Below, in pieces: positions 1-62,545 of a stretch of DNA of 62,545 nt (position 1 is the first letter of the stretch; each line of letters begins with the position of its first letter). Both the position numbers and the translations under genes were made by a program. The DNA comes from Methylophaga sp. (GTDB lineage: Bacteria; Pseudomonadota; Gammaproteobacteria; Nitrosococcales; Methylophagaceae), in the NCBI GenBank assembly GCA_011053005.1, contig DRHW01000025.1, positions 1-62,545 of the forward strand, in the 5' to 3' direction. The notes beneath the pieces were generated by a model. The model made no database searches, was not told the origin of the DNA, and saw nothing but the letters and a program-made list of their open reading frames with translations.

Positions 1-621
1 CCAACGCATGAAGCTATCGATCCGGTACGTTTTATTGGTAATAGAAGTTCTGGCAAAATGGGCTTTGCAATGGCATCTGCAGCGGCAGATGCAGGTGCTG
101 ATGTTGTTTTAGTTGCGGGACCTGTTCATTTAACTACACCTCGTGGCGTAACACGTATTAATGTCGAAACGGCTCAGCAAATGCATGATGCGGTGATGAA
201 TGATGTGGCTGCGTCCGACATATTTATAGCATGTGCAGCGGTCGCCGATTATCAGCTTGAAACGGTGGCTGATAATAAAATAAAAAAAACGAAAAATGAA
301 AAGCTACAATTAGACCTCATACCGACGCAGGATATAGTGTCAGCTGTAGCAAGTTTGCCTCATAAGCCTTTTGTCGTTGGTTTTGCCGCAGAAACGGAAG
401 AAGTAACAAGTTATGCACAAGATAAATTGAAGCTGAAAGGTTTAGATATGATTGCCGCCAATCAAGTCGGTGAAAATATGGGCTTTGCCGTTGACGAGAA
501 TGCCTTACATGTATTTTGGCAAGACGGTTCGAAGCGATTACCTTTAGCCGCTAAAACCCAATTAGCACGTGATTTAATGACAATTATTATTGAGAGATAT
601 GATGCAAAAAATTCAACTTAA
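1..621 (+). CDS. coaBC: Phosphopantothenate-cysteine ligase domain of CoaBC (5' end cut by window)
   Basis: This is the C-terminal CoaB half of the bifunctional coenzyme A biosynthesis flavoprotein, which joins cysteine to 4'-phosphopantothenate with CTP. The reading frame is open from base 1, and 206 residues are visible. The first ones ([21 protein letters not shown]) carry the DPVR and SSGKMG signatures of the CoaB nucleotide site, so the ATG at 58 is internal. Further matches are AAVADY near residue 80 and the KIKK and GFAAET motifs later. The N-terminal CoaC decarboxylase lies outside the window. The 3' end overlaps dut by 23 bases, the usual coaBC-dut arrangement. Confidence 0.96.
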
Positions 622-1057
622 AGTACTGGATGCACGATTAGGTGACACCATTGAATTACCCAATTATGCAACAACAGGTTCGGCAGGATTGGATTTACGG
701 GCATGTCTTGATGATGATCTTGTTTTAGAACCAGGTGCTACCACGCTTATTCCAACTGGTTTGGCGATTCATATTGACGACCCATCTTTGGCAGCAGTTA
801 TTTTGCCGCGTTCAGGTTTAGGTCATAAACATGGCATCGTTTTAGGTAATTTAGTGGGATTAATTGATAGCGATTATCAGGGACAGTTATTTGTTTCTTG
901 TTGGAACCGCAGTCAAACAGCTTTCACTATTACGGTAGGTGAACGTATTGCTCAAATGGTTTTTGTGCCCGTAGCGCAAGTAGCATTTGAGCAGGTAGAT
1001 GAATTTACCAGTTCAGAACGTGGCACGGGTGGTTTTGGCCATACAGGTCGGCATTAA
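599..1057 (+). CDS. dut: Deoxyuridine 5'-triphosphate nucleotidohydrolase (dUTPase)
   Basis: The enzyme hydrolyses dUTP to dUMP and pyrophosphate, keeping uracil out of DNA and supplying dUMP for thymidylate synthesis. The 152-residue product has the trimeric dUTPase motifs in order: [19 protein letters not shown], the substrate-binding stretch [17 protein letters not shown], and the C-terminal [11 protein letters not shown] arm that closes over the active site. I chose the ATG at 599 (MMQKIQL) because E. coli Dut begins the same way; the upstream TTG at 590 would add three residues with no homology. It overlaps coaBC, so the two are probably translationally coupled. Confidence 0.97.
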
Positions 1058-1091
1058 ATTAATTGATTAATTTTAAGAAGGCATTAAAGAG

Positions 1092-3731
1092 ATGACTAAG
1101 CTTGCAGTGCTGCTAGGGAGTAAGGCCTTCACATTAGTGATTTTTGTTGTAGCTTTCCTTATCGTTGTGACTACTTTTTTGTGGCAACAGCAGATAAATT
1201 TGTCACAATTACAGCTACAACAAGAACAACAAAGTAAGCAGTATCAGCAAACGCTTATGATGCTGAATAAAGTGACCTCATCTCAAATTACGTTATTTCA
1301 AAAACAGCTAGCTTTATTGGCCCAAAGACCAGCACTTTCTGATGTATTAATCAGCAAAGATGCATCACAAATAGCCAATCAACAGCAGATATTGCACAAC
1401 GCATTCCCAAGTGCAAAAAATGTCTGTCTGTTTGGCACTGATGTTGATAATGTCGATGCCAATGCCTGCATTCCAATTACTTATGCGACCTTAGAAAGTT
1501 TAAGACAAGCCAAAAAAGAAGGCACTTCATCAATTGCTCTACTTCAAGCAGGAACGGAAGCTGCGCATGTGTTATTGGCTGAGCGAGTCACCGATCAAGA
1601 TAATAATGTTGTCGGTGTCTTAGTCATTACTTTCTCGCCAGAGATGGTGGCGGATTTATTGTTTAAACATGAACGGGTGGATGGTTACGCTGAGTTATTG
1701 CAAGGTGCTAATAATGAAGTGATACTAGCATTTCAAGGCAGCGTAAATGCCAAGCAAGGCATTACACCGCTGCAAATAAACGTTGCGGGCACACATTGGC
1801 ATATCGCTTATTGGCCACAAAAAACGCCGGTGATTACACCCTCATTTATGCCGATAATCATTATGTTTGGCGCGCTTATTTTACTATGGTTATTATTAAA
1901 AGCCGTACGAATTTATTTGCATAAAACGGATATCGCAACCTTAAAACAGCAGTTATTTGATCTTAATAGCGGCGTGATGAAAACGAAATATACGTTAGTA
2001 GATAGTGGTTTACGAGATGTATCAGCGACTATCCAATCATATGCAAAAGTAGCGTCAACATCGTCTTCAGCTAATATTGAGCCGACCAAAAAAGAAACAA
2101 CATTTGAAAGAATTAGTAAAAAACTAGAGGAAAATAAAACCAATAATCCGCACGAATTGGACATGCTGGAAGATAATGTCGAGATTGATCCTACTATTTT
2201 CAAAGCTTATGACATTCGCGGTATTGTTGATCAAACGTTAAACAGCCAAGTGGTGAACGTTATTGGCCGTGCAATTGGTAGTGAAGCCCAAGCATTAGGT
2301 CTCAATCATATTGTGGTAGGACGCGATGGCCGGTATTCGAGTCCAGAATATTCTGAGGCTTTAATTGCAGGAATTATGAGCACCGGATGTGATGTTACTG
2401 ATCTTGGTATGGTGCCAACACCGGTGGTTTATTTTGCGAGTCATCATCTTGAAACCCAATCTGCGGTGATGATCACGGGCAGTCATAACCCATCGAATTA
2501 TAATGGTATAAAGATTATCTTAGCCGGTAAATCAGTAGCGGGAGATGATCTACAAACACTTTATCGTCGAATTGATCAGGGTGAGCTTCTCAAAGGTCAA
2601 GGCACGCAGCATAAAGCAGATGTGAGCGTCGATTATATTAAAAGAATAGTGGATGATATTCATATATCACGACCGATGAAAATTGTAATCGATTGTGGCA
2701 ATGGCGTAGCGGGCAGCATTGCACCTCAATTATTCCGTGCATTAGGCTGCGAAGTGATTGAACTATATTGCGAGGTTGATGGCGCCTTTCCAAACCATAA
2801 TCCAGATCCTAGCCAACCTGATAATTTACAAGATCTCGTCCTTGCCGTTAAACAATATGATGCTGAGTTAGGTATCGCTTTTGATGGCGATGGTGATCGT
2901 TTAGGTGTTGTCGATAAAATGGGCAACATTATTTTTCCTGATCGAATGATGATGATGTTTGCACAAGATGTATTGTTACGCATGCCCGGCTCCGTTATTA
3001 TTTACGACGTAAAAAGTACCAACTTATTAGGAGAAGAAATTTCGAGAGCAGGTGGTGAGGCTGTCATGTGGCAATCTGGTCATTCTGTGATCAAAAATAA
3101 AATGTTGGAAATGGGTGCTCAACTAGCCGGTGAGTTGAGTGGTCACATCTTTTTCAAAGAGCGTTGGTACGGATTTGATGACGGCATGTATGCGGCGGCA
3201 AGGTTACTCGAATTAGTCTGTCAAGATTCATTGCAACGTAATGCGACCGAGATATTTGCCGCATTGCCCAATAGAAAAAATACATCAGAACTCTTATTAG
3301 CAATGGATGCGGCAGAAAGTAAACGGTTTATTGCGAAACTTCAGCAAGAAGGTGATTTTTCAGCAGCGCAGCTTACAAAAATGGATGGTTTGCGAGCTGA
3401 TTATGTGAATGGCTGGGGGTTAGTTCGTTCTTCAAATACAGTGCCAGGACTGACATTGCGATTTGAAGGTGATACCGATGATGACGTCGCTCAGATTCAA
3501 CAATTATTTAAACAGCAAATGTTGGCGATAAATCCAACATTAACTATGCCGTTTACAGAAAAAACGGTTGTAACGGAAACGTTATTACCTGCTGATAATG
3601 AAGCAGTCGTTCTATCCTTGGATGACTCGGAAGGTTTAACTTTCGACGAACCGGTATCAAAAGCTCAAACATTACCCTTATCATCAACACCCGAAAAAAA
3701 ATCAGGTTTAACACTAAAGGATATCGATTAA
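1092..3731 (+). CDS. algC: Phosphomannomutase/phosphoglucomutase AlgC with membrane-anchored N-terminal sensor-like region
   Basis: The C-terminal part (from about residue 365) is an alpha-D-phosphohexomutase interconverting hexose 6- and 1-phosphates for LPS and exopolysaccharide precursors. Visible sites are the phosphoserine loop TGSHNP near residue 462, the metal loop DGDGDR near 598 and the phosphate-binding RSSNT near 776. The first 360 residues differ from a plain mutase: a membrane segment at about 14-31, a roughly 220-residue probably periplasmic domain, a second membrane segment at about 251-271, and a polar linker. This long form is known in pseudomonads and relatives. The tail after about 830 is low-complexity. 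It leads the algC-argB-slmA operon; argB starts 3 bases downstream. Confidence 0.93.
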   Translation: MTKLAVLLGSKAFTLVIFVVAFLIVVTTFLWQQQINLSQLQLQQEQQSKQYQQTLMMLNKVTSSQITLFQKQLALLAQRPALSDVLISKDASQIANQQQILHNAFPSAKNVCLFGTDVDNVDANACIPITYATLESLRQAKKEGTSSIALLQAGTEAAHVLLAERVTDQDNNVVGVLVITFSPEMVADLLFKHERVDGYAELLQGANNEVILAFQGSVNAKQGITPLQINVAGTHWHIAYWPQKTPVITPSFMPIIIMFGALILLWLLLKAVRIYLHKTDIATLKQQLFDLNSGVMKTKYTLVDSGLRDVSATIQSYAKVASTSSSANIEPTKKETTFERISKKLEENKTNNPHELDMLEDNVEIDPTIFKAYDIRGIVDQTLNSQVVNVIGRAIGSEAQALGLNHIVVGRDGRYSSPEYSEALIAGIMSTGCDVTDLGMVPTPVVYFASHHLETQSAVMITGSHNPSNYNGIKIILAGKSVAGDDLQTLYRRIDQGELLKGQGTQHKADVSVDYIKRIVDDIHISRPMKIVIDCGNGVAGSIAPQLFRALGCEVIELYCEVDGAFPNHNPDPSQPDNLQDLVLAVKQYDAELGIAFDGDGDRLGVVDKMGNIIFPDRMMMMFAQDVLLRMPGSVIIYDVKSTNLLGEEISRAGGEAVMWQSGHSVIKNKMLEMGAQLAGELSGHIFFKERWYGFDDGMYAAARLLELVCQDSLQRNATEIFAALPNRKNTSELLLAMDAAESKRFIAKLQQEGDFSAAQLTKMDGLRADYVNGWGLVRSSNTVPGLTLRFEGDTDDDVAQIQQLFKQQMLAINPTLTMPFTEKTVVTETLLPADNEAVVLSLDDSEGLTFDEPVSKAQTLPLSSTPEKKSGLTLKDID

Positions 3732-5247
<1,516 letters not shown>

Positions 5248-5251
<4 letters not shown>

Positions 5252-5673
5252 TAAACGTAGTTATTTTTAGTCCTATGTCAGATGATGTTAAACGTGTATT
5301 AGAACAACAATCTGATATTGTACTCAGCGATGTTCAACCTGGTGTTTTAGATGATGTGTTAGGGCAAGTAGGCTCGCAGCATCCTGATATCTTTGTCATT
5401 ACACAAGATTCTGAACATTTAAACGGCGATATTCTTTGCCACTTTTTAAGTAAACATTATCCGGCTGCTCAAAGCCTTATCTTGATCGATGAGGAGCCCA
5501 ATTTTGATATGCTAAGAAATTCAGGCTTTAAAGCCCGTGGTTATATAGTAAAACAGCAGAAAATGGATATTGATAAAGCAGTGAGAGCTGTTCATTCTGG
5601 CGAAGCATGGCTTCCTAGAAAGCTTGTTGCTGAAATGCTTAATCGATTTGAAGCACAGACTATTCTAAGCTAG
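5248..5673 (+). CDS. Orphan receiver-like domain of the NarL/FixJ type, lacking the phosphoacceptor and the DNA-binding domain
   Basis: A 141-residue protein starting at the ATG that overlaps the slmA stop. It aligns by eye with the receiver domain of NarL-type response regulators: a beta-alpha repeat, the GYIVK strand with its conserved lysine near residue 108, and the linker AVRAVHSGEAWLPRKLV that normally leads to the LuxR-type helix-turn-helix. The protein stops there and no such domain follows. The acidic pocket at the N terminus is replaced (IFSPMSDD) and the site expected for the phosphoacceptor aspartate reads FVITQDS. It is therefore probably a pseudo-receiver that works by protein contact, or a decayed regulator. 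Function unknown. Confidence 0.75.
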
Positions 5674-5733
5674 TCGCCTCTTTATGGGCTGATTCTTTCC
5701 TGATTGATAGCCGCCATGATTAATGACCAATAA

Positions 5734-5762
5734 ATAAGCACCTTCGGGTGCTTATTTTGTTT
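5734..5762 (+). terminator. Rho-independent terminator after the coaBC-slmA gene string
   Basis: A perfect 9-bp stem (5734-5742 with 5747-5755) closes a TTCG tetraloop and is followed by a T-rich tail (TTTGTTTT). It ends transcription from the slmA/receiver side about 60 bases after the last stop and isolates the flagellar operon. Confidence 0.92.
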
Positions 5763-5880
5763 TGGATGTTTGTTTTTTGCTCGTTTAAAAACATAACCTA
5801 CGGCCATAGTTACCACCGTTATATTTTTGACATAATCACTGGCCACAATTTAAGTTTTTGATTTTTATGGTAAATTTGTT

Positions 5881-5897
5881 TTGGCGTGCTTTATGCT
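5881..5897 (+). promoter_or_regulatory. Sigma-54 (RpoN) type promoter of the flg operon
   Basis: The sequence TTGGCGTGCTTTATGCT has the invariant GG (5883-5884) and GC (5895-5896) exactly 10 bases apart and agrees with the rest of the sigma-54 consensus at most positions. Transcription would begin near 5908, leaving a short leader with a strong GAGGAG ribosome site before flgB. In Vibrio and Pseudomonas, flgBCDE genes are sigma-54 dependent and activated by FlrC/FleR, so the same control is expected here. Confidence 0.82.
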
Positions 5898-5932
5898 TAC
5901 TGTTAAGCAAACAGATAAGTGAGGAGAACACC

Positions 5933-6331
5933 ATGGCCATAAACTTCGATACAGCATTAGGTATTCATGCCGATGCTCTGCGGATCCGCGCACAGCGGAC
6001 GGAGTTACTCGCATCTAATATGGCGAATGCCGATACCCCAAATTATAAAGCGCGAGATATTGATTTCCGGTCTGCCATGAAAATGGCGGAAAGTGGCCTG
6101 TCCACCAATATTGAAACAACGCATTCTAATCATATTAAGGTTGCTAATAACCAACTTGCATCGCCTGCCGTTCAGTATCGTTCGACGGTACAAGATTCGC
6201 TTGATGGCAACACGGTAGATGAACAAATAGAACAGGCACAGTTTATGCAAAACTCTGTCCAGTATCAGGCGAGCTTGAATTTTCTAGGTGGAAAATTCAG
6301 CGGCCTGTTAAGTGCAATTAAAGGGGAGTAG
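5933..6331 (+). CDS. flgB: Flagellar proximal rod protein FlgB
   Basis: FlgB is a proximal rod subunit next to the MS ring, exported by the flagellar type III apparatus without a cleaved signal. The 132-residue protein has the N-terminal rod motif around residues 30-45 (ELLASNMANADTPNYKARDIDF) and the heptad-like C-terminal helix EQAQFMQNSVQYQASLNFL typical of axial proteins. The start is the ATG at 5933, preceded by GAGGAGAACACC; the in-frame ATG at 5858 lies upstream of the sigma-54 promoter and is not used. flgC follows after 5 bases. Confidence 0.96.
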   Translation: MAINFDTALGIHADALRIRAQRTELLASNMANADTPNYKARDIDFRSAMKMAESGLSTNIETTHSNHIKVANNQLASPAVQYRSTVQDSLDGNTVDEQIEQAQFMQNSVQYQASLNFLGGKFSGLLSAIKGE

Positions 6332-6336
6332 TCCTA

Positions 6337-6750
6337 ATGTCTTTATTTAATGTGTTTGATATTGCCGGCAGCGGCATGAGCGCGCAGTCGTTACGGTTAA
6401 ATACTACCGCCAGTAATTTGGCGAATGCTGATAGCGTGAGTAGTAGTGTTGATCAAGTGTACCGAACGCGAAGCCCCGTTTTTGCGGCGGTATTAGACGA
6501 TGCTCAAAAAGGCTATAAGCAAGGTGGCGTCGAAGTAAAAGGGATTATTGAAAGCCAAGCGCCTGTTCGACAAGAATATAATCCGAGTCATCCTCTAGCA
6601 AATGAAGATGGTTATGTATTCCATTCAAATGTTGATCCGATTGCTGAAATGGCCAATATGATGTCGGCATCACGTTCTTACCAAAACAATGTTGAAGTTG
6701 CCAATACGTCGAAGCAATTATTGCTACGAACCTTGCAACTTGGCCAATAG
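6337..6750 (+). CDS. flgC: Flagellar basal-body rod protein FlgC
   Basis: FlgC is a proximal rod subunit. The 137-residue sequence shows the paired axial motifs: an N-terminal helix with NTTASNLANADS near residue 25, and a C-terminal region beginning HPLANEDGYV near 87 and ending in ANMMSASRSYQNNVEVANT. Its length matches the family. It lies between flgB and flgD with short gaps and is cotranscribed from the sigma-54 promoter upstream of flgB. Confidence 0.96.
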   Translation: MSLFNVFDIAGSGMSAQSLRLNTTASNLANADSVSSSVDQVYRTRSPVFAAVLDDAQKGYKQGGVEVKGIIESQAPVRQEYNPSHPLANEDGYVFHSNVDPIAEMANMMSASRSYQNNVEVANTSKQLLLRTLQLGQ

Positions 6751-6761
6751 GAGTTTGAATC

Positions 6762-7442
6762 ATGGCAGTTAGCGGCATAGATAGCGATGGTGCTTATGCT
6801 TTCCTGAATAAGGGAGCAAAAGATACCTCAAAAGAAAAAGATGCGGGCGCGTTGGCAATGGAAGATTTTATGTCATTAATGACCTCTCAATTGAAGAATC
6901 AAGATCCATTAAAACCAATGGAAAGTGGTGACTTTTTGGGGCAAATTGCTGCATTCGGTACGGTGAGCGGGATTGGTGATTTGCAAAGCTCTTTTGATAG
7001 TTTTAGTAAAGCAATGCAATCGGATCAAGCTATACAGGGGTCGGCATTGGTGGGACGTTCAGTATTAGTACCATCATCTATTGGCAATATGACTGCTGAA
7101 AATGGCATGAAAGGTCAAATTAATGTCGCGGAACCGGTGACCGATTTGAAATTACAAATTTACAATGAAAATGGTGTTGCAGTAAGAACAATGCAAATGG
7201 GCGCTGCCGATGGATACACTAATTTCACGTGGGATGGTCTTGACGATAATGGTGAGGCATTAACGCCTGGCGTTTATCAATTTAAGGCAACGGGTACGGT
7301 CAATGATGCTAATACTGCATTTGCAACGGCAACAGTTGCAAAGGTTGATAGCGTACTAGTTGGCAGTGGTGGACAGGGTTTAGTCCTGAATTTGGGTGGT
7401 ATTGGTTCAGTACCATTTAGCGAAGCACAAGAAATAACTTAA
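6762..7442 (+). CDS. flgD: Flagellar hook assembly scaffold FlgD
   Basis: FlgD caps the growing hook, lets FlgE subunits polymerise, and is discarded when the hook is complete. The 226-residue protein has the conserved N-terminal block MEDFMSLMTSQLKNQDPLKPM around residues 31-50, a middle region, and a C-terminal FLG_Ig-like part with FTWDGLDDNGEALTPGVY near 155-172, where FlgD proteins carry a tudor/fibronectin fold. An AGGAG sequence precedes the ATG. Its place between flgC and flgE is canonical. Confidence 0.96.
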   Translation: MAVSGIDSDGAYAFLNKGAKDTSKEKDAGALAMEDFMSLMTSQLKNQDPLKPMESGDFLGQIAAFGTVSGIGDLQSSFDSFSKAMQSDQAIQGSALVGRSVLVPSSIGNMTAENGMKGQINVAEPVTDLKLQIYNENGVAVRTMQMGAADGYTNFTWDGLDDNGEALTPGVYQFKATGTVNDANTAFATATVAKVDSVLVGSGGQGLVLNLGGIGSVPFSEAQEIT

Positions 7443-7455
7443 GGAGGACATCGCT

Positions 7456-8790
7456 ATGTCTTTTAGTACAGCACTAAGTGGATTGAATGCGGCTACTGCC
7501 GATCTCAATGTAAAATCAAATAATATTGCCAATGTAAACACCACAGGTTTTAAGGCTTCACGCGCTGAGTTTGGTGATGTTTTTGCGACGTCTGCATTTG
7601 GTACATCTAGTAAAACAGCAGTAGGTAGTGGGGTTGTTTTATCTAATGTAGCTCAACAATTTAACCAAGGTAATTTAGAATTTACGGATAACTCCCTAGA
7701 TTTAGCGATTACCGGTGAAGGTTTTTTTGCGATGGCACCAACTGAAGATAGTGGTGAAATCACATACACTAGAGCGGGCGCCTTTGGCATCAATAAAGAT
7801 GGTTTTGTGGTGAATAGTGAAGGTAGTTTTTTACGGACTTTCCCGGTTGATGCCAATGGTAATATTTCAGCGACCAGTATGAGTGCTGCGAAACCATTGC
7901 AATTACCGTCATCGCAGGGTGCTCCGGAACCAACAACAGAATTGAAAATTGCAACTAATTTACCTTCAAATGCCGTTGCTCCAGCGGGCGGGGTGCCTAT
8001 CGATCCTTTTGATCCGACATCATATAATAATTCTACTTCGGCAACGGTTTATGATTCATTGGGTAATGAACATATCGTCACCACCTATTACCAAAGATTA
8101 GATGCTGCGAATGCGACGCCAGTAGGCACCGATAATCAGTGGAATATGCAGGTTTACATTCAAGCTGCTGATATTAAACAGCCTTCGACACCTGCGCCAA
8201 TCGGCACAGCACCAAATCAGCTTGTTCAATTAGGTGGTACTTCGACGATTCAGTTTAATAATGATGGCACGCTGGATACCGTTGGTCCTGCTGATCCTGT
8301 TCAATTAGTGATGGCAGGAACGACCGCATTAGCAAGTGGTGCGGCAGATCTAACCGTTGCTCTTAATCTCAATGGATCAACTCAAAATGCCGGTTCTTTT
8401 TCTGTAGGAGCATTAACGGTTAATGGTTTTCCTACAGGTCGTTTAACAGGTGTAGATGTCAGTGATGACGGCTTAATTCGTGCGACATACAGTAATGGTA
8501 ATGCTATTCCTATCGGTAAAATTGCATTGGCTAATTTTGCCAATCCGCAAGCACTGAATAAAATCGGTAATACGCAGTGGAAAGAAACAACCGATTCGGG
8601 TCCTGTTATTGCCGGTGAAGCTGGAACAGGTAGTTTTGGTCAAATTCAGTCAGGCGCTTTGGAAACATCTAACGTCGACTTGACGAAAGAATTAGTGGGA
8701 TTAATTACTGCACAACGTAATTTCCAAGCTAACTCTAAAGCCATTGAAACCAACAACACGATTACTCAGACGATAATCAATATTCGTTAA
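7456..8790 (+). CDS. flgE: Flagellar hook protein FlgE
   Basis: FlgE polymerises into the hook, the universal joint between rod and filament. The 444-residue protein starts with the axial motif ALSGLNAATADLNVKSNNIAN followed by NTTGFKASRAEF, has a long variable central domain, and ends with the hook signature [18 protein letters not shown] and a coiled C-terminal helix. Spacing to flgD is 13 bases with a good AAGGAGGA ribosome site. The following gap of 109 bases to flgF contains a stem-loop that may set hook protein stoichiometry. Confidence 0.96.
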   Translation: MSFSTALSGLNAATADLNVKSNNIANVNTTGFKASRAEFGDVFATSAFGTSSKTAVGSGVVLSNVAQQFNQGNLEFTDNSLDLAITGEGFFAMAPTEDSGEITYTRAGAFGINKDGFVVNSEGSFLRTFPVDANGNISATSMSAAKPLQLPSSQGAPEPTTELKIATNLPSNAVAPAGGVPIDPFDPTSYNNSTSATVYDSLGNEHIVTTYYQRLDAANATPVGTDNQWNMQVYIQAADIKQPSTPAPIGTAPNQLVQLGGTSTIQFNNDGTLDTVGPADPVQLVMAGTTALASGAADLTVALNLNGSTQNAGSFSVGALTVNGFPTGRLTGVDVSDDGLIRATYSNGNAIPIGKIALANFANPQALNKIGNTQWKETTDSGPVIAGEAGTGSFGQIQSGALETSNVDLTKELVGLITAQRNFQANSKAIETNNTITQTIINIR

Positions 8791-8840
8791 TTTTAACCAG
8801 CTTTAATTTAAGTTCTAGCTAAACAAGTAATGTCAGTCGA

Positions 8841-8881
8841 GATCAGTGCCAACCCTAAATCATTAAGGTTGGCGTTTGATC
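8841..8881 (+). repeat. Stem-loop between flgE and flgF
   Basis: GATCA (8841-8845) and GCCAACC (8848-8854) pair with GGTTGGC (8867-8873) and TGATC (8877-8881), giving a stem with a small internal loop. There is no T-tract after it, so it looks like an mRNA processing or stabilising structure inside the operon rather than a terminator. Confidence 0.6.
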
Positions 8882-8899
8882 TGATAAGGGGAGTTTATT

Positions 8900-9640
8900 A
8901 TGGATCGCATGCTTTATATTTCTATGAATGCCGCTCAGCAGACTATGTTGTCGCAAGCTGCGAACAGTAATAATCTCGCCAACGTTAATACAACAGGCTT
9001 TCGAGCTGATTTTGAACAGTTTCGTAGTCAACCCGTTTTTGGCGAAGGTTTACCCACACGTGTTTATTCGATGTCTGAACGTCCAGCGACCGATTATCAG
9101 CAAGGTTCTGTTCAATCAACAGGTCGTGAATTAGATATATCGATTCAAGGTGACGGTTTTTTGGCAGTGCAAGGTAAAGATGGCCGAGAAGGTTATACCC
9201 GAGCAGGCGATTTACAAATTACCGCAGCAGGTCAATTAGTTACAGCTACGGGTTTGGCTGTGATGGGCGATGGTGGTCCGATAGCTATTCCACCTGCCGA
9301 AAAGATTGAGATTGGTGCTGACGGTACGATTACGATTCGTCCTGTTGGCGGCGAAGCGAATGCCTTGACGATTTTAGACCGTATTAAATTGGTTAAACCA
9401 GAATTGAACAATGTGTTCAAAGATAGTGATGGCTTAATGCGAATGAAAGATGGCACTGCTGCGCCAGTTGATGCCACGGTAACCGTTGCTTCGGGAACGC
9501 TAGAGAGCAGTAATGTCAATGCGGTCAGCTCATTGGTGAGTATGATCGAATTGCAACGACAATATGAAATGCAAGTCAAAATGATGAAGGCCGCCGATGA
9601 TAATGGCGCGGCTTCGGCACGTATGTTGCAATTCAATTAA
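8900..9640 (+). CDS. flgF: Flagellar proximal rod protein FlgF
   Basis: FlgF is a rod subunit of the FlgE/F/G family. The 246-residue sequence opens with the axial helix MNAAQQTMLSQAANSNNLAN, has the mid-protein block LDISIQGDGFLAVQG near 78-92, and ends with GTLESSNVNAVSSLVSMIELQRQYEMQ, the family C-terminal signature. A GGGGAG ribosome site precedes the ATG. It follows the flgE-flgF stem-loop and is 45 bases from flgG. Confidence 0.95.
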   Translation: MDRMLYISMNAAQQTMLSQAANSNNLANVNTTGFRADFEQFRSQPVFGEGLPTRVYSMSERPATDYQQGSVQSTGRELDISIQGDGFLAVQGKDGREGYTRAGDLQITAAGQLVTATGLAVMGDGGPIAIPPAEKIEIGADGTITIRPVGGEANALTILDRIKLVKPELNNVFKDSDGLMRMKDGTAAPVDATVTVASGTLESSNVNAVSSLVSMIELQRQYEMQVKMMKAADDNGAASARMLQFN

Positions 9641-9685
9641 TAACAACGCAATAAGGCGTTAACATCTTAAAGTAGGAGGTATCCC

Positions 9686-10471
9686 ATGAATCAAGCATTA
9701 TGGATTGCCAAAACAGGACTTGATGCACAACAAACACGGATGTCGGTTATATCAAATAACTTAGCGAACGTGAACACGACCGGTTTTAAACAAGATCGTG
9801 CAGTGTTTGAAGATTTACTTTATCAAACCATTCGTCAACCGGGTGCTCAATCATCTAGTAATACACAGTTACCATCAGGCTTAATGCTTGGTACAGGTGT
9901 GAGAACGGTTGCCACTGAAAAATTACATACCCAAGGTAATATTCAGCAAACAGGTAATGCGATGGATATGGCGATTCAAGGTCGTGGTTTTTTTCAGATT
10001 TTGATGCCGGATGGTTCGCTTTCATATACACGTGACGGTACATTTCAAATTGATTCCACGGGCCAAATGGTAATGTCGAATGGCTATCCATTAGAACCTT
10101 CGGTCACGATTCCGGAAGATGCTTTAAGCATTACGATCGGTAGTGATGGTGCGATTAGCGTTTTACAGTCAGGTCAAACAGCACCGACGGTAGTAGGTGA
10201 TGTGGAATTAGCTGACTTTGTAAATCCAACAGGGTTACAAGCAATTGGTGAAAACTTATTTAAAGAATCTAGTGCGAGCGGTACAGCGATTACCGGTACG
10301 CCGGGTTTAGATGGCTTAGGTTCGGTTGTCGGTGGTGCACTTGAAACGTCGAACGTTAATGTGGTGACTGAACTCATAAACATGATAGAAACACAGCGTG
10401 CTTATGAGATGAACTCAAAAGCGATTTCAACGGCTGATCAAATGTTGCAGTACGCTTCACAAAATTTATAA
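9686..10471 (+). CDS. flgG: Flagellar distal rod protein FlgG
   Basis: FlgG forms the distal rod crossing the periplasm. At 261 residues it has family length and shows [20 protein letters not shown] at the N terminus, [10 protein letters not shown], the [16 protein letters not shown] block near 90-105, and [20 protein letters not shown] at the C terminus. Preceded by AGGAGG. In most gammaproteobacteria flgHIJKL would follow; here the operon ends and the next gene is convergent and unrelated. Confidence 0.97.
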
Positions 10472-10502
10472 GCATTCATTCTTAATGTTATAAGGCTACA
10501 AG

Positions 10503-10553
10503 CGCGAATTAAATCTTTAGGAATTATCTCATTCTCATCAGATTTAATTCGCG
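10503..10553. terminator. Perfect 14-bp inverted repeat between convergent flgG and aas
   Basis: The arms 10503-10516 and 10540-10553 are perfect complements around a 23-base loop, AT-rich apart from a CGCG end, followed on the plus strand by TTCATTT. Lying between convergent genes, it is probably a bidirectional transcription stop, although the long loop is unusual. Confidence 0.6.
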
Positions 10554-10598
10554 TTCATTTAAATGATGCGATATTTCACTCATTTAAAGCATTCTCTC

Positions 10599-13500
10599 CT
10601 AAGAAGCTGGATTCAGCTGGGCAAGCGCTATTTTCTTAGCCGCATTAAAATCACTTTTGCCACTGCCTAATTTAGGAATGGTCTCAACTTCAATCAATAA
10701 ACTAGGCATCATTAAAGGATTTAGACCAGAGTCTGTAATGCACGCTTTGAGCGTTACATCCTCAATATTTCCTGCATAAAGTAATACTATTTTTTCGCCT
10801 TTTTTGTCATCAGGCACCGTCGTAGCCAAGATTTCTACATCTTCTGGAAGTTTGGCATTAATGTTCGTTTCGACAGCGCCAAGGCTAATCATTTCGCCAC
10901 CAATTTTGGCAAAACGAGAATAGCGATCGACAATAATCAAAAAACCATCGTTATCTAAATGCCCCTTATCGCCGGTTTTATACCATTGATGTCCATTGAT
11001 TTCGACTAATACATCAGCCGTTCTTTTAGCATCATTTAAATAACCCTGCATCACTTGAGTGCCGCCGATGAGAATTAGTCCATCTTCCCCTGTAGGCAGA
11101 CTTTTTAAAGTGACGGGATCAACAATACGTACACTGCTACCCGGCAAGGGTAAGCCGACCGTTCCTTTTTTATTGCCGGTTTGAATTTTCCAATCGTCCA
11201 TGCCGATTCGATCAGGTAGATTGACTGTTGCAACAGGCGTGGTTTCGGTCGTGCCATAACCTTCATAAATCGTTTTGCCAAATTTAAGACTAAAGCTATC
11301 ACGGATTTCAGGATTAAGGCGCTCGGCACCCGCAACGACAATTCGTAATGAATCTAACATTAAAGGATGAATACGACTGTTTTTGGTAAACAGTCGTAAG
11401 AAGGTCGAAGTACCACAAAAAATAGTCGCTTGATGTTGATAGATGCCTTTAGCAATATTGAGCACATCGGTTGGATCGGGGTGACAAACTGCCGGCACAC
11501 CTTCGATTAATGGCAATAAGCTCGTCACCGTTAAACCAAATGCATGAAACAGTGGCAAGCTTGAAATAATGACATCTTCGTCTCGGATATCGAGCACATC
11601 AGAAACCTGTTTAATGTTACCCATCATATTTTGATGACTCAACACCACACCTTTTGGCTCGCCCTCACTACCGCTTGAAAATAAGATGGTCGCTGGAGAA
11701 CTAATACTGACTGCGTTGCCATAAAGGTAAATTAATAGGCTGGTCGGTAAACAAAAGCTGGTGATTAACGTGAGTATTTGTTCCGTTTTTTTGATCTCAT
11801 CATGAATGTCTTCTAAATAAACAGGTGATGTGCGTTCAAATAAAGCATCGAGTTCAAACCCTTTTGCTTGTAGCTTTTTGATGAACCGACGCGAGGTATA
11901 AATCGTTTTAATTTCAGCTTTATTAACAGCGGATAATAATGAATCAATATTGGCAGTAAAGTTAAGATTGACCACTGTTTTACCGCTAATAAATGCACCC
12001 ATATTCGCCAGTAGACCTGCGCTGCTCGTGGGTAATAAAAAGCCGACATTTTGCTCAGGACATTGTTGTTTGAAGCGACGCGAAAACAGCAGGCTTATTA
12101 CCAGTGCTTTACGACGCGATAATGAAATATTGCTTTGAATATCGGTTACACAATGGGTTAACCCATTTTGTTTTGCCCGATCAATCCATGAATGTGCCAA
12201 GCTGGGCAAGGTTTCAGTATGACTACGCCATGTATCAATGGAGAGATCGAATACCGCACTTTTAACCGCAAATGCTTGGGTGTCAATCGACATTGGCTGA
12301 CCAAAAGCAACAATCACATCTCTGCGTATGCGACTTTGGCGAAGTAACTGCATTTTACTGCTTGAGCGCGAAAATCGACTGCCCCATAAACCATGAAGAT
12401 AAAACGGTAAGATGATGCCATCTACGTCTTCTACACAACGCTCAAATCCCTGTTTGAATTCGGCTAACTGACCATTTCGACTAATGGAACCTTCGGGAAA
12501 TAAACAGACGACTTCGCCTTGTTTCAAGTGTTGATTAATCGTAGCAAGTGCGCCCTTACTACTGGTGCCTGATATTGGAATAACGCCAAATAGATCAAGA
12601 AACCATTTTAAATACCATTTCTGATAAATGCCTTTATCCATCACAAAGTAAACGGGGCGAGGACTGGCTATTTGAATCATTGCCCAATCTAACCAGCTAA
12701 TATGATTACCCAGCAGTAGCACGCCGCCTTGAGATGGCATGTGATCAAAACCTTGCACATTAATGCGGTATTTACTGGCAAACACGATGCCCAGCAGATA
12801 GCGAACTAATGATTGTGGTAATTTAAAAACGGTATAACTTGCACCAATAAGCGTGACGACAGTGAGTAAATTAAGTAAGGTTTTACTTGAAATATCACCC
12901 ATTGAAAAAGCAACGGTGAAGGCAAGAAAAATAACCATCACAACATTTTGAATCCAGTTGTTACCTGCCAGTACGGTGCCTAATTGTTGGGCTTTAGCGT
13001 GAAACTGAATTAAGGCATTAAGCGGCACAATAAATAAGCCGCCAAAAAAGCCAAAGGCAAGAATATCGATGGCGAATAACGTGGTTGATGTTAGTTGCGG
13101 TAAAAACAGCAAGCTAATGACCATGCCTAATGCGCCAAGAGGAATCAGACCGGATTCGATATACCGATCAGAAATTTTACCCGCCAATAATGAACCGATA
13201 ACGATACCAATGCCTGAGCATGCAAGTAGACCTTGAATGACAATCGTATTATTAATTAACAACACTTCTTTTGCGAAGGCCGGAAAAATAGCCAATACCG
13301 CTTGTGATACGCCCCAGAAAACCGACAGGCCAATAATGGACAGCCAAATAATCGGATCAACACGCAGTAACTTGAAATTACTGCATAATGTTTTGCCGCT
13401 ACGATATTTTTGCCAATCAAACGCTGCTACATTGCTGGCAGATTGCAGGTTAGGCAAACGCAAGGCAAAACCAAGCTCAATTAAACTGGCGGCAACAAGC

Positions 13501-14060
13501 AACCAGCCCAGTGGAGCAATCATGCGAATAATGTCGTCTTCTGTTGAAAATTGATGACCAGCTAATGCATTTTCAAAGAGGATAGAGAAGACAAACATTC
13601 CTAGTAATATCGCGATGATCGTAACCGATTGCACCACACCATTAGCTAAGGTTAAATGATTTTTGCCTGATATTTCACGGATGTAGCCATATTTAGCGGG
13701 TGAATAAATAGCGCTTTGTGCCGCGAGTAAAAATGTCATAGCAAAGGCGAATTCAAACCAACCTAAATAATATGAAGCGGTGATCAAGAGTGTTAGTACA
13801 ACAGCGGCTGCAGCTGCCCATCGCATGATGTAAGGTTTTTTAAAGCGATCGGCTAAAAAACCAGAAGGGGTAAATAATAAGATGAAGGGTAATAAAATAA
13901 GCCCATTGACGATAGCTGTTAAAATAACCTGAGTTGAGCCATCATAAATTTTGAAAACAGTGTTTTGAATAATGATTTTATGGCCTAAATCGACAAATGC
14001 ATTTAGGAAAATCATTGATATGAAGGCAAAAAAGCCTGTTGTTTTGAAAAGTGAGTTCAT
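10599..14060 (-). CDS. aas: LplT-PlsC-Aas fusion: lysophospholipid flippase, acylglycerophosphoethanolamine acyltransferase and acyl-ACP synthetase in one protein
   Basis: This 1153-residue inner-membrane protein joins three activities for lysophospholipid repair. Residues 1 to about 415 are a 12-helix major facilitator like LplT, which moves lyso-phosphatidylethanolamine inward. About 430-620 is a PlsC-type acyltransferase with NHISWLD (HX4D) near 452 and FPEGSIS near 521. About 640-1150 is an AMP-forming acyl-ACP/acyl-CoA synthetase with the phosphate loop SSGSEGEPKG near 793, YGTTETTP near 935 and a terminal LGSGKSDF lysine motif. E. coli encodes LplT and Aas separately; fused versions are known. 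It is monocistronic, convergent with the flagellar operon. Confidence 0.92.
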   Translation of the reverse strand: MNSLFKTTGFFAFISMIFLNAFVDLGHKIIIQNTVFKIYDGSTQVILTAIVNGLILLPFILLFTPSGFLADRFKKPYIMRWAAAAAVVLTLLITASYYLGWFEFAFAMTFLLAAQSAIYSPAKYGYIREISGKNHLTLANGVVQSVTIIAILLGMFVFSILFENALAGHQFSTEDDIIRMIAPLGWLLVAASLIELGFALRLPNLQSASNVAAFDWQKYRSGKTLCSNFKLLRVDPIIWLSIIGLSVFWGVSQAVLAIFPAFAKEVLLINNTIVIQGLLACSGIGIVIGSLLAGKISDRYIESGLIPLGALGMVISLLFLPQLTSTTLFAIDILAFGFFGGLFIVPLNALIQFHAKAQQLGTVLAGNNWIQNVVMVIFLAFTVAFSMGDISSKTLLNLLTVVTLIGASYTVFKLPQSLVRYLLGIVFASKYRINVQGFDHMPSQGGVLLLGNHISWLDWAMIQIASPRPVYFVMDKGIYQKWYLKWFLDLFGVIPISGTSSKGALATINQHLKQGEVVCLFPEGSISRNGQLAEFKQGFERCVEDVDGIILPFYLHGLWGSRFSRSSSKMQLLRQSRIRRDVIVAFGQPMSIDTQAFAVKSAVFDLSIDTWRSHTETLPSLAHSWIDRAKQNGLTHCVTDIQSNISLSRRKALVISLLFSRRFKQQCPEQNVGFLLPTSSAGLLANMGAFISGKTVVNLNFTANIDSLLSAVNKAEIKTIYTSRRFIKKLQAKGFELDALFERTSPVYLEDIHDEIKKTEQILTLITSFCLPTSLLIYLYGNAVSISSPATILFSSGSEGEPKGVVLSHQNMMGNIKQVSDVLDIRDEDVIISSLPLFHAFGLTVTSLLPLIEGVPAVCHPDPTDVLNIAKGIYQHQATIFCGTSTFLRLFTKNSRIHPLMLDSLRIVVAGAERLNPEIRDSFSLKFGKTIYEGYGTTETTPVATVNLPDRIGMDDWKIQTGNKKGTVGLPLPGSSVRIVDPVTLKSLPTGEDGLILIGGTQVMQGYLNDAKRTADVLVEINGHQWYKTGDKGHLDNDGFLIIVDRYSRFAKIGGEMISLGAVETNINAKLPEDVEILATTVPDDKKGEKIVLLYAGNIEDVTLKACITDSGLNPLMMPSLLIEVETIPKLGSGKSDFNAAKKIALAQLNPAS

Positions 14061-14212
14061 GCGTCGCTCTGGCTTTAGAAAATGTTAGATGACATCTTAA
14101 TTTAGATGCATTCAATAAAGCGACTAAATATCCTACCTTTAAATGGTTAAAGCTAAATCAGTGAACGTTGGTAAATACATTCACTGTTTCAAGTAGCTTA
14201 ATTTTCAATCAC

Positions 14213-14656
14213 TTACTCTTTTGTGAGCCTGACGGCCAAAACATCACACAAAGCATGATGCAAAATGCCATTTGCCGTTGATCCGAGCAATAATTTTATG
14301 CCGTGACGACCGTGCGAACCAACCACAATTAAATCAACATGATTGCTTTCAGCTAAACGAACAAGGTTAAGACTCGGGCTGCCAAATTCTACCCATTGAT
14401 TTTCAGTAGGAATATTAAATTTACGGCCAATATCAGCAAGATGCTTTTTACCTGAATCTAGCATGGCATCGCGCATGTCGACATCAATACTGATCATCGG
14501 TTCGTATGCAAAATCGGCAATGGGGAAGTCTTCGAGAATATGGCAAATACTGAGTTTTGCTTGATAACGTTCAGCGAGTTCTTGAGCGCGAGTTATCACT
14601 TGGCGGCCGTGCTCAGAAAAGTCAGCGGCAATAAGAATATGTTGATAATTTTCCAT
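14213..14656 (-). CDS. uspA: Universal stress protein, UspA family
   Basis: A 147-residue single-domain Usp protein, probably a cytoplasmic dimer. It opens with the beta strand HILIAADFSEHG, where the aspartate normally contacts nucleotide, and ends with the block VGSHGRHGIKLLLGSTANGILHHALCDVLAVR near residues 112-143. The E. coli UspA class shares this G-x2-G-x9-G-(S/T)-x-N-like ending but does not hydrolyse ATP visibly. It lies between aas and trxB on the same strand, with its own leader. The exact stress role cannot be told from sequence. Confidence 0.9.
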   Translation of the reverse strand: MENYQHILIAADFSEHGRQVITRAQELAERYQAKLSICHILEDFPIADFAYEPMISIDVDMRDAMLDSGKKHLADIGRKFNIPTENQWVEFGSPSLNLVRLAESNHVDLIVVGSHGRHGIKLLLGSTANGILHHALCDVLAVRLTKE

Positions 14657-14679
14657 GAGATTGTTGCCTCATATACGTT

Positions 14680-14703
14680 AAGGGCAAGTAAATACTTGCC
14701 CTT
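14680..14703. repeat. 11-bp hairpin between trxB and uspA
   Basis: Arms 14680-14690 and 14693-14703 are perfect complements around two bases. The T-tract (GTTTTTA) is on the plus strand, whereas both flanking genes run leftward, so as a terminator for trxB it lacks the U-run. It may partly uncouple trxB from uspA or stabilise the trxB mRNA end. Confidence 0.6.
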
Positions 14704-14722
14704 GTTTTTAAATCATACGATA

Positions 14723-15706
<984 letters not shown>

Positions 15707-15812
15707 TCACTGCAGTTCATTTGGTAAAGCATCCCAGTTGAAAAGCTGTGTTAAAATTAGCCGTTATTTTATTAGCTTTATTGGAAATATTACATTGGCT
15801 CAGGTAACGCGA

Positions 15813-18224
15813 GTGAACGATAAAGAAAAACGACAAGTCATGTCTGCTGCGGTAGGTTTTCGCTTGCGCGAAGCAGCCCTCATTTTAGCGCTAGCAATAG
15901 CCGCTTATTTACTACTGTCGCTATGGACATATCAACCTACAGATTCTGCATGGTCGACGACAGGTACTAATGGCCCTATCTCAAATAAAGGTGGGATTGT
16001 CGGTGCTTGGTTAGCTGATATCTTATTATATGGCATCGGTTTTCCGGCTTATTTGTCGCCATTAATGGTGGGATTTAGTGGTTGGTTATTATTTAGCTGG
16101 GGTAAAAAAGCCGATTCTGAAGGTGCTTTACACTTTTGGATTTTAAAAGCGGTCGGTTTAATAATGGCGCTTTCTGCCGCGAGTGGATTATCAGCGTTAA
16201 GTATTACTTCTTATGCTGATTTATTGCCTTCTGGTGCTGGTGGTGCAGGTGGTGTTTTAGGGGCTATCGTGGGTAATGGATTTGTCTCTATTTTCGGTTC
16301 ATCGGGTACTACCTTATTATTACTGGCAGTATTTTTAACTGGGGTGACGTTGTATACGGGTCTGTCATGGTTGATGGTGATCGATAGATTGGGCGCCGTT
16401 GCATTATTGATGGCTGCGCGTTCATCGCGCTGGATTCGTGAATTTAAAGAACAGCTACAGGTAAAAGAAACCATACAGCGCCGAGAAGTGACGTTTCGTG
16501 AACAAATTGAAAATAATCATAAAAGCGAAAAAGTTAAATCTCAACCTAAAGTTCGCGTTGAACCGGTAATCCAATCTTCTGGTGCGAGATCGTTCATAGA
16601 ATCCGTTGTACCAAAAGCGGTCATTGATACGGTTATGCCAAAGGTGACAATAGATCCCGTTCCCGTTGTACCGACTAGTAAACGTGAAGAAAAAGAACGT
16701 CAAGTATCGTTATTTGAATCGCCTGAAGATGGCAATAAAATGCCAGCATTAGCTTTGCTTGATATGGCAACAGCCAGTGTTGGTGGTTTCAGCGAAGAGT
16801 TTTTAGAAACGATGTCGCGGTTAGTTGAGACTAAATTAAAAGACTTTGGTGTGTCTGTGCAAGTAGTTGATGTGCAACCTGGTCCAGTCGTAACTCGGTT
16901 TGAATTACAACCAGCTGCCGGCATCAAAGTCAGCCGCATTTCTGGTTTGGCTAAAGATTTGGCGCGTTCATTATCCGTTAGCAGTGTACGTGTGGTGGAA
17001 GTTATCCCTGGTAAACCCGTTGTTGGGCTAGAAATTCCGAATGAACATCGCGATATCGTGCGTTTGCGTGAGATTCTAGGTTCAGAAGGTTACGAAAACA
17101 ATAAGTCTGTCTTGATGATGGCACTAGGTAAAGACATCGCTGGTCGTCCGGTATCGGTAGACTTAGAAAAAATGCCGCATTTATTAGTCGCTGGTACGAC
17201 AGGTTCTGGTAAATCGGTTGCGGTAAACGCAATGATTTTAAGTTTGCTTTATAAGGCAACGCCCGAACAAGTTCGCCTGATCATGATTGATCCAAAAATG
17301 CTGGAATTATCGGTATATGAAGATATTCCTCATTTATTAACGCCTGTTGTAACGGATATGAAAGAAGCGGCCAATGCATTGCGTTGGTGCGTCGCTGAGA
17401 TGGAACGACGTTATCCATTAATGGCGGCGATGGGCGTACGTAATATCACCGGCTTCAATAAAAAAGTACAAGATGCCATAGACAATGGTGAGCCGATTAT
17501 TGATCCGACGGTTGATTTAGTGGATGGCGAACCGCCAGAAACATTAGTGCCGTTGCCATTTATCGTCGTTATTATTGATGAGCTTGCCGATATGATGATG
17601 GTGGTGGGTAAACAAGTTGAAGAATTAATTGCCCGTTTAGCACAAAAAGCGCGTGCTTCTGGTATTCACTTGATTTTAGCGACCCAAAGACCATCGGTAG
17701 ATGTTATTACCGGTTTGATCAAAGCGAACATTCCTACTCGAATGGCCTTCCAAGTTTCATCACGCATTGATTCGCGCACGATTTTAGATCAAATGGGTGC
17801 TGAGCAACTGTTAGGACAGGGTGATATGTTGTTTTTACCACCTGGAACGAGTATTCCTGAACGGGTGCATGGTGCATTTGTTGATGATCATGAAGTACAT
17901 CAAGTGGTTAATTTCTTGAAAAAACATGCACAACCTAATTATTTAGAAGAAATTACACGTGGTGTACCTGACGACGACGATGACGGTGGCAGTAATCTAA
18001 GCGATCCAAGTGACGGCGAACAAGATGCATTGTATGACCAAGCGGTGCAAATCGTTACTGAAAGCCAACGTGCCTCTATTTCAGGTGTGCAACGTCGCTT
18101 AAAAATTGGTTATAACCGTGCTGCACGTATTGTTGAAGCAATGGAAGCGGCGGGCGTCGTATCATCAATGCAAAGTAATGGTAGCCGCGAAGTATTAGCG
18201 CCCCCATCACGAGGCGATTATTAG
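15813..18224 (+). CDS. ftsK: DNA translocase FtsK
   Basis: FtsK coordinates septum formation with pumping of chromosome termini and XerCD recombination at dif. The 803-residue form has several membrane segments within about residues 20-200, a short charged linker to about 300, and the motor: Walker A GTTGSGKS near 461, the arginine and [11 protein letters not shown] Walker B near 585, the [18 protein letters not shown] segment, and the C-terminal winged-helix gamma domain (residues 735-800) that reads KOPS. The start is uncertain: GTG 15813 or ATG 15840, both with weak ribosome sites. A continuous upstream frame reaching 15651 overlaps trxB and was not used. lolA and rarA follow, as in many gammaproteobacteria. 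Confidence 0.93.
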
Positions 18225-18386
18225 GCTGAGTGCTTATCAGTAAAAAGCAATCATGTGTGTGATGTTGTGATAATCCTTCCAACATCTTATTTATTAAAAA
18301 TAAAGCTTAAGCAACGATTCACGAGCAAAAGTGGTCGTAGTTCTGCAACGAGTCAACCTGACTCGCTGAACAATTGGAGTCTTGGT

Positions 18387-19028
18387 ATGACAAGTAAAAA
18401 ACTTCTGCAATATGGTGTGGTTGCTTTGACAATGTTGTTGTCATTTTCGGCGTCGGCGGCAGATTCTGCATCAGCTAAACTCAATGCATTTGTGAAAAAT
18501 GTAGTGACTTATAAAGCCAATTTTCAACAAACTGTGCTTGATCCTCAAGGTAATGTGATGGAGCAGGCGAAAGGTGAGTTTATATTAGAACGTCCGGGTA
18601 AATTCCGTTGGGATTATCAAGAACCCTTCCCGCAACATATTGTGGCAGATGGCCAGCGTATTTGGTTTTATGATGTTGATTTGGAACAAGTTACTGTCAA
18701 ATCACAAAAAGAAGCTCTTAGCGATACGCCAGCAAGCTTGTTGTCAGGAAACACCTTGGCTGCGGATAAGTACATATTGACCGATAAAGCTTCGGAAGAC
18801 GGCATGCTATGGGTTGAACTTGTGCCTAAAAATGTCGACTCTAGCTTTCAGTCGATTGCTTTGGCATTTGATGATTCTGGCTTACGCACGATGATTATGA
18901 AAGATAGTTTTGATCAACGTACTCGCTTAGTTTTCAGCCAAGCAAAAGAAAATTCTAAACTAGCAAAAGACACTTTTGTTTTCACACCACCTAAAGGTGT
19001 TGATGTAGTAGGTGACACAGGCTTGTGA
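18387..19028 (+). CDS. lolA: Outer-membrane lipoprotein carrier protein LolA
   Basis: LolA is the periplasmic chaperone that takes lipoproteins from LolCDE to the outer-membrane receptor LolB. The 213-residue precursor has a signal peptide (MTSKKLLQYGVVALTMLLSF, cleaved after SASAA) and the family core: FQQTVLDPQGN near 45-55, GEFILERPGKFRWDY near 65-80 and IWFYDVDLEQVTVK near 94-107. The start ATG 18387 gives a normal signal peptide; the frame extends upstream with no homology. The stop overlaps the rarA GTG start. Confidence 0.95.
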   Translation: MTSKKLLQYGVVALTMLLSFSASAADSASAKLNAFVKNVVTYKANFQQTVLDPQGNVMEQAKGEFILERPGKFRWDYQEPFPQHIVADGQRIWFYDVDLEQVTVKSQKEALSDTPASLLSGNTLAADKYILTDKASEDGMLWVELVPKNVDSSFQSIALAFDDSGLRTMIMKDSFDQRTRLVFSQAKENSKLAKDTFVFTPPKGVDVVGDTGL

Positions 19029-20350
19029 GTCTGTTTGGCAATACTGATGATCTAGCAGGACGACCACTCGCCGATAGAATGCGTCCAAAAACATTGGATG
19101 GTTATATCGGCCAACATCACTTGCTAGGTGAAGGTAAACCATTACGCCAAGCCATTGCTTCAGGTCATCCTCATTCGATGATTTTCTGGGGCCCGCCAGG
19201 CACGGGTAAAACCACCTTGGGGAAATTGATTGCCGGTTATTGTGATATGGAATTTATCACCATATCAGCCGTATTGGCGGGCGTAAAAGAAGTTCGCGCT
19301 GCGGTGACCAGGGCGCAGCAATTACAACAAGAACAAGGTCGACGTACTTTGTTATTTGTTGATGAAGTCCATCGTTTTAATAAATCTCAACAAGATGCCT
19401 TTCTACCTTATGTTGAAGATGGCACCTTTACATTTATTGGTGCAACCACTGAAAATCCATCATTTGAATTAAATAACGCCTTGTTATCGCGTGCTCGAGT
19501 GTATGTGCTTAAATCGCTTGAAGCTAAAGATTTACGTGAGATTATTGATCGCGCATTAAATGATGCCGAATTTGGCTTGGCCGATCGTGATATCGAATTT
19601 CCCGACGCATTACGAGATACGCTGTCAGAAGCGGCAGATGGTGATGGGCGGCGAGTGCTGAATTTGCTGGAAATTATCGTTGATTTAGCCGACAGCAAAG
19701 GTCAATCGACAGTAGATGAAGATGATTTATCTGAAGTATTAACCGGTACATTGCGTCGCTTTGATAAAGGCGGCGAAGCATTTTACGATCAGATCTCAGC
19801 TTTACATAAAGCGGTTCGAGGTTCTGCGCCAGATGCTGCATTATATTGGCTGTGTCGAATGCTTGATGGTGGCTGTGATCCGGTCTATTTAATGCGACGC
19901 ATTGTTCGAATGGCGAGTGAAGATATCGGTAATGCTGATCCACGCGGTTTACGCATTGCCTTAGATGCGTGGGAAAGCTTTGATAAATTAGGTCGTCCAG
20001 AAGGTGAGCTGGGTATTGCTCAAGCAGTAATCTATTTAGCCAGCGCGCCGAAAAGTAATGCGGTTTATATGGCGTTTAATGCTGCAATGCAGGATGTTCG
20101 TAGCCAAGGTTCAGCTGAAGTCCCCTTACATTTACGCAATGCACCGACTAAGTTAATGAAAGAACTGGGTTATAAAAAGGGCTATCGTTATGCTCATGAT
20201 GAGCCTGATGCTTATGCGGCCGGTGAAAATTATTTCCCTGATAATATGACACCGAGAAATTATTATCAGCCAGTTAATCGCGGCTTAGAAATTAAGATCG
20301 CTGAGAAATTAGCTCGCCTGAAAATGCTGGATAATCAGGCGACAAAATAA
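19025..20350 (+). CDS. rarA: Replication-associated recombination protein A (RarA/MgsA), AAA+ ATPase
   Basis: RarA is a tetrameric clamp-loader-like ATPase acting at stalled replication forks with SSB. In the 441-residue protein Walker A is GPPGTGKTT near residue 55, Walker B LLFVDEVHRF near 108, sensor 1 GATTENPSFE near 140, and the C-terminal MgsA/tetramerisation domain includes GSAPDAALYWL and ARRIVRMASEDIG-like segments. It starts at GTG 19025, overlapping the lolA stop by four bases, and so is coupled to lolA, a conserved lolA-rarA pair. Confidence 0.95.
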   Translation: MSLFGNTDDLAGRPLADRMRPKTLDGYIGQHHLLGEGKPLRQAIASGHPHSMIFWGPPGTGKTTLGKLIAGYCDMEFITISAVLAGVKEVRAAVTRAQQLQQEQGRRTLLFVDEVHRFNKSQQDAFLPYVEDGTFTFIGATTENPSFELNNALLSRARVYVLKSLEAKDLREIIDRALNDAEFGLADRDIEFPDALRDTLSEAADGDGRRVLNLLEIIVDLADSKGQSTVDEDDLSEVLTGTLRRFDKGGEAFYDQISALHKAVRGSAPDAALYWLCRMLDGGCDPVYLMRRIVRMASEDIGNADPRGLRIALDAWESFDKLGRPEGELGIAQAVIYLASAPKSNAVYMAFNAAMQDVRSQGSAEVPLHLRNAPTKLMKELGYKKGYRYAHDEPDAYAAGENYFPDNMTPRNYYQPVNRGLEIKIAEKLARLKMLDNQATK

Positions 20351-20363
20351 CGTTCAACAGTTT

Positions 20364-21416
20364 TTAAAACCCAATAAAGTAACGACTATTGTGCTTTAAA
20401 GCGGCCTTGACCAAATAAGCGATAATCAAACTAACGATCACGGTAAAAGTGATAACGCCAAGCCAAACTACAACATCAGGCACATTTGTGAACAATACAT
20501 AGGGACGATATTGGTCCGTTATATGTAAAATCCAAGTGTGTAAAAAGAAGATAGCAAAGCTATATGAGGCCAACAATTTTAAGCCCGGTATTGTTTTGTG
20601 TTCATAGCGAAAGAGTAATGACAGAAAGAAGAAACACAGCACTATTTTTTGGAAAATATTGATATCGATGCCGCCGTAAGAGAATATCTCAGCTTTTGAA
20701 GGTGCGCCCCTAGAGTCAAAATATATCGCTTGTATAATCGCTAACACAATCACGATAACACCAAAAATAAGCGTTTTTCCTTTCAGAAACGATTCAAAAC
20801 TCTCACGGTTTATCGAGCAGTTAATACCGATTAAATAGACTGGAATATAGTACATAACCGAATGAATTGGCGACATACTCAAGATGGGTCTATGTACAAA
20901 AAATGCTGAGAAAAATAACAAAGCCAGCATGATAATCAGTCTAGGCGCTAGCGATAATCTAATATATCCAATGAATAATGGCGATATTAAAAACATGATC
21001 ATAATGAAGGGAATGTACCAATAAGCGTACATAATTCGCCCCGTCCACAGATAACTCAAATACAGCTGCACATAATCCATCCACGACGAACCATCGGTTG
21101 CCATCATTCGGTCGAGAAAAGGAAAGGGTTCAGATGACAAGGCAAAATAGCAAAAGCCTAGGGTCGAAAGAATGAGGTAGGGCGCCAACACGTTTTTGGC
21201 TTTTTTGGACATAAAGTATTTCATTTCAAAATCTTTATAAAAAATATGATGAAAGAAAAACCCTGAAATAAAGACAAATAATGCCGTACCGCTGTAAACG
21301 ATATTAGCGAGCACCTTTTCACTAAAGCTATCGACGGGCCAAGCGCCAAAGGAATGACCGGCAACGATAAATAATATCGCTACCCCTCTAAAATAATCAA
21401 AAGACACTAACCGCAT
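20364..21416 (-). CDS. Acyltransferase family 3 integral membrane protein
   Basis: A 350-residue protein with about ten predicted membrane helices. The opening FDYFRGVAILFIVAGHSF carries the R-G and histidine pattern of the acyltransferase-3 family (OatA, OafA, WecH types), which O-acylate cell-surface sugars or other acceptors from a cytoplasmic acyl donor. Further family features are SGFFFHHIFYK and the YWYIPFIMIMFLISPLFIGY helix near residue 130. I chose ATG 21416 because the conserved motif starts five residues later. The acceptor cannot be deduced: there are no glycan genes beside it. It converges on rarA with 13 bases between stops. Confidence 0.85.
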   Translation of the reverse strand: MRLVSFDYFRGVAILFIVAGHSFGAWPVDSFSEKVLANIVYSGTALFVFISGFFFHHIFYKDFEMKYFMSKKAKNVLAPYLILSTLGFCYFALSSEPFPFLDRMMATDGSSWMDYVQLYLSYLWTGRIMYAYWYIPFIMIMFLISPLFIGYIRLSLAPRLIIMLALLFFSAFFVHRPILSMSPIHSVMYYIPVYLIGINCSINRESFESFLKGKTLIFGVIVIVLAIIQAIYFDSRGAPSKAEIFSYGGIDINIFQKIVLCFFFLSLLFRYEHKTIPGLKLLASYSFAIFFLHTWILHITDQYRPYVLFTNVPDVVVWLGVITFTVIVSLIIAYLVKAALKHNSRYFIGF

Positions 21417-21652
21417 CGCGTTCAACCTTAATTTAAAGCCAATATGATATCGACAATATGAGTGCCGACATAAAATGTGCTGCATATATTGAGTGGTTTA
21501 CTATTGAGTAAGCAAGCTATAAATCACTAGCCCGCCATATTGATGGTAATCTATTGATTTTGTTTATTAAAATAGGTATTCTTTTTCATCTTTGATGAAT
21601 AATAAGGCTAAAATCGCGAAGGCCATATTTTTATTGTGTTTGATGAAATCAG

Positions 21653-21976
21653 CTATTGTAGAAAATTAGTTTCCATAATCTCCACAATCATCGTTGCTGA
21701 AATGGTTTTCAAAGGGTGAGCCGATGAGGAGTGGATATCCCCCTCTTTATTACCTAATGCGATATCGACAAGCTCTGGCTTATCATCATAAATTAAAAAG
21801 ACGATTTTTTTATTTAAGGCAATACAGTTAATCGTCACTGCATCAGCTTTAATGCCTTGTTTTCGTAAAGCCTGATCCAAAATGCCTAATACCGTGCCGA
21901 TATTTTTATAGCGAGCATCGAAAATATCATTTGCTTGTGCGATCAACTCAGATAGATTTTTTAATGTTTTGTTCAT
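21653..21976 (-). CDS. Hypothetical protein, 107 residues
   Basis: I do not recognise this protein. It is a predicted soluble alpha/beta protein beginning with a helix (LKNLSELIAQANDIF) and containing VTINCIALNKKIVFLIYDD, a likely beta hairpin, and a C-terminal helix ISATMIVEIMETNFL. No cysteine pairs, signal peptide or membrane segment are evident. It starts 6 bases after the stop of the alkyltransferase-like gene, so the two are probably cotranscribed. Confidence 0.65.
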   Translation of the reverse strand: MNKTLKNLSELIAQANDIFDARYKNIGTVLGILDQALRKQGIKADAVTINCIALNKKIVFLIYDDKPELVDIALGNKEGDIHSSSAHPLKTISATMIVEIMETNFLQ

Positions 21977-21982
21977 AGAAAT

Positions 21983-22306
21983 TTAAAGCTCACCGTTTAA
22001 GCTATATTTGCTCAGAGAAATCTTGCCGGTTTTAAAGGTGACGCCTTCAGACTCAAGTAATGCCTTTTGTTTTTGGTACTGGGCGCTGTTTTCAGCAAAA
22101 GAAAGTTCACCTTTGGCATTAACAATACGATGCCACGGTATCGCGCTTCCTGCGGGTAATTTTTTGAGTGTAGTGCCAACATAACGAGCATGATTTGGAT
22201 AACCGGCCAACCGAGCAATGTGACCATAAGTCGCCACCCGTCCTTTAGGAATTGATGCGACAACTTGCCAGATTATTTCATTAAGATCGAGTTTATCTTG
22301 AGCCAT
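21983..22306 (-). CDS. atl: Alkyltransferase-like protein (ATL), MGMT family without the catalytic cysteine
   Basis: The 107-residue protein corresponds to the C-terminal DNA-binding domain of O6-methylguanine methyltransferases. It keeps the helix-turn-helix with the arginine finger (GHIARLAGYPNHARYVGTTL) but the PCHR active site reads PWHR (IPWHRIV), so it cannot remove alkyl groups. ATL proteins such as E. coli YbaZ bind O6-alkylguanine, flip it, and flag the lesion to nucleotide excision repair. Length and tryptophan replacement are typical of this class. Confidence 0.92.
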   Translation of the reverse strand: MAQDKLDLNEIIWQVVASIPKGRVATYGHIARLAGYPNHARYVGTTLKKLPAGSAIPWHRIVNAKGELSFAENSAQYQKQKALLESEGVTFKTGKISLSKYSLNGEL

Positions 22307-22342
22307 TATTACTAGGATTCAGATTAGCTTAAAAATCGCTTG

Positions 22343-22801
22343 TTAAGCCAAGCTTGGCTTACCTCGCAGTAAAGAATACATATACCAAACTACGCCAATA
22401 TTAATGAGCAATACCATAATAGTTAATGGCCCTGTGTTTACGATAACTTCATAAATCTCAAACGGTAAATAAATACCACCACTGATTAAGGCAAACCATT
22501 CAGTCCACACCAGCTCATTCCATAATCCATAGGCTTCGACCCATCTGATAAGAGTATAGATAACCGCGCCAATGGTGATCAGTGTCAAGTTAGAATTGTT
22601 GATATAACTGGCTTTATCAATCAGTAAACTGGGTAAATAGCTGGCGGGGTTTAAATGTAAGTCACCGAGGAATGATTCCAGTAATTTCTGAATGTTTTTA
22701 CCGGCTAATTCATGAACACTCAGTGCAACGAGCAGAGCTACAAAGCCTTTTAATGCTTCCAAAATGGCGATTAATTTCAAGCCTTTTTTTTTGCTGGACA
22801 T
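22343..22801 (-). CDS. DUF2127-type membrane protein
   Basis: A 152-residue integral membrane protein with about four hydrophobic segments (roughly residues 10-28, 70-92, 98-118 and 124-145). The opening KKGLKLIAILEALKGFVALLVALSVHEL and the central RWVEAYGLWNELVWTEWFA with GGIYLPFEIYEV fit the DUF2127 family, whose function is unknown. ATG 22801 is chosen because GAGGTAGGT lies just before it. It stands in a leftward run of small stress-type genes. Confidence 0.75.
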   Translation of the reverse strand: MSSKKKGLKLIAILEALKGFVALLVALSVHELAGKNIQKLLESFLGDLHLNPASYLPSLLIDKASYINNSNLTLITIGAVIYTLIRWVEAYGLWNELVWTEWFALISGGIYLPFEIYEVIVNTGPLTIMVLLINIGVVWYMYSLLRGKPSLA

Positions 22802-22897
22802 ACCTACCTCATCTGGATCTAACACCCAGAATATGCGGAGTCAGTTTATCTATATATTGGGCTTTAGTGACGTACGATTGTTTATTGATTTGGCATT

Positions 22898-23239
22898 TTA
22901 ACCCAATCTAGCCGACCATTTTCCATTATGTTCAACCGTACAATTTTCCTCGGTGTCATACGAAATATGATCGTTTATCTTTTTTATGTTCACCGCAATC
23001 TTAGCAAGCTGTTTTTGGATCAGTAATTCAAGATTATATTGACTTGTTTGTGACACAAAATCAGCAAGATTTTCATTCGTATCAAAAACACAGATCACCT
23101 TTAAACTCTTCGGAAAATGGGAATAATCAACCAAATGGGTGATCCAAACAAAGCCTTTTATTTCTTTTAATGCGGTTTCACACACATCGGTTAATACCGC
23201 CCGTAACTGATTGTCTAATTTCTTATCTGTTTTACGCAT
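22898..23239 (-). CDS. Conserved hypothetical protein, 113 residues
   Basis: A small soluble protein starting MRKTDKKLDNQLRAVLTDVCE. Similar proteins occur in marine gammaproteobacteria and are sometimes labelled Fis-like regulators, but I see no convincing helix-turn-helix. The centre, FVWITHLVDYSHFPKSLKVICVFD, is the conserved-looking part. It lies 29 bases after the MscS gene stop on the same strand and may be cotranscribed. Function unknown. Confidence 0.7.
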   Translation of the reverse strand: MRKTDKKLDNQLRAVLTDVCETALKEIKGFVWITHLVDYSHFPKSLKVICVFDTNENLADFVSQTSQYNLELLIQKQLAKIAVNIKKINDHISYDTEENCTVEHNGKWSARLG

Positions 23240-23268
23240 TATTTAAGTGAGTCTACCTAAGCGACTTT

Positions 23269-24141
23269 TTAGTCCTGACCTGACGGTTGAGCGTCTATTT
23301 TTAACGACTGATCAAACGTAAGAGTTCGATAAGGAAATGGAATTTCAATGCCTGCATCATCCAGAGCACGTTTTACTGCGGCAATCACTTCATCACGCGA
23401 TATACGCACTTCTAATGGGGTTGAACCTGTCCACCAAGTGACTTCAAAATTAATAGAAGAATCGGCAAATTCTTGGGCGAATATTTCAACTTTTCTACGA
23501 TCTGAAATAACACTTTTACATTCAAGTACGGCGTTTTTGATGACTTTTCGTGCTTGATCAACATCTTCTTTATACGCGACACCGCAAATAACGGTAATTC
23601 TGCGTTCAGGTATGTCAGTAAGTATCGTCAGAGGATTTTTAAATAACATACTATTAGGCATCACCACCAACTGGCCATCAGTTTGACGAATATGGGTTTC
23701 ACGGACCAAAATATTTTCTACTTTACCTTCCAAACCTTCACATTCTATATAGTCGCCGATTCGCATTTGGGGTCTTAAAAGAATCAACACGCCAGACAGA
23801 AAATTTTCGAAAATATCCTTGAAGGCAAAACCAATGGCAACCGAGCCAATGCCTAGTCCAGCAAGCATTTTAGTGGGCGTAAGATTGGGAAATAAAACAA
23901 TGGCCGCGATCATAAAACCGAGCATCCAAACGAATATGGATGACAGCAGTACCAATAGATTTATCAGGCTTTTTCGCATTTTTGTTGTTCTAAAAAAACG
24001 CGTTGCGATGCTAGAGCTTAGCTTTGCTAAGAAGTAAGTGATAACAATGATGACAATTGATAACAAAAATTGCGGCATCAGCTCAATGCCGCTTTTCGCC
24101 ATTTCAAGCAACTGATCAAATAAAATTTTATCCACTTCCAT
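23269..24141 (-). CDS. Small-conductance mechanosensitive channel, MscS family
   Basis: The 290-residue protein has three membrane helices in about residues 1-105 and the MscS pore helix (MLAGLGIGSVAIGFAFKDIFENFLSGVLIL), followed by the beta domain (GDYIECEGLEGKVENILVRETHIRQTDGQLVVMPNSML) and the C-terminal cage (INFEVTWWTGST). This is E. coli MscS size. It opens under membrane tension to release solutes on osmotic downshock. A second MscS-type gene with an extra BON domain ends 27 bases upstream, so the pair is probably an operon. Confidence 0.93.
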   Translation of the reverse strand: MEVDKILFDQLLEMAKSGIELMPQFLLSIVIIVITYFLAKLSSSIATRFFRTTKMRKSLINLLVLLSSIFVWMLGFMIAAIVLFPNLTPTKMLAGLGIGSVAIGFAFKDIFENFLSGVLILLRPQMRIGDYIECEGLEGKVENILVRETHIRQTDGQLVVMPNSMLFKNPLTILTDIPERRITVICGVAYKEDVDQARKVIKNAVLECKSVISDRRKVEIFAQEFADSSINFEVTWWTGSTPLEVRISRDEVIAAVKRALDDAGIEIPFPYRTLTFDQSLKIDAQPSGQD

Positions 24142-24167
24142 TAATTATTTATCCTAAGTTTAAACGC

Positions 24168-25583
24168 CTACTCAGAAGGTGCTGTTGAATTTAACAAGTT
24201 TTCTGTCGATCCATCAGCGCGCTCTCCATCTACATGCTCTTTAGCTGTTTTATCTGGCTTAATATCGCTGACTTCGGCACTGATATTTGTTGGCTTTAAT
24301 TTCTGAGGTATTTCCTGTCGGATATCCTCAGTGCCAGGATTTATCGACTCAAGTGCTTGTAGATTCGACGCATCCGACACTCTAACTTGATAAATAGGTT
24401 CGGGCATAATGATATTGGCTTCATCAAAGGCGACTTTTACCTTTTTAATGGTTTCACTGCGTACCTTGCCAAAGTCATGATACTGCTGGTCGACCCAAGC
24501 GAATACCCGAATAATGACGTTGAAATCGCCTAAATTCTCTACTAAAGCCAGCGGTTTTGGTGAATCGAGTATACCGTCCATATTCTTCAACGTTTCAAGT
24601 GCAAGATGTTGGGCTTCGTCCAAGTTTTGAGCCGAATCCACACCTAAATCGAAACTAAAGCGTCTTTCACTATTTCGGGTGAAGTTGGTAATGATGGCTT
24701 TATAAACTTGTGCATTGGGGATTCTTAAATGATTGCCATCGGGTGTAATTAAGATCGTTGCACGTGAGGTTAATCTCGCTACATTGCCCTCATTACCATC
24801 TATATTAACAAAGTCATTCATTTGAAATGGATTACGTATGCTTAACAAAATACTAGCAATGTAGTTTTCTACGGTGTCTCTCACCGCAAAACCAATCGCC
24901 AAACCGAAGATACCGGCAGCGCCCATAATCGTGCCTAATAATGCAGTTGCATCAAGCAATGACAACGCTACAACTAACCCCATAAAGATAAAAATAATAT
25001 GGGTAATTTGACCTAATAAATCGGCGATAAAGGTATTTGCTGATACTTTACGAAAAAAACGTTCTTGTTTTGATACCCAGCTACCAATCCACCAAAACAG
25101 GATGAAAATAACTAAAGCAGTTACAAATAGTGGTAAATCGGAAACAATCTGCTTGCCTAGATTGAGTAATTTATTCCATGTGGTTTCCAGTCGTTTTTCA
25201 AGACTGCGGTTGACGACGATGTCATTTTCAACTTCAACAACACCTGCAACTTTGTTGGCTAGCGATTCAGCTTTTTGTTGAGTGATTATCGAACTTACTT
25301 CACCGCTTATTTGGACGACACCTTTATTAACATCTGCTTTAACAGTATTTAAGTCATCTATTTCCGTGAAGATCTCATCTAAGCGATTGCTAATTTTTTT
25401 ATCACTATCATCCGTATTATCGGTAGAAATAACGTTAGTACTTGAACTAACATCAGCGTTATCTGCTTGAGTGCCTAATAAATCACTTATCTCATCGGCA
25501 TAAACAGGCGATATCGTTTGTGCCAGTCCAATTAGTATCAAAATGCTAAAAATAGACGGTTTTCTGAGTTTTTTTTTAATCAT
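24168..25583 (-). CDS. MscS-family channel with periplasmic BON domain
   Basis: A 471-residue protein with a signal peptide (cleavage after VYA, residue 28), a low-complexity serine/aspartate stretch, a BON domain at about 65-125 (VKADVNKGVVQISGEV and VEVENDIVVNRSL) and then an MscS core: helices from about 150, pore segment ALLGTIMGAAGIFGLAIGFAVRDTVENYIASILL and beta domain DFVNIDGNEGNVARL. BON domains bind lipids or peptidoglycan-proximal surfaces, so this channel may sense the envelope. The C-terminal 60 residues are charged and disordered. It is upstream of the plain MscS gene. Confidence 0.9.
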   Translation of the reverse strand: MIKKKLRKPSIFSILILIGLAQTISPVYADEISDLLGTQADNADVSSSTNVISTDNTDDSDKKISNRLDEIFTEIDDLNTVKADVNKGVVQISGEVSSIITQQKAESLANKVAGVVEVENDIVVNRSLEKRLETTWNKLLNLGKQIVSDLPLFVTALVIFILFWWIGSWVSKQERFFRKVSANTFIADLLGQITHIIFIFMGLVVALSLLDATALLGTIMGAAGIFGLAIGFAVRDTVENYIASILLSIRNPFQMNDFVNIDGNEGNVARLTSRATILITPDGNHLRIPNAQVYKAIITNFTRNSERRFSFDLGVDSAQNLDEAQHLALETLKNMDGILDSPKPLALVENLGDFNVIIRVFAWVDQQYHDFGKVRSETIKKVKVAFDEANIIMPEPIYQVRVSDASNLQALESINPGTEDIRQEIPQKLKPTNISAEVSDIKPDKTAKEHVDGERADGSTENLLNSTAPSE

Positions 25584-25647
25584 AAAGTGCTTGTGGTTAT
25601 TTTAAAATGAGTAATAGAAACTACCATAAAAGACCCAACTTAATAAC

Positions 25648-26097
25648 TTACCAATCCTTTTTCTGCTGTTGTTTCATCTCAATTTCATAATCTGATGCCA
25701 GCTGTTGTTTTTGTTTTTCGGTCAGTACTTTTCCTGCCATTTGAAAGACTTCATGTTCCTCTTCATCCAAATGATGATGTACTTTATGGTGCAATTTTTT
25801 TGCTTCAACAAGCCACGCGGGTGAACTATAGTCCGTCTCTTCAAGGGCGGCGATCATTTCATCCATTTCGTGATGTTCTGCCACGCTGTGTCTTGATTTT
25901 TCTTGGGTTAAATCATCTTCCATTAGCGGTATATACAAATTTCTTTCTTCAGATGTAGCGTGAGCTTTTAATTGCGTTTTGAGTTCATTAAATAACTCAT
26001 CACGACTTTCACTATCACCATGCGTTTCGATAAGTTCATCTGCTAATTTGCGTTGAATGTCATGATCTTTTCTTAAAGCTTCGAATATATTCATCAT
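25648..26097 (-). CDS. Hemerythrin-like HHE domain protein
   Basis: A 149-residue four-helix protein with metal-ligand histidines and glutamates in the expected pattern: HDIQRKL near residue 12, HATSEERNLY near 51, HHEMDEMI near 74 and HHKVHHHLDEEEHEVF near 107-122. Such proteins bind a di-iron centre and are used in oxygen, nitric oxide or iron handling. The C-terminal tail is lysine/glutamine-rich. AGGAAAATA before the first ATG supports the start. No redox partner is adjacent, so its ligand is unknown. Confidence 0.88.
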   Translation of the reverse strand: MMNIFEALRKDHDIQRKLADELIETHGDSESRDELFNELKTQLKAHATSEERNLYIPLMEDDLTQEKSRHSVAEHHEMDEMIAALEETDYSSPAWLVEAKKLHHKVHHHLDEEEHEVFQMAGKVLTEKQKQQLASDYEIEMKQQQKKDW

Positions 26098-26199
26098 TAT
26101 TTTCCTATATTGAATTTGATAATTGCATTTTAAAAGGTGTTACGGTTGTATTAAGCATCTGTTTGATGCTGTTTTTACTAAAGATAAATGATTTTAAGA

Positions 26200-26538
26200 T
26201 TAGCCAAACCATTGTTCTATCGTTTGCTTGGCTTTCTCGCCATGTTCTTTTTTTATGTAAGCTGTAACAGCCACCGCAGCAGCCATTAAAACACCGATAT
26301 CATCTGAATAACCGAGAATAGGCGTAAAGTCAGGAATCGCATCGATTGGCGAAATAAAATAACCTAAAGCGCCATAAATAGCCGATTTTGCCCACATTGG
26401 TGTGTCAGGATCTTTAGCGGAATAATAAAGTTTTAACGCCGGTTCTAAAACGGTTTTTCCAGCGACCTTCGCCACATTTTTAGATTTATCCCAAAAACTA
26501 GCGTCGGTAAATTGTTGCTCAAATTGATTGTCTGACAT
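26200..26538 (-). CDS. YkvA-type DUF1232 membrane protein
   Basis: A 112-residue protein carrying the DUF1232 signature in its second half: ARAL-like PMWAKSAIYGALGYFISPIDAIPDFTPILGYSDDIGVLMAAAVAV around residues 52-95, with two short hydrophobic helices. The PxDxIPDxxPxxGYxDD core is the family mark. Function is unknown; it is often near stress genes. It has its own promoter region of about 70 bases. Confidence 0.88.
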   Translation of the reverse strand: MSDNQFEQQFTDASFWDKSKNVAKVAGKTVLEPALKLYYSAKDPDTPMWAKSAIYGALGYFISPIDAIPDFTPILGYSDDIGVLMAAAVAVTAYIKKEHGEKAKQTIEQWFG

Positions 26539-26610
26539 ATTAATTCCTTAGTTTAAGGATGAAAATATAAATCCAATAGCAGATGCTTCTTGTTAGTCTT
26601 AATAATTCAT

Positions 26611-27414
26611 TTAGGAGAAAGAATTAATTTTATAACCACAAGCAGTCAGCTCTTTTGCTACAGCATTTTTCCAACCTGAATTTGGATCCAACGCTACGTA
26701 AACTACGCCAATAATATCATTCGGTGTTTCGACTTCACCTTTAACTAATGAACAAACATTTTCTCTACCGAGCTTCGCCATTAAATAGCCATGTTCAAAG
26801 ACAACGTTCTGTCTAGCTCTGTTTTTTGGCGGCACATTTGATTCATGAATCCCACGTCCATGATCACAACCGGTATAAAGAATTAAGGCAAAATCAGCGT
26901 CACTAGAATAATGTTCAATTTTTTCAATAATTGTCATTCCTGCATTAGCCTGCTCATGCAAAATAATAGCTTCTAATCCAAGTTGTTCTATGAAGCGGCT
27001 AACCTCATATTTAGCTTCATTGTCACGACCATGAACAATAAAAACTTTCCGTTTATTTCGTGCAACAGCTGGAGACTCCATCTGTGATGCTTGAAAAGTA
27101 TTATTAACATTGTTTGTTATTGGCTGCCCAAACTCAAGCAAATCTAATAAGGGAGTAAATTGCTCTGAAATGTATGTACGTCTTTCAGCATAAGTGCCAA
27201 ATTTTTCTTTAATATAACCCCAAAAAGAATCTAGATTTCGATGATGTTTCAGCCAAATGGGTAGCATAGAAGAAATATTCGAATTTTGTACAAGTTCACG
27301 ACGAAGAAATTCAAACTCACTATTTTCAGCATATAATCCAGTAGCTCTTGCTGTTAGTAAATTAGCAAGGTAGCTTACTTTATCAAAATCATTTTCTAAA
27401 AATTCAATACTCAA
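26611..27414 (-). CDS. Orphan TIR-domain nucleotide-binding protein with AbiJ-like N-terminal domain (candidate anti-phage effector)
   Basis: The 267-residue protein has two parts. Residues 1 to about 105 (LLTARATGLYAE, FLRRELVQN, YAERRTYISEQFTPLLDLLE) resemble the N-terminal domain seen in AbiJ-type abortive infection proteins. Residues about 120-267 are a TIR-like fold of the CAP12/PycTIR type: KVFIVHGRDNEAKYEVSRFI, ILHEQANAGMTIIEKIE and VVFEHGYLMAKLGRENV, where the glutamate fits the catalytic NAD-hydrolysing position. Start is TTG 27414 with AAGGA eight bases upstream. The gene is AT-rich and sits alone between housekeeping genes, suggesting acquisition. No cyclase or Thoeris partner is adjacent. 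Confidence 0.85.
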   Translation of the reverse strand: MSIEFLENDFDKVSYLANLLTARATGLYAENSEFEFLRRELVQNSNISSMLPIWLKHHRNLDSFWGYIKEKFGTYAERRTYISEQFTPLLDLLEFGQPITNNVNNTFQASQMESPAVARNKRKVFIVHGRDNEAKYEVSRFIEQLGLEAIILHEQANAGMTIIEKIEHYSSDADFALILYTGCDHGRGIHESNVPPKNRARQNVVFEHGYLMAKLGRENVCSLVKGEVETPNDIIGVVYVALDPNSGWKNAVAKELTACGYKINSFS

Positions 27415-27503
27415 TTTTTAATTCCTTAAATTCTGAAGGTAGAGTTGTTGCGAACAGTAAATTGACTATACCTTAAAAAACTAGGTAATTAAGGGTTATA
27501 GCA

Positions 27504-28277
27504 TCACGCCAATAAGTTTATATAAACATCATATCGAGTATTTTTGCTTTCAATACTGGTTGTAGGTTTTTGATCGCCGACAAATGGAGCTGATTTAGGA
27601 CGTTTCACGACAACTCTTTTTAATGCCGTAGTTCGAGCAATAGTGAGTAGTTGCTCACTATCGGTATCAGGCCCCGCAAGTTGGTGTAATAAACGCATGT
27701 CTTTTTTGACGAGGGCTGATTTGTCTCGACTTGGATACATCGGATCCATGTAGATAACATCGGGATAAAATGCTTGTTCCAATGACCCTAAATAAGTTGT
27801 TGCATCGTGATTAATTAATGTCATGCGAGCAATCACGTCGACGATGTCTAGATTATTACCAGCACGTTGCAATGCATCATTTAATAAAGCAGCAATCAGT
27901 GGATTTCGTTCAATTAAGGTGACTTTGCAACCTAAATTAGCTAACACAAAAGCATCTCGCCCAAAGCCTGCTGTGGCATCAATAACGGTAGGATTAGCCC
28001 CTTTTTTTAAGCCGATGGCTTTAGCAAGTGGTTGACCTCGACCGCCACCAAATTGTCTGCGATGGGCATTTTTGCCTTCTTCAAAATCAATCAAAATAGG
28101 ATTGCCTAGTTCAGGCGCTCGGATTTCGAGATGATGGGATGTTAATACGAGTTGAATATGTTGGGCATCGAGTTCGGCGAAAGGCAGGCTTAATGTGTCA
28201 GCCAACGCTTTCGCCGCCGCGATATGTTGATTTGAATCTGTACTGACTGAAAAGGGGGATTCACAATCCAAATTCAT
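27504..28277 (-). CDS. rsmJ: 16S rRNA (guanine1516-N2)-methyltransferase RsmJ
   Basis: RsmJ methylates N2 of G1516 in the small-subunit rRNA using S-adenosylmethionine. The 257-residue product has the family blocks GGGRGQPLAKAIGLKKG, the SAM-binding motif VIDATAGFGRDAFVLANLG near residue 98-117, the VIYMDPMYPSRDKSA catalytic block near 176-190 and the RVVVKRPKSAPFV segment near 222. The ATG overlaps the stop of the upstream beta-propeller gene by one base (TAATG), hinting at cotranscription. Confidence 0.95.
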   Translation of the reverse strand: MNLDCESPFSVSTDSNQHIAAAKALADTLSLPFAELDAQHIQLVLTSHHLEIRAPELGNPILIDFEEGKNAHRRQFGGGRGQPLAKAIGLKKGANPTVIDATAGFGRDAFVLANLGCKVTLIERNPLIAALLNDALQRAGNNLDIVDVIARMTLINHDATTYLGSLEQAFYPDVIYMDPMYPSRDKSALVKKDMRLLHQLAGPDTDSEQLLTIARTTALKRVVVKRPKSAPFVGDQKPTTSIESKNTRYDVYINLLA

Positions 28278-29278
28278 TACTTGCTTTTAGCTATAAATTG
28301 ACCAAAACCGCGAGGTCCTTTGCCTGTTTTGATGGTTGAAACAACTTTTTTCGTTGTGCTATCAATAACGGAGATTGTCGCTTCGCCCCAGTTGACCACG
28401 TAGACAAATTGACCATCTTCGGTGATATCAATTCCATCCGGTGATTCGCCAACTTCAATCGTATCGATCACGCTACTACTGCGTGTATCAATGACTGAAA
28501 CAGTACCGTCATCTTGGTTGGTGACATAAAGTGTGTGACCATCAGGACTTACTACAGCGCAGTATGGCCATTCGCCAACGTCAATGGTATCAACAAGTTT
28601 GGCTTGCTTAGTGTCGATAACGCTGACATCACTACTTTGTACATTCACTGTATATAAAGTCTGACCATCAGGCGATAAAGCTACGCCAAATGGCGCCTTA
28701 CCAACTTTAATGGTGTTTAAAATGCCGTAATGTTGAGTATCGATAATCATCACAGTGTTGTCATCACGGTTTGTGACATAAAGTCGTTGTTGTTTATCGT
28801 CTACGATTAAACCTGCAGGTGATTTACCTACGGGAATCGTTGCGATGATTTTTGAGGTGTCTGCATTTAACACGCTGATGATATTTTTATACCAATCTGC
28901 AATGTAAACTCGCGTGCCCTCTTTATTTGTCGCTATACCGACGGGGCCGGCACCAACGGGAATGCGGTTAGTCACTTCCAGCGTATTGGTATCAATAATG
29001 GCGATATCCATACCGTCAGGATTAGAAACAAAAGCTTTATGTCCCGCTTGGCTCGTTGCGATACCCGCTGGGCGTTTGCCTTCGCCGATGTCGATTGTTT
29101 TAACTATTTTTTGAGTTTCAAGATCAATCACACTCACGCTATCGTTCAGCTGATTAGTCATGAATGCGTAAGAAGGCGGCAGTGTGGAGCACGCACTCAG
29201 CATGCTAATACCTACAAGAAAAAAGGCGACCCTTTTTAGGGCCGCCTTTATAAATGTTAAGCGAATATGCTCTAGCAC
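28277..29278 (-). CDS. YVTN/YncE-type beta-propeller lipoprotein
   Basis: A 333-residue exported protein. A hydrophobic leader ends in the lipobox LSAC near residues 27-30, so it should be lipid-anchored. The rest is a seven-bladed propeller built of about 42-residue repeats with signatures such as VSVIDT, PAGIAT and LYVTN. Related propellers accompany PQQ-dependent alcohol oxidation in methylotrophs and may bind an oxidoreductase or metal. The only plausible start is ATG 29278, immediately after the mxaD stop. A strong terminator hairpin lies inside codons 10-20. The ligand is unknown. Confidence 0.88.
   Translation of the reverse strand: MLEHIRLTFIKAALKRVAFFLVGISMLSACSTLPPSYAFMTNQLNDSVSVIDLETQKIVKTIDIGEGKRPAGIATSQAGHKAFVSNPDGMDIAIIDTNTLEVTNRIPVGAGPVGIATNKEGTRVYIADWYKNIISVLNADTSKIIATIPVGKSPAGLIVDDKQQRLYVTNRDDNTVMIIDTQHYGILNTIKVGKAPFGVALSPDGQTLYTVNVQSSDVSVIDTKQAKLVDTIDVGEWPYCAVVSPDGHTLYVTNQDDGTVSVIDTRSSSVIDTIEVGESPDGIDITEDGQFVYVVNWGEATISVIDSTTKKVVSTIKTGKGPRGFGQFIAKSK
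29219..29249 (-). terminator. Intrinsic terminator inside the first codons of the beta-propeller gene
   Basis: On the minus strand an 11-bp stem (29239-29249 with 29222-29232, one G-U pair) closes a six-base loop and is followed by six T residues and CTT. It fits a terminator for mxaD but lies within the next reading frame, about 30-60 bases after that gene's start, so ribosome occupancy should decide readthrough. Confidence 0.85.
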
Positions 29279-29842
29279 TTATTTTTCCATGATAGTTTTA
29301 AGATTTTCTAAACCCGATGTGTAGACAGCTTGAACTGTTGCCATAGCATCTTTGTCAGATTGACCTTCTGGTACAGGAGGGTTATCCATGAATGAACGGT
29401 AGAATTTACCTTTCCATTTCACTTCTGAACCACCATCAACTGCTTTAACTGAGATCCAAGATTTGTAATTGTTAATAGGCAATGTGTAATAAGGCGTGTC
29501 TTTGCTATTAAATGTGATGGTTTTAACGACACTCATGTCGATAATTTTGTAGATCAACATCATTTTTTCATCGTTCACTGACTCTAACTCTTCAGTAATT
29601 GTTGGATGTCCTTCTGAAGCTAATGTTAATACACGTGTTTTTTCATCTTTTAATTCAAGGCTGGCAACCGCTGGATGCCATTTATCAAGAGCGCCGAAGT
29701 CTTTAACCATTGCCCATACTTTTTCAGGTGGTGCTTTAATGACGATTTTTTCTTCAACCATTTGACGCGTAGGACCATGAGCAGACGCTAACATAGGGAC
29801 AGCGATCATCACTGCAGCAATAACATGTAAAAGTTTCTTCAT
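29279..29842 (-). CDS. mxaD: MxaD-like periplasmic SRPBCC protein, methanol oxidation accessory
   Basis: A 187-residue protein with a cleavable signal peptide (MKKLLHVIAAVMIAVPMLAS, mature end AHGPTRQ) and a START/SRPBCC fold. The mature start HGPTRQ, the APPEKVWAMVKDF strand, LPINNYKSWISV and the VKWKGKFYRSFMDNPPVPEG segment closely match MxaD, which helps methanol dehydrogenase hand electrons to cytochrome cL in methylotrophs. ATG 29842 is preceded by GGAGAGAAAT. It sits directly upstream of a beta-propeller gene. No dehydrogenase structural gene is in the window, so the partner enzyme must be elsewhere. Confidence 0.88.
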   Translation of the reverse strand: MKKLLHVIAAVMIAVPMLASAHGPTRQMVEEKIVIKAPPEKVWAMVKDFGALDKWHPAVASLELKDEKTRVLTLASEGHPTITEELESVNDEKMMLIYKIIDMSVVKTITFNSKDTPYYTLPINNYKSWISVKAVDGGSEVKWKGKFYRSFMDNPPVPEGQSDKDAMATVQAVYTSGLENLKTIMEK

Positions 29843-30049
29843 ATTTCTCTCCGTATTGGTGGTACTAATTGTAATTGTGAACTTACACAACTGAGAACGT
29901 AGATGTGTATGAAAAGTTCCAAAGACCAGAATCTGGTGGACACACTTTAGACGAACAGAGTGAAATTTTCCACAAGCAGATTTGACTTACTAGCCCATAT
30001 TCTTGAAAATTAACGCCCTTTATTCTTTTATATTCGCTTGGAGACACTA

Positions 30050-30853
30050 GTGCCACTGATAAAAATCAGGGATTTGCACTTCTATCGTGGTGATAGAGCT
30101 ATTTTTGACGGGGTGAATATTGATATTCAGCGCGGAAAAATTACCGCAATTATGGGGCCAAGCGGAACCGGTAAGACAACATTGTTGCGCTTAATCGGTG
30201 GACAGCTAAAGCCCGATAGCGGCACCATTGAAGTAGACGGTCAAAATGTTCATAAGCTTTCACATGCGGGTCTTTATGATTTGCGTAAGCGTATGGGTAT
30301 GTTGTTTCAAAGCGGCGCATTGTTGACAGATATCTCTGTATTCGACAATGTTGCTTTTCCTCTGCGCGAGCATACTGATTTACCAGAAAGTATGATCCGT
30401 GATTTGGTCTTGATGAAATTACAAGCCGTAGGTTTGCGCAATGCTCGTGATTTAATGCCTGCCGAATTATCTGGCGGTATGTCGAGACGGGTCGCACTGG
30501 CACGAGCAGTCACGCTTGATCCAATGATGGTGATGTACGATGAGCCGTTCACAGGCCAAGATCCTATTTCAATGGGAACGATTGTTAATTTAATCCATCG
30601 TTTGAATGATGCAATGGGTTTGACCAGTATTGTGGTTTCGCATGATGTCAAAGAGACAACAGAAATTGCCGATGTTATCTATTTATTATCAGCGGGTAAG
30701 GTCATTGAGTCTGGATCGCCTGTGCAATTAAAACGTTCGTCGTCTCAGTGGGTGCAACAGTTTATTCAAGGTTTACCGGATGGTCCTGTGCCATTCCATT
30801 ATCCCGGTGAAGATTTTGCTGACGATTTATTAAATTCTGAGGTGTCAGCATGA
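30050..30853 (+). CDS. mlaF: Phospholipid ABC transporter ATP-binding protein MlaF
   Basis: MlaF is the cytoplasmic ATPase of the MlaFEDB complex that moves phospholipids between the inner membrane and the periplasmic carrier MlaC, maintaining outer-membrane asymmetry. The 267-residue protein has Walker [10 protein letters not shown] near residue 38, the signature [14 protein letters not shown] near 143, Walker [15 protein letters not shown] near 165 and the switch histidine SHD near 200. The start is GTG 30050 (VPLIKIRD) with GGAG nine bases upstream. It overlaps mlaE by four bases (ATGA). Confidence 0.96.
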
Positions 30854-31632
30854 TAGGTTTTATTCAGGGTTTAGGCCGCTCGGTAATCGAAACACTTCAA
30901 CGCTTGGGCCGTGCCCATATCTTTCTATGGGATATGGTGAGAGGGATTCCTGAAGTATTACTTCGTTTTTCATTAGTTATTCAGCAATTACATTCAGTCG
31001 GCGTTATGTCGGTGATGATTATTCTGATATCAGGCTTATTTGTTGGCATGGTACTTGGTTTGCAAGGGTACAATACCTTAGTTGATTTTGGTGCTGAAGA
31101 GTCTTTAGGGGTTTTAGTCGCGTTATCTTTAGTGCGGGAATTAGGCCCTGTTGTGTGTGCTTTATTATTCGCAGGTCGTGCAGGCTCTGCGCTGACAGCG
31201 GAAATAGGTCTAATGAAAAGTACTGAACAATTGTCAGGCATGGAGATGATGGCAGTTGATCCTGTACGTCGTATTATTGCGCCACGTTTTGTTGCGGGCA
31301 TTATTTCAATGCCGTTACTTGCTGCAATATTTAGTGCGGTCGGTGTATTTGGCGGGTTTTTAGTGGGTTATGGTTTGTTAGGTGTCGATGATGGCGCCTT
31401 CTGGTCACAAATGCAGGTCAAAACAGATTGGCATGATGATGTACTGAATGGCGTTATCAAAAGTATAGTATTCGGTGTCGTTGTTACTTGGATTGCACTA
31501 TTTGAAGGCTATGATGCCGTACCTACTTCTGAAGGGGTAGGACGAGCAACAACACGAACGGTAGTGCATTCTGCCTTCGCAATTTTAGGGTTAGACTTTG
31601 TGCTGACGGCATTAATGTTTGGAGGAATATAA
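30850..31632 (+). CDS. mlaE: Phospholipid ABC transporter permease MlaE
   Basis: MlaE is the inner-membrane permease subunit of the Mla system. The 260-residue protein has five to six hydrophobic segments and the family signature [30 protein letters not shown] around residues 95-124, with the [19 protein letters not shown] coupling region that follows. It overlaps mlaF upstream, and mlaD follows after three bases; all five genes are one transcript. Confidence 0.96.
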
Positions 31633-31635
31633 GTG

Positions 31636-32097
31636 ATGCAAAAAAGAAATACCGAGATTACAGTCGGACTGTTTGTGGCCGCAGGTATTGTCGCTATATT
31701 TGTCTTGGCGATGAAAGTCAGCAATTTTACTGATTTTACTGATGATTCTGGTTATCAAGTAGTGGCAGAATTTGCCAATATTGGTGGATTAAAAGTGCGA
31801 TCTCCAGTCACGATGGCTGGTGTGCGTGTTGGACGCGTATCAAACATTACGCTTGATGAGAATACGTATAATGCAAAAGTAACATTAGATTTGTATTCTA
31901 AATTTAGCAGCTTACCAACAGATACATCAGCGAGTATTTTTACCGCTGGTTTGTTGGGTGAGCAGTATATTGCTTTGGATGCAGGTGCAGAAGATGAATT
32001 TTTGAAGAATGGTGATGTCTTACATCTAACGCAACCAGCGTTGGTACTTGAGCAAGTCATTGGTCAGTTCTTATTTAGTAAAGCGGAAGGTGAATAA
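31636..32097 (+). CDS. mlaD: Phospholipid transport MCE-domain protein MlaD
   Basis: MlaD is anchored in the inner membrane by a single N-terminal helix (EITVGLFVAAGIVAIFVLAMKV) and its MCE domain forms a periplasmic hexameric ring that channels lipid between MlaE and MlaC. At 153 residues it has one MCE domain (VVAEFANIGGLKVRSPVTMAGVRVGRV near 43-70) and the GLLGEQYIALD strand near 105. GGAGG lies 10 bases before ATG 31636; GTG 31633 is an alternative one codon upstream. Confidence 0.94.
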   Translation: MQKRNTEITVGLFVAAGIVAIFVLAMKVSNFTDFTDDSGYQVVAEFANIGGLKVRSPVTMAGVRVGRVSNITLDENTYNAKVTLDLYSKFSSLPTDTSASIFTAGLLGEQYIALDAGAEDEFLKNGDVLHLTQPALVLEQVIGQFLFSKAEGE

Positions 32098-32100
32098 ATA

Positions 32101-32742
32101 ATGCGTGCAAATAAATATTTCTTTAACAAGGCGATGGCTGCGTTGTTAGTATTGTTTTCGATGGTTGGATTCTCGTCGTTTGCTGTGGCAGATGATATGC
32201 CTGAACCTCAAGCATTGGTAAAAGCATCATCCGATAAAATGATGAAGTCCTTGGAAGAGAATAAAGCGGAATTACAAGCTGATCCATCTCTAATTTATGG
32301 CTTAGTAACTGATGTGTTAACGCCGCATTTTGATTTTGAAAAAATGGCTAAATTGGCATTAGGTAAAAATTGGCGTGCGCTTTCTGCAACGCAACAATCA
32401 CAATTTACCGATGAATTTAGACTGTTATTAATCAGGACTTATTCAACAGCGATGTTGGAATATACGAATGAAGAGATTCGTTTCTTACCTTTCCGTGATG
32501 ATCTTAAAACTAAAAAAGTTCAAGTTGATATGGAAATCGTGCAAGCTCGTGGCCCAGCAATTCCTATGTCATTATCGTTATATGAAAATAAAAGCACAGA
32601 GTGGAAAGTTTACGATGTCAAAATTGACGGCATTAGTTTAGTCACCAATTACCGTTCTACTTTTGCAAATGAAATTCGTAACGATGGCATTGATAAGTTA
32701 ATTGAACGTCTTGCCGTTAAGAATGAAAAAGTGAAAGCATGA
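32101..32742 (+). CDS. mlaC: Periplasmic phospholipid-binding protein MlaC
   Basis: MlaC ferries phospholipid through the periplasm between the MlaD ring and the outer-membrane MlaA complex. The 213-residue precursor has a signal peptide (AMAALLVLFSMVGFSSFAVA, mature start DDMPEP) and the Tol_Tol_Ttg2 family body, with YGLVTDVLTPHFDFEKMAKLALGKNWRALS near 65-95 and YDVKIDGISLVTNYRSTFANEI near 175-196. The stop overlaps mlaB by four bases. Confidence 0.94.
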   Translation: MRANKYFFNKAMAALLVLFSMVGFSSFAVADDMPEPQALVKASSDKMMKSLEENKAELQADPSLIYGLVTDVLTPHFDFEKMAKLALGKNWRALSATQQSQFTDEFRLLLIRTYSTAMLEYTNEEIRFLPFRDDLKTKKVQVDMEIVQARGPAIPMSLSLYENKSTEWKVYDVKIDGISLVTNYRSTFANEIRNDGIDKLIERLAVKNEKVKA

Positions 32743-33044
32743 GTCAAGTTGGTAAGTTAAAACATAATCCAGAGACAGACTACATCAATGTTTGCGGTGA
32801 CCTAACGTTTACTACGGTGAATGATCTATTGGTTTCTGCACGACGTATATTTGCTCCCATCAAAGTATTAAGTATTGATTTGACTGAGGTAGGTTGCAGT
32901 GATAGTGCTGGACTCGCCTTATTGATTGATTGGATGCGTTTAGCTAAACAGCAAAATAAAAATATTGTGTTTTACAATATTCCCGCCCAAATGTTAGCCA
33001 TGGCACATGCCAGTGGTTTGGACGAGTTACTACCTTTACAATAA
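32739..33044 (+). CDS. mlaB: STAS-domain protein MlaB
   Basis: MlaB is a cytoplasmic STAS subunit that binds MlaF and stabilises the transporter. The 101-residue protein has the STAS beta-alpha pattern with LSIDLTEVGCSDSAGLALLIDWM around residues 45-68, where the serine follows the usual STAS loop, and MLAMAHASGLDELLPL at the end. Short length and overlap with mlaC fit the standard mlaFEDCB order. Confidence 0.92.
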   Translation: MSQVGKLKHNPETDYINVCGDLTFTTVNDLLVSARRIFAPIKVLSIDLTEVGCSDSAGLALLIDWMRLAKQQNKNIVFYNIPAQMLAMAHASGLDELLPLQ

Positions 33045-33068
33045 TTTTTTAATAAGTTGAAACAACAC

Positions 33069-33290
33069 ATGCACGCGATAGATATTCAAAAAATGATAGA
33101 AGCGGGATTACCTGATGCAACGGTAGAAGTATTGGGTGATGATGGCCAGCATTTTGAAGCAAGAGTCGTTAGCCCTTCTTTTGCTGGGAAATCACTTATT
33201 GCTCAACATAAAATGGTTTATGCCACATTAGGTAATAGCTTTGAAAGTGCATTACACGCACTCGCATTAAAGACTTCAGCGCCTCGTTAA
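33069..33290 (+). CDS. ibaG: BolA-family protein IbaG (YrbA)
   Basis: A 73-residue single-domain BolA-like protein that probably works with a monothiol glutaredoxin in iron-sulfur cluster trafficking. It shows the family motif VEVLGDDGQHFEARVVSPSFAGKSLIAQHKMVY around residues 20-52 with the conserved RVVSP loop and the histidine of QH. ATG 33069 (MHAIDIQKM) is preferred to the upstream in-frame TTG. It lies between mlaB and murA, as in E. coli and Vibrio. Confidence 0.93.
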   Translation: MHAIDIQKMIEAGLPDATVEVLGDDGQHFEARVVSPSFAGKSLIAQHKMVYATLGNSFESALHALALKTSAPR

Positions 33291-34619
<1,329 letters not shown>

Positions 34620-34620
34620 A

Positions 34621-35265
34621 ATGTCCAATATCCTGACTTTAGCCTTATCGAAAGGACGCATCTTTAAAGATACTTTGCCGCTATTAAAAGCTGCAGGCAT
34701 TGAGCCGCTTGATGACCCTGAAACAAGCCGTAAGTTAATTTTAGAAACCACTCAGCCTGATGTCCGAATCATTATTGTTCGCGCCTCAGATGTACCAACA
34801 TATGTGGAATATGGTGGCGCAGATATTGGCGTAGCTGGGAAAGATGTCTTATTAGAACATCCTGATGCTGAATTATATGAACCGGTTGACCTCAAGATTG
34901 CCCGTTGTAAATTGATGACGGCTGGCAGAGTCAACGAACCAGCTAAAAATGGTCGTTTAAAAGTGGCCACTAAATTTGTTGAAAGTACCCGACGTTTTTA
35001 TGCCGAACAAGGTCAACAAGTTGATATTATTAAACTTTATGGTTCAATGGAGCTCGCACCACTGGTCGGTATGGCCGATCGTATTGTCGATGTGGTTGAT
35101 ACTGGCGATACCTTGCGTGCTAATGGTTTAGTGCCTATGGAACTGATTGCTGATATTAGCTCACGTTTGGTGGTCAATAAGGCGTCAATGAAGATGAAGC
35201 ATGGACGTATTCAGCAATTTATTGATGATATTCGCCGAGCAGTAAGAGAACAAAACAATGATTGA
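34621..35265 (+). CDS. hisG: ATP phosphoribosyltransferase, short catalytic form
   Basis: HisG joins ATP and PRPP in the first step of histidine biosynthesis. At 214 residues it is the short HisG type, which lacks the C-terminal regulatory domain and needs HisZ to form an active and feedback-inhibited complex. The ALSKGRIF start, [11 protein letters not shown] near 60 and the PRPP-binding [15 protein letters not shown] near 155-169 identify it. hisZ is not in the window. It overlaps hisD by eight bases. Confidence 0.96.
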
Positions 35266-36559
35266 TATTAAACAGCTTGACTTTGACGACAGTGATTTTT
35301 GGCCGCAACTTGAAGCCGTGCTTGCTTGGGAAGCCGTTTCAGATGCAACAATTAGCGATACCGTTAAACATATTTTAGCTGATGTGAAAAACAATGGTGA
35401 TAAGGCTGTTTTAGAATATAGTCAACGTTTTGATCGCCTAACAGCACAAACAATGACTGAATTAGAAATTCCGATGTCTCGTGCTCACGCTGCTTTGGAA
35501 TTGATCCCTGAAAGTCAACGCCAAGCGCTACAAGCAGCGGCTGATCGCGTACGTATTTATCACGAACACCAATTACAAGGTTCGTGGACTTATACTGAAG
35601 CAGATGGCACGATTTTAGGCCAACAAGTTACCGCGATTCAACGTGCAGGGTTATATGTTCCTGGCGGTAAAGCTGCGTATCCCTCATCAGTATTGATGAA
35701 TGCGATTCCAGCTAAAGTCGCTGGCGTCGATGAGTTAATCATGGTTGTGCCAACACCTGATGGCGAAGTAAATAATCTAGTATTAGCAGCCGCTTCAATT
35801 GCAGGCGTAGATCGTATTTTTGCTATTGGTGGTGCACAAGCCGTTGCAGCACTAGCTTATGGTACTGAAACTGTTCCGCAGGTCGATAAAATTGTTGGTC
35901 CCGGCAATATTTATGTGGCAACAGCCAAAGGTATGGTTTTTGGTACGGTAGGCATAGATATGATTGCTGGACCATCTGAAATTCTAGTTATTTGTGATGG
36001 TAAAACCGATCCAGAATGGATTGCAATGGATTTATTTTCTCAAGCAGAACATGATGAAGATGCCCAGTCTATATTGGTTTCACCTGATGCTGATTTTTTA
36101 CAGCAAGTCAGAAAGGCGATTACTCGTTTATTACCGACGATGGAACGACAAGAAATTATCAGTGCATCATTGAGTGGGCGCGGTGCTTTAATTCATGTCA
36201 ATGATATGGAGCAAGCCGTTGAAGTGGCCAACTTTATTGCGCCTGAACATCTAGAGTTATCTGTTGAAGATCCAATGGCAATGTCGAAAAAAATTCGTCA
36301 TGCTGGTGCTATCTTTATGGGGCGCTATACGCCAGAAGCCTTAGGTGATTATTGTGCTGGGCCCAATCACGTATTACCGACATCACGTACTGCGAGATTC
36401 AGCTCACCACTTGGTGTGTATGACTTTCAAAAACGTTCTAGTTTGATTCAAGTATCAGAGCAAGGTGCTCAACATTTAGGTCAGATTGCATCAGTGTTAG
36501 CCCGTGGTGAAAGTTTAACGGCGCATGCACGCTCTGCAGAATATCGTCTTAAGGACTGA
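35258..36559 (+). CDS. hisD: Histidinol dehydrogenase
   Basis: HisD performs the last two NAD-dependent oxidations of histidinol to histidine with one catalytic zinc. The 433-residue protein has [29 protein letters not shown] near 128-157, the [12 protein letters not shown] region near 238, [18 protein letters not shown] near 260 and [25 protein letters not shown] near 368, containing the expected zinc and base histidines. The start overlaps hisG, giving coupled hisGDC translation. Confidence 0.96.
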
Positions 36560-36564
36560 ATATA

Positions 36565-37620
36565 ATGAGTCGTTTTTGGAGCCCTGTTGTCCATAAGCTA
36601 GAACCTTACGTACCTGGTGAACAACCCAAGATAGCTAATTTGACTAAGCTCAATACTAATGAAAACCCTTATGGGCCATCACCTAAAGTATTGGAGGCCA
36701 TTCGATTAGCCACCAGCAATACATTGCGATTATACCCAGATCCTAATGCTGCAGAATTAAAACAAGCGATTGCTGATTATCATCAGGTAACACCTAATCA
36801 AGTCTTTGTTGGCAACGGTTCGGATGAAGTGTTAGCACATGTTTTTCACGCTTTTTTTCAACATGATGCACCGTTATTATTCCCCGATATTACCTATAGC
36901 TTTTATCCTGTTTATTGCCAGTTGTATCAAATTGACTATCAAACGATTCCTTTGACAGATGAATTTGAAATTAACGTGAATGATTATTGTCGTGATAATG
37001 GCGGCATCATATTCCCAAATCCTAATGCGCCAACTAGCCGTTTATTAGACTTGGAAGAAATTGAAGCATTACTACAAAAAAATACCGATTCAGTTGTGGT
37101 CATTGATGAGGCTTACATAGATTTTGGCGGTCAAACAGCTATCGTCTTAGTCGATAAATATCCTAATTTGTTGATCACTCAAACCTTATCGAAGTCTCGT
37201 TCTTTGGCGGGTATGCGAATTGGTTTTGCAGTAGGTCATCCAGATTTAATTGCAGGTTTAGAGCGGATTAAAGATAGCTTTAATTCTTATCCTTTAGATA
37301 GTCTTGCTATTACTGCTGGTGTTGCTGCTTTTGAAGATAAAGCTTACTTTGAGAAGACGTGTCAGAAAGTTATCAGTAGTCGTAAGTGGGTGACTGCAGA
37401 ATTGAAATCGCTTGGTTTTACCGTATTACCTTCGGGTGCTAACTTTGTATTTGCAACGCATCCTGATAATGATGCTGCTAAATTAGCTACTGGATTGCGT
37501 AAGGAAGGCGTAATTGTTCGTCATTTCAATAAAGATAAAATTGATCAGTATTTACGTATTACGATTGGTAATACGGAAGAAAACCAACAGCTATTAGCAG
37601 TAATGGATACGCTTCTTTAG
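36565..37620 (+). CDS. hisC: Histidinol-phosphate aminotransferase
   Basis: HisC is a PLP-dependent class I/II aminotransferase converting imidazole-acetol phosphate to histidinol phosphate. The 351-residue protein has [18 protein letters not shown] near 28-46, the [17 protein letters not shown] cofactor segment near 87, [13 protein letters not shown] near 148, and the Schiff-base lysine in [18 protein letters not shown] near 210. It closes the hisGDC unit and converges with a DUF4124 gene 8 bases away. Confidence 0.95.
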
Positions 37621-37628
37621 CTTGATAA

Positions 37629-38315
37629 TTATTCTGTCGCGTTTTGGTCATGTAGCCGAATGCGTTGGAGTTCACGCAGTCTGATTAAATCATGTTCATA
37701 TTGTTCGCTGCTTATAGTGCTATCAACTTGTAAACTTTCTAAACGTAATTTATTCTCGGCGATGTCTTTTTGGGTTGATTTAATCTGTTGATTTAAGTCA
37801 TCTGAGATAGTCTGTCCACTCAATTCTTGGTCTGCGGCCCTTTGTTGTTGCTTGTGCAGTATATTTTTTAAATATTTCTGTTGTGCGATGGTATCTTCAA
37901 CTTGTTTATTGATCGCCGCTAGTTGCTCATCTCGCGCTTTAATAAGATCTTGAACTGATGGATATACCTCTAATAAGTTTTGATCTACTTTTCTCTGCTC
38001 GATCTCAATACGTTTTAGTTCTTCCTGTTGTGCCTGCTTTAGCTGATTTGATTGTTCAATAGCTTGTTCAGCTTGCAGTTGCTCAATAGTTTCTGTGCGA
38101 TTTAATACACGTTCTATGACGCGGAGTGTTTTATCATCTAATATTTCATAGCCTTGCTGAGCGGCGTAGGGTGGCAAGGTTTTACTTAAGGTGGACACGC
38201 CATTTTGATCAATGAAGTGGTATATGTTACCGGCGTAAGATGAGAGGCTAGGTAGCATGAAAGCTAGAGCCAATAGTGAAGGAAAATAACCATTTAATTT
38301 TTTCATAGGCTTCAT
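37629..38315 (-). CDS. Secreted DUF4124-domain protein with coiled-coil tail
   Basis: A 228-residue exported protein: a short hydrophobic leader (YFPSLLALAFMLPSLSSYAG), a DUF4124-type domain near residues 29-60 (GNIYHFIDQNGVSTLSKTLPP), then glutamine- and glutamate-rich heptads making long coiled coil to residue 225. Such proteins are frequent in gammaproteobacteria and of unknown function; a cell-wall or envelope scaffolding role is only a guess. ATG at 38315 or 38306 are both possible. It is divergent from the TauE/SafE gene. Confidence 0.75.
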   Translation of the reverse strand: MKPMKKLNGYFPSLLALAFMLPSLSSYAGNIYHFIDQNGVSTLSKTLPPYAAQQGYEILDDKTLRVIERVLNRTETIEQLQAEQAIEQSNQLKQAQQEELKRIEIEQRKVDQNLLEVYPSVQDLIKARDEQLAAINKQVEDTIAQQKYLKNILHKQQQRAADQELSGQTISDDLNQQIKSTQKDIAENKLRLESLQVDSTISSEQYEHDLIRLRELQRIRLHDQNATE

Positions 38316-38337
38316 TTTATAAGGAGTTTAAACAAAG

Positions 38338-39102
38338 GTGAACCCTCTAGAGCAAATAGTTTTGTTTTTAGTGTCAATAATTGCAAATACTTTCTCGGCG
38401 TTTAGTGGCGGTGGCGCAGGATTGATTCAGTTTCCATTGCTTATCTTTCTGGGGCTCAGTTTTTCTGTTGCTTTGGCAACGCATAAAGTAGCGAGTGTGG
38501 CCTTAGGCTTTGGTGCTATATTACGTTATCTTTCAACTAGCAAGTTAGAAAGAAAATTCGCATTGATGATAATCTTAGCTGGTGTGCCAGGAGTTGTGTT
38601 AGGTGGTAGTTTTATTTTATTGCTGCCTGAAGATATAGCGCTGATTTCATTGGGGATATTAACCGGAGGTCTTGGCTTATACTCAATTTTTAAACCTACA
38701 TTAGGGCAAAGTGACAATCCTCAACATCGAGATAGATGGGGTTATATTCATGGAAGTAGTGTTTTATTCTTATTGGGTATATTGAATGGTTCGCTCACTT
38801 CAGGTACCGGCTTATTTGTCACGATTTGGCTGGTAGTCTGGTTCGGTTTAGATTATCAACGAGCAGTGGCTTATACGCTTATTTTAGTGGGTATCGTTTG
38901 GAATGGCGCAGGTGCTATTACCTTAGGTATCTTGGGCGAGATTCGTTGGGATTGGCTGCCTGCGCTTTTAGCAGGTTCATTAATTGGCGGTTATTTGGGA
39001 TCTCATTTAGCAATTAAACATGGTAATCGCTGGATTAAACGTGCATTTGAAGTGATAACGCTGCTTATTTCGGCAAAGCTAATGTGGAATGGATTAAGCT
39101 GA
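38338..39102 (+). CDS. TauE/SafE family sulfite or sulfonate exporter-like permease
   Basis: A 254-residue membrane protein with about eight hydrophobic helices. The opening IIANTFSAFSGGGAGLIQFPLLIFLGLSFSVALATHKV has the glycine-rich and HK motif of TauE/SafE permeases, and the repeat half has NGSLTSGTGLFVTIWLVVWFGLDYQRAVAYTLILV. Members carry sulfite, sulfoacetate or other anions, so substrate is open. It starts at GTG 38338, with AAGGAG 9 bases upstream. Confidence 0.87.
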   Translation: MNPLEQIVLFLVSIIANTFSAFSGGGAGLIQFPLLIFLGLSFSVALATHKVASVALGFGAILRYLSTSKLERKFALMIILAGVPGVVLGGSFILLLPEDIALISLGILTGGLGLYSIFKPTLGQSDNPQHRDRWGYIHGSSVLFLLGILNGSLTSGTGLFVTIWLVVWFGLDYQRAVAYTLILVGIVWNGAGAITLGILGEIRWDWLPALLAGSLIGGYLGSHLAIKHGNRWIKRAFEVITLLISAKLMWNGLS

Positions 39103-39159
39103 TTAGTGTTAATTGAAAGTGAAGTATAAGAATACTGTAGTTCCCAATTAACGCTAATC
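39101..39159. terminator. 15-bp inverted repeat between convergent TauE-type gene and pyrE
   Basis: The arms 39101-39115 and 39145-39159 pair over 15 positions with one wobble mismatch, around a 29-base loop which contains a smaller stem (AGTAT/ATACT). There is no long T-tract. It resembles the 14-bp repeat at 10503-10553, which also separates convergent genes. Confidence 0.6.
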
Positions 39160-39190
39160 AAAATGTCGAATGCAGATTGCGAGAATAAAA

Positions 39191-39838
39191 CTAGACGTCA
39201 ACACCATACTGCTGACGATATGCTTGAACTGCCGGCAAATATTGCGCTAATTCAGCGTTATTTTGTAGAAAGGTTAATAAATCATTTAAGCCAATAATAC
39301 TGACGACGGGAATTTTATGTTCCGCTTCTACTTCTTGAATTGCTGAGCGACTATCTTGACCACGTTCTTGACGATCTAGGGCAATAATAACGCCGGCAGG
39401 TATTGCATTTGCTTGTTTGATGATAGCTACCGATTCACGTACTGATGTACCCGCTGAAATAACATCATCAATGATCAATATTTTGCCTTGCAGTTCCGCG
39501 CCGACTAATTGACCACCTTCACCATGATCTTTCTTTTCTTTTCGGTTAAATACATAAGGCACATCGCGCTGATGATTATCCGCTAAGGCAATAACCGTTG
39601 TTGATGCTAAAGGAATGCCTTTGTAAGCCGGGCCAAATAGCACATCATAATCTAAGATTGATTCGCTGATGGCTTGTGCATAAAAACGCCCTAATCGAGC
39701 AAGGCTGGCACCCGTCTTAAATAAGCCACTATTAAAAAAGTAGGGGCTAGTTCGGCCAGACTTTAAAGTAAATGATCCAAAGCGTAATACACCCGTTGCA
39801 AGTGCAAATTCGATAAATTGTTGTTGATAGGGTTTCAT
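39191..39838 (-). CDS. pyrE: Orotate phosphoribosyltransferase
   Basis: PyrE makes orotidine 5'-phosphate from orotate and PRPP in pyrimidine synthesis. The 215-residue protein has the opening [40 protein letters not shown] near 70, [20 protein letters not shown] near 95 and the PRPP motif [18 protein letters not shown] near 120-137. The ATG overlaps the metW stop in an ATGA arrangement. pyrE is not usually attached to the met operon. Confidence 0.97.
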
Positions 39839-40434
39839 GATGATTTTTTTAGTTGATAAAGAGCGGTTTGCCCAAATAAGTTGGGTAATAATTTTGTACC
39901 TAACGTATCTTTATGAGCGTGATTTACGATGCTACGTTGCTGAATTTCGATGCGTTTGCTAACGCATATTTTTTCAAAATCTTGAATCGTACATAGATGA
40001 ATGTTGGGTGTGTCGAACCAATTATGAGGCAATGTTTTTGAAATAGGCATACGGCCACCAAAAGCGAGTTGCCAGCGACATTGCCAATGACCAAAATTAG
40101 GAAAGCCAATAATCGCTTGTTTGCCCACACGAACAATCTCATCAAGTAAAAAATCAGGATGATTAATGGCTTGTAAGGTCTGCGATAAAATCACCACATC
40201 AAAGCTCTGGTCGGCAAATTGTGGTAAACCTTGGTCAAGATCGGCTTGAATAACATTCACACCCGCCGCGATACACGCAGCAAATTTGCTGTTATCAATT
40301 TCTAAGCCGTAGCCAGTAATACCACGTTGTTGTAAGTGTTTTAATAAGGCGCCATTATCGCAACCTAAATCTAGAACGCGCGCACCATCAGGGATCCAGT
40401 CACTAATGATTTGAAGATCAATACGTAAACTCAT
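39835..40434 (-). CDS. metW: Methionine biosynthesis protein MetW (SAM-dependent methyltransferase fold)
   Basis: MetW is the companion of MetX and is needed for full homoserine acyltransferase activity in several proteobacteria. The 199-residue protein has the SAM-binding [18 protein letters not shown] near residue 18, [15 protein letters not shown], a [13 protein letters not shown] block near 85 and [22 protein letters not shown] near 115. ATG 40434 (MSLRIDL) overlaps the metX stop as ATGA, so expression is coupled. pyrE overlaps the 3' end likewise. Confidence 0.94.
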
Positions 40435-41579
40435 GATGAGCACTCATTAGCTATTTGTTGCATATAGGTTTGTACTATTTCCATGTAGCGCGGTATCGGC
40501 ATTAAAAACGCATCATGGCCTTGATGGGCTTCTATTTCAGCATAAGTGACATTTTTTCCAGCGCTAAGTAAAGCATCAACAATTTCTTGTGAACGCGCAG
40601 GTGAAAAGCGCCAATCGCTGGTAAATGAAATCACTAAACTACGTGCCTGAATATTCGCCATAGTCGCGGCAAGATCATCATTAAATGCTTTTGCGGGATC
40701 AAAATAATCCAGCGCTTTTGTCATTAATAAATAGGTATTGGCATCAAAACGCTCCACAAAGCTACTGCTTTGATATTGCAGATAACTTTCAATCTGAAAC
40801 TCAACATCGTAGCCATAATTAATCGTGCCGTTACGTAATTCGCGACCAAATTTTTCGCCCATCGCTTCATCAGATAGATAAGTAATATGGCCTAACATTC
40901 TGGCTAAACCCAAACCCTGACGAGGCAAGGTATTATGCTCGGCATAATAACCATCATGGAAGTTAGGATCTGACTTTATCGCGGTTCTAGCCACTTCATT
41001 AAAGGCAATGTTTTGAGCTGATAATTTAGGTGCGGCAGCAATGATCAGCACATGTCGTAATCGTTCTGGCAAGCCAATCGCCCATTGCATTGCTTGCATG
41101 GCGCCTAGACTTCCACCGACAACGGCTGCCCATTGTTGAATGTTTAAGTGGTCAGCCAACACGGCTTGACTACGCACCCAATCTGCGACGGTAAGAATAG
41201 GAAAGTCAGGACCATAATGTTTGCCTGTTTCAGGATTAATACTGGTGGGGCCTGTTGAGCCTTTGCAACCCCCTAAATTATTCAAACATACTACGAAAAA
41301 TTTGTTGGTATCAATGGCTTTACCGGGGCCAATGGCTGAGTCCCACCAACCGGGTTTTTTATCATCAGCATTATGAAAGCCCGCCGCATGATGATCGCCA
41401 GATAAGGCGTGACAGATTAATACCGCATTAGAGGCGGCGTTATTGAGTACGCCATAAGTTTCATAAATCAGATCGTAACTTGGCAAAGTACGACCGCAAT
41501 CTAGAACGAGCGGCGAGTCAATATTTAAAATTGTGGGGCTCACCAATCCGACTGAATCGGCTGGCATTGTTTCCGGCAT
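40431..41579 (-). CDS. metX: Homoserine O-acyltransferase MetX
   Basis: MetX acylates homoserine as the first committed step of methionine synthesis; alpha/beta-hydrolase members use acetyl-CoA or succinyl-CoA, and I cannot tell which here. The 382-residue protein has the oxyanion and nucleophile elbow [17 protein letters not shown] near residue 153 with catalytic serine, [11 protein letters not shown] near 57, and the catalytic histidine in HQGHDAFL near 358. It follows yggT and leads metW with an ATGA overlap. Confidence 0.95.
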
Positions 41580-41642
41580 ACTACTGTGAGTCCTTGGTAA
41601 ATGAGTGCATATTATAGGTGATTAGCACCGAAAAGTTTATTG

Positions 41643-42206
41643 TTAGAGTCCGCCTTTTAACAAGGGTAGAACAAGCATGCTCAATAGCTGTAAACCCAGA
41701 ATGGCGATAAGGGGAGATAAGTCTAAACCACTCATGGCAGGTAAGCGTCGGCGAATCGGTCTTAACAATGGACCATTCATTCGGCTTAGTAACGGTGATA
41801 TAGGATTATTACTATGCGGTTGCACCCAACTTAATATCACTTCAACGATAATGCTGGCACAAAATAGCGTAATAAAAAGTGAGAAAACATCAGCCAGTGT
41901 CAAACGAATAATAACAACGACATTCAATAAACTCGGTATGACAAGCGCCATAAGTAATAGTTTTAAAACCGCTAGCGCAAACAGTAAAACAATCGTCGCC
42001 GTATCCCAGCGGCCTACAGGAGGGATAAAACGTCTTAAAAACTTCACCGGTATTTGGGTCGCGCGAATAATTAACTGCACTAATGGATTATGATATTCCC
42101 AATGTGCCCACTGCATAATAATACGCAACGCAACGATGCCCATATAAAGGCCAAATAAAACCTCGATCAGGAATAAATAGGGCTGAACAAAATAACCGTT
42201 AGGCAT
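41643..42206 (-). CDS. yggT: YggT family membrane protein
   Basis: A 187-residue inner-membrane protein made of two tandem YggT units, each about 80 residues with two helices: VLFGLYMGIVALRIIMQWAHW and LLFALAVLKLLLMAL, then VFSLFITLFCASIIVEVILSWVQP. The family (CCB3/YggT) is linked with cell division and osmotic protection, but the precise function is unknown. Its start overlaps the proC 3' end by eight bases. Confidence 0.9.
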   Translation of the reverse strand: MPNGYFVQPYLFLIEVLFGLYMGIVALRIIMQWAHWEYHNPLVQLIIRATQIPVKFLRRFIPPVGRWDTATIVLLFALAVLKLLLMALVIPSLLNVVVIIRLTLADVFSLFITLFCASIIVEVILSWVQPHSNNPISPLLSRMNGPLLRPIRRRLPAMSGLDLSPLIAILGLQLLSMLVLPLLKGGL

Positions 42207-43032
42207 CGTCTTCTCCTAGTTGATCGGCTAATTCACGTGCACGCAAAGCCGCGGCAACCAAGGCATTTTCAAATAAACTGCGAATACCGCCATCTTCAAG
42301 TTCACTTAAAGCACGTTCAGTTGTTCCGCCTGGTGAGGTCACTTGTTCACGTAATGTTTTTGTTGTTTCATCGCTTTCTAGCGCCATTTTTGCGGCACCA
42401 AATGCCGTTTGCAAACAAAGCAAGCGTGCAGATTTGGCATCGAGTCCCATTTCTGCGGCAGCAAATTCCATTGCTTCCATAATAAGGAAGAAATACGCTG
42501 GACCACTACCAGATAATGCGGTAACAGCATCCATTTTTGCTTCATCATCGACCCATAATGCAAGCCCCACAGCACGAAGTATGGATTCAGCCAATTCATG
42601 TTGTTGCGTGCTGACATAATCATTAGCGGTCAGTGCGGTAGCGCCAGCTTGTACTAAAGACGGCGTATTAGGCATGGCACGTACAATGGCAACTTCTTCT
42701 TGTTCTAGCCATCGTGCGATATCATCAATACGAATGCCTGCGGCGATTGAGATCAGTAAGGTATCTGCGCGCCAATGTGGAGCCAATTGGCGTACAACAG
42801 ATTGTAATTGTTGAGGTTTGACAGCCAATATTAATACATTTGCAGCCTTAGCCGCTTCAATATTGCTACTATAAGTGTGAACAGGATATTTTTCTGTCAG
42901 TGCTTGTAAACAAAGCGGTTCAGCATCTGATACATGAATATGATGAGGATTAAAACCATCAGAAATTAGCCCGCCAATTAGGCTGCGCGCCATATTTCCA
43001 CCACCAATAAATGTAATGTTGCAGTCTTTCAT
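42199..43032 (-). CDS. proC: Pyrroline-5-carboxylate reductase
   Basis: ProC reduces pyrroline-5-carboxylate to proline with NAD(P)H. The 277-residue protein opens with ITFIGGGNMARSLIGGL, a Rossmann GxGxxA-like motif, then has VKPQQLQSVV near 72, RAMPNTPSLVQAGATAL near 120 and the catalytic domain signature ALSGSGPAYFFLIMEAM near 172. ATG 43032 (MKDCNIT) is preferred; ATG 43044 is four codons upstream. It sits in the conserved yggS-proC-yggT string. Confidence 0.95.
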   Translation of the reverse strand: MKDCNITFIGGGNMARSLIGGLISDGFNPHHIHVSDAEPLCLQALTEKYPVHTYSSNIEAAKAANVLILAVKPQQLQSVVRQLAPHWRADTLLISIAAGIRIDDIARWLEQEEVAIVRAMPNTPSLVQAGATALTANDYVSTQQHELAESILRAVGLALWVDDEAKMDAVTALSGSGPAYFFLIMEAMEFAAAEMGLDAKSARLLCLQTAFGAAKMALESDETTKTLREQVTSPGGTTERALSELEDGGIRSLFENALVAAALRARELADQLGEDDA

Positions 43033-43112
43033 AATCAGTTCCATTTTGCCTTTAGGATGTATATTAGTTTACTTGTTATTGCTAACTGGATGTAAGTCGT
43101 TTGTGTGATTTA

Positions 43113-43796
43113 TCAACGTCTCTCACCAAAAAGAGCAGTGCCAATACGTACCATCGTACTGCCTTCTGCTATGGCTGTCGTCATATCTGCTGACATACCC
43201 ATTGATAAGGTATCCACAGAAGGATAAAGGTTAGCTAGTTCGATAAATAATTTGTGTGCTTGGTTCAATGAATGTTGTTGTTGCACGGGATCATCAGTGT
43301 TGGTTGGGATGATCATTAAGCCACGCAACTGTAGATTATTAAGTTGAGATATTTGTTCAGCTAAGCTAAATACATCTGCCGCTGCGATACCTGATTTAGT
43401 CACTTCATTATCAATATTAATCTGGATGCAAATATTTAATTTACCGATATTATTCGGACGTTGGTTGTTTAGACGTTGGGCTATCTTAAGACGATCAACT
43501 GTTTGTACCCAATCAAAATTGGCAGCGATATCTTTTGTTTTATTAGATTGAATTGGGCCAATAAAATGCCATTCAATACTGAGGTCTGCAAGCGAACTCA
43601 TTTTAACTAGGGCTTCTTGTAAATAATTTTCACCGAAACGACGTTGACCAGACTCCGCGACCTGTCGGATTATTTCTGCAGATTGAGTCTTGCTAACAGC
43701 GAGTAATTGCACTGAATTAGGCTTTATGCCTGCTTGATTTTCAGCAAGATTAATTGTTTCTATAATATGGTGTAGTTGATTATTTAACTCTGTCAT
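43113..43796 (-). CDS. yggS: YggS/PROSC family pyridoxal phosphate homeostasis protein
   Basis: YggS binds PLP and buffers its cellular level and amino acid balance. The 227-residue single-domain TIM barrel (alanine racemase fold) has the PLP lysine in LLAVSKTQSAEII near residue 32, FGENYLQEAL near 54, EWHFIGPIQSNKTKDIA near 75 and LSMGMSADMTTAIAEGSTMVRIGTALFGER at the end. It is divergent from pilT and upstream of proC, as in Pseudomonas. Confidence 0.95.
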   Translation of the reverse strand: MTELNNQLHHIIETINLAENQAGIKPNSVQLLAVSKTQSAEIIRQVAESGQRRFGENYLQEALVKMSSLADLSIEWHFIGPIQSNKTKDIAANFDWVQTVDRLKIAQRLNNQRPNNIGKLNICIQINIDNEVTKSGIAAADVFSLAEQISQLNNLQLRGLMIIPTNTDDPVQQQHSLNQAHKLFIELANLYPSVDTLSMGMSADMTTAIAEGSTMVRIGTALFGERR

Positions 43797-43884
43797 GTTG
43801 CAAGCCTGTGATGAGCACGATACCTTTACGTTATAGACTGCCTGCTGAAGGTTGGACTAAAACTTAAAATGATTAGGAATATAC

Positions 43885-44922
43885 ATGGATATTACTGAAT
43901 TACTGACCTTTAGTGCAAAAAATAACGCTTCAGATCTACATATTTCGGCAGGTGAACCCCCAATGATTCGGGTCGATGGCGATATCCGTCGAATTAATGT
44001 GCCAGAACTCGATAACACCGAAGTGCGTACGATGGTGTACGACATCATGAATGATAAACAGCGTAAAGATTTTGAGGAATTTTTAGAGGCAGATTTTTCA
44101 TTTGAAATACCAGGTTTAGCCCGTTTTCGTGTTAATGCTTTTAATCAAAACCGTGGTGTGGCAGCGGTATTTCGAACGATTCCTTCAAAAGTATTGACTT
44201 TAGAAGAGCTCGGTGCACCTGATATTTTTAAAACGATTGCCGATAATCCACGAGGCATTGTGTTGGTGACCGGACCAACAGGATCGGGTAAATCAACGAC
44301 ATTGGCTGCGATGGTGGATTATAAAAATGATAAGTCAAATGAACATATTTTGACCATCGAAGATCCAATTGAATTTGTGCATAAAAGTAAAAAATGTCTG
44401 GTTAATCAACGAGAAGTTCATCGAGATACTTTGGGATTTAGTGAAGCCTTACGTTCCGCATTACGTGAAGATCCGGATATAATTTTAGTCGGTGAGTTAC
44501 GTGATTTGGAAACGATAGAGCTGGCATTGACGGCAGCTGAAACTGGCCATTTGGTTTTCGGTACCTTGCATACTTCATCTGCTGCCAAAACAATAGATCG
44601 CATCATTGACGTATTTCCTGCTGCAGAAAAATCAATGGTACGTTCAATGTTATCGGAATCACTGCGAGCCGTTATTTCACAGACCTTATTGAAAAAAATC
44701 GGGGGCGGACGTGTTGCTGCTCATGAAATAATGATCGGTACCGCGGCGATTCGTAACTTGATCCGTGAAGATAAAGTGCCTCAAATGTATTCGGCTATTC
44801 AAACTGGCGGTGCAGTGGGCATGCAAACATTAGATCAGTGCTTACAAGACTTAGTACGCCGTCAAAAAATAACTAAATCTGATGCACTGCCAATGGCAGT
44901 GAATAAAGACTTATTCCGCTAG
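43885..44922 (+). CDS. pilT: Type IV pilus retraction ATPase PilT
   Basis: PilT depolymerises type IV pili, driving twitching, DNA uptake and phage entry. The 345-residue protein has Walker A GPTGSGKSTTLAAM near 136, the Asp box ILTIEDPIEFVH near 163, Walker B LREDPDIILVGELRD near 194-208 and the His box GHLVFGTLHTSSAAKTIDRIID near 223. Its C-terminal AIRNLIREDK element for retraction is present. pilU follows after 6 bases. Confidence 0.97.
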   Translation: MDITELLTFSAKNNASDLHISAGEPPMIRVDGDIRRINVPELDNTEVRTMVYDIMNDKQRKDFEEFLEADFSFEIPGLARFRVNAFNQNRGVAAVFRTIPSKVLTLEELGAPDIFKTIADNPRGIVLVTGPTGSGKSTTLAAMVDYKNDKSNEHILTIEDPIEFVHKSKKCLVNQREVHRDTLGFSEALRSALREDPDIILVGELRDLETIELALTAAETGHLVFGTLHTSSAAKTIDRIIDVFPAAEKSMVRSMLSESLRAVISQTLLKKIGGGRVAAHEIMIGTAAIRNLIREDKVPQMYSAIQTGGAVGMQTLDQCLQDLVRRQKITKSDALPMAVNKDLFR

Positions 44923-44928
44923 GAGGAA

Positions 44929-46065
44929 ATGATGGATATCGTAACGATTCTTAAAGCCGCCGTTAAACATGATGCGTCAGATATTTTTATTACGGCAGGG
45001 CGTCCCGCTAGCTTAAAAGTTAATGCACGCCTAGCTACGCTGACTCAAGATGTTCTAACTGACGAAGAAGCAAGTGAGTTGGTTTTGAGCACGATGAGTG
45101 ATGATCAGAAAAGAATTTTTGAGCGCGACAAGGAATGTAATTATTCTATCAGTACGTCCGGAGCTGGTCGTTTCCGAGCCAGTGCGCTTTATCAGCGTAA
45201 TAAAATAGCAATGGTCTTGCGTCGAATTAAAGATCAAATTCCTACCATTGAAGAGTTACATGTTCCTGAAGTTATTAAAGAACTAGCTATGACAAAGCGC
45301 GGCATGATAATTTTTGTCGGCGGGACAGGGTCAGGTAAATCAACGACTTTGGCAGCCATGATTGGTTATCGAAATCAAAATAGTACTGGCCATATTCTCA
45401 CCATTGAAGACCCTATTGAATTTGATCATAAGCATGCGGGTTGTGTGGTAACTCAACGTGAAGTAGGTATTGATACTGAATCCTATGAGATAGGCTTGAA
45501 AAACTCTTTACGACAAGCACCGGACGTGATTATGATCGGCGAAATTCGCGCCCAAGATACAATGGAATACGGAATTACTTTTTCTGAAACTGGGCACTTA
45601 TGTCTCTCAACCTTGCATGCCAATAATGCTAATCAGGCAATGGATCGGATTATTAACTTCTTTCCAGAGGAAAGGCATAAACAGTTATTGTTGGATTTAT
45701 CGCTAAATTTGAAGGCGGTCGTAGCACAACGGCTTATACCCAAAAAAGATGGAACAGGGCGTTGTGTAGCAGTAGAGGTGTTGATTAATACGCCTTTAGT
45801 AGCCGACTTAATTGAAAAAGGCAAAGTCACTGCAATTAAAGAGCTAATGAAACGGTCAGGTGAGTTAGGGATGCAAACGTTTGATCAATCAATATATAAG
45901 CTATACTTGGCTAATGAAATTACTTATGAAGAGGCTTTAAAAAATGCAGATTCAGAAAATGAAGTACGCTTGATGATTAAGTTGGGCTCGGATGCTGGTG
46001 GGATTCTTGATAATAGTATGGCGTTAGAATCAAATGATGGTAGTAATAATACCTTTCGGGTATGA
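44929..46065 (+). CDS. pilU: PilT-like accessory retraction ATPase PilU
   Basis: PilU is a PilT paralogue that works with PilT in forceful pilus retraction. The 378-residue sequence has Walker A GGTGSGKSTTLAAMIGYRN near 132, Asp box ILTIEDPIEFDH, Walker B LRQAPDVIMIGEIRAQD near 193 and the His box GHLCLSTLHANNANQAMDRII. The longer acidic C-terminal tail is typical of PilU. AGGAGG precedes the start. No other pil genes are nearby, so the pilus apparatus is encoded elsewhere. Confidence 0.95.
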   Translation: MMDIVTILKAAVKHDASDIFITAGRPASLKVNARLATLTQDVLTDEEASELVLSTMSDDQKRIFERDKECNYSISTSGAGRFRASALYQRNKIAMVLRRIKDQIPTIEELHVPEVIKELAMTKRGMIIFVGGTGSGKSTTLAAMIGYRNQNSTGHILTIEDPIEFDHKHAGCVVTQREVGIDTESYEIGLKNSLRQAPDVIMIGEIRAQDTMEYGITFSETGHLCLSTLHANNANQAMDRIINFFPEERHKQLLLDLSLNLKAVVAQRLIPKKDGTGRCVAVEVLINTPLVADLIEKGKVTAIKELMKRSGELGMQTFDQSIYKLYLANEITYEEALKNADSENEVRLMIKLGSDAGGILDNSMALESNDGSNNTFRV

Positions 46066-46198
46066 TATCTCGTACGAGTACGTGTTGAAAAATATAAAAA
46101 ATTTGTAATAATTGTTACTGAAAATGGTAATGTAATATAAAAACTCAATCTTGAGATTGACTCGTGTAACTTTTTTGAATTGTAAAGGAAAACATTAA

Positions 46199-46999
46199 AT
46201 GAAAATATCAATGAAATTAACAGCAGTTGCACTTGCGGCTAGTTTACTAGCTGGTTGTGCAGGTCCAAATAAACAAGGTGATAGCAACTATTTGCTATGT
46301 TCTCTTGCTGGTGGTTTAGTAGGTGGTGGTCTTGCGGCGGCGGCTGGTGATTCTAGCGAAGCAGCATTCGGTGGCGCTGTTGTTGGTGCCGGTTTATCTT
46401 TATTACTATGCCCAAGCGAAGAAGAAGCAGCTCCAGCTGTTGTGGCTGAGCCAGTTGAAGCTGCACCTCTTGACTCTGATTCTGATGGCGTATTTGATGA
46501 TCAAGATATGTGTCCAAACACACCAGCAGGCGTTCAAGTTGATAGCGTAGGTTGCCCATTAGATACAGATAAAGATGGCGTTGCTGATTATAAAGATATG
46601 TGCCCAGGAACACCTTTAGGTACTGTTGTTGATGAAGCGGGTTGCCCATTAAAAGGTGAAAAAATCTTGTCTTTGACTGGCGTTAACTTTGCATTCGACA
46701 AAGCAGTTTTAACTCCTAATGCAGAAACAGTGCTTGAAGAAGCGGTTACACTGTTGAAAAACTCAGATTCAGTGATTGAAGTACGTGTAGAAGGTCACAC
46801 TGATAGCGTTGGTGCTGAAGCTTATAACCAAAAATTGTCACAAGAACGTGCAGAAGCAGTGGTTGCATACTTAGTATCTCGTGGCGTGAAAGAACGTAGC
46901 TTAAAAGCTGTTGGTATGGGCGAAACTTCACCAGTAGCTGATAACACTACTGCTGATGGTCGTGCTGAAAACCGTCGTGTTGATTTCGTTGTTGAATAA
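46199..46999 (+). CDS. OmpA-like peptidoglycan-binding lipoprotein with calcium-type repeats
   Basis: A 266-residue outer-membrane lipoprotein precursor: signal peptide with lipobox LLAGC near residues 16-20, a glycine-rich stretch (LAGGLVGGGLAAAAGD) resembling a membrane-inserting helix, two thrombospondin type-3 repeats (DSDSDGVFDDQDMCPNTP and DTDKDGVADYKDMCPGTP) with calcium ligands, and an OmpA C-terminal domain (VEGHTDSVGAEAYNQKLSQERA, near 199-220, GRAENRRVDFVV at the end) for peptidoglycan. It is monocistronic with a 130-base AT-rich leader and a strong terminator. Confidence 0.92.
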   Translation: MKISMKLTAVALAASLLAGCAGPNKQGDSNYLLCSLAGGLVGGGLAAAAGDSSEAAFGGAVVGAGLSLLLCPSEEEAAPAVVAEPVEAAPLDSDSDGVFDDQDMCPNTPAGVQVDSVGCPLDTDKDGVADYKDMCPGTPLGTVVDEAGCPLKGEKILSLTGVNFAFDKAVLTPNAETVLEEAVTLLKNSDSVIEVRVEGHTDSVGAEAYNQKLSQERAEAVVAYLVSRGVKERSLKAVGMGETSPVADNTTADGRAENRRVDFVVE

Positions 47000-47049
47000 A
47001 ACACGTTAAGGTAATATCTACTCCGTTAATCGGAGTAGGTTATTAAATA

Positions 47050-47082
47050 AAAAAAGCCCCAATCTTTGATTGGGGCTTTTTT
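47050..47082. terminator. Bidirectional intrinsic terminator between ompA-like gene and ycgL
   Basis: A 15-bp perfect stem (47050-47064 with 47068-47082) closes a three-base loop; the A-tract on one side and T-tract on the other make it work on both strands, stopping the lipoprotein gene and the convergent ycgL-family gene. Confidence 0.93.
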
Positions 47083-47125
47083 ATGTGCGAAATAAAAGTT
47101 CTGGTTTAGCTGTATGTTTATATAG

Positions 47126-47404
47126 TTAGTGTTTGTATTTTGCAGGCTCTTTAAAATCAATAACGCTGGCGATGGGAGGAGGAATCTGAACATGAAAGCC
47201 TTTTGATTGTAAATCCTTAATGACTGTGTTGACATTTTCGCGTGCTAATTTACGTTCTGGCGTTAATGCTATCTCCATAACAAAAATAGGCTCTTTGCCC
47301 ATTGAGTCATATAAAGCTTGCGGTACGTTTGAGAAATCATCTTTTTGAGTGATGTAGATATATAGCTCGGCTTTACGGCTGCTTTTATAGATATATGCGT
47401 TCAT
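47126..47404 (-). CDS. ycgL: YcgL-domain protein
   Basis: The 92-residue cytoplasmic protein matches the YcgL family: MNAYIYKSSRKAELYIYI at the start, KDDFSNVPQALYDSMG near 27-42, and ALTPERKLARENVNTVIKDLQSKGFHVQIPPP at the centre. YcgL is of unknown biochemical function, found in most gammaproteobacteria. It is the last gene of a leftward string OsmC-like, DUF885, VOC, ycgL. Confidence 0.88.
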   Translation of the reverse strand: MNAYIYKSSRKAELYIYITQKDDFSNVPQALYDSMGKEPIFVMEIALTPERKLARENVNTVIKDLQSKGFHVQIPPPIASVIDFKEPAKYKH

Positions 47405-47415
47405 GTGTGGGGGTC

Positions 47416-47808
47416 TTATGAGATAGGTGGGTGATAAATAATTTGGACGAGGGTACCAGCAGGATCATAACAATAAAAACTACGTGCGCCATCTCGGTGA
47501 GTCCGGGGAGGCTGTCTTGTGATGATTTTATGATGATTTAAAAATGCGAACCATTGATCAACTTGCTCCGGGGTTTTGATTATAAAGCCAATATGATCTA
47601 GCTTTTGAGCGCCACTACTATCAAATTCGACGCTGGCACGGTGCAAAGCAAGATTATCGTTACCAGAGGTGAGGTACACGTTATTCGTATCAGGACGCCA
47701 TTCAACTTGCATCCCGAGTAGCTCAACATAAAAATGCTCACAGACTTCAAGATCATGGACATAGAGTGCGACATGACGCATGCCTGCGGTGGCTGGTGGC
47801 CGCTTCAT
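47416..47808 (-). CDS. VOC superfamily (glyoxalase/dioxygenase-like) protein
   Basis: The 130-residue single-domain protein has two beta-alpha-beta-beta-beta modules: MRHVALYVHDLEVCEHFYVELLGMQVEW near residue 10 and LDHIGFIIKTPEQVDQW near 70, ending RSFYCYDPAGTLVQIIYHPP. The H and E positions that bind metal in glyoxalase-type members are present in part (RHVAL; HIGF). The substrate is unknown. ATG 47808 (MKRPPATAG) overlaps the DUF885 stop as ATGA. Confidence 0.82.
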   Translation of the reverse strand: MKRPPATAGMRHVALYVHDLEVCEHFYVELLGMQVEWRPDTNNVYLTSGNDNLALHRASVEFDSSGAQKLDHIGFIIKTPEQVDQWFAFLNHHKIITRQPPRTHRDGARSFYCYDPAGTLVQIIYHPPIS

Positions 47809-49451
47809 GCTTGTTCTCCAAATACTTGTTGGCAACATTTTAACCAAATGTTTTCGCCAAATTGATGCTGAATGACTAAGGGCAGAGCGATCGAGCCGTT
47901 CGATAATAATTTATCGTGAAAGGCTTTTAACTCGACATTATCAAGAGGGTTAACAATGTCACGTAAAGCATTTATCAGCGCCCAACCGACGGCATAACTC
48001 ATAGGAATAGTTGGCGATTGGCTGTACCAGCTTAGTTCTCCCATCGCTTGTTCGTGACTAAAACCGAGTGCGTCAACCATCTTTTGTGCCGCGTCAGTTA
48101 ATGAGAGTTTCTGGGTGTGAATTTCCACATCAATGATGATACGTAATGCTCGCCATAATCTATCACGTAGCATGATAATACGTTGACCTGGATGACGTTC
48201 AAACCCTTGTTCCAACATCATTTGTTCACAATAAAGTGCCCATCCCTCATATAAAGTGGCACTTGGGTTGAGTCTACGCAATAGCGCTGAACCCTCTGCC
48301 GATTGGTTAGCTGTGATAAATTGCAAATGATGGCCTGGCCATGCCTCATGAACACTTGTCTGACTAATTGCAGCAAAATTATGTTCTTTTAACTCAGCAT
48401 TATTTTGGGTCGGGGTGACATAGTAATAGCCCGTTTGTAAGGGATCAGCAATACTCGGATCTAAGTAAGCAGCAAAAGGGATTTGATGCTGTAAAAACGA
48501 GGGTGTAGCAATGACGTTGAGCACTTGTTTATCAGGCAGGCTGACTAGGTCTTGTATGCGTAAAAATGCCTCCGCTGCTGCCATTTCTTGTTGATAACTT
48601 GCAAGTAATTGGTCTGCAGAAGGATGTTGGTGCTGGATATCCGCTAAAGTCAGTGTGCTATTTGATAATTCATCTTTTAACAACTGCTGTGTTTGGTCGA
48701 ATAAGCGTCGGCCAAAAGCCTGTAGAGATTGGATATTAATGGGTAAAAAATGTTGTTGGTGTAATAAACGTTCAAAGTGTTCACGCCCACATGCAAAATC
48801 ACCTTTACTGTGCGAGGAAAGCGACTTTAAGTCTTCTACAAAATGTTCTAAGGCTATGCTTGCATCGGCAATAGCTTGTTCGATTTGCTCATCATTATTC
48901 AGCGCTTGTTTAACCAAAGGATGTTCGGACATATGTTGGCAATAATCAAGCCCAGCTTCGGCTTCCAGTAATGCCATTTTTAACCATTGAGGAGGCATAA
49001 TGGCAGGTGCGCTGTCTAAAAAAAGTTTAGCGTTTCGGAGGTGATCTGGTATCGCCATTAATCGTGACTTTAATGCATGATTAAAATCATTTACAGGCCT
49101 TAGAGTGAGTTGATCTAAGGCATTTATCGGCAAAAAACGGGTGGGGTCGCGATGACGCCAATCGTGATCCATTAAAGCATGATGTTCTAAATTAGCTTGG
49201 CTATATAATATTTGATAATTGATTTGGTGCTCGGCATCAAGGTCGTTGATGTTTATTTCATCTAAAGCAACCAGACATTTTTCATTGAGCACAATTTGAA
49301 TGCCAATCGTTTCATCATCAAATGTACTTAGTTTATCTGCATAATCATCAATGCCAGCATCTAATGCGGCTTCTGGATGCAGGCGACACCATGCTGCTAA
49401 ATAGCTTTGTTCGATGCGTTTGAAAGTATCTTGACTTGTTTTAGTCAACAT
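47805..49451 (-). CDS. DUF885-family zinc metallohydrolase
   Basis: A 548-residue, probably cytoplasmic protein, as no signal peptide is seen. The C-terminal half has the motif HEAWPGHHLQF near residue 365, an HExxPGHH variant typical of DUF885, plus LYEGWALYCEQMM near 402, giving a likely zinc site. The family relates to M32-like carboxypeptidases. The start at ATG 49451 overlaps the 3' end of the OsmC-like gene by 11 bases. Substrate unknown. Confidence 0.85.
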   Translation of the reverse strand: MLTKTSQDTFKRIEQSYLAAWCRLHPEAALDAGIDDYADKLSTFDDETIGIQIVLNEKCLVALDEININDLDAEHQINYQILYSQANLEHHALMDHDWRHRDPTRFLPINALDQLTLRPVNDFNHALKSRLMAIPDHLRNAKLFLDSAPAIMPPQWLKMALLEAEAGLDYCQHMSEHPLVKQALNNDEQIEQAIADASIALEHFVEDLKSLSSHSKGDFACGREHFERLLHQQHFLPINIQSLQAFGRRLFDQTQQLLKDELSNSTLTLADIQHQHPSADQLLASYQQEMAAAEAFLRIQDLVSLPDKQVLNVIATPSFLQHQIPFAAYLDPSIADPLQTGYYYVTPTQNNAELKEHNFAAISQTSVHEAWPGHHLQFITANQSAEGSALLRRLNPSATLYEGWALYCEQMMLEQGFERHPGQRIIMLRDRLWRALRIIIDVEIHTQKLSLTDAAQKMVDALGFSHEQAMGELSWYSQSPTIPMSYAVGWALINALRDIVNPLDNVELKAFHDKLLSNGSIALPLVIQHQFGENIWLKCCQQVFGEQA

Positions 49452-49860
49452 TGATGATTTCATAGTCATGCGTGATTTCAGCTGTTTTACCTAACATAAT
49501 AGTTGCGGAACAATACTTTTCTGTCGACAATTCTACCGCACGTTTCACTTGTGACTCTTTTAAATCTTTTCCGGTCACCTTGTAGTGGACATGAATTTTT
49601 GTAAATATTTTGGGGATTTCTTCGCTACGTTCACTGTCAATTTCAACGACACAATCACGAATATCTTGTCGTGCTTTTTTCAAAATCTGTACCATATCAA
49701 ATGAGGTGCAACCGCCCAATCCCAGCAATAACAGCTCCATTGGGCGCATTCCTGTTCCATGACCGCCCATTTCTTCTGGACCATCCATCACAATAGTATG
49801 TCCTGTACCTGACTCACCTAAGAACATGACATCTTCAACCCACTTCACTCTTGCCTTCAT
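49441..49860 (-). CDS. OsmC-like (YhfA type) protein
   Basis: The 139-residue protein has the OsmC fold marks MRPMELLLLGLGGCTSFDMVQILKKAR near residues 42-68 with the first redox cysteine, and KYCSATIMLGKTAEITHDYEII near 113-134 with the second. OsmC reduces organic hydroperoxides; YhfA-type relatives keep the cysteines, but activity is unproven. ATG 49860 (MKARVKW) gives family length. It is divergent from the crp-type gene, as in other gammaproteobacteria, where an OsmC gene often neighbours crp. Confidence 0.88.
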   Translation of the reverse strand: MKARVKWVEDVMFLGESGTGHTIVMDGPEEMGGHGTGMRPMELLLLGLGGCTSFDMVQILKKARQDIRDCVVEIDSERSEEIPKIFTKIHVHYKVTGKDLKESQVKRAVELSTEKYCSATIMLGKTAEITHDYEIINVD

Positions 49861-49983
49861 TATTTTGCACTCTAATATAAATAAATAAGAATGATTTTGC
49901 CATATTAGCTTACTTGAGGGCAGTGTTAGTTTATTATTAGGGATATATAACGTCGTGGATCCGATTATGTCCCAGGTAAAATC

Positions 49984-50637
49984 ATGGATTATTTGAAGCA
50001 CAAAGCAATAGAAGAAGGGTTAGCTGACTTTTTCCGTTGTTGCCATAGCAAACATTATTCAGCGAAGTCAGTATTGATCCGTCCAGGCGATGCCGCAAAT
50101 AGTTTGTATTATTTACGAGAAGGTTCGGTTGCCATTTCGATGGAAAATGAGCTCGGCGAAGAATTAATATTGGCCTATCTTAATCAAGGTGATTTTTTAG
50201 GGGAGGTAGGTTTATTTTCGGATGTTGCGGATCGCTCTGTAACTGTTCGAGCTAGAACAGACTGTAAAACCGAAGAAATCTCATATCAACAATTAAACCT
50301 GTTGTCAGAAACACAATTAAAAGCATGTTATCCCACCTTATTGCAGTTTCTTGCTGAGCAAATGGCTAGACGTTTATTATCCACAACAAGAAAAATGAGT
50401 GATTTAGTGTTCTTGGATGTTGCAGGTCGAGTAGAAGCGGCATTAAATGAGCTAGCATTGCAGCCTGACGCAATGAAACATGCTGATGGCATGCAAATTA
50501 AAGTGACAAGACAAGAGATTAGCAGAATGGTTGGCTGCTCTCGCGAAATGGCTGGCCGAGTTTTAAAACAATTACAAACTGACGGTGTGTTGTGGTCTCA
50601 TGGCAAAACCTTAGTGCTCTTTGATGATACCAAGTAA
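49984..50637 (+). CDS. crp: cAMP receptor-like transcriptional regulator (Crp/Vfr)
   Basis: A 217-residue CRP-family regulator. The cyclic-nucleotide pocket has GDFLGEVGLFSDVADRSVTVRARTDC near residues 68-94, close to the GEL/RSA(T)VRA signature of CRP. The dimer helix and the C-terminal helix-turn-helix (VTRQEISRMVGCSREMAGRVLKQL near 177-200) include the arginine-glutamate pair recognising TGTGA sites. ATG 49984 has CAGG upstream. The trpGDC-crp neighbourhood is the same as for Pseudomonas vfr. Confidence 0.93.
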   Translation: MDYLKHKAIEEGLADFFRCCHSKHYSAKSVLIRPGDAANSLYYLREGSVAISMENELGEELILAYLNQGDFLGEVGLFSDVADRSVTVRARTDCKTEEISYQQLNLLSETQLKACYPTLLQFLAEQMARRLLSTTRKMSDLVFLDVAGRVEAALNELALQPDAMKHADGMQIKVTRQEISRMVGCSREMAGRVLKQLQTDGVLWSHGKTLVLFDDTK

Positions 50638-50656
50638 GACTTGAACAACCTTTAGC

Positions 50657-51460
50657 CTAACTATTGAATAGCGTACTTAGTTCTAATCCCGGGTTTTCAG
50701 CGCGCATAAATATTTCACCGATTAAGAAACCATTCACGTGATGCTCACGCATTAACGCTACATCGGCCTGTGTATGAATGCCACTTTCTGTAATAACAGT
50801 ATGATTCTCAGGTATGCAGGCTAGTAAATCTAGTGTGGTATCGAGCGATGTTTCAAAAGTACTTAAGTTACGGTTATTAATTCCGATAAGTGGCAAATTC
50901 AAAAATAATGCCCGTTCCAATTCGGCAAGATTATGGACCTCTACTAACACATCCATATTGAGTTGCATTGCTAAATCGCTTAATTCAAGCAAACGTTGAT
51001 CATTTAAGGCAGACACAATGAGTAAAATACAATCTGCTCCAATCGCTCGCGCTTCAAATACTTGATAAGGATCGATAATAAAATCTTTACGAATAACCGG
51101 TAAAGAACATGCTGCACGTGCTTCTTGCAGATAAAATTCATGACCTTGGAAAAAATCGTGATCAGTTAATACCGACAAGCAGGCAGCGCCATGCTGTTCA
51201 TAACTTTTGGCAATTTCTGCAGGCACAAAATGTTCACGTAATAAGCCTTTACTGGGTGATGCTTTTTTAATTTCAGCAATAACTGCGGATTGTCCTGAAT
51301 TTATTTTAGCTTCAATGGCGGCGACAAAACCGCGAGGGGCATCGGCTTTTTCAGCCACTTCAATTAATTGAAGCTGGGTGACTTTTGCTTTGCGCTCAGC
51401 AATTTCTTCATATTTACGTTCAATGATTTTTTTGAGAATATCAGGCGTATCGGTCGTCAT
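50657..51460 (-). CDS. trpC: Indole-3-glycerol-phosphate synthase
   Basis: TrpC closes the indole ring of indole-3-glycerol phosphate in tryptophan synthesis. The 267-residue TIM-barrel protein has the catalytic block [19 protein letters not shown] near residue 60 with the acid and lysine, [12 protein letters not shown] near 95, [25 protein letters not shown] near 122, and the TPE/GIN block [12 protein letters not shown] near 191. It ends the trpGDC operon and converges with crp. Confidence 0.96.
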
Positions 51461-51480
51461 AATATAAAACCTTTTAAATG

Positions 51481-52494
51481 CTATGCGTTACTGGCGGTAA
51501 TAAGTGCATCGAGTTTTTGCTGGGCGCCGCCATTATCGAGTTGGATTTGTGCGAGTTTAATGCCTTCGGCAAGTGTTGTTGTCAGATCAGCTGCATAAAT
51601 TGCTGCACCCGCATTTAAAACAACGATATCTCTTGCTGGACCGGCTTCTCCTGCAAAAATGGATTTGATAACACTCAGGCTTTCATTTGCATTAGCGACC
51701 GAAAGCCCACTAATGTTGTGGCGTTGTAAGCCAAAATCTTCTGGGCAAATAGTATAAGTCGTGACTTCACCATTTTTTAATTCTGCAACGTAGGATTCGG
51801 AGCCAATACTAATTTCATCAAGACCATCTTCAGCATGAACAATTAGAACATGTTCGCTTCCAAGCTCTTTTAACACATGTGCCATTGGTTCAACCCACTG
51901 GCGGTCATAAACACCTAAGACTTGGCGTTTTGCTTTTGCCGGGTTGGTCAGCGGGCCTAATAGATTAAAAATAGTTCGCACGCCCATTTCATTTCGCGGG
52001 CCAGAAGCATATTTCATTGCGCCATGATGTTTTTGGGCAAACATAAAACAAACCCCAAAATTATCAATACAGTTTTTGACTTGAGTTGGCGTAATATCTA
52101 AATTGATGCCTGCCGCTTCTAATACGTCTGCGCTGCCTGAACTGCTGGTAATAGAGCGATTGCCATGTTTGGCAACTTTAGCGCCCGCAGCGGCAACGAC
52201 AAAAGCGCTTGCAGTAGAAACATTAAATGTACTTGCACCATCGCCACCAGTACCACAGGTATCAACAATATGATCGCCTGTAATTTCAACGGGTGTTACT
52301 AAGCTTCGCATGACTTTAGCTGCTGCAGCAATTTCAGTGATTGTTTCACCTTTCATCTGCAAGCCAACTAAAAAACCACCAATTTGAGCCGATGTCGCCT
52401 GGCCTGTCATGATTTTTTGCATGACATCCATCATGTCTTCGCTAGATAAATCACGTCGTTGCATCACCGATTTGATGGCGGTTGATAATTTCAT
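51481..52494 (-). CDS. trpD: Anthranilate phosphoribosyltransferase
   Basis: TrpD attaches PRPP to anthranilate. The 337-residue protein has the opening helical domain, the glycine-rich PRPP motif [51 protein letters not shown] near residues 78-128 and the anthranilate-site block [20 protein letters not shown] near 167. It lies between trpG and trpC with short gaps. Confidence 0.96.
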
Positions 52495-52506
52495 AAATAC
52501 ACTCGT

Positions 52507-53085
52507 TTAACGATCGAGAAAATTTTTCAGTAAGGCATGACCTTGTTCGGTCAAGATAGATTCGGGATGAAACTGAACGCCCTCAATAGGTAATGTTTTA
52601 TGACGAACGCCCATGATTTCATCCAAACTACCATCTTCATTTTGAGTCCAAGCAGTGATTTCAAAACAATCTGGCAATGACTCTTTATTGATGATTAGAG
52701 AGTGATAGCGCGTAGCAATAATGGGGTTATCCAAACCTTCAAATACGCCGATATTTTTGTGATAAACAGGCGATGTTTTACCGTGCATAATCTGACGAGC
52801 ATGAATCACTTCGCCGCCAAACGCTTGACCTATTGCCTGATGACCAAGACACACGCCTAAAATGGGTTTTTTACCGGCAAAATGTTTAATGACATCAAGC
52901 GAAACACCGGCTTCATTTGGCGTGCAGGGGCCAGGCGAAACCACAATTTTTTCAGGATTTAATGCCTCAATTTCTTCAATCGTAATTTTGTCGTTACGAT
53001 GTACATGGACATCAGCACCTAGCTCACCAAAGTATTGGACGAGGTTGTAGGTGAAAGAATCATAATTGTCGATCATTAAAAGCAT
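52507..53085 (-). CDS. trpG: Anthranilate synthase glutamine amidotransferase component TrpG
   Basis: TrpG supplies ammonia from glutamine to anthranilate (or 4-amino-4-deoxychorismate) synthase. The 192-residue class-I amidotransferase has [19 protein letters not shown]-type N terminus, the nucleophile cysteine in [15 protein letters not shown] near 80 and the histidine/glutamate pair [21 protein letters not shown] near 170. The start codon at 53085 is preferred to the in-frame GTG two codons upstream. It begins the trpGDC operon; trpE is not in the window. Confidence 0.94.
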
Positions 53086-53176
53086 TAACACATACCGCTT
53101 AAATTATATAATGGTCGAATTCTAGCAAATAATGCCTGCTTTCAGGGGATTTTAATCGTAATCAGCGCTAAAGCGT

Positions 53177-54893
<1,717 letters not shown>

Positions 54894-54991
54894 ATCAGGC
54901 TCAGCTAGACAGGTTTTTAAGACGGTTTGTTCAAGCGACAAAACACTGAGAATGATAGCATAGGCGCAGTATTCTTAAATCCATAGCGACT

Positions 54992-55921
54992 ATGAAAATA
55001 TTTCAAAAACAATTTTTGCATCCACGCTTCTGGCCCAGTTGGTTAGGCTTGTTGTTTATGCGCTTATCTATTTATCTTCCAGTTAAGGCGCAGTTGTTTG
55101 CTGGGAGATGTATGGCGTGGATAATGACGCCGCTGATGCGAACGAGAAAAAAAATAGCGCGTCGTAATTTAGAACTTTGTTTTCCTGAACTTACTGACAA
55201 ACAACGCACTGAACTATTGAAAGAAAACTTTCGAACCATGGGCATGATGTTGATTGAAACGGCGCTTAGCTGGTGGGCAAGTGACGAGCGTTTACAGAAA
55301 CGAGTGCAGTACGAAGGTTTAGAGCATTTGGATGCGGCTTTAGCGAAAGGCAAAGGGGTTATTTTATTAACGGGTCATTTCACTAGCATGGAATTAGGTG
55401 GGCGATTAATTATGTTAAAACATCCTTGCTACGTTATGTTTCGTGAATTAAATAATCAATTATTTAATGCGGTGATGATGCAAGCCAGAACCTATCATAG
55501 CGAAGGTATAGTAATGCGTGATGACCCGCGACCGATGGTACGAGCTTTAAAGAAAAACAAAATCGTCTGGTATGCACCGGATCAAGATTTTGGGCGAAAA
55601 AGGAGCGTGTTTGCCACATTTTTTGGTGTGCCAGCTGCCACTGTTCCTGCGACGTCTCGAATAGTTAAAATGAGCGGTGCTGTCATTATTCCCTTTGTGC
55701 CAAGACGCGAAAAAGATGGTCGTTATACCTTAAGTTTATCTGCACCATTGGCAAACTTTCCGACAGGTGATGATGTTGCTGATGCACAAGTTATAAACGA
55801 CTTAATAGAAAAAGAAGTACGTAAAACGCCAGCACAATATCTATGGATCCACCGCCGCTTCAAAACGCAAGCGGAAGGTAACAAAGGGGCGATATATAAA
55901 GTTAAAAAACAGATGAAATAG
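54992..55921 (+). CDS. lpxL: LpxL/HtrB-type lipid A acyltransferase
   Basis: The 309-residue inner-membrane protein adds a secondary acyl chain to Kdo2-lipid IVA. It has a hydrophobic N-terminal anchor and the LpxL family HX4E motif, GHFTSMELGGR near residue 130, plus APDQDFGRKRSVFATFFGVPAAT near 193-215. The chain-length class (LpxL or LpxM) is uncertain, but FxDQDxG and the general length favour LpxL. It is divergent from waaA, consistent with joint lipid A core assembly. Confidence 0.88.
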   Translation: MKIFQKQFLHPRFWPSWLGLLFMRLSIYLPVKAQLFAGRCMAWIMTPLMRTRKKIARRNLELCFPELTDKQRTELLKENFRTMGMMLIETALSWWASDERLQKRVQYEGLEHLDAALAKGKGVILLTGHFTSMELGGRLIMLKHPCYVMFRELNNQLFNAVMMQARTYHSEGIVMRDDPRPMVRALKKNKIVWYAPDQDFGRKRSVFATFFGVPAATVPATSRIVKMSGAVIIPFVPRREKDGRYTLSLSAPLANFPTGDDVADAQVINDLIEKEVRKTPAQYLWIHRRFKTQAEGNKGAIYKVKKQMK

Positions 55922-56044
55922 ACGGAAAGTTATTCTCATTTAAATTTTTGAGTTTGCATGATGCAGATTTCAACATGAAATCATGATGGTGCAGCTTTTA
56001 ATTTTCTACAATGGTCACATTGACAATCTTGCCTGAATCTTTAT

Positions 56045-56063
56045 AGTAACGCGAATCATTACT
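56045..56063. promoter_or_regulatory. Candidate Fur box upstream of the FecA-like receptor
   Basis: The 19-base window ending in AATCATTACT shares 12 of 19 positions with the Fur consensus GATAATGATAATCATTATC. The right half matches well (AATCATTA) and the left half poorly. It lies 30-48 bases before the receptor start, where an iron-dependent repressor would act. Confidence 0.5.
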
Positions 56064-56092
56064 ATTAACCTCTATTACTTGCGAGACATCTC

Positions 56093-58156
56093 TTGGCCCA
56101 TCATTTTACAAAAAAACAACTCATTACTCTCATTGCTATTGGACTTTTCAGCACGCAATCCAATGCCGAATCCCCAGTAGAATTAGGTTCAATTGTCGTC
56201 AATTCTTCAGACTGGTTAGGTGAGGCAAATGAAGAAAATGTTAAAACTTACACTGGATCACGAGATGTCGTGACATATGAAGAACTGCATGAAAGAGGCG
56301 CATTAAATTTAGAAGATGCACTTCGTAGTACAAATAGCGTACAAGTGCTTGATGAAACGGGGACTGGCATATTGCCTAATATTGGGGTCCGTGGTTTGAA
56401 TCCTTTGAGAAGTGAGCGTTTGCAGATGCTAGTCGATGGCTATCCCATTAGCATCGGGCCATACACCAATGTTGGCGTTTCTTTATTCCCCGTCACTTTA
56501 CCTAGTATTGAAAAAATAGATATTGTTCGAGGTGGCGCAGCGGTACATTACGGTCCTAACAATGTCGGTGGCGTACTGAATCTTATTACTAAACCTATTT
56601 CACGAGATTTTGAACAAACTATTCGTGAACGAATGACGGTTGCTGACAAAACGGGCAATGTATATTACGACAGTTATTACCGTGCATCAGGATTTGTCAC
56701 TGATGACTTAGGTTTGCAACTTCAGGTTAATCTTCAAGATGGTGATGGTTTTCGTGATCATTCGGAAACGGATGTACAGAATATTATCTTGAATGCACAG
56801 TACTTTGTGAATGATAAAAATGAATTAGATATGCAACTTCAGTATTACAATGTGAATGCAGATCTTGCAGGCGCATTGAGCCCAAGTGCATACAAGTCTG
56901 ATCGTACTCAATCTCAGCGTCCTTATGATGCTTACGATGCTGATATGCTCCGCGGCACTATGACTTGGACCTATACCCCTAATGATGATGTTGAATTTCA
57001 ATGGCGTAATTTTGCTCACAAAGCAGATAGGACATTTGATTTTTCTCAAGGAGCAGGACCTTCGTCCACTTCGTTTGATCCATCACTTAATGCCGCGACC
57101 GTATCTAGTTCGCCCCGCGTATTCAATGTGTATGGTACTGAGCCGCGCATTACGGTTAGACAAGGCAACCATGTTTTTAAAGCCGGCGCTCGATTTGTAA
57201 AAGAACAAGTGAGCTTTGATGTCAACCGATTAACCCTTGCGACCAATAGTTATAGTGCCGTTAGAAATTGGCATTTTGATACCGAAGCCGTCGCCCTTTA
57301 TGTGAGTGATTCTATTGAGTTGCTTGATAAAAAACTAATCGTAACACCAGGCGTGCGCTACGAAAATGTGAGCACTGATTTTGAAGATCAAATTACAAAT
57401 GCGGTTGGGAAAAATGATACCGATAAATTTCTTCCTGGTTTGACGGTTGGTTTGCAAGCTACAGATGCCATTTTCTTATTTGCCAATGCTCAACGTTCAT
57501 TGGTGCCGGTTCAAACAGCACAAGTGACTCGCGAGGGCGATGTTGCTAACGAACTAGCGTGGAATTATGAAGTAGGAACACGCGTTGCGGTAACGCCAGA
57601 TGTAAGTGTCAGCGGTACATTATTCAAAATTGATTATAAAGATCAGATTCAATTTAATAACGCGACAAATACCTTCCAGAACTTGGGGGAAACACGTCAT
57701 GAAGGTATTGAGTTAACGGCTGATTGGCAAGCAACAACTCACTTAGCGCTGGGTGCTGGATATACTTATCTTGAGACAGAACAGTTGACGGGAAATAACG
57801 AAGGTAATGAGTTACCTAATGCACCGCAACACAATATTAATGCTCATATCGACTATCGCGTTGGATTTTGGAAAGCAAGTCTGACCGGGTTACACGTTAG
57901 TGAAAGTTATAGTGACGCGGCCAATACAAAAATAGAAACGAGCAATGGTAGCGCAGGGCAATTACCCGCTTATACCTTGGTTAATACTCGTTTAAGTCGT
58001 GATTTTAATGTTAGCAGTAACAAACTAGAGATTGCATTGGCGATCAATAATTTACTTGATGAAGAATATTACTTCAGAGGTGTCGATGTCAGCCCTATTG
58101 GCAGACTTTCAGCACCAGGACGATCCTTTATTCTTGAAGGAAGTTTAGACTTTTAA
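56093..58156 (+). CDS. TonB-dependent outer-membrane receptor, FecA-like
   Basis: A 687-residue ligand-gated porin. A signal peptide (FTKKQLITLIAIGLFSTQSNA, cleaved before ESPVE) precedes a plug domain (residues about 45-175, LQMLVDGYPISIGPYTNVG, FPVTLPSIEKIDIVRGGAAVHYGPNNVGGVLNLITK) and a 22-stranded barrel ending in the aromatic-terminated SFILEGSLDF. The FPVTLPSIEKIDIVRGG and GPNNVGGV strings resemble FecA, the ferric dicitrate receptor, but there is no N-terminal signalling domain, so it does not talk to a sigma/anti-sigma pair by that route. Substrate is probably a ferric chelate. It starts at TTG 56093, as no ATG precedes the signal peptide. Confidence 0.88.
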   Translation: MAHHFTKKQLITLIAIGLFSTQSNAESPVELGSIVVNSSDWLGEANEENVKTYTGSRDVVTYEELHERGALNLEDALRSTNSVQVLDETGTGILPNIGVRGLNPLRSERLQMLVDGYPISIGPYTNVGVSLFPVTLPSIEKIDIVRGGAAVHYGPNNVGGVLNLITKPISRDFEQTIRERMTVADKTGNVYYDSYYRASGFVTDDLGLQLQVNLQDGDGFRDHSETDVQNIILNAQYFVNDKNELDMQLQYYNVNADLAGALSPSAYKSDRTQSQRPYDAYDADMLRGTMTWTYTPNDDVEFQWRNFAHKADRTFDFSQGAGPSSTSFDPSLNAATVSSSPRVFNVYGTEPRITVRQGNHVFKAGARFVKEQVSFDVNRLTLATNSYSAVRNWHFDTEAVALYVSDSIELLDKKLIVTPGVRYENVSTDFEDQITNAVGKNDTDKFLPGLTVGLQATDAIFLFANAQRSLVPVQTAQVTREGDVANELAWNYEVGTRVAVTPDVSVSGTLFKIDYKDQIQFNNATNTFQNLGETRHEGIELTADWQATTHLALGAGYTYLETEQLTGNNEGNELPNAPQHNINAHIDYRVGFWKASLTGLHVSESYSDAANTKIETSNGSAGQLPAYTLVNTRLSRDFNVSSNKLEIALAINNLLDEEYYFRGVDVSPIGRLSAPGRSFILEGSLDF

Positions 58157-58178
58157 ACAGTTCATCAAATTATCAATG

Positions 58179-58214
58179 ACACATTTACCCACAAGTTAAC
58201 GTGGGTAAATGTGT
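58179..58214. terminator. Strong hairpin after the FecA-like receptor
   Basis: A 14-bp perfect stem (58179-58192 with 58201-58214) closes an eight-base loop, 22 bases after the receptor stop. The tail GTGATTTT has only a short T-run, so termination may be partial. Confidence 0.75.
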
Positions 58215-58247
58215 GTGATTTTGATGAAGTTGTATTAGGAGAATGAC

Positions 58248-58295
58248 ATGAAGTTTATGCAATGCTTCCGAGTCTGTCAGCCAAAGCCGTCATGA
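58248..58295 (+). CDS. Short ORF of 15 residues with a strong ribosome-binding site
   Basis: ATG 58248 is preceded by TTAGGAGAATGAC, giving a good Shine-Dalgarno spacing, and encodes MKFMQCFRVCQPKPS before a stop. It has no recognisable homology and is followed by about 55 bases and then a terminator at 58351. It could be a leader peptide, a microprotein, or a remnant of a truncated gene downstream of the receptor. It is reported only because the ribosome site is better than for most genes here. Confidence 0.3.
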   Translation: MKFMQCFRVCQPKPS

Positions 58296-58350
58296 CTAAT
58301 AACATCAATCAATCTCCATACGATGCTATAGAACAAGCTGCACAAGTATA

Positions 58351-58388
58351 AAAAAGCCGCTTTCCTATGTTAAGGAGAAGCGGCTTTT
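58351..58388. terminator. Bidirectional terminator between the short ORF and the receptor remnant
   Basis: The AGCCGCTT arm and its complement AAGCGGCT, extended by TCCT/AGGA with one mismatch, form a stem of about 13 bp with a loop of ATGTTA, flanked by A- and T-tracts (AAAAA and TTTT). It would stop transcription from both the short ORF and the leftward remnant. Confidence 0.88.
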
Positions 58389-58413
58389 CATTTTTTTGAT
58401 ATTTTAATAACGG

Positions 58414-58704
58414 TTACCACTGATAGTTTACCGAACCAATAACCATACGTTCGTCGCCATAACGACAAGTGCTGTTGCAGAATAAGTATTTTTCGTTAGT
58501 TAAGTTTTGCGCTTTCATTGCCATAGACCAGTTCTTATCGACTTCGTAGCTTATTTTCAAGTCATAGAGGGGATAGTCATCCACCTTTTGGTTGGTGTCT
58601 GAACTCGAGATATAGCTAGTGCCTATATAACGAGCACCACCACCAATCACAACTTTAGGTAAACCTAAAGCTGCTAAGCGATAATCTGTCCAAATGCTCG
58701 CCAC
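58414..58704 (-). pseudogene. C-terminal remnant of a TonB-dependent siderophore receptor
   Basis: The last 96 residues (to about 58725 upstream in frame) of a siderophore-type receptor: GGGARYIGTSYISSSDTNQKVDDYPLYDLKISYEVDKNW and the barrel end AMKAQNLTNEKYLFCNSTCRYGDERMVIGSVNYQW are the family's closing strands. The signal peptide, plug and first 18-20 strands are missing, so it cannot make a receptor. It lies on the same strand and immediately downstream of a truncated sigma factor, as would follow from one deletion of the middle of a sigma/anti-sigma/receptor operon. Confidence 0.88.
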
Positions 58705-59074
58705 ATTTGTTGGTCTTCCGGCGTGCAGTTACCACTATAATAATGACGCGGTGTTCTGGTGAAGGTTCTAAAGCCTCTGGTTGTGTCGTTAAAGTATCCA
58801 GCCATGGTTGTTCAACTTCACGTCGTCGCCATAGAGCGATACACATACCATTGGCTAAAGTCCGTAAATAAGCACGCGCTTCAAGCTCACTTCCGAAACC
58901 ACCGGAAGCTGGTTTTATAAGCAAACGTAAAAAGGCATCTTGTGCCAAATCAGCCAAATCAGCCAAATCAGCCGCATTACCCAAACGACGGCGTAACCAT
59001 CCTTGTAACCAAACGTGATGGTCGTAGTAAAGATTTTCTACAGAAGGAGAGGAAGTGGCATCGCCCGATTTCAT
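58655..59074 (-). pseudogene. Truncated FecI-type ECF sigma factor
   Basis: An open frame of 139 residues. Residues 1 to about 110 are the front of a FecI-like iron-starvation sigma factor: VENLYYDHHVWLQGWLRRRLGNAADLAD, LAQDAFLRLLIKP, ARAYLRTLANGMCIALWRRREVEQPWLDTL and PEALEPSPEHRV. Region 4, which reads the -35 element, is missing: from about residue 112 the sequence has no homology and merges in another frame with the receptor remnant. A normal FecI has about 170 residues. Three copies of LAD occur at residues 36-44, where the family has fewer. Almost certainly nonfunctional. Confidence 0.85.
58944..58973. repeat. Nine-base tandem repeat (three copies) in the sigma factor remnant
   Basis: GCCAAATCA occurs three times consecutively plus a partial fourth copy (GCC). 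It encodes repeated LAD tripeptides in region 2 of the sigma remnant. It arose by slippage or duplication and is a sign of relaxed selection. Confidence 0.9.
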
Positions 59075-59122
59075 AATGGTTTTTGGATCCTATTATTGCC
59101 TCAAAAGTTTTAATGCTTAAAT

Positions 59123-59141
59123 GCTAATGAAAATAATTATC
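59123..59141. promoter_or_regulatory. Fur box upstream of the truncated ECF sigma factor
   Basis: The 19-base sequence GCTAATGAAAATAATTATC matches the Fur consensus GATAATGATAATCATTATC at 16 of 19 positions and lies about 50 bases before the sigma factor start codon. It implies iron-repressed transcription; the site outlived the gene it controls. Confidence 0.82.
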
Positions 59142-59426
59142 TTTTACAGTTTGCTGGTTATGCTTTAGGAATGCTCATTTGGTAATTAAACCTAATGTTT
59201 AGTAGGTGTTTATTGTTGATCATGGCTACTACTTCTTGTATTAGCTTAAATATCACTATTTACAGCAGAATGAGTTGATTTAGCTATCATGAAAAGTAAA
59301 GTTAGATTGGTCAGAATAAGTTTTCATTGACTCATTATTGAATTAGTTGAAAGCGAGCAGTTACAGGGAATTTAATAATTTTTATTTATTTTGTATTTAG
59401 CATGTTGATTAAACTTTGATATTTAA

Positions 59427-59451
59427 ATGATATGATGTAGCATAACATATT
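59427..59451 (+). promoter_or_regulatory. Imperfect palindromic operator near the promoter of the CobN-linked receptor
   Basis: ATGATATGATG and CATAACATATT flank TAG and pair at 7 of 11 positions. TATGAT inside it resembles a -10 element. It lies 30-54 bases before the receptor start. A metal-responsive repressor of the Fur/Zur family is a possible binder, but the spacing does not match a standard Zur or Fur box. Confidence 0.35.
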
Positions 59452-59480
59452 GATTTTATTTACGAGCCTAATTACGACAC

Positions 59481-61415
59481 ATGAAAATATCCTCTCCTTA
59501 CTTTCTATCAGCCTTCCTACCTACGGTGTTTTTATTTAATAGCTTAGCTGCTGAAGCAGAGACACAAAGACTTGAGACAGTTGTTGTTACTGCAAGTACC
59601 CGTGAAAATGATTTAAAAACAGCGCCAGCTAGCATTTCTGTGATCAGCAAAGAAGAGTTAAAACTTCGTGATGCTGATGATTTGACCGATGCGCTATCTT
59701 CAGAACCAGGGATTAATATCACCTCCATTGGTCAGACTCGTCGTGGGATAAGTATCCGGGGTATGCCGGAAGAACATACTTTATTTATGTTGAATGGACA
59801 GCGTCTCAGTTCTAGTAATGCGGTTATTGCTCACTCCGACTTTGAGCTAAGTTGGTTACCGCCCAGTGCGATAGAGCGTATCGAAGTTGTTCGTGGACCA
59901 ATGTCTTCGCTTTATGGTTCTGATGCTTTAGGTGGTGTCATCAATGTCATTACGAAGGTACCCAATAAAGAGTTCTCTGGGGAAATATCAACAAGCTTGA
60001 GAGCTATTGAAGGTGAAGGTTCAGATGGCCGTACCTCAAAAAGCAATCTCTATATGGGCGGTCCAATTCTAGAGGATAAGTTAGCATTTACTTTTGCAGG
60101 TCAACTTTATGACCGTAATGAATTACCGTTGGAAACGGATCCATCGCAGTCGGATAGTGAGTCACGAGATGCTCATTCAGGTAGAGGTTCGTTAATCTGG
60201 ACGCCGGTTGATGGACAGCGTTTTGATTTTGCATTCAGTCGAAGCCAAGATGACCGCAGCCGTAATGTGGCTGCACGTTCTGATTACTACCAATCTGACG
60301 ATGATATTGATAGACAACATTATTCATTGGCTTATAAAGGCCAGTGGGACTGGGGGCACAGCGATGTGAATATTTATCAGTCTTCTATTGAGCGACAAAA
60401 TACACGATCGTCTAATTCAACTGCGACGCGACCACAGGAAGTTAAAGACAAGGTTATAGATGGTCATATAGGTTTGCCTGTTGGAGAGCGACATTTTTTG
60501 ACCTTGGGTGGTCAGATTCGTAGTGAAACATTATATGACGATGTGGCCGGTGGTAGCAGTGACAGCGTATCTGCAAACCATCGTTCGGCATTTGTTCAGG
60601 ATGAGATTGATATTCTAAATAATCTGCAATTGGTTGCTGGTTTACGAGTTGATAACCATGAAAAATACGGTAACGAAACTAGCCCGCGATTGTATGTTGT
60701 CTACGAGCCAACTTCTAATCTGGTAGTTAAAGGCGGCTATGGACAGGGCTTTCGTGCACCAAGTTTGACTGAATTGTCTCCCGACTTTAGGGTTTTGGCT
60801 GCTGGTGGTTTGTTTTGGGCATACGGTAATCCTAATTTGCAACCTGAACTATCGGAAACCTATGAAATCGGTTTTGACTACAGTCTCGAGCAATGGTCTG
60901 TCTCAGCCAATGTATTCCAGAACAATTTAGAAAATTTGGTACAGACACAATGCCGTAGTTTTTGTGGTCTTCGTGGTCGTGAAATTCGTTATTACGAAAA
61001 TGTAGATGAAGCGCGAATTCGTGGTGTTGAACTTGGCCTGATGCATGAGCTCAGCGAGACCGTCACACTCAACGCCAACTATACTTATTTGGATACTGAA
61101 GATCTCGGGAGCGGTAATGAGTTGGAGCGCCGTCCCCAAGATTCAGGAAACATTTTATTGAGTTGGATGTTTATGCCTCAGTCAACGTTGCGCTGGCGTT
61201 CAGAATTTATCGGCAAGCAATACGTAGGCGATGATCAATATACGCCTGCATACGATCTGCATCATATAGATTTTTCTTATGCAGTTACAGATCAGTTTAC
61301 GGTCAATGCAGGTATCGAAAACCTGTTTAATGATCGTTTGCAGGAAAAATCTGACCTATATACTTTGGCTGAGCCGGGGCGAGCTTTCCGTCTTGGAATG
61401 ACCGTCGGATTTTAA
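59481..61415 (+). CDS. TonB-dependent outer-membrane receptor (CirA/FepA/BtuB-like) linked to a CobN-type chelatase
   Basis: The 644-residue receptor has a signal peptide (SSPYFLSAFLPTVFLFNSLA, mature start near ETQ), the TonB box ETVVVTAS near residue 33, plug motifs (ISIRGMPEEHTLFMLNGQRL near 92-112, IERIEVVRGPMSSLYGSDALGGVINVITK near 132-160) and a barrel ending FRLGMTVGF, phenylalanine-terminated. The plug resembles CirA-type and BtuB-type receptors; the ligand cannot be told from the sequence. The next gene, four bases downstream, encodes an exported CobN-family protein, so the ligand may be a metal-bearing tetrapyrrole or a cobalt chelate. Confidence 0.9.
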   Translation: MKISSPYFLSAFLPTVFLFNSLAAEAETQRLETVVVTASTRENDLKTAPASISVISKEELKLRDADDLTDALSSEPGINITSIGQTRRGISIRGMPEEHTLFMLNGQRLSSSNAVIAHSDFELSWLPPSAIERIEVVRGPMSSLYGSDALGGVINVITKVPNKEFSGEISTSLRAIEGEGSDGRTSKSNLYMGGPILEDKLAFTFAGQLYDRNELPLETDPSQSDSESRDAHSGRGSLIWTPVDGQRFDFAFSRSQDDRSRNVAARSDYYQSDDDIDRQHYSLAYKGQWDWGHSDVNIYQSSIERQNTRSSNSTATRPQEVKDKVIDGHIGLPVGERHFLTLGGQIRSETLYDDVAGGSSDSVSANHRSAFVQDEIDILNNLQLVAGLRVDNHEKYGNETSPRLYVVYEPTSNLVVKGGYGQGFRAPSLTELSPDFRVLAAGGLFWAYGNPNLQPELSETYEIGFDYSLEQWSVSANVFQNNLENLVQTQCRSFCGLRGREIRYYENVDEARIRGVELGLMHELSETVTLNANYTYLDTEDLGSGNELERRPQDSGNILLSWMFMPQSTLRWRSEFIGKQYVGDDQYTPAYDLHHIDFSYAVTDQFTVNAGIENLFNDRLQEKSDLYTLAEPGRAFRLGMTVGF

Positions 61416-61419
61416 CAGT

Positions 61420-62545
61420 ATGAAAAGATACATCTATCTATTGGTACTGTTTTTATTATCTTTTTCTTCTCACGGAGCGGCAATCGCCGAGACAGGTTTT
61501 AGATTGAGTATTGTAACTAATGATTTTGTTTTACCTTCCAAATTAACCAAGTTGAAAAACTGGGCAGCGGCTCACCAAATCACACTAACGGGTGTGTATG
61601 TTGAGAAAATTAAGGAACAGCCAGACTGGTTGAATAGAGATCTGGTTATTGTGGATACACCGCGAGGTGGTGATCGAGCTAGAGTCATGGCGGCCATCAA
61701 GTCAGAGTTGGATGAGACACGTGTTCCTTGGGTCGCCGTAGGTGGTGGGCCTCCCTTATCGGGTAATTTACCCGCCGTTGTGATGCGTCAGTTGTTGGCC
61801 TATTACAGTGCAGGTGGAGAAACAAATTTTAACAATATGTTTGCCTATATTATTGCTTGGCAGCAGCAAAAACCGCTAGATAATATTGCTAAACCACTGG
61901 CGATGCCGGAAGCAGGGATCTATCATTTTGATGCTGATGGCATTTTTGAAAGCTGGCAAGATTATTTGCTATGGGGACAATCTCGCTGGGCAACGGATGC
62001 GCCAGTGTTAGCAATTGCAATGTCATCCAGCTTTATTTCAAATAGTCAGACACAATTTTATGATGAGTTGATGAAAAAAATTGAACAGGCAGGAGGCATT
62101 CCACTTGTTTTCTGGTTTGATCGATTAAAGCCTTCGGGTATTCAAGATGTTATTGCGGCGGCAAAACCAGTCATGCTTGTTAATACAACGCATATGATTG
62201 CTGGTGATATACGGCAAGCTGAGTTTCGTCAATTGGATATTCCTGTCGTGATCGGTTTGACCTCACGTGACTATGATATTGCATCTTGGCGGCAGGCTGA
62301 AAAGGGAATTCCAGCACATACGACAGCAGCGATGGTGACTATTCCTGAAAGTTGGGGGCTGAGTGATCCGCTGGTGCTTGCCGCATTGGAAGAGGGGGAA
62401 CCGAAAGCGATTCCTGAACAACTTGATTTGTTAGTAGGACGTTTTATGGCGATGGCAAAACTTAAACAACAGCCTGTAGCACAAACTAGATTGGCCCTGA
62501 TGTTTTGGAACTCGCCATCAGGTGAAAAAAATCTGTCGGCATCCA
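61420..62545 (+). CDS. CobN-family chelatase-like protein with an N-terminal signal peptide (3' end cut by window)
   Basis: At least 375 residues of a CobN/BchH-type large chelatase subunit are visible. The first 24 residues are a signal peptide (YIYLLVLFLLSFSSHG, then AAIAE), unlike cytoplasmic CobN. The mature part has the CobN opening (LKNWAAAHQITLTGVYVEKI), GGGPPLSG near 108 and VVIGLTSRDYDIASWRQAEKGIPAHTTAAMVTIPESWG near 276-313, where CobN proteins carry their conserved core. ATG 61420 follows the receptor stop by 4 bases. The subunit normally works with CobS/CobT or ChlI/ChlD; no partner is visible. Similar exported CobN homologues lie in heme-acquisition operons of Bacteroidetes (HmuS). 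Confidence 0.85.
   Translation, partial: MKRYIYLLVLFLLSFSSHGAAIAETGFRLSIVTNDFVLPSKLTKLKNWAAAHQITLTGVYVEKIKEQPDWLNRDLVIVDTPRGGDRARVMAAIKSELDETRVPWVAVGGGPPLSGNLPAVVMRQLLAYYSAGGETNFNNMFAYIIAWQQQKPLDNIAKPLAMPEAGIYHFDADGIFESWQDYLLWGQSRWATDAPVLAIAMSSSFISNSQTQFYDELMKKIEQAGGIPLVFWFDRLKPSGIQDVIAAAKPVMLVNTTHMIAGDIRQAEFRQLDIPVVIGLTSRDYDIASWRQAEKGIPAHTTAAMVTIPESWGLSDPLVLAALEEGEPKAIPEQLDLLVGRFMAMAKLKQQPVAQTRLALMFWNSPSGEKNLSAS

Follow-up and report, generated by a model that had tools for sequence, protein, structure and literature searches.

The operon PA1922-PA1925 of Pseudomonas aeruginosa is induced by zinc depletion, and Zur binds its promoter (PMC4542158, PMC8531726). In the accessible parts of the literature it is described as importing zinc or cobalt, with a role yet to be determined (PMC4542158, PMC8531726, PMC11761036, PMC10393844, PMC13083405), and the function of this zinc-induced 'cobaltochelatase' operon is unsettled (PMC4542158, PMC11761036, PMC10393844, PMC13083405). 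The idea of a motor acting on the chelatase was not found in those parts. In Bacteroidota, HmuS/BtuS occur with hmuYRSTUV; as at the locus analysed here, an exported, membrane-anchored CobN-like protein with the six active-site residues is accompanied by ExbB, DUF2149 and a receptor (PMC12583661, PMC13227078, PMC6460266). The class I chelatase domain (PF02514) is shared with the CobN cobaltochelatase and the BchH/ChlH magnesium chelatase, which, however, are cytosolic and work with AAA+ partners, whereas the protein here has membrane segments at both ends. Among zinc systems, ZrgABCDE of Vibrio is a zinc importer and ShyB is an endopeptidase.

The window (the whole stretch of Methylophaga DNA analysed, 62,545 nucleotides) is one entire contig (C25). 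The features at its end, together with the continuation of the last gene on a second contig (C7), are:

59429..59446, no strand given: Zur-like operator GATATGATGTAGCATAAC (predicted), differing from the palindrome GATATGATATATCATATC at 3 positions; its distance to the receptor start codon is 34 bases
59481..61415, forward strand: TonB-dependent outer-membrane receptor, 644 aa, CirA-like, with Pfam Plug and barrel
61420..62545, forward strand: N-terminal part (375 residues) of an exported protein of the CobN family (class I chelatases), PF02514, open at the window end
contig C7, L006 12721-10190, reverse strand: remainder of the CobN-like gene, 843 aa, PF02514 profile positions 340-1089, with a C-terminal membrane segment

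We observed that both open reading frames are real, the receptor matching Pfam Plug (94.7 bits) and barrel (209 bits) and the N-terminal CobN piece matching PF02514 (142 bits, profile positions 2-271 of 1090), and that the receptor does end 4 bases before the CobN-family start, as a sequence-only reading of this DNA had stated. As the window is the whole of contig C25, the CobN-like gene is cut by the assembly and not by the scan. The second piece lies at the extreme end of contig C7, and the two contig ends share no exact overlap. When compared with the complete Methylophaga sulfidovorans orthologue (1279 aa), the pieces covered residues 7-375 and 443-1279 (243 and 634 identities), so that about 67 residues fall in the assembly gap. 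The protein opens with the signal-like stretch MKRYIYLLVLFLLSFSSHGAAIAE (15-residue hydropathy maximum 1.81), and its C-terminal piece contains a membrane segment (maximum 2.59). It thus looks exported, as had been proposed from its signal peptide, and is predicted to be anchored in the inner membrane through the C-terminal helix. Against the NCBIfam model NF004644 ('CobN') the pieces, scored separately, gave 357.7 and 1156.6 bits, the cut-off of 1248 being for a whole protein; automatic annotation would probably say cobaltochelatase, but this is a name given by annotation and not a function.

The best NCBIfam match of the receptor was CirA (397 bits, cut-off 745). It has a Cys pair (CRSFCGLRG). 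Its identity is 78% with the receptor of M. sulfidovorans, 64% with the counterpart in a genus genome (G013) and 48-49% with two receptors from genomes of another class (G460, G598). Zinc receptors of the ZnuD type have His-rich loops. We rejected a ZnuD-type free-zinc receptor, since the score with NF038289 was 59.4 bits (cut-off 950) and a His-rich stretch was lacking.

On contig C7 the CobN gene is followed by genes for an ExbB-like protein and DUF2149, the partners that had been anticipated beyond position 62545, and then by MerC, ZigA (692 bits, cut-off 600), DUF1826, ZrgA (PF10986) and a Zur-like regulator (FUR), with DUF3299 and an ABC pair also among the downstream neighbours. ZrgA, DUF3299 and the ABC genes recall the Vibrio zinc importer, although here these counterparts are neighbours or regulon mates and not part of the receptor-chelatase unit. 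A single-protein scan of genome contigs returned one locus, that of M. sulfidovorans, where receptor, CobN, ExbB, DUF2149 and ZrgA lie on one contig with ZrgA (named by similarity) beside DUF2149. The G013 copy of the operon has a Zur-like gene just upstream. In G460, which belongs to another class, the order is zigA (605 bits, cut-off 600), DUF1826, methyltransferase, receptor, CobN, ExbB and DUF2149, and Zur-like, ZrgA and DUF3299 genes are also present; at L082/L110, from the genus of G460, none of the seeded zinc genes turned up in the 29 kb that were read. PA1922-PA1925, likened here by description only, has a receptor, a CobN-like gene and an ExbD-annotated gene, and resembles G460 in the methyltransferase (PA1921) ahead.

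The palindrome was matched once in the window (shuffling mean 0.03; at least one match in 3 of 100 shuffles) and, with up to 3 mismatches allowed, at four sites of the 2.89 Mb genome, while the reversed-pattern control gave 0. It also precedes merC-zigA, and the same box lies ahead of an M23 endopeptidase gene, which parallels ShyB. With at most 2 mismatches we found 14 sites, spread over 9 of the 29 genomes of the genus, and no control match in any of the 29; the other 20 had no such site, and the window box, with its 3 mismatches, is not among the 14. Seven of these stricter sites are at merC, zigA, DUF1826, zrgA or zur, two precede the G013 operon copy, two precede an ABC-receptor operon, and three are at neither zinc genes nor these operons. 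When 11 regions upstream of related operons were scanned for near-perfect palindromes, 6 gave none, the window's own included; the G013 box scored, and the other matches were unlike the box. The P. aeruginosa Zur consensus matched the boxes of merC, G013 and one M. sulfidovorans site, as well as a site by the zigA/zur genes of G460, but not the window box. The putative operator is thus common to other zinc genes, as in a Zur regulon, and Zur binding is predicted. Because of the zinc neighbours and the shared palindrome, we conclude that the receptor-CobN operon is most likely a zinc-starvation operon and not a heme operon; for a role in zinc starvation as such our confidence is high.

The sequence-only reading had thought of a heme or cobalt operon, which the neighbours and promoter box, pointing to zinc starvation, did not bear out. 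In the heme version, the operon would work like hmuYRSTUV, the receptor importing heme and the CobN-like protein removing its iron. The chelatase itself gives this some appeal. The best PDB match of its C-terminal piece was HmuS (9d26, 380 bits, versus 309 for ChlH and 297 for CobN), the membrane-anchored build is common to both, ExbB and DUF2149 follow the chelatase in both, and the six HmuS active-site residues are retained in the residue map; HLGTHG corresponds to the HxGTHG motif with His538, and LSTDHPFEYLGG to the DHxxE motif (His1209, Glu1212). However, the HmuS heme ligand Met79 is replaced by Pro in the N-terminal half and in M. sulfidovorans (Met79 is likewise absent from L097, one of three HmuS rows compared). 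His254 is kept but stands in an NTTHM context, with Met following in place of the Gly-Arg of the HGR at the HmuS head/neck. Phe502, Gln299 and Gln1198 are not kept, Trp1202 is His, and the N-terminal piece alone was closest to ChlH (29.6 bits; HmuS 24.8). In a quick, midpoint-rooted tree with three long end branches, the protein fell outside the HmuS clade, separated from it by long branches, and did not group with true CobN or BchH. The expected distance from ordinary cytoplasmic CobN therefore held. As ExbB comes immediately after CobN, there is no HmuT-like gene between them, and neither HmuY nor HmuT genes were found among the neighbours here or in M. sulfidovorans. The zinc context and the missing Met79 removed the heme operon as first choice, and we regard it as improbable.

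In a cobalt system the protein would serve cobalamin synthesis as a cobaltochelatase, or would help cobalt to stand in for zinc in times of zinc shortage. The family name and the NF004644 scores suit this reading, and cellular cobalt was raised in a P. aeruginosa znuA mutant, for which the authors suggested PA1922-PA1925 as a cause (PMC4542158); similar speculation is found in parts of two other papers (PMC11761036, PMC13083405). Against it are the membrane segments of the CobN-like protein and the results for partner genes. CobS, which the sequence-only reading had associated with cytoplasmic CobN, reached at best 33.8 bits in the genome (TIGR01650, cut-off 558.6), BchD reached 44.8 bits (TIGR02031, cut-off 499.6), and no cob gene was seen among the scanned neighbours. 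The clade that adjoins cobalamin genes (4 of 7 rows: L055, L086, L087, L089) is that of the C16 paralogue, to which a role in B12 biosynthesis is better suited than to the receptor-linked gene; yet one row outside that clade, L085, also has a cobO-like neighbour. We consider a cobalt role unlikely, though somewhat less so than the heme operon.

With the motor question left aside, we lean towards a zinc-chelate importer with a periplasmic dechelatase, as suggested by the sequence. When zinc is scarce, Zur would, as the shared box suggests, leave the operator at 59429-59446, and the receptor, CobN-like, ExbB-like and DUF2149 proteins would be made together with the neighbouring zinc genes. The receptor would carry a zinc complex into the periplasm, presumably powered by one of the ordinary TonB/ExbD sets of the genome. 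The complex would then enter an active site of HmuS type, in which His538 and His1209 face each other and Asp1208 and Glu1212 also take part; its residues suggest that the CobN-like protein strips the metal. Freed zinc could be taken over by ZrgA and the associated ABC transporter, or by a protein of the ZnuA family, and ZigA would hand it on. The residue link to HmuS recasts the P. aeruginosa puzzle as a direct question, namely whether zinc is stripped from a chelate. Two reports, in the parts available, count against this reading: a review has PA1922 importing zinc in free rather than chelated form (PMC10393844), and a B. fragilis btuS1 btuS2 double mutant still produced protoporphyrin IX (PMC6460266). 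So do several of the results above, namely the 3 mismatches of the window box, the 20 genus genomes with no stricter site, the lack of seeded zinc genes at L082/L110, the ChlH match of the N-terminal piece, the loss of Phe502, Gln299 and Gln1198, the NF004644 scores and the split of the operon over two contigs.

The CobN-like protein could instead be a zinc-binding sensor or chaperone, or put zinc into a tetrapyrrole, the catalytic direction being unreadable from sequence. It nevertheless keeps the residue at which an alanine substitution in HmuS put an end to dechelation (PMC12583661, in the part available), and a starving cell would presumably gain little from insertion. This alternative appears unlikely, and dechelation rather than insertion or storage is our modest preference. 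Processing of an imported metal chelate, as first proposed for this receptor and chelatase, hence stays the best reading, while a tetrapyrrole ligand is possible but doubtful. More speculatively, the combination of a kept His254 and a lost Met79 in the zinc type would fit a zinc porphyrin with five-coordinate metal; some bacteria make zinc coproporphyrin, and a zinc tetrapyrrole of this sort may be the cargo.

The operon type is already known from P. aeruginosa (PA1922-25); a motor acting on the chelatase would be the newer element. Since a CobS/BchD partner is not recognisable and the periplasm is without ATP, ExbB-DUF2149 may supply the energy of the chelatase: the proton channel would dock at the linker motif and the C-terminal helix of the chelatase and pass on mechanical energy. 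That the pair powers the chelatase rather than the receptor is for us close to an even matter, short of probable. The other assignment, in which ExbB-DUF2149 energises the receptor and the CobN-like protein needs no energy source, is printed for HmuU/HmuV and HmuR in a B. thetaiotaomicron figure legend, and we give it a lower but still substantial place. In the accessible part of the same paper, purified HmuS lacking its membrane helices dechelated heme and halted after 1-2 turnovers, which supports that assignment in showing activity without the anchor and also leaves room for a motor; heme conversion proceeded with NADH, without HmuU/HmuV and without ATP, which counts against the motor (PMC12583661).

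All 19 DUF2149 genes in 398 genomes were within 2.5 kb of both CobN and ExbB, whereas a receptor was within 3 kb in only 14. These 14 suit a motor for the receptor, while the 5 without one speak against it. This linkage count includes L084, whose CobN was missed by the ORF caller (antisense frame) and is absent from the tree, motif and hydropathy sets, and L081, although its chelatase lacks the HG motif. The C-terminal membrane segment was strong in 18/18 CobNs measured at these loci and weak in ten CobN/BchH rows of cytosolic type. TonB was not found in the neighbourhood that was scanned; elsewhere the genome has six matches to TonB_C and seven to ExbD. DUF2149 is also present in the archaeon Methanosarcina acetivorans (a control), and an outer membrane is not known from such archaea, which argues against a receptor motor. 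Its membrane segment carries an acidic residue (Asp in 23 of 24 rows, Glu in one), and alignment with ExbD by hhalign gave a probability of 23.5%, over 23 membrane columns only, which speaks against the motor. If ExbB-DUF2149 does drive the chelatase, this would be a new use of a TonB/Mot-type proton motor, would explain sustained turnover in the ATP-free periplasm, and the roles of HmuU and HmuV in gut and oral Bacteroidota would merit a second look.

More tentatively, exported CobN with ExbB and DUF2149 might form a separate kind of class I chelatase, in which a proton gradient replaces the AAA+ ATPase and which is fitted to different metals: zinc at this locus and in G460, cobalt or corrinoids where cob genes adjoin, heme iron in hmu operons, and nickel in Azospirillum brasilense, at 7.5 kb from nikR, and in Runella, within a hyp hydrogenase cluster. 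The C-terminal helix would tie the chelatase to the channel, as would a linker motif, [VI]xGxx[LM], in proteins that belong to neither the HmuS nor the C16 clade; on this view, the 1-2 turnovers that anchorless HmuS achieves in vitro are the activity remaining without a motor. The motif was present in 25 of 26 exported proteins outside those clades (1.6% in shuffles), a descriptive count, since the sequences counted are those that first drew attention to the motif and include related, hence non-independent, rows.

The receptor-chelatase pair lies at the 3' end of the window, which is complete contig C25 of a 2.89 Mb genome in 44 contigs:

59481-61415, TonB-dependent receptor gene, followed after a 4-base spacing by the CobN-family gene

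The CobN-family gene has a signal-like stretch at its start, and its reading frame is open at the end of C25. A genome-wide search with PF02514 (CobN/class I chelatase family) gave matches in just three places: the window end, one end of contig C7, and contig C16. The C7 piece starts at the contig end and holds the C-terminal part of the chelatase. The one relative found with a species name, from Methylophaga sulfidovorans (1279 aa), showed 75% identity (best segment, C-terminal piece); it is covered by the two pieces at residues 7-375 and 443-1279, and by this alignment about 67 chelatase residues are missing in the assembly gap. Since the gene order is identical and unbroken in M. sulfidovorans and in the genus genome G013, the C25/C7 join was considered safe enough to interpret.

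On C7, the C-terminus of the chelatase is a membrane segment, the next gene belongs to the ExbB/MotA family, and a DUF2149 gene follows (93.9 bits, cut-off 27.1). The sequence-only reading had predicted ExbB and DUF2149 partners, and both are indeed present directly after the chelatase. Further 3', a gap with its own box (a candidate Zur-like operator) precedes the genes for MerC, ZigA (692 bits, cut-off 600), DUF1826, ZrgA (PF10986) and a Zur-like FUR protein (top NCBIfam name Zur, 90 bits, below the cut-off of 167). A DUF3299 gene points towards the Zur-like gene, with an ABC ATPase and a permease behind it. The surroundings of the receptor-chelatase set on C7 are zinc supply genes. In G460, a genome from another class of the phylum, ZigA (605 bits, cut-off 600), DUF1826 and a methyltransferase precede a receptor-CobN-ExbB-DUF2149 operon, and Zur-like, ZrgA and DUF3299 genes are divergent from it. 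This methyltransferase parallels PA1921 of P. aeruginosa, which adjoins PA1922 in a zinc-depletion table (PMC4542158). The PA1922-25 system is described as a zinc or cobalt importer whose working is unclear, and in one review as a free-zinc importer (PMC10393844).

Reading of upstream regions yielded the palindrome GATATGATATATCATATC. At up to 3 mismatches, the window holds one such site (0.03 expected), 34 bases 5' of the receptor start codon, and the whole genome four (reversed control 0):

59429-59446, box ahead of this operon
C7, box at merC-zigA
C2, box at an ABC-receptor operon
C26, box at an M23 endopeptidase gene

At up to 2 mismatches, a threshold that excludes the site at 59429-59446, 14 sites were found in 9 of the 29 genus genomes, with none in the other 20 (reversed control 0 in 29/29). 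With gene identity taken as similarity to seeds from the loci of this study, seven of the 14 lie at merC, zigA, DUF1826, zrgA or zur genes (two gene matches, merC at L119 and L120, being weak); two precede the G013 copy of the receptor-chelatase operon, both between zur and the receptor; two precede the ABC-receptor operon (one being our own copy, the source of the seed); and three (L117, L122, L124) lie at none of the seeded genes. From these target genes, we infer that the factor acting at the box is Zur. The receptor-chelatase set is a real variant of the exported-CobN systems, very probably under zinc control, and the case for its zinc role is strong.

The boxed C2 operon (L107, 5179-10664) comprises an ABC ATPase, a receptor and two membrane proteins read as ABC-2-like, and is a possible second zinc-starvation receptor system. 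In both M. sulfidovorans (L014, 6282) and the window's genome (L108, 5238), this box also lies 5' of a gene for an M23 endopeptidase; the C26 protein has ShyA/MepM-type similarity, below the cut-offs of those models. A zinc-starvation endopeptidase of Vibrio offers a parallel.

Among solved structures, HmuS was nearest to the C-terminal piece (380 bits; ChlH 309, CobN 297), while the N-terminal piece alone scored slightly higher with ChlH (29.6 bits) than with HmuS (24.8). In a 46-row tree, our protein grouped with those of M. sulfidovorans, G013, G460 and G598, with Azospirillum brasilense as sister, separate from HmuS, CobN, BchH and the C16 paralogue. Zinc genes adjoin four of the five zinc-clade loci (our own, L014, L015, L083 and L082); at L082/L110, a seed similarity search over 29 kb found none. 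Residues were numbered as in published B. thetaiotaomicron HmuS, read on the row from B. finegoldii. Seven of the positions (79, 254, 299, 502, 506, 538, 577) matched by number, and six in 1198-1212 were set by the DHxxEFMGG motif, which starts at 1104 in that row. At readable letters (some are masked in L015, which limits the reading there), His506, His538, Glu577, Asp1208, His1209 and Glu1212 are kept in the zinc clade and Azospirillum. Trp1202 of HmuS is replaced by His there, Met79, Phe502, Gln299 and Gln1198 are absent, and His254 is kept in a different setting. In most other receptor-linked rows DDPFQY replaces DHPFEY, which is kept in L016, L027 and L092. In HmuS, described as a heme dechelatase, the H538A change abolished heme dechelation (PMC12583661). 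Our protein is likely to be a dechelatase. BtuS is a third CobN-related kind in the literature (PMC6460266). Among the titles, abstract openings and passages covered, a scope outside which most subscription literature lies, neither a chelatase driven by protons nor a CobN-family zinc dechelatase was proposed. Bacteria are known to produce zinc coproporphyrin (PMC6104308); that the receptor-chelatase set draws zinc from it is speculation.

DUF2149 (PF09919) genes, 19 in total, were detected in 17 genomes, our own among them, out of 398 from the phylum. All 19 neighbourhoods were read, and each has CobN and ExbB within 2.5 kb of DUF2149. A receptor lies within 3 kb in 14 (our own locus counted through the contig join), leaving five without (L007, L084, L086, L087, L088). 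The C-terminal hydrophobic segment was strong (1.90 to 3.53) in all 18 measured CobNs, and the N-terminal one in 16 of 18, the exceptions being L085, whose start is uncertain, and the C-terminal piece of our own protein, which lacks an N-terminus. The C-terminal maximum was at most 1.36 in ten cytosolic-type CobN or BchH rows. In a single case, Marinobacter L055, the N-terminal segment reached 1.67 and the C-terminal value only 0.69; ExbB and DUF2149 were not found in the 15 kb read. With the HmuS and C16 clades set aside, the motif [VI]xGxx[LM] occurs in 25 of the 26 exported rows, in an otherwise variable linker ahead of the C-terminal helix (shuffled 1.6%); its counts are 0/3 in HmuS, 0/7 in C16-type and 1/10 in cytosolic rows. 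The DUF2149 membrane segment carries an acidic residue in 24/24 rows. Elsewhere in the window's genome there are six matches to TonB_C and seven to ExbD, and neither CobS nor BchD was found above cut-off. Based on this CobN linkage, the segments, the linker motif, the acidic residue and these genome matches and absences, we favour a candidate ExbB-DUF2149 motor that acts on the chelatase. Alternatively, the pair might power the receptor, as HmuU/HmuV are drawn to do in the HmuS paper (PMC12583661). There, HmuS lacking its membrane helices converted heme on its own with NADH, which also counts against a chelatase motor; this enzyme did so just 1-2 times per molecule. The P. gingivalis paper left the effect of HmuT, HmuU and HmuV on HmuS undecided.

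The C16 paralogue (L007, 7475-12656) is a second exported CobN, likewise accompanied by ExbB and DUF2149 of its own; the 18 kb around it hold neither a receptor nor a box. It has Asp at the place of His1209, and HG is changed to HS. Cobalamin genes (cobB, cobO or bluB-like) adjoin four of the seven rows of its clade (L055, L086, L087, L089). At L085 (4379-10118, G585), an exported CobN from outside the C16 clade, together with ExbB and DUF2149, is flanked by a cobO-like gene and a receptor, so the cobalamin link is not restricted to the C16 clade. The sister of the zinc clade on an Azospirillum brasilense plasmid (L051, 8920-20878) lies among an ABC importer, a receptor and nikR, which suggests a nickel version. 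On a Runella slithyformis plasmid (L053, 2557-10591), a hyp hydrogenase-maturation cluster encloses a receptor, a permease (weak NicO/DsbD matches, under cut-off), ExbB, DUF2149 and CobN. On a Paracoccus alcaliphilus plasmid (L094, 3629-4573), repABC adjoins a receptor fragment and DUF2149; CobN and ExbB are absent from the stretch read, and this looks like a decayed copy. In the window itself, 58414-59074 (minus strand) holds a 96-aa receptor C-terminal barrel fragment and an adjoining 139-aa FecI-like sigma fragment (Pfam match to region 2 only), with a FecA-like receptor beside them (56093-58156); these fragments appear to be what is left of a Fec-type signalling receptor system.
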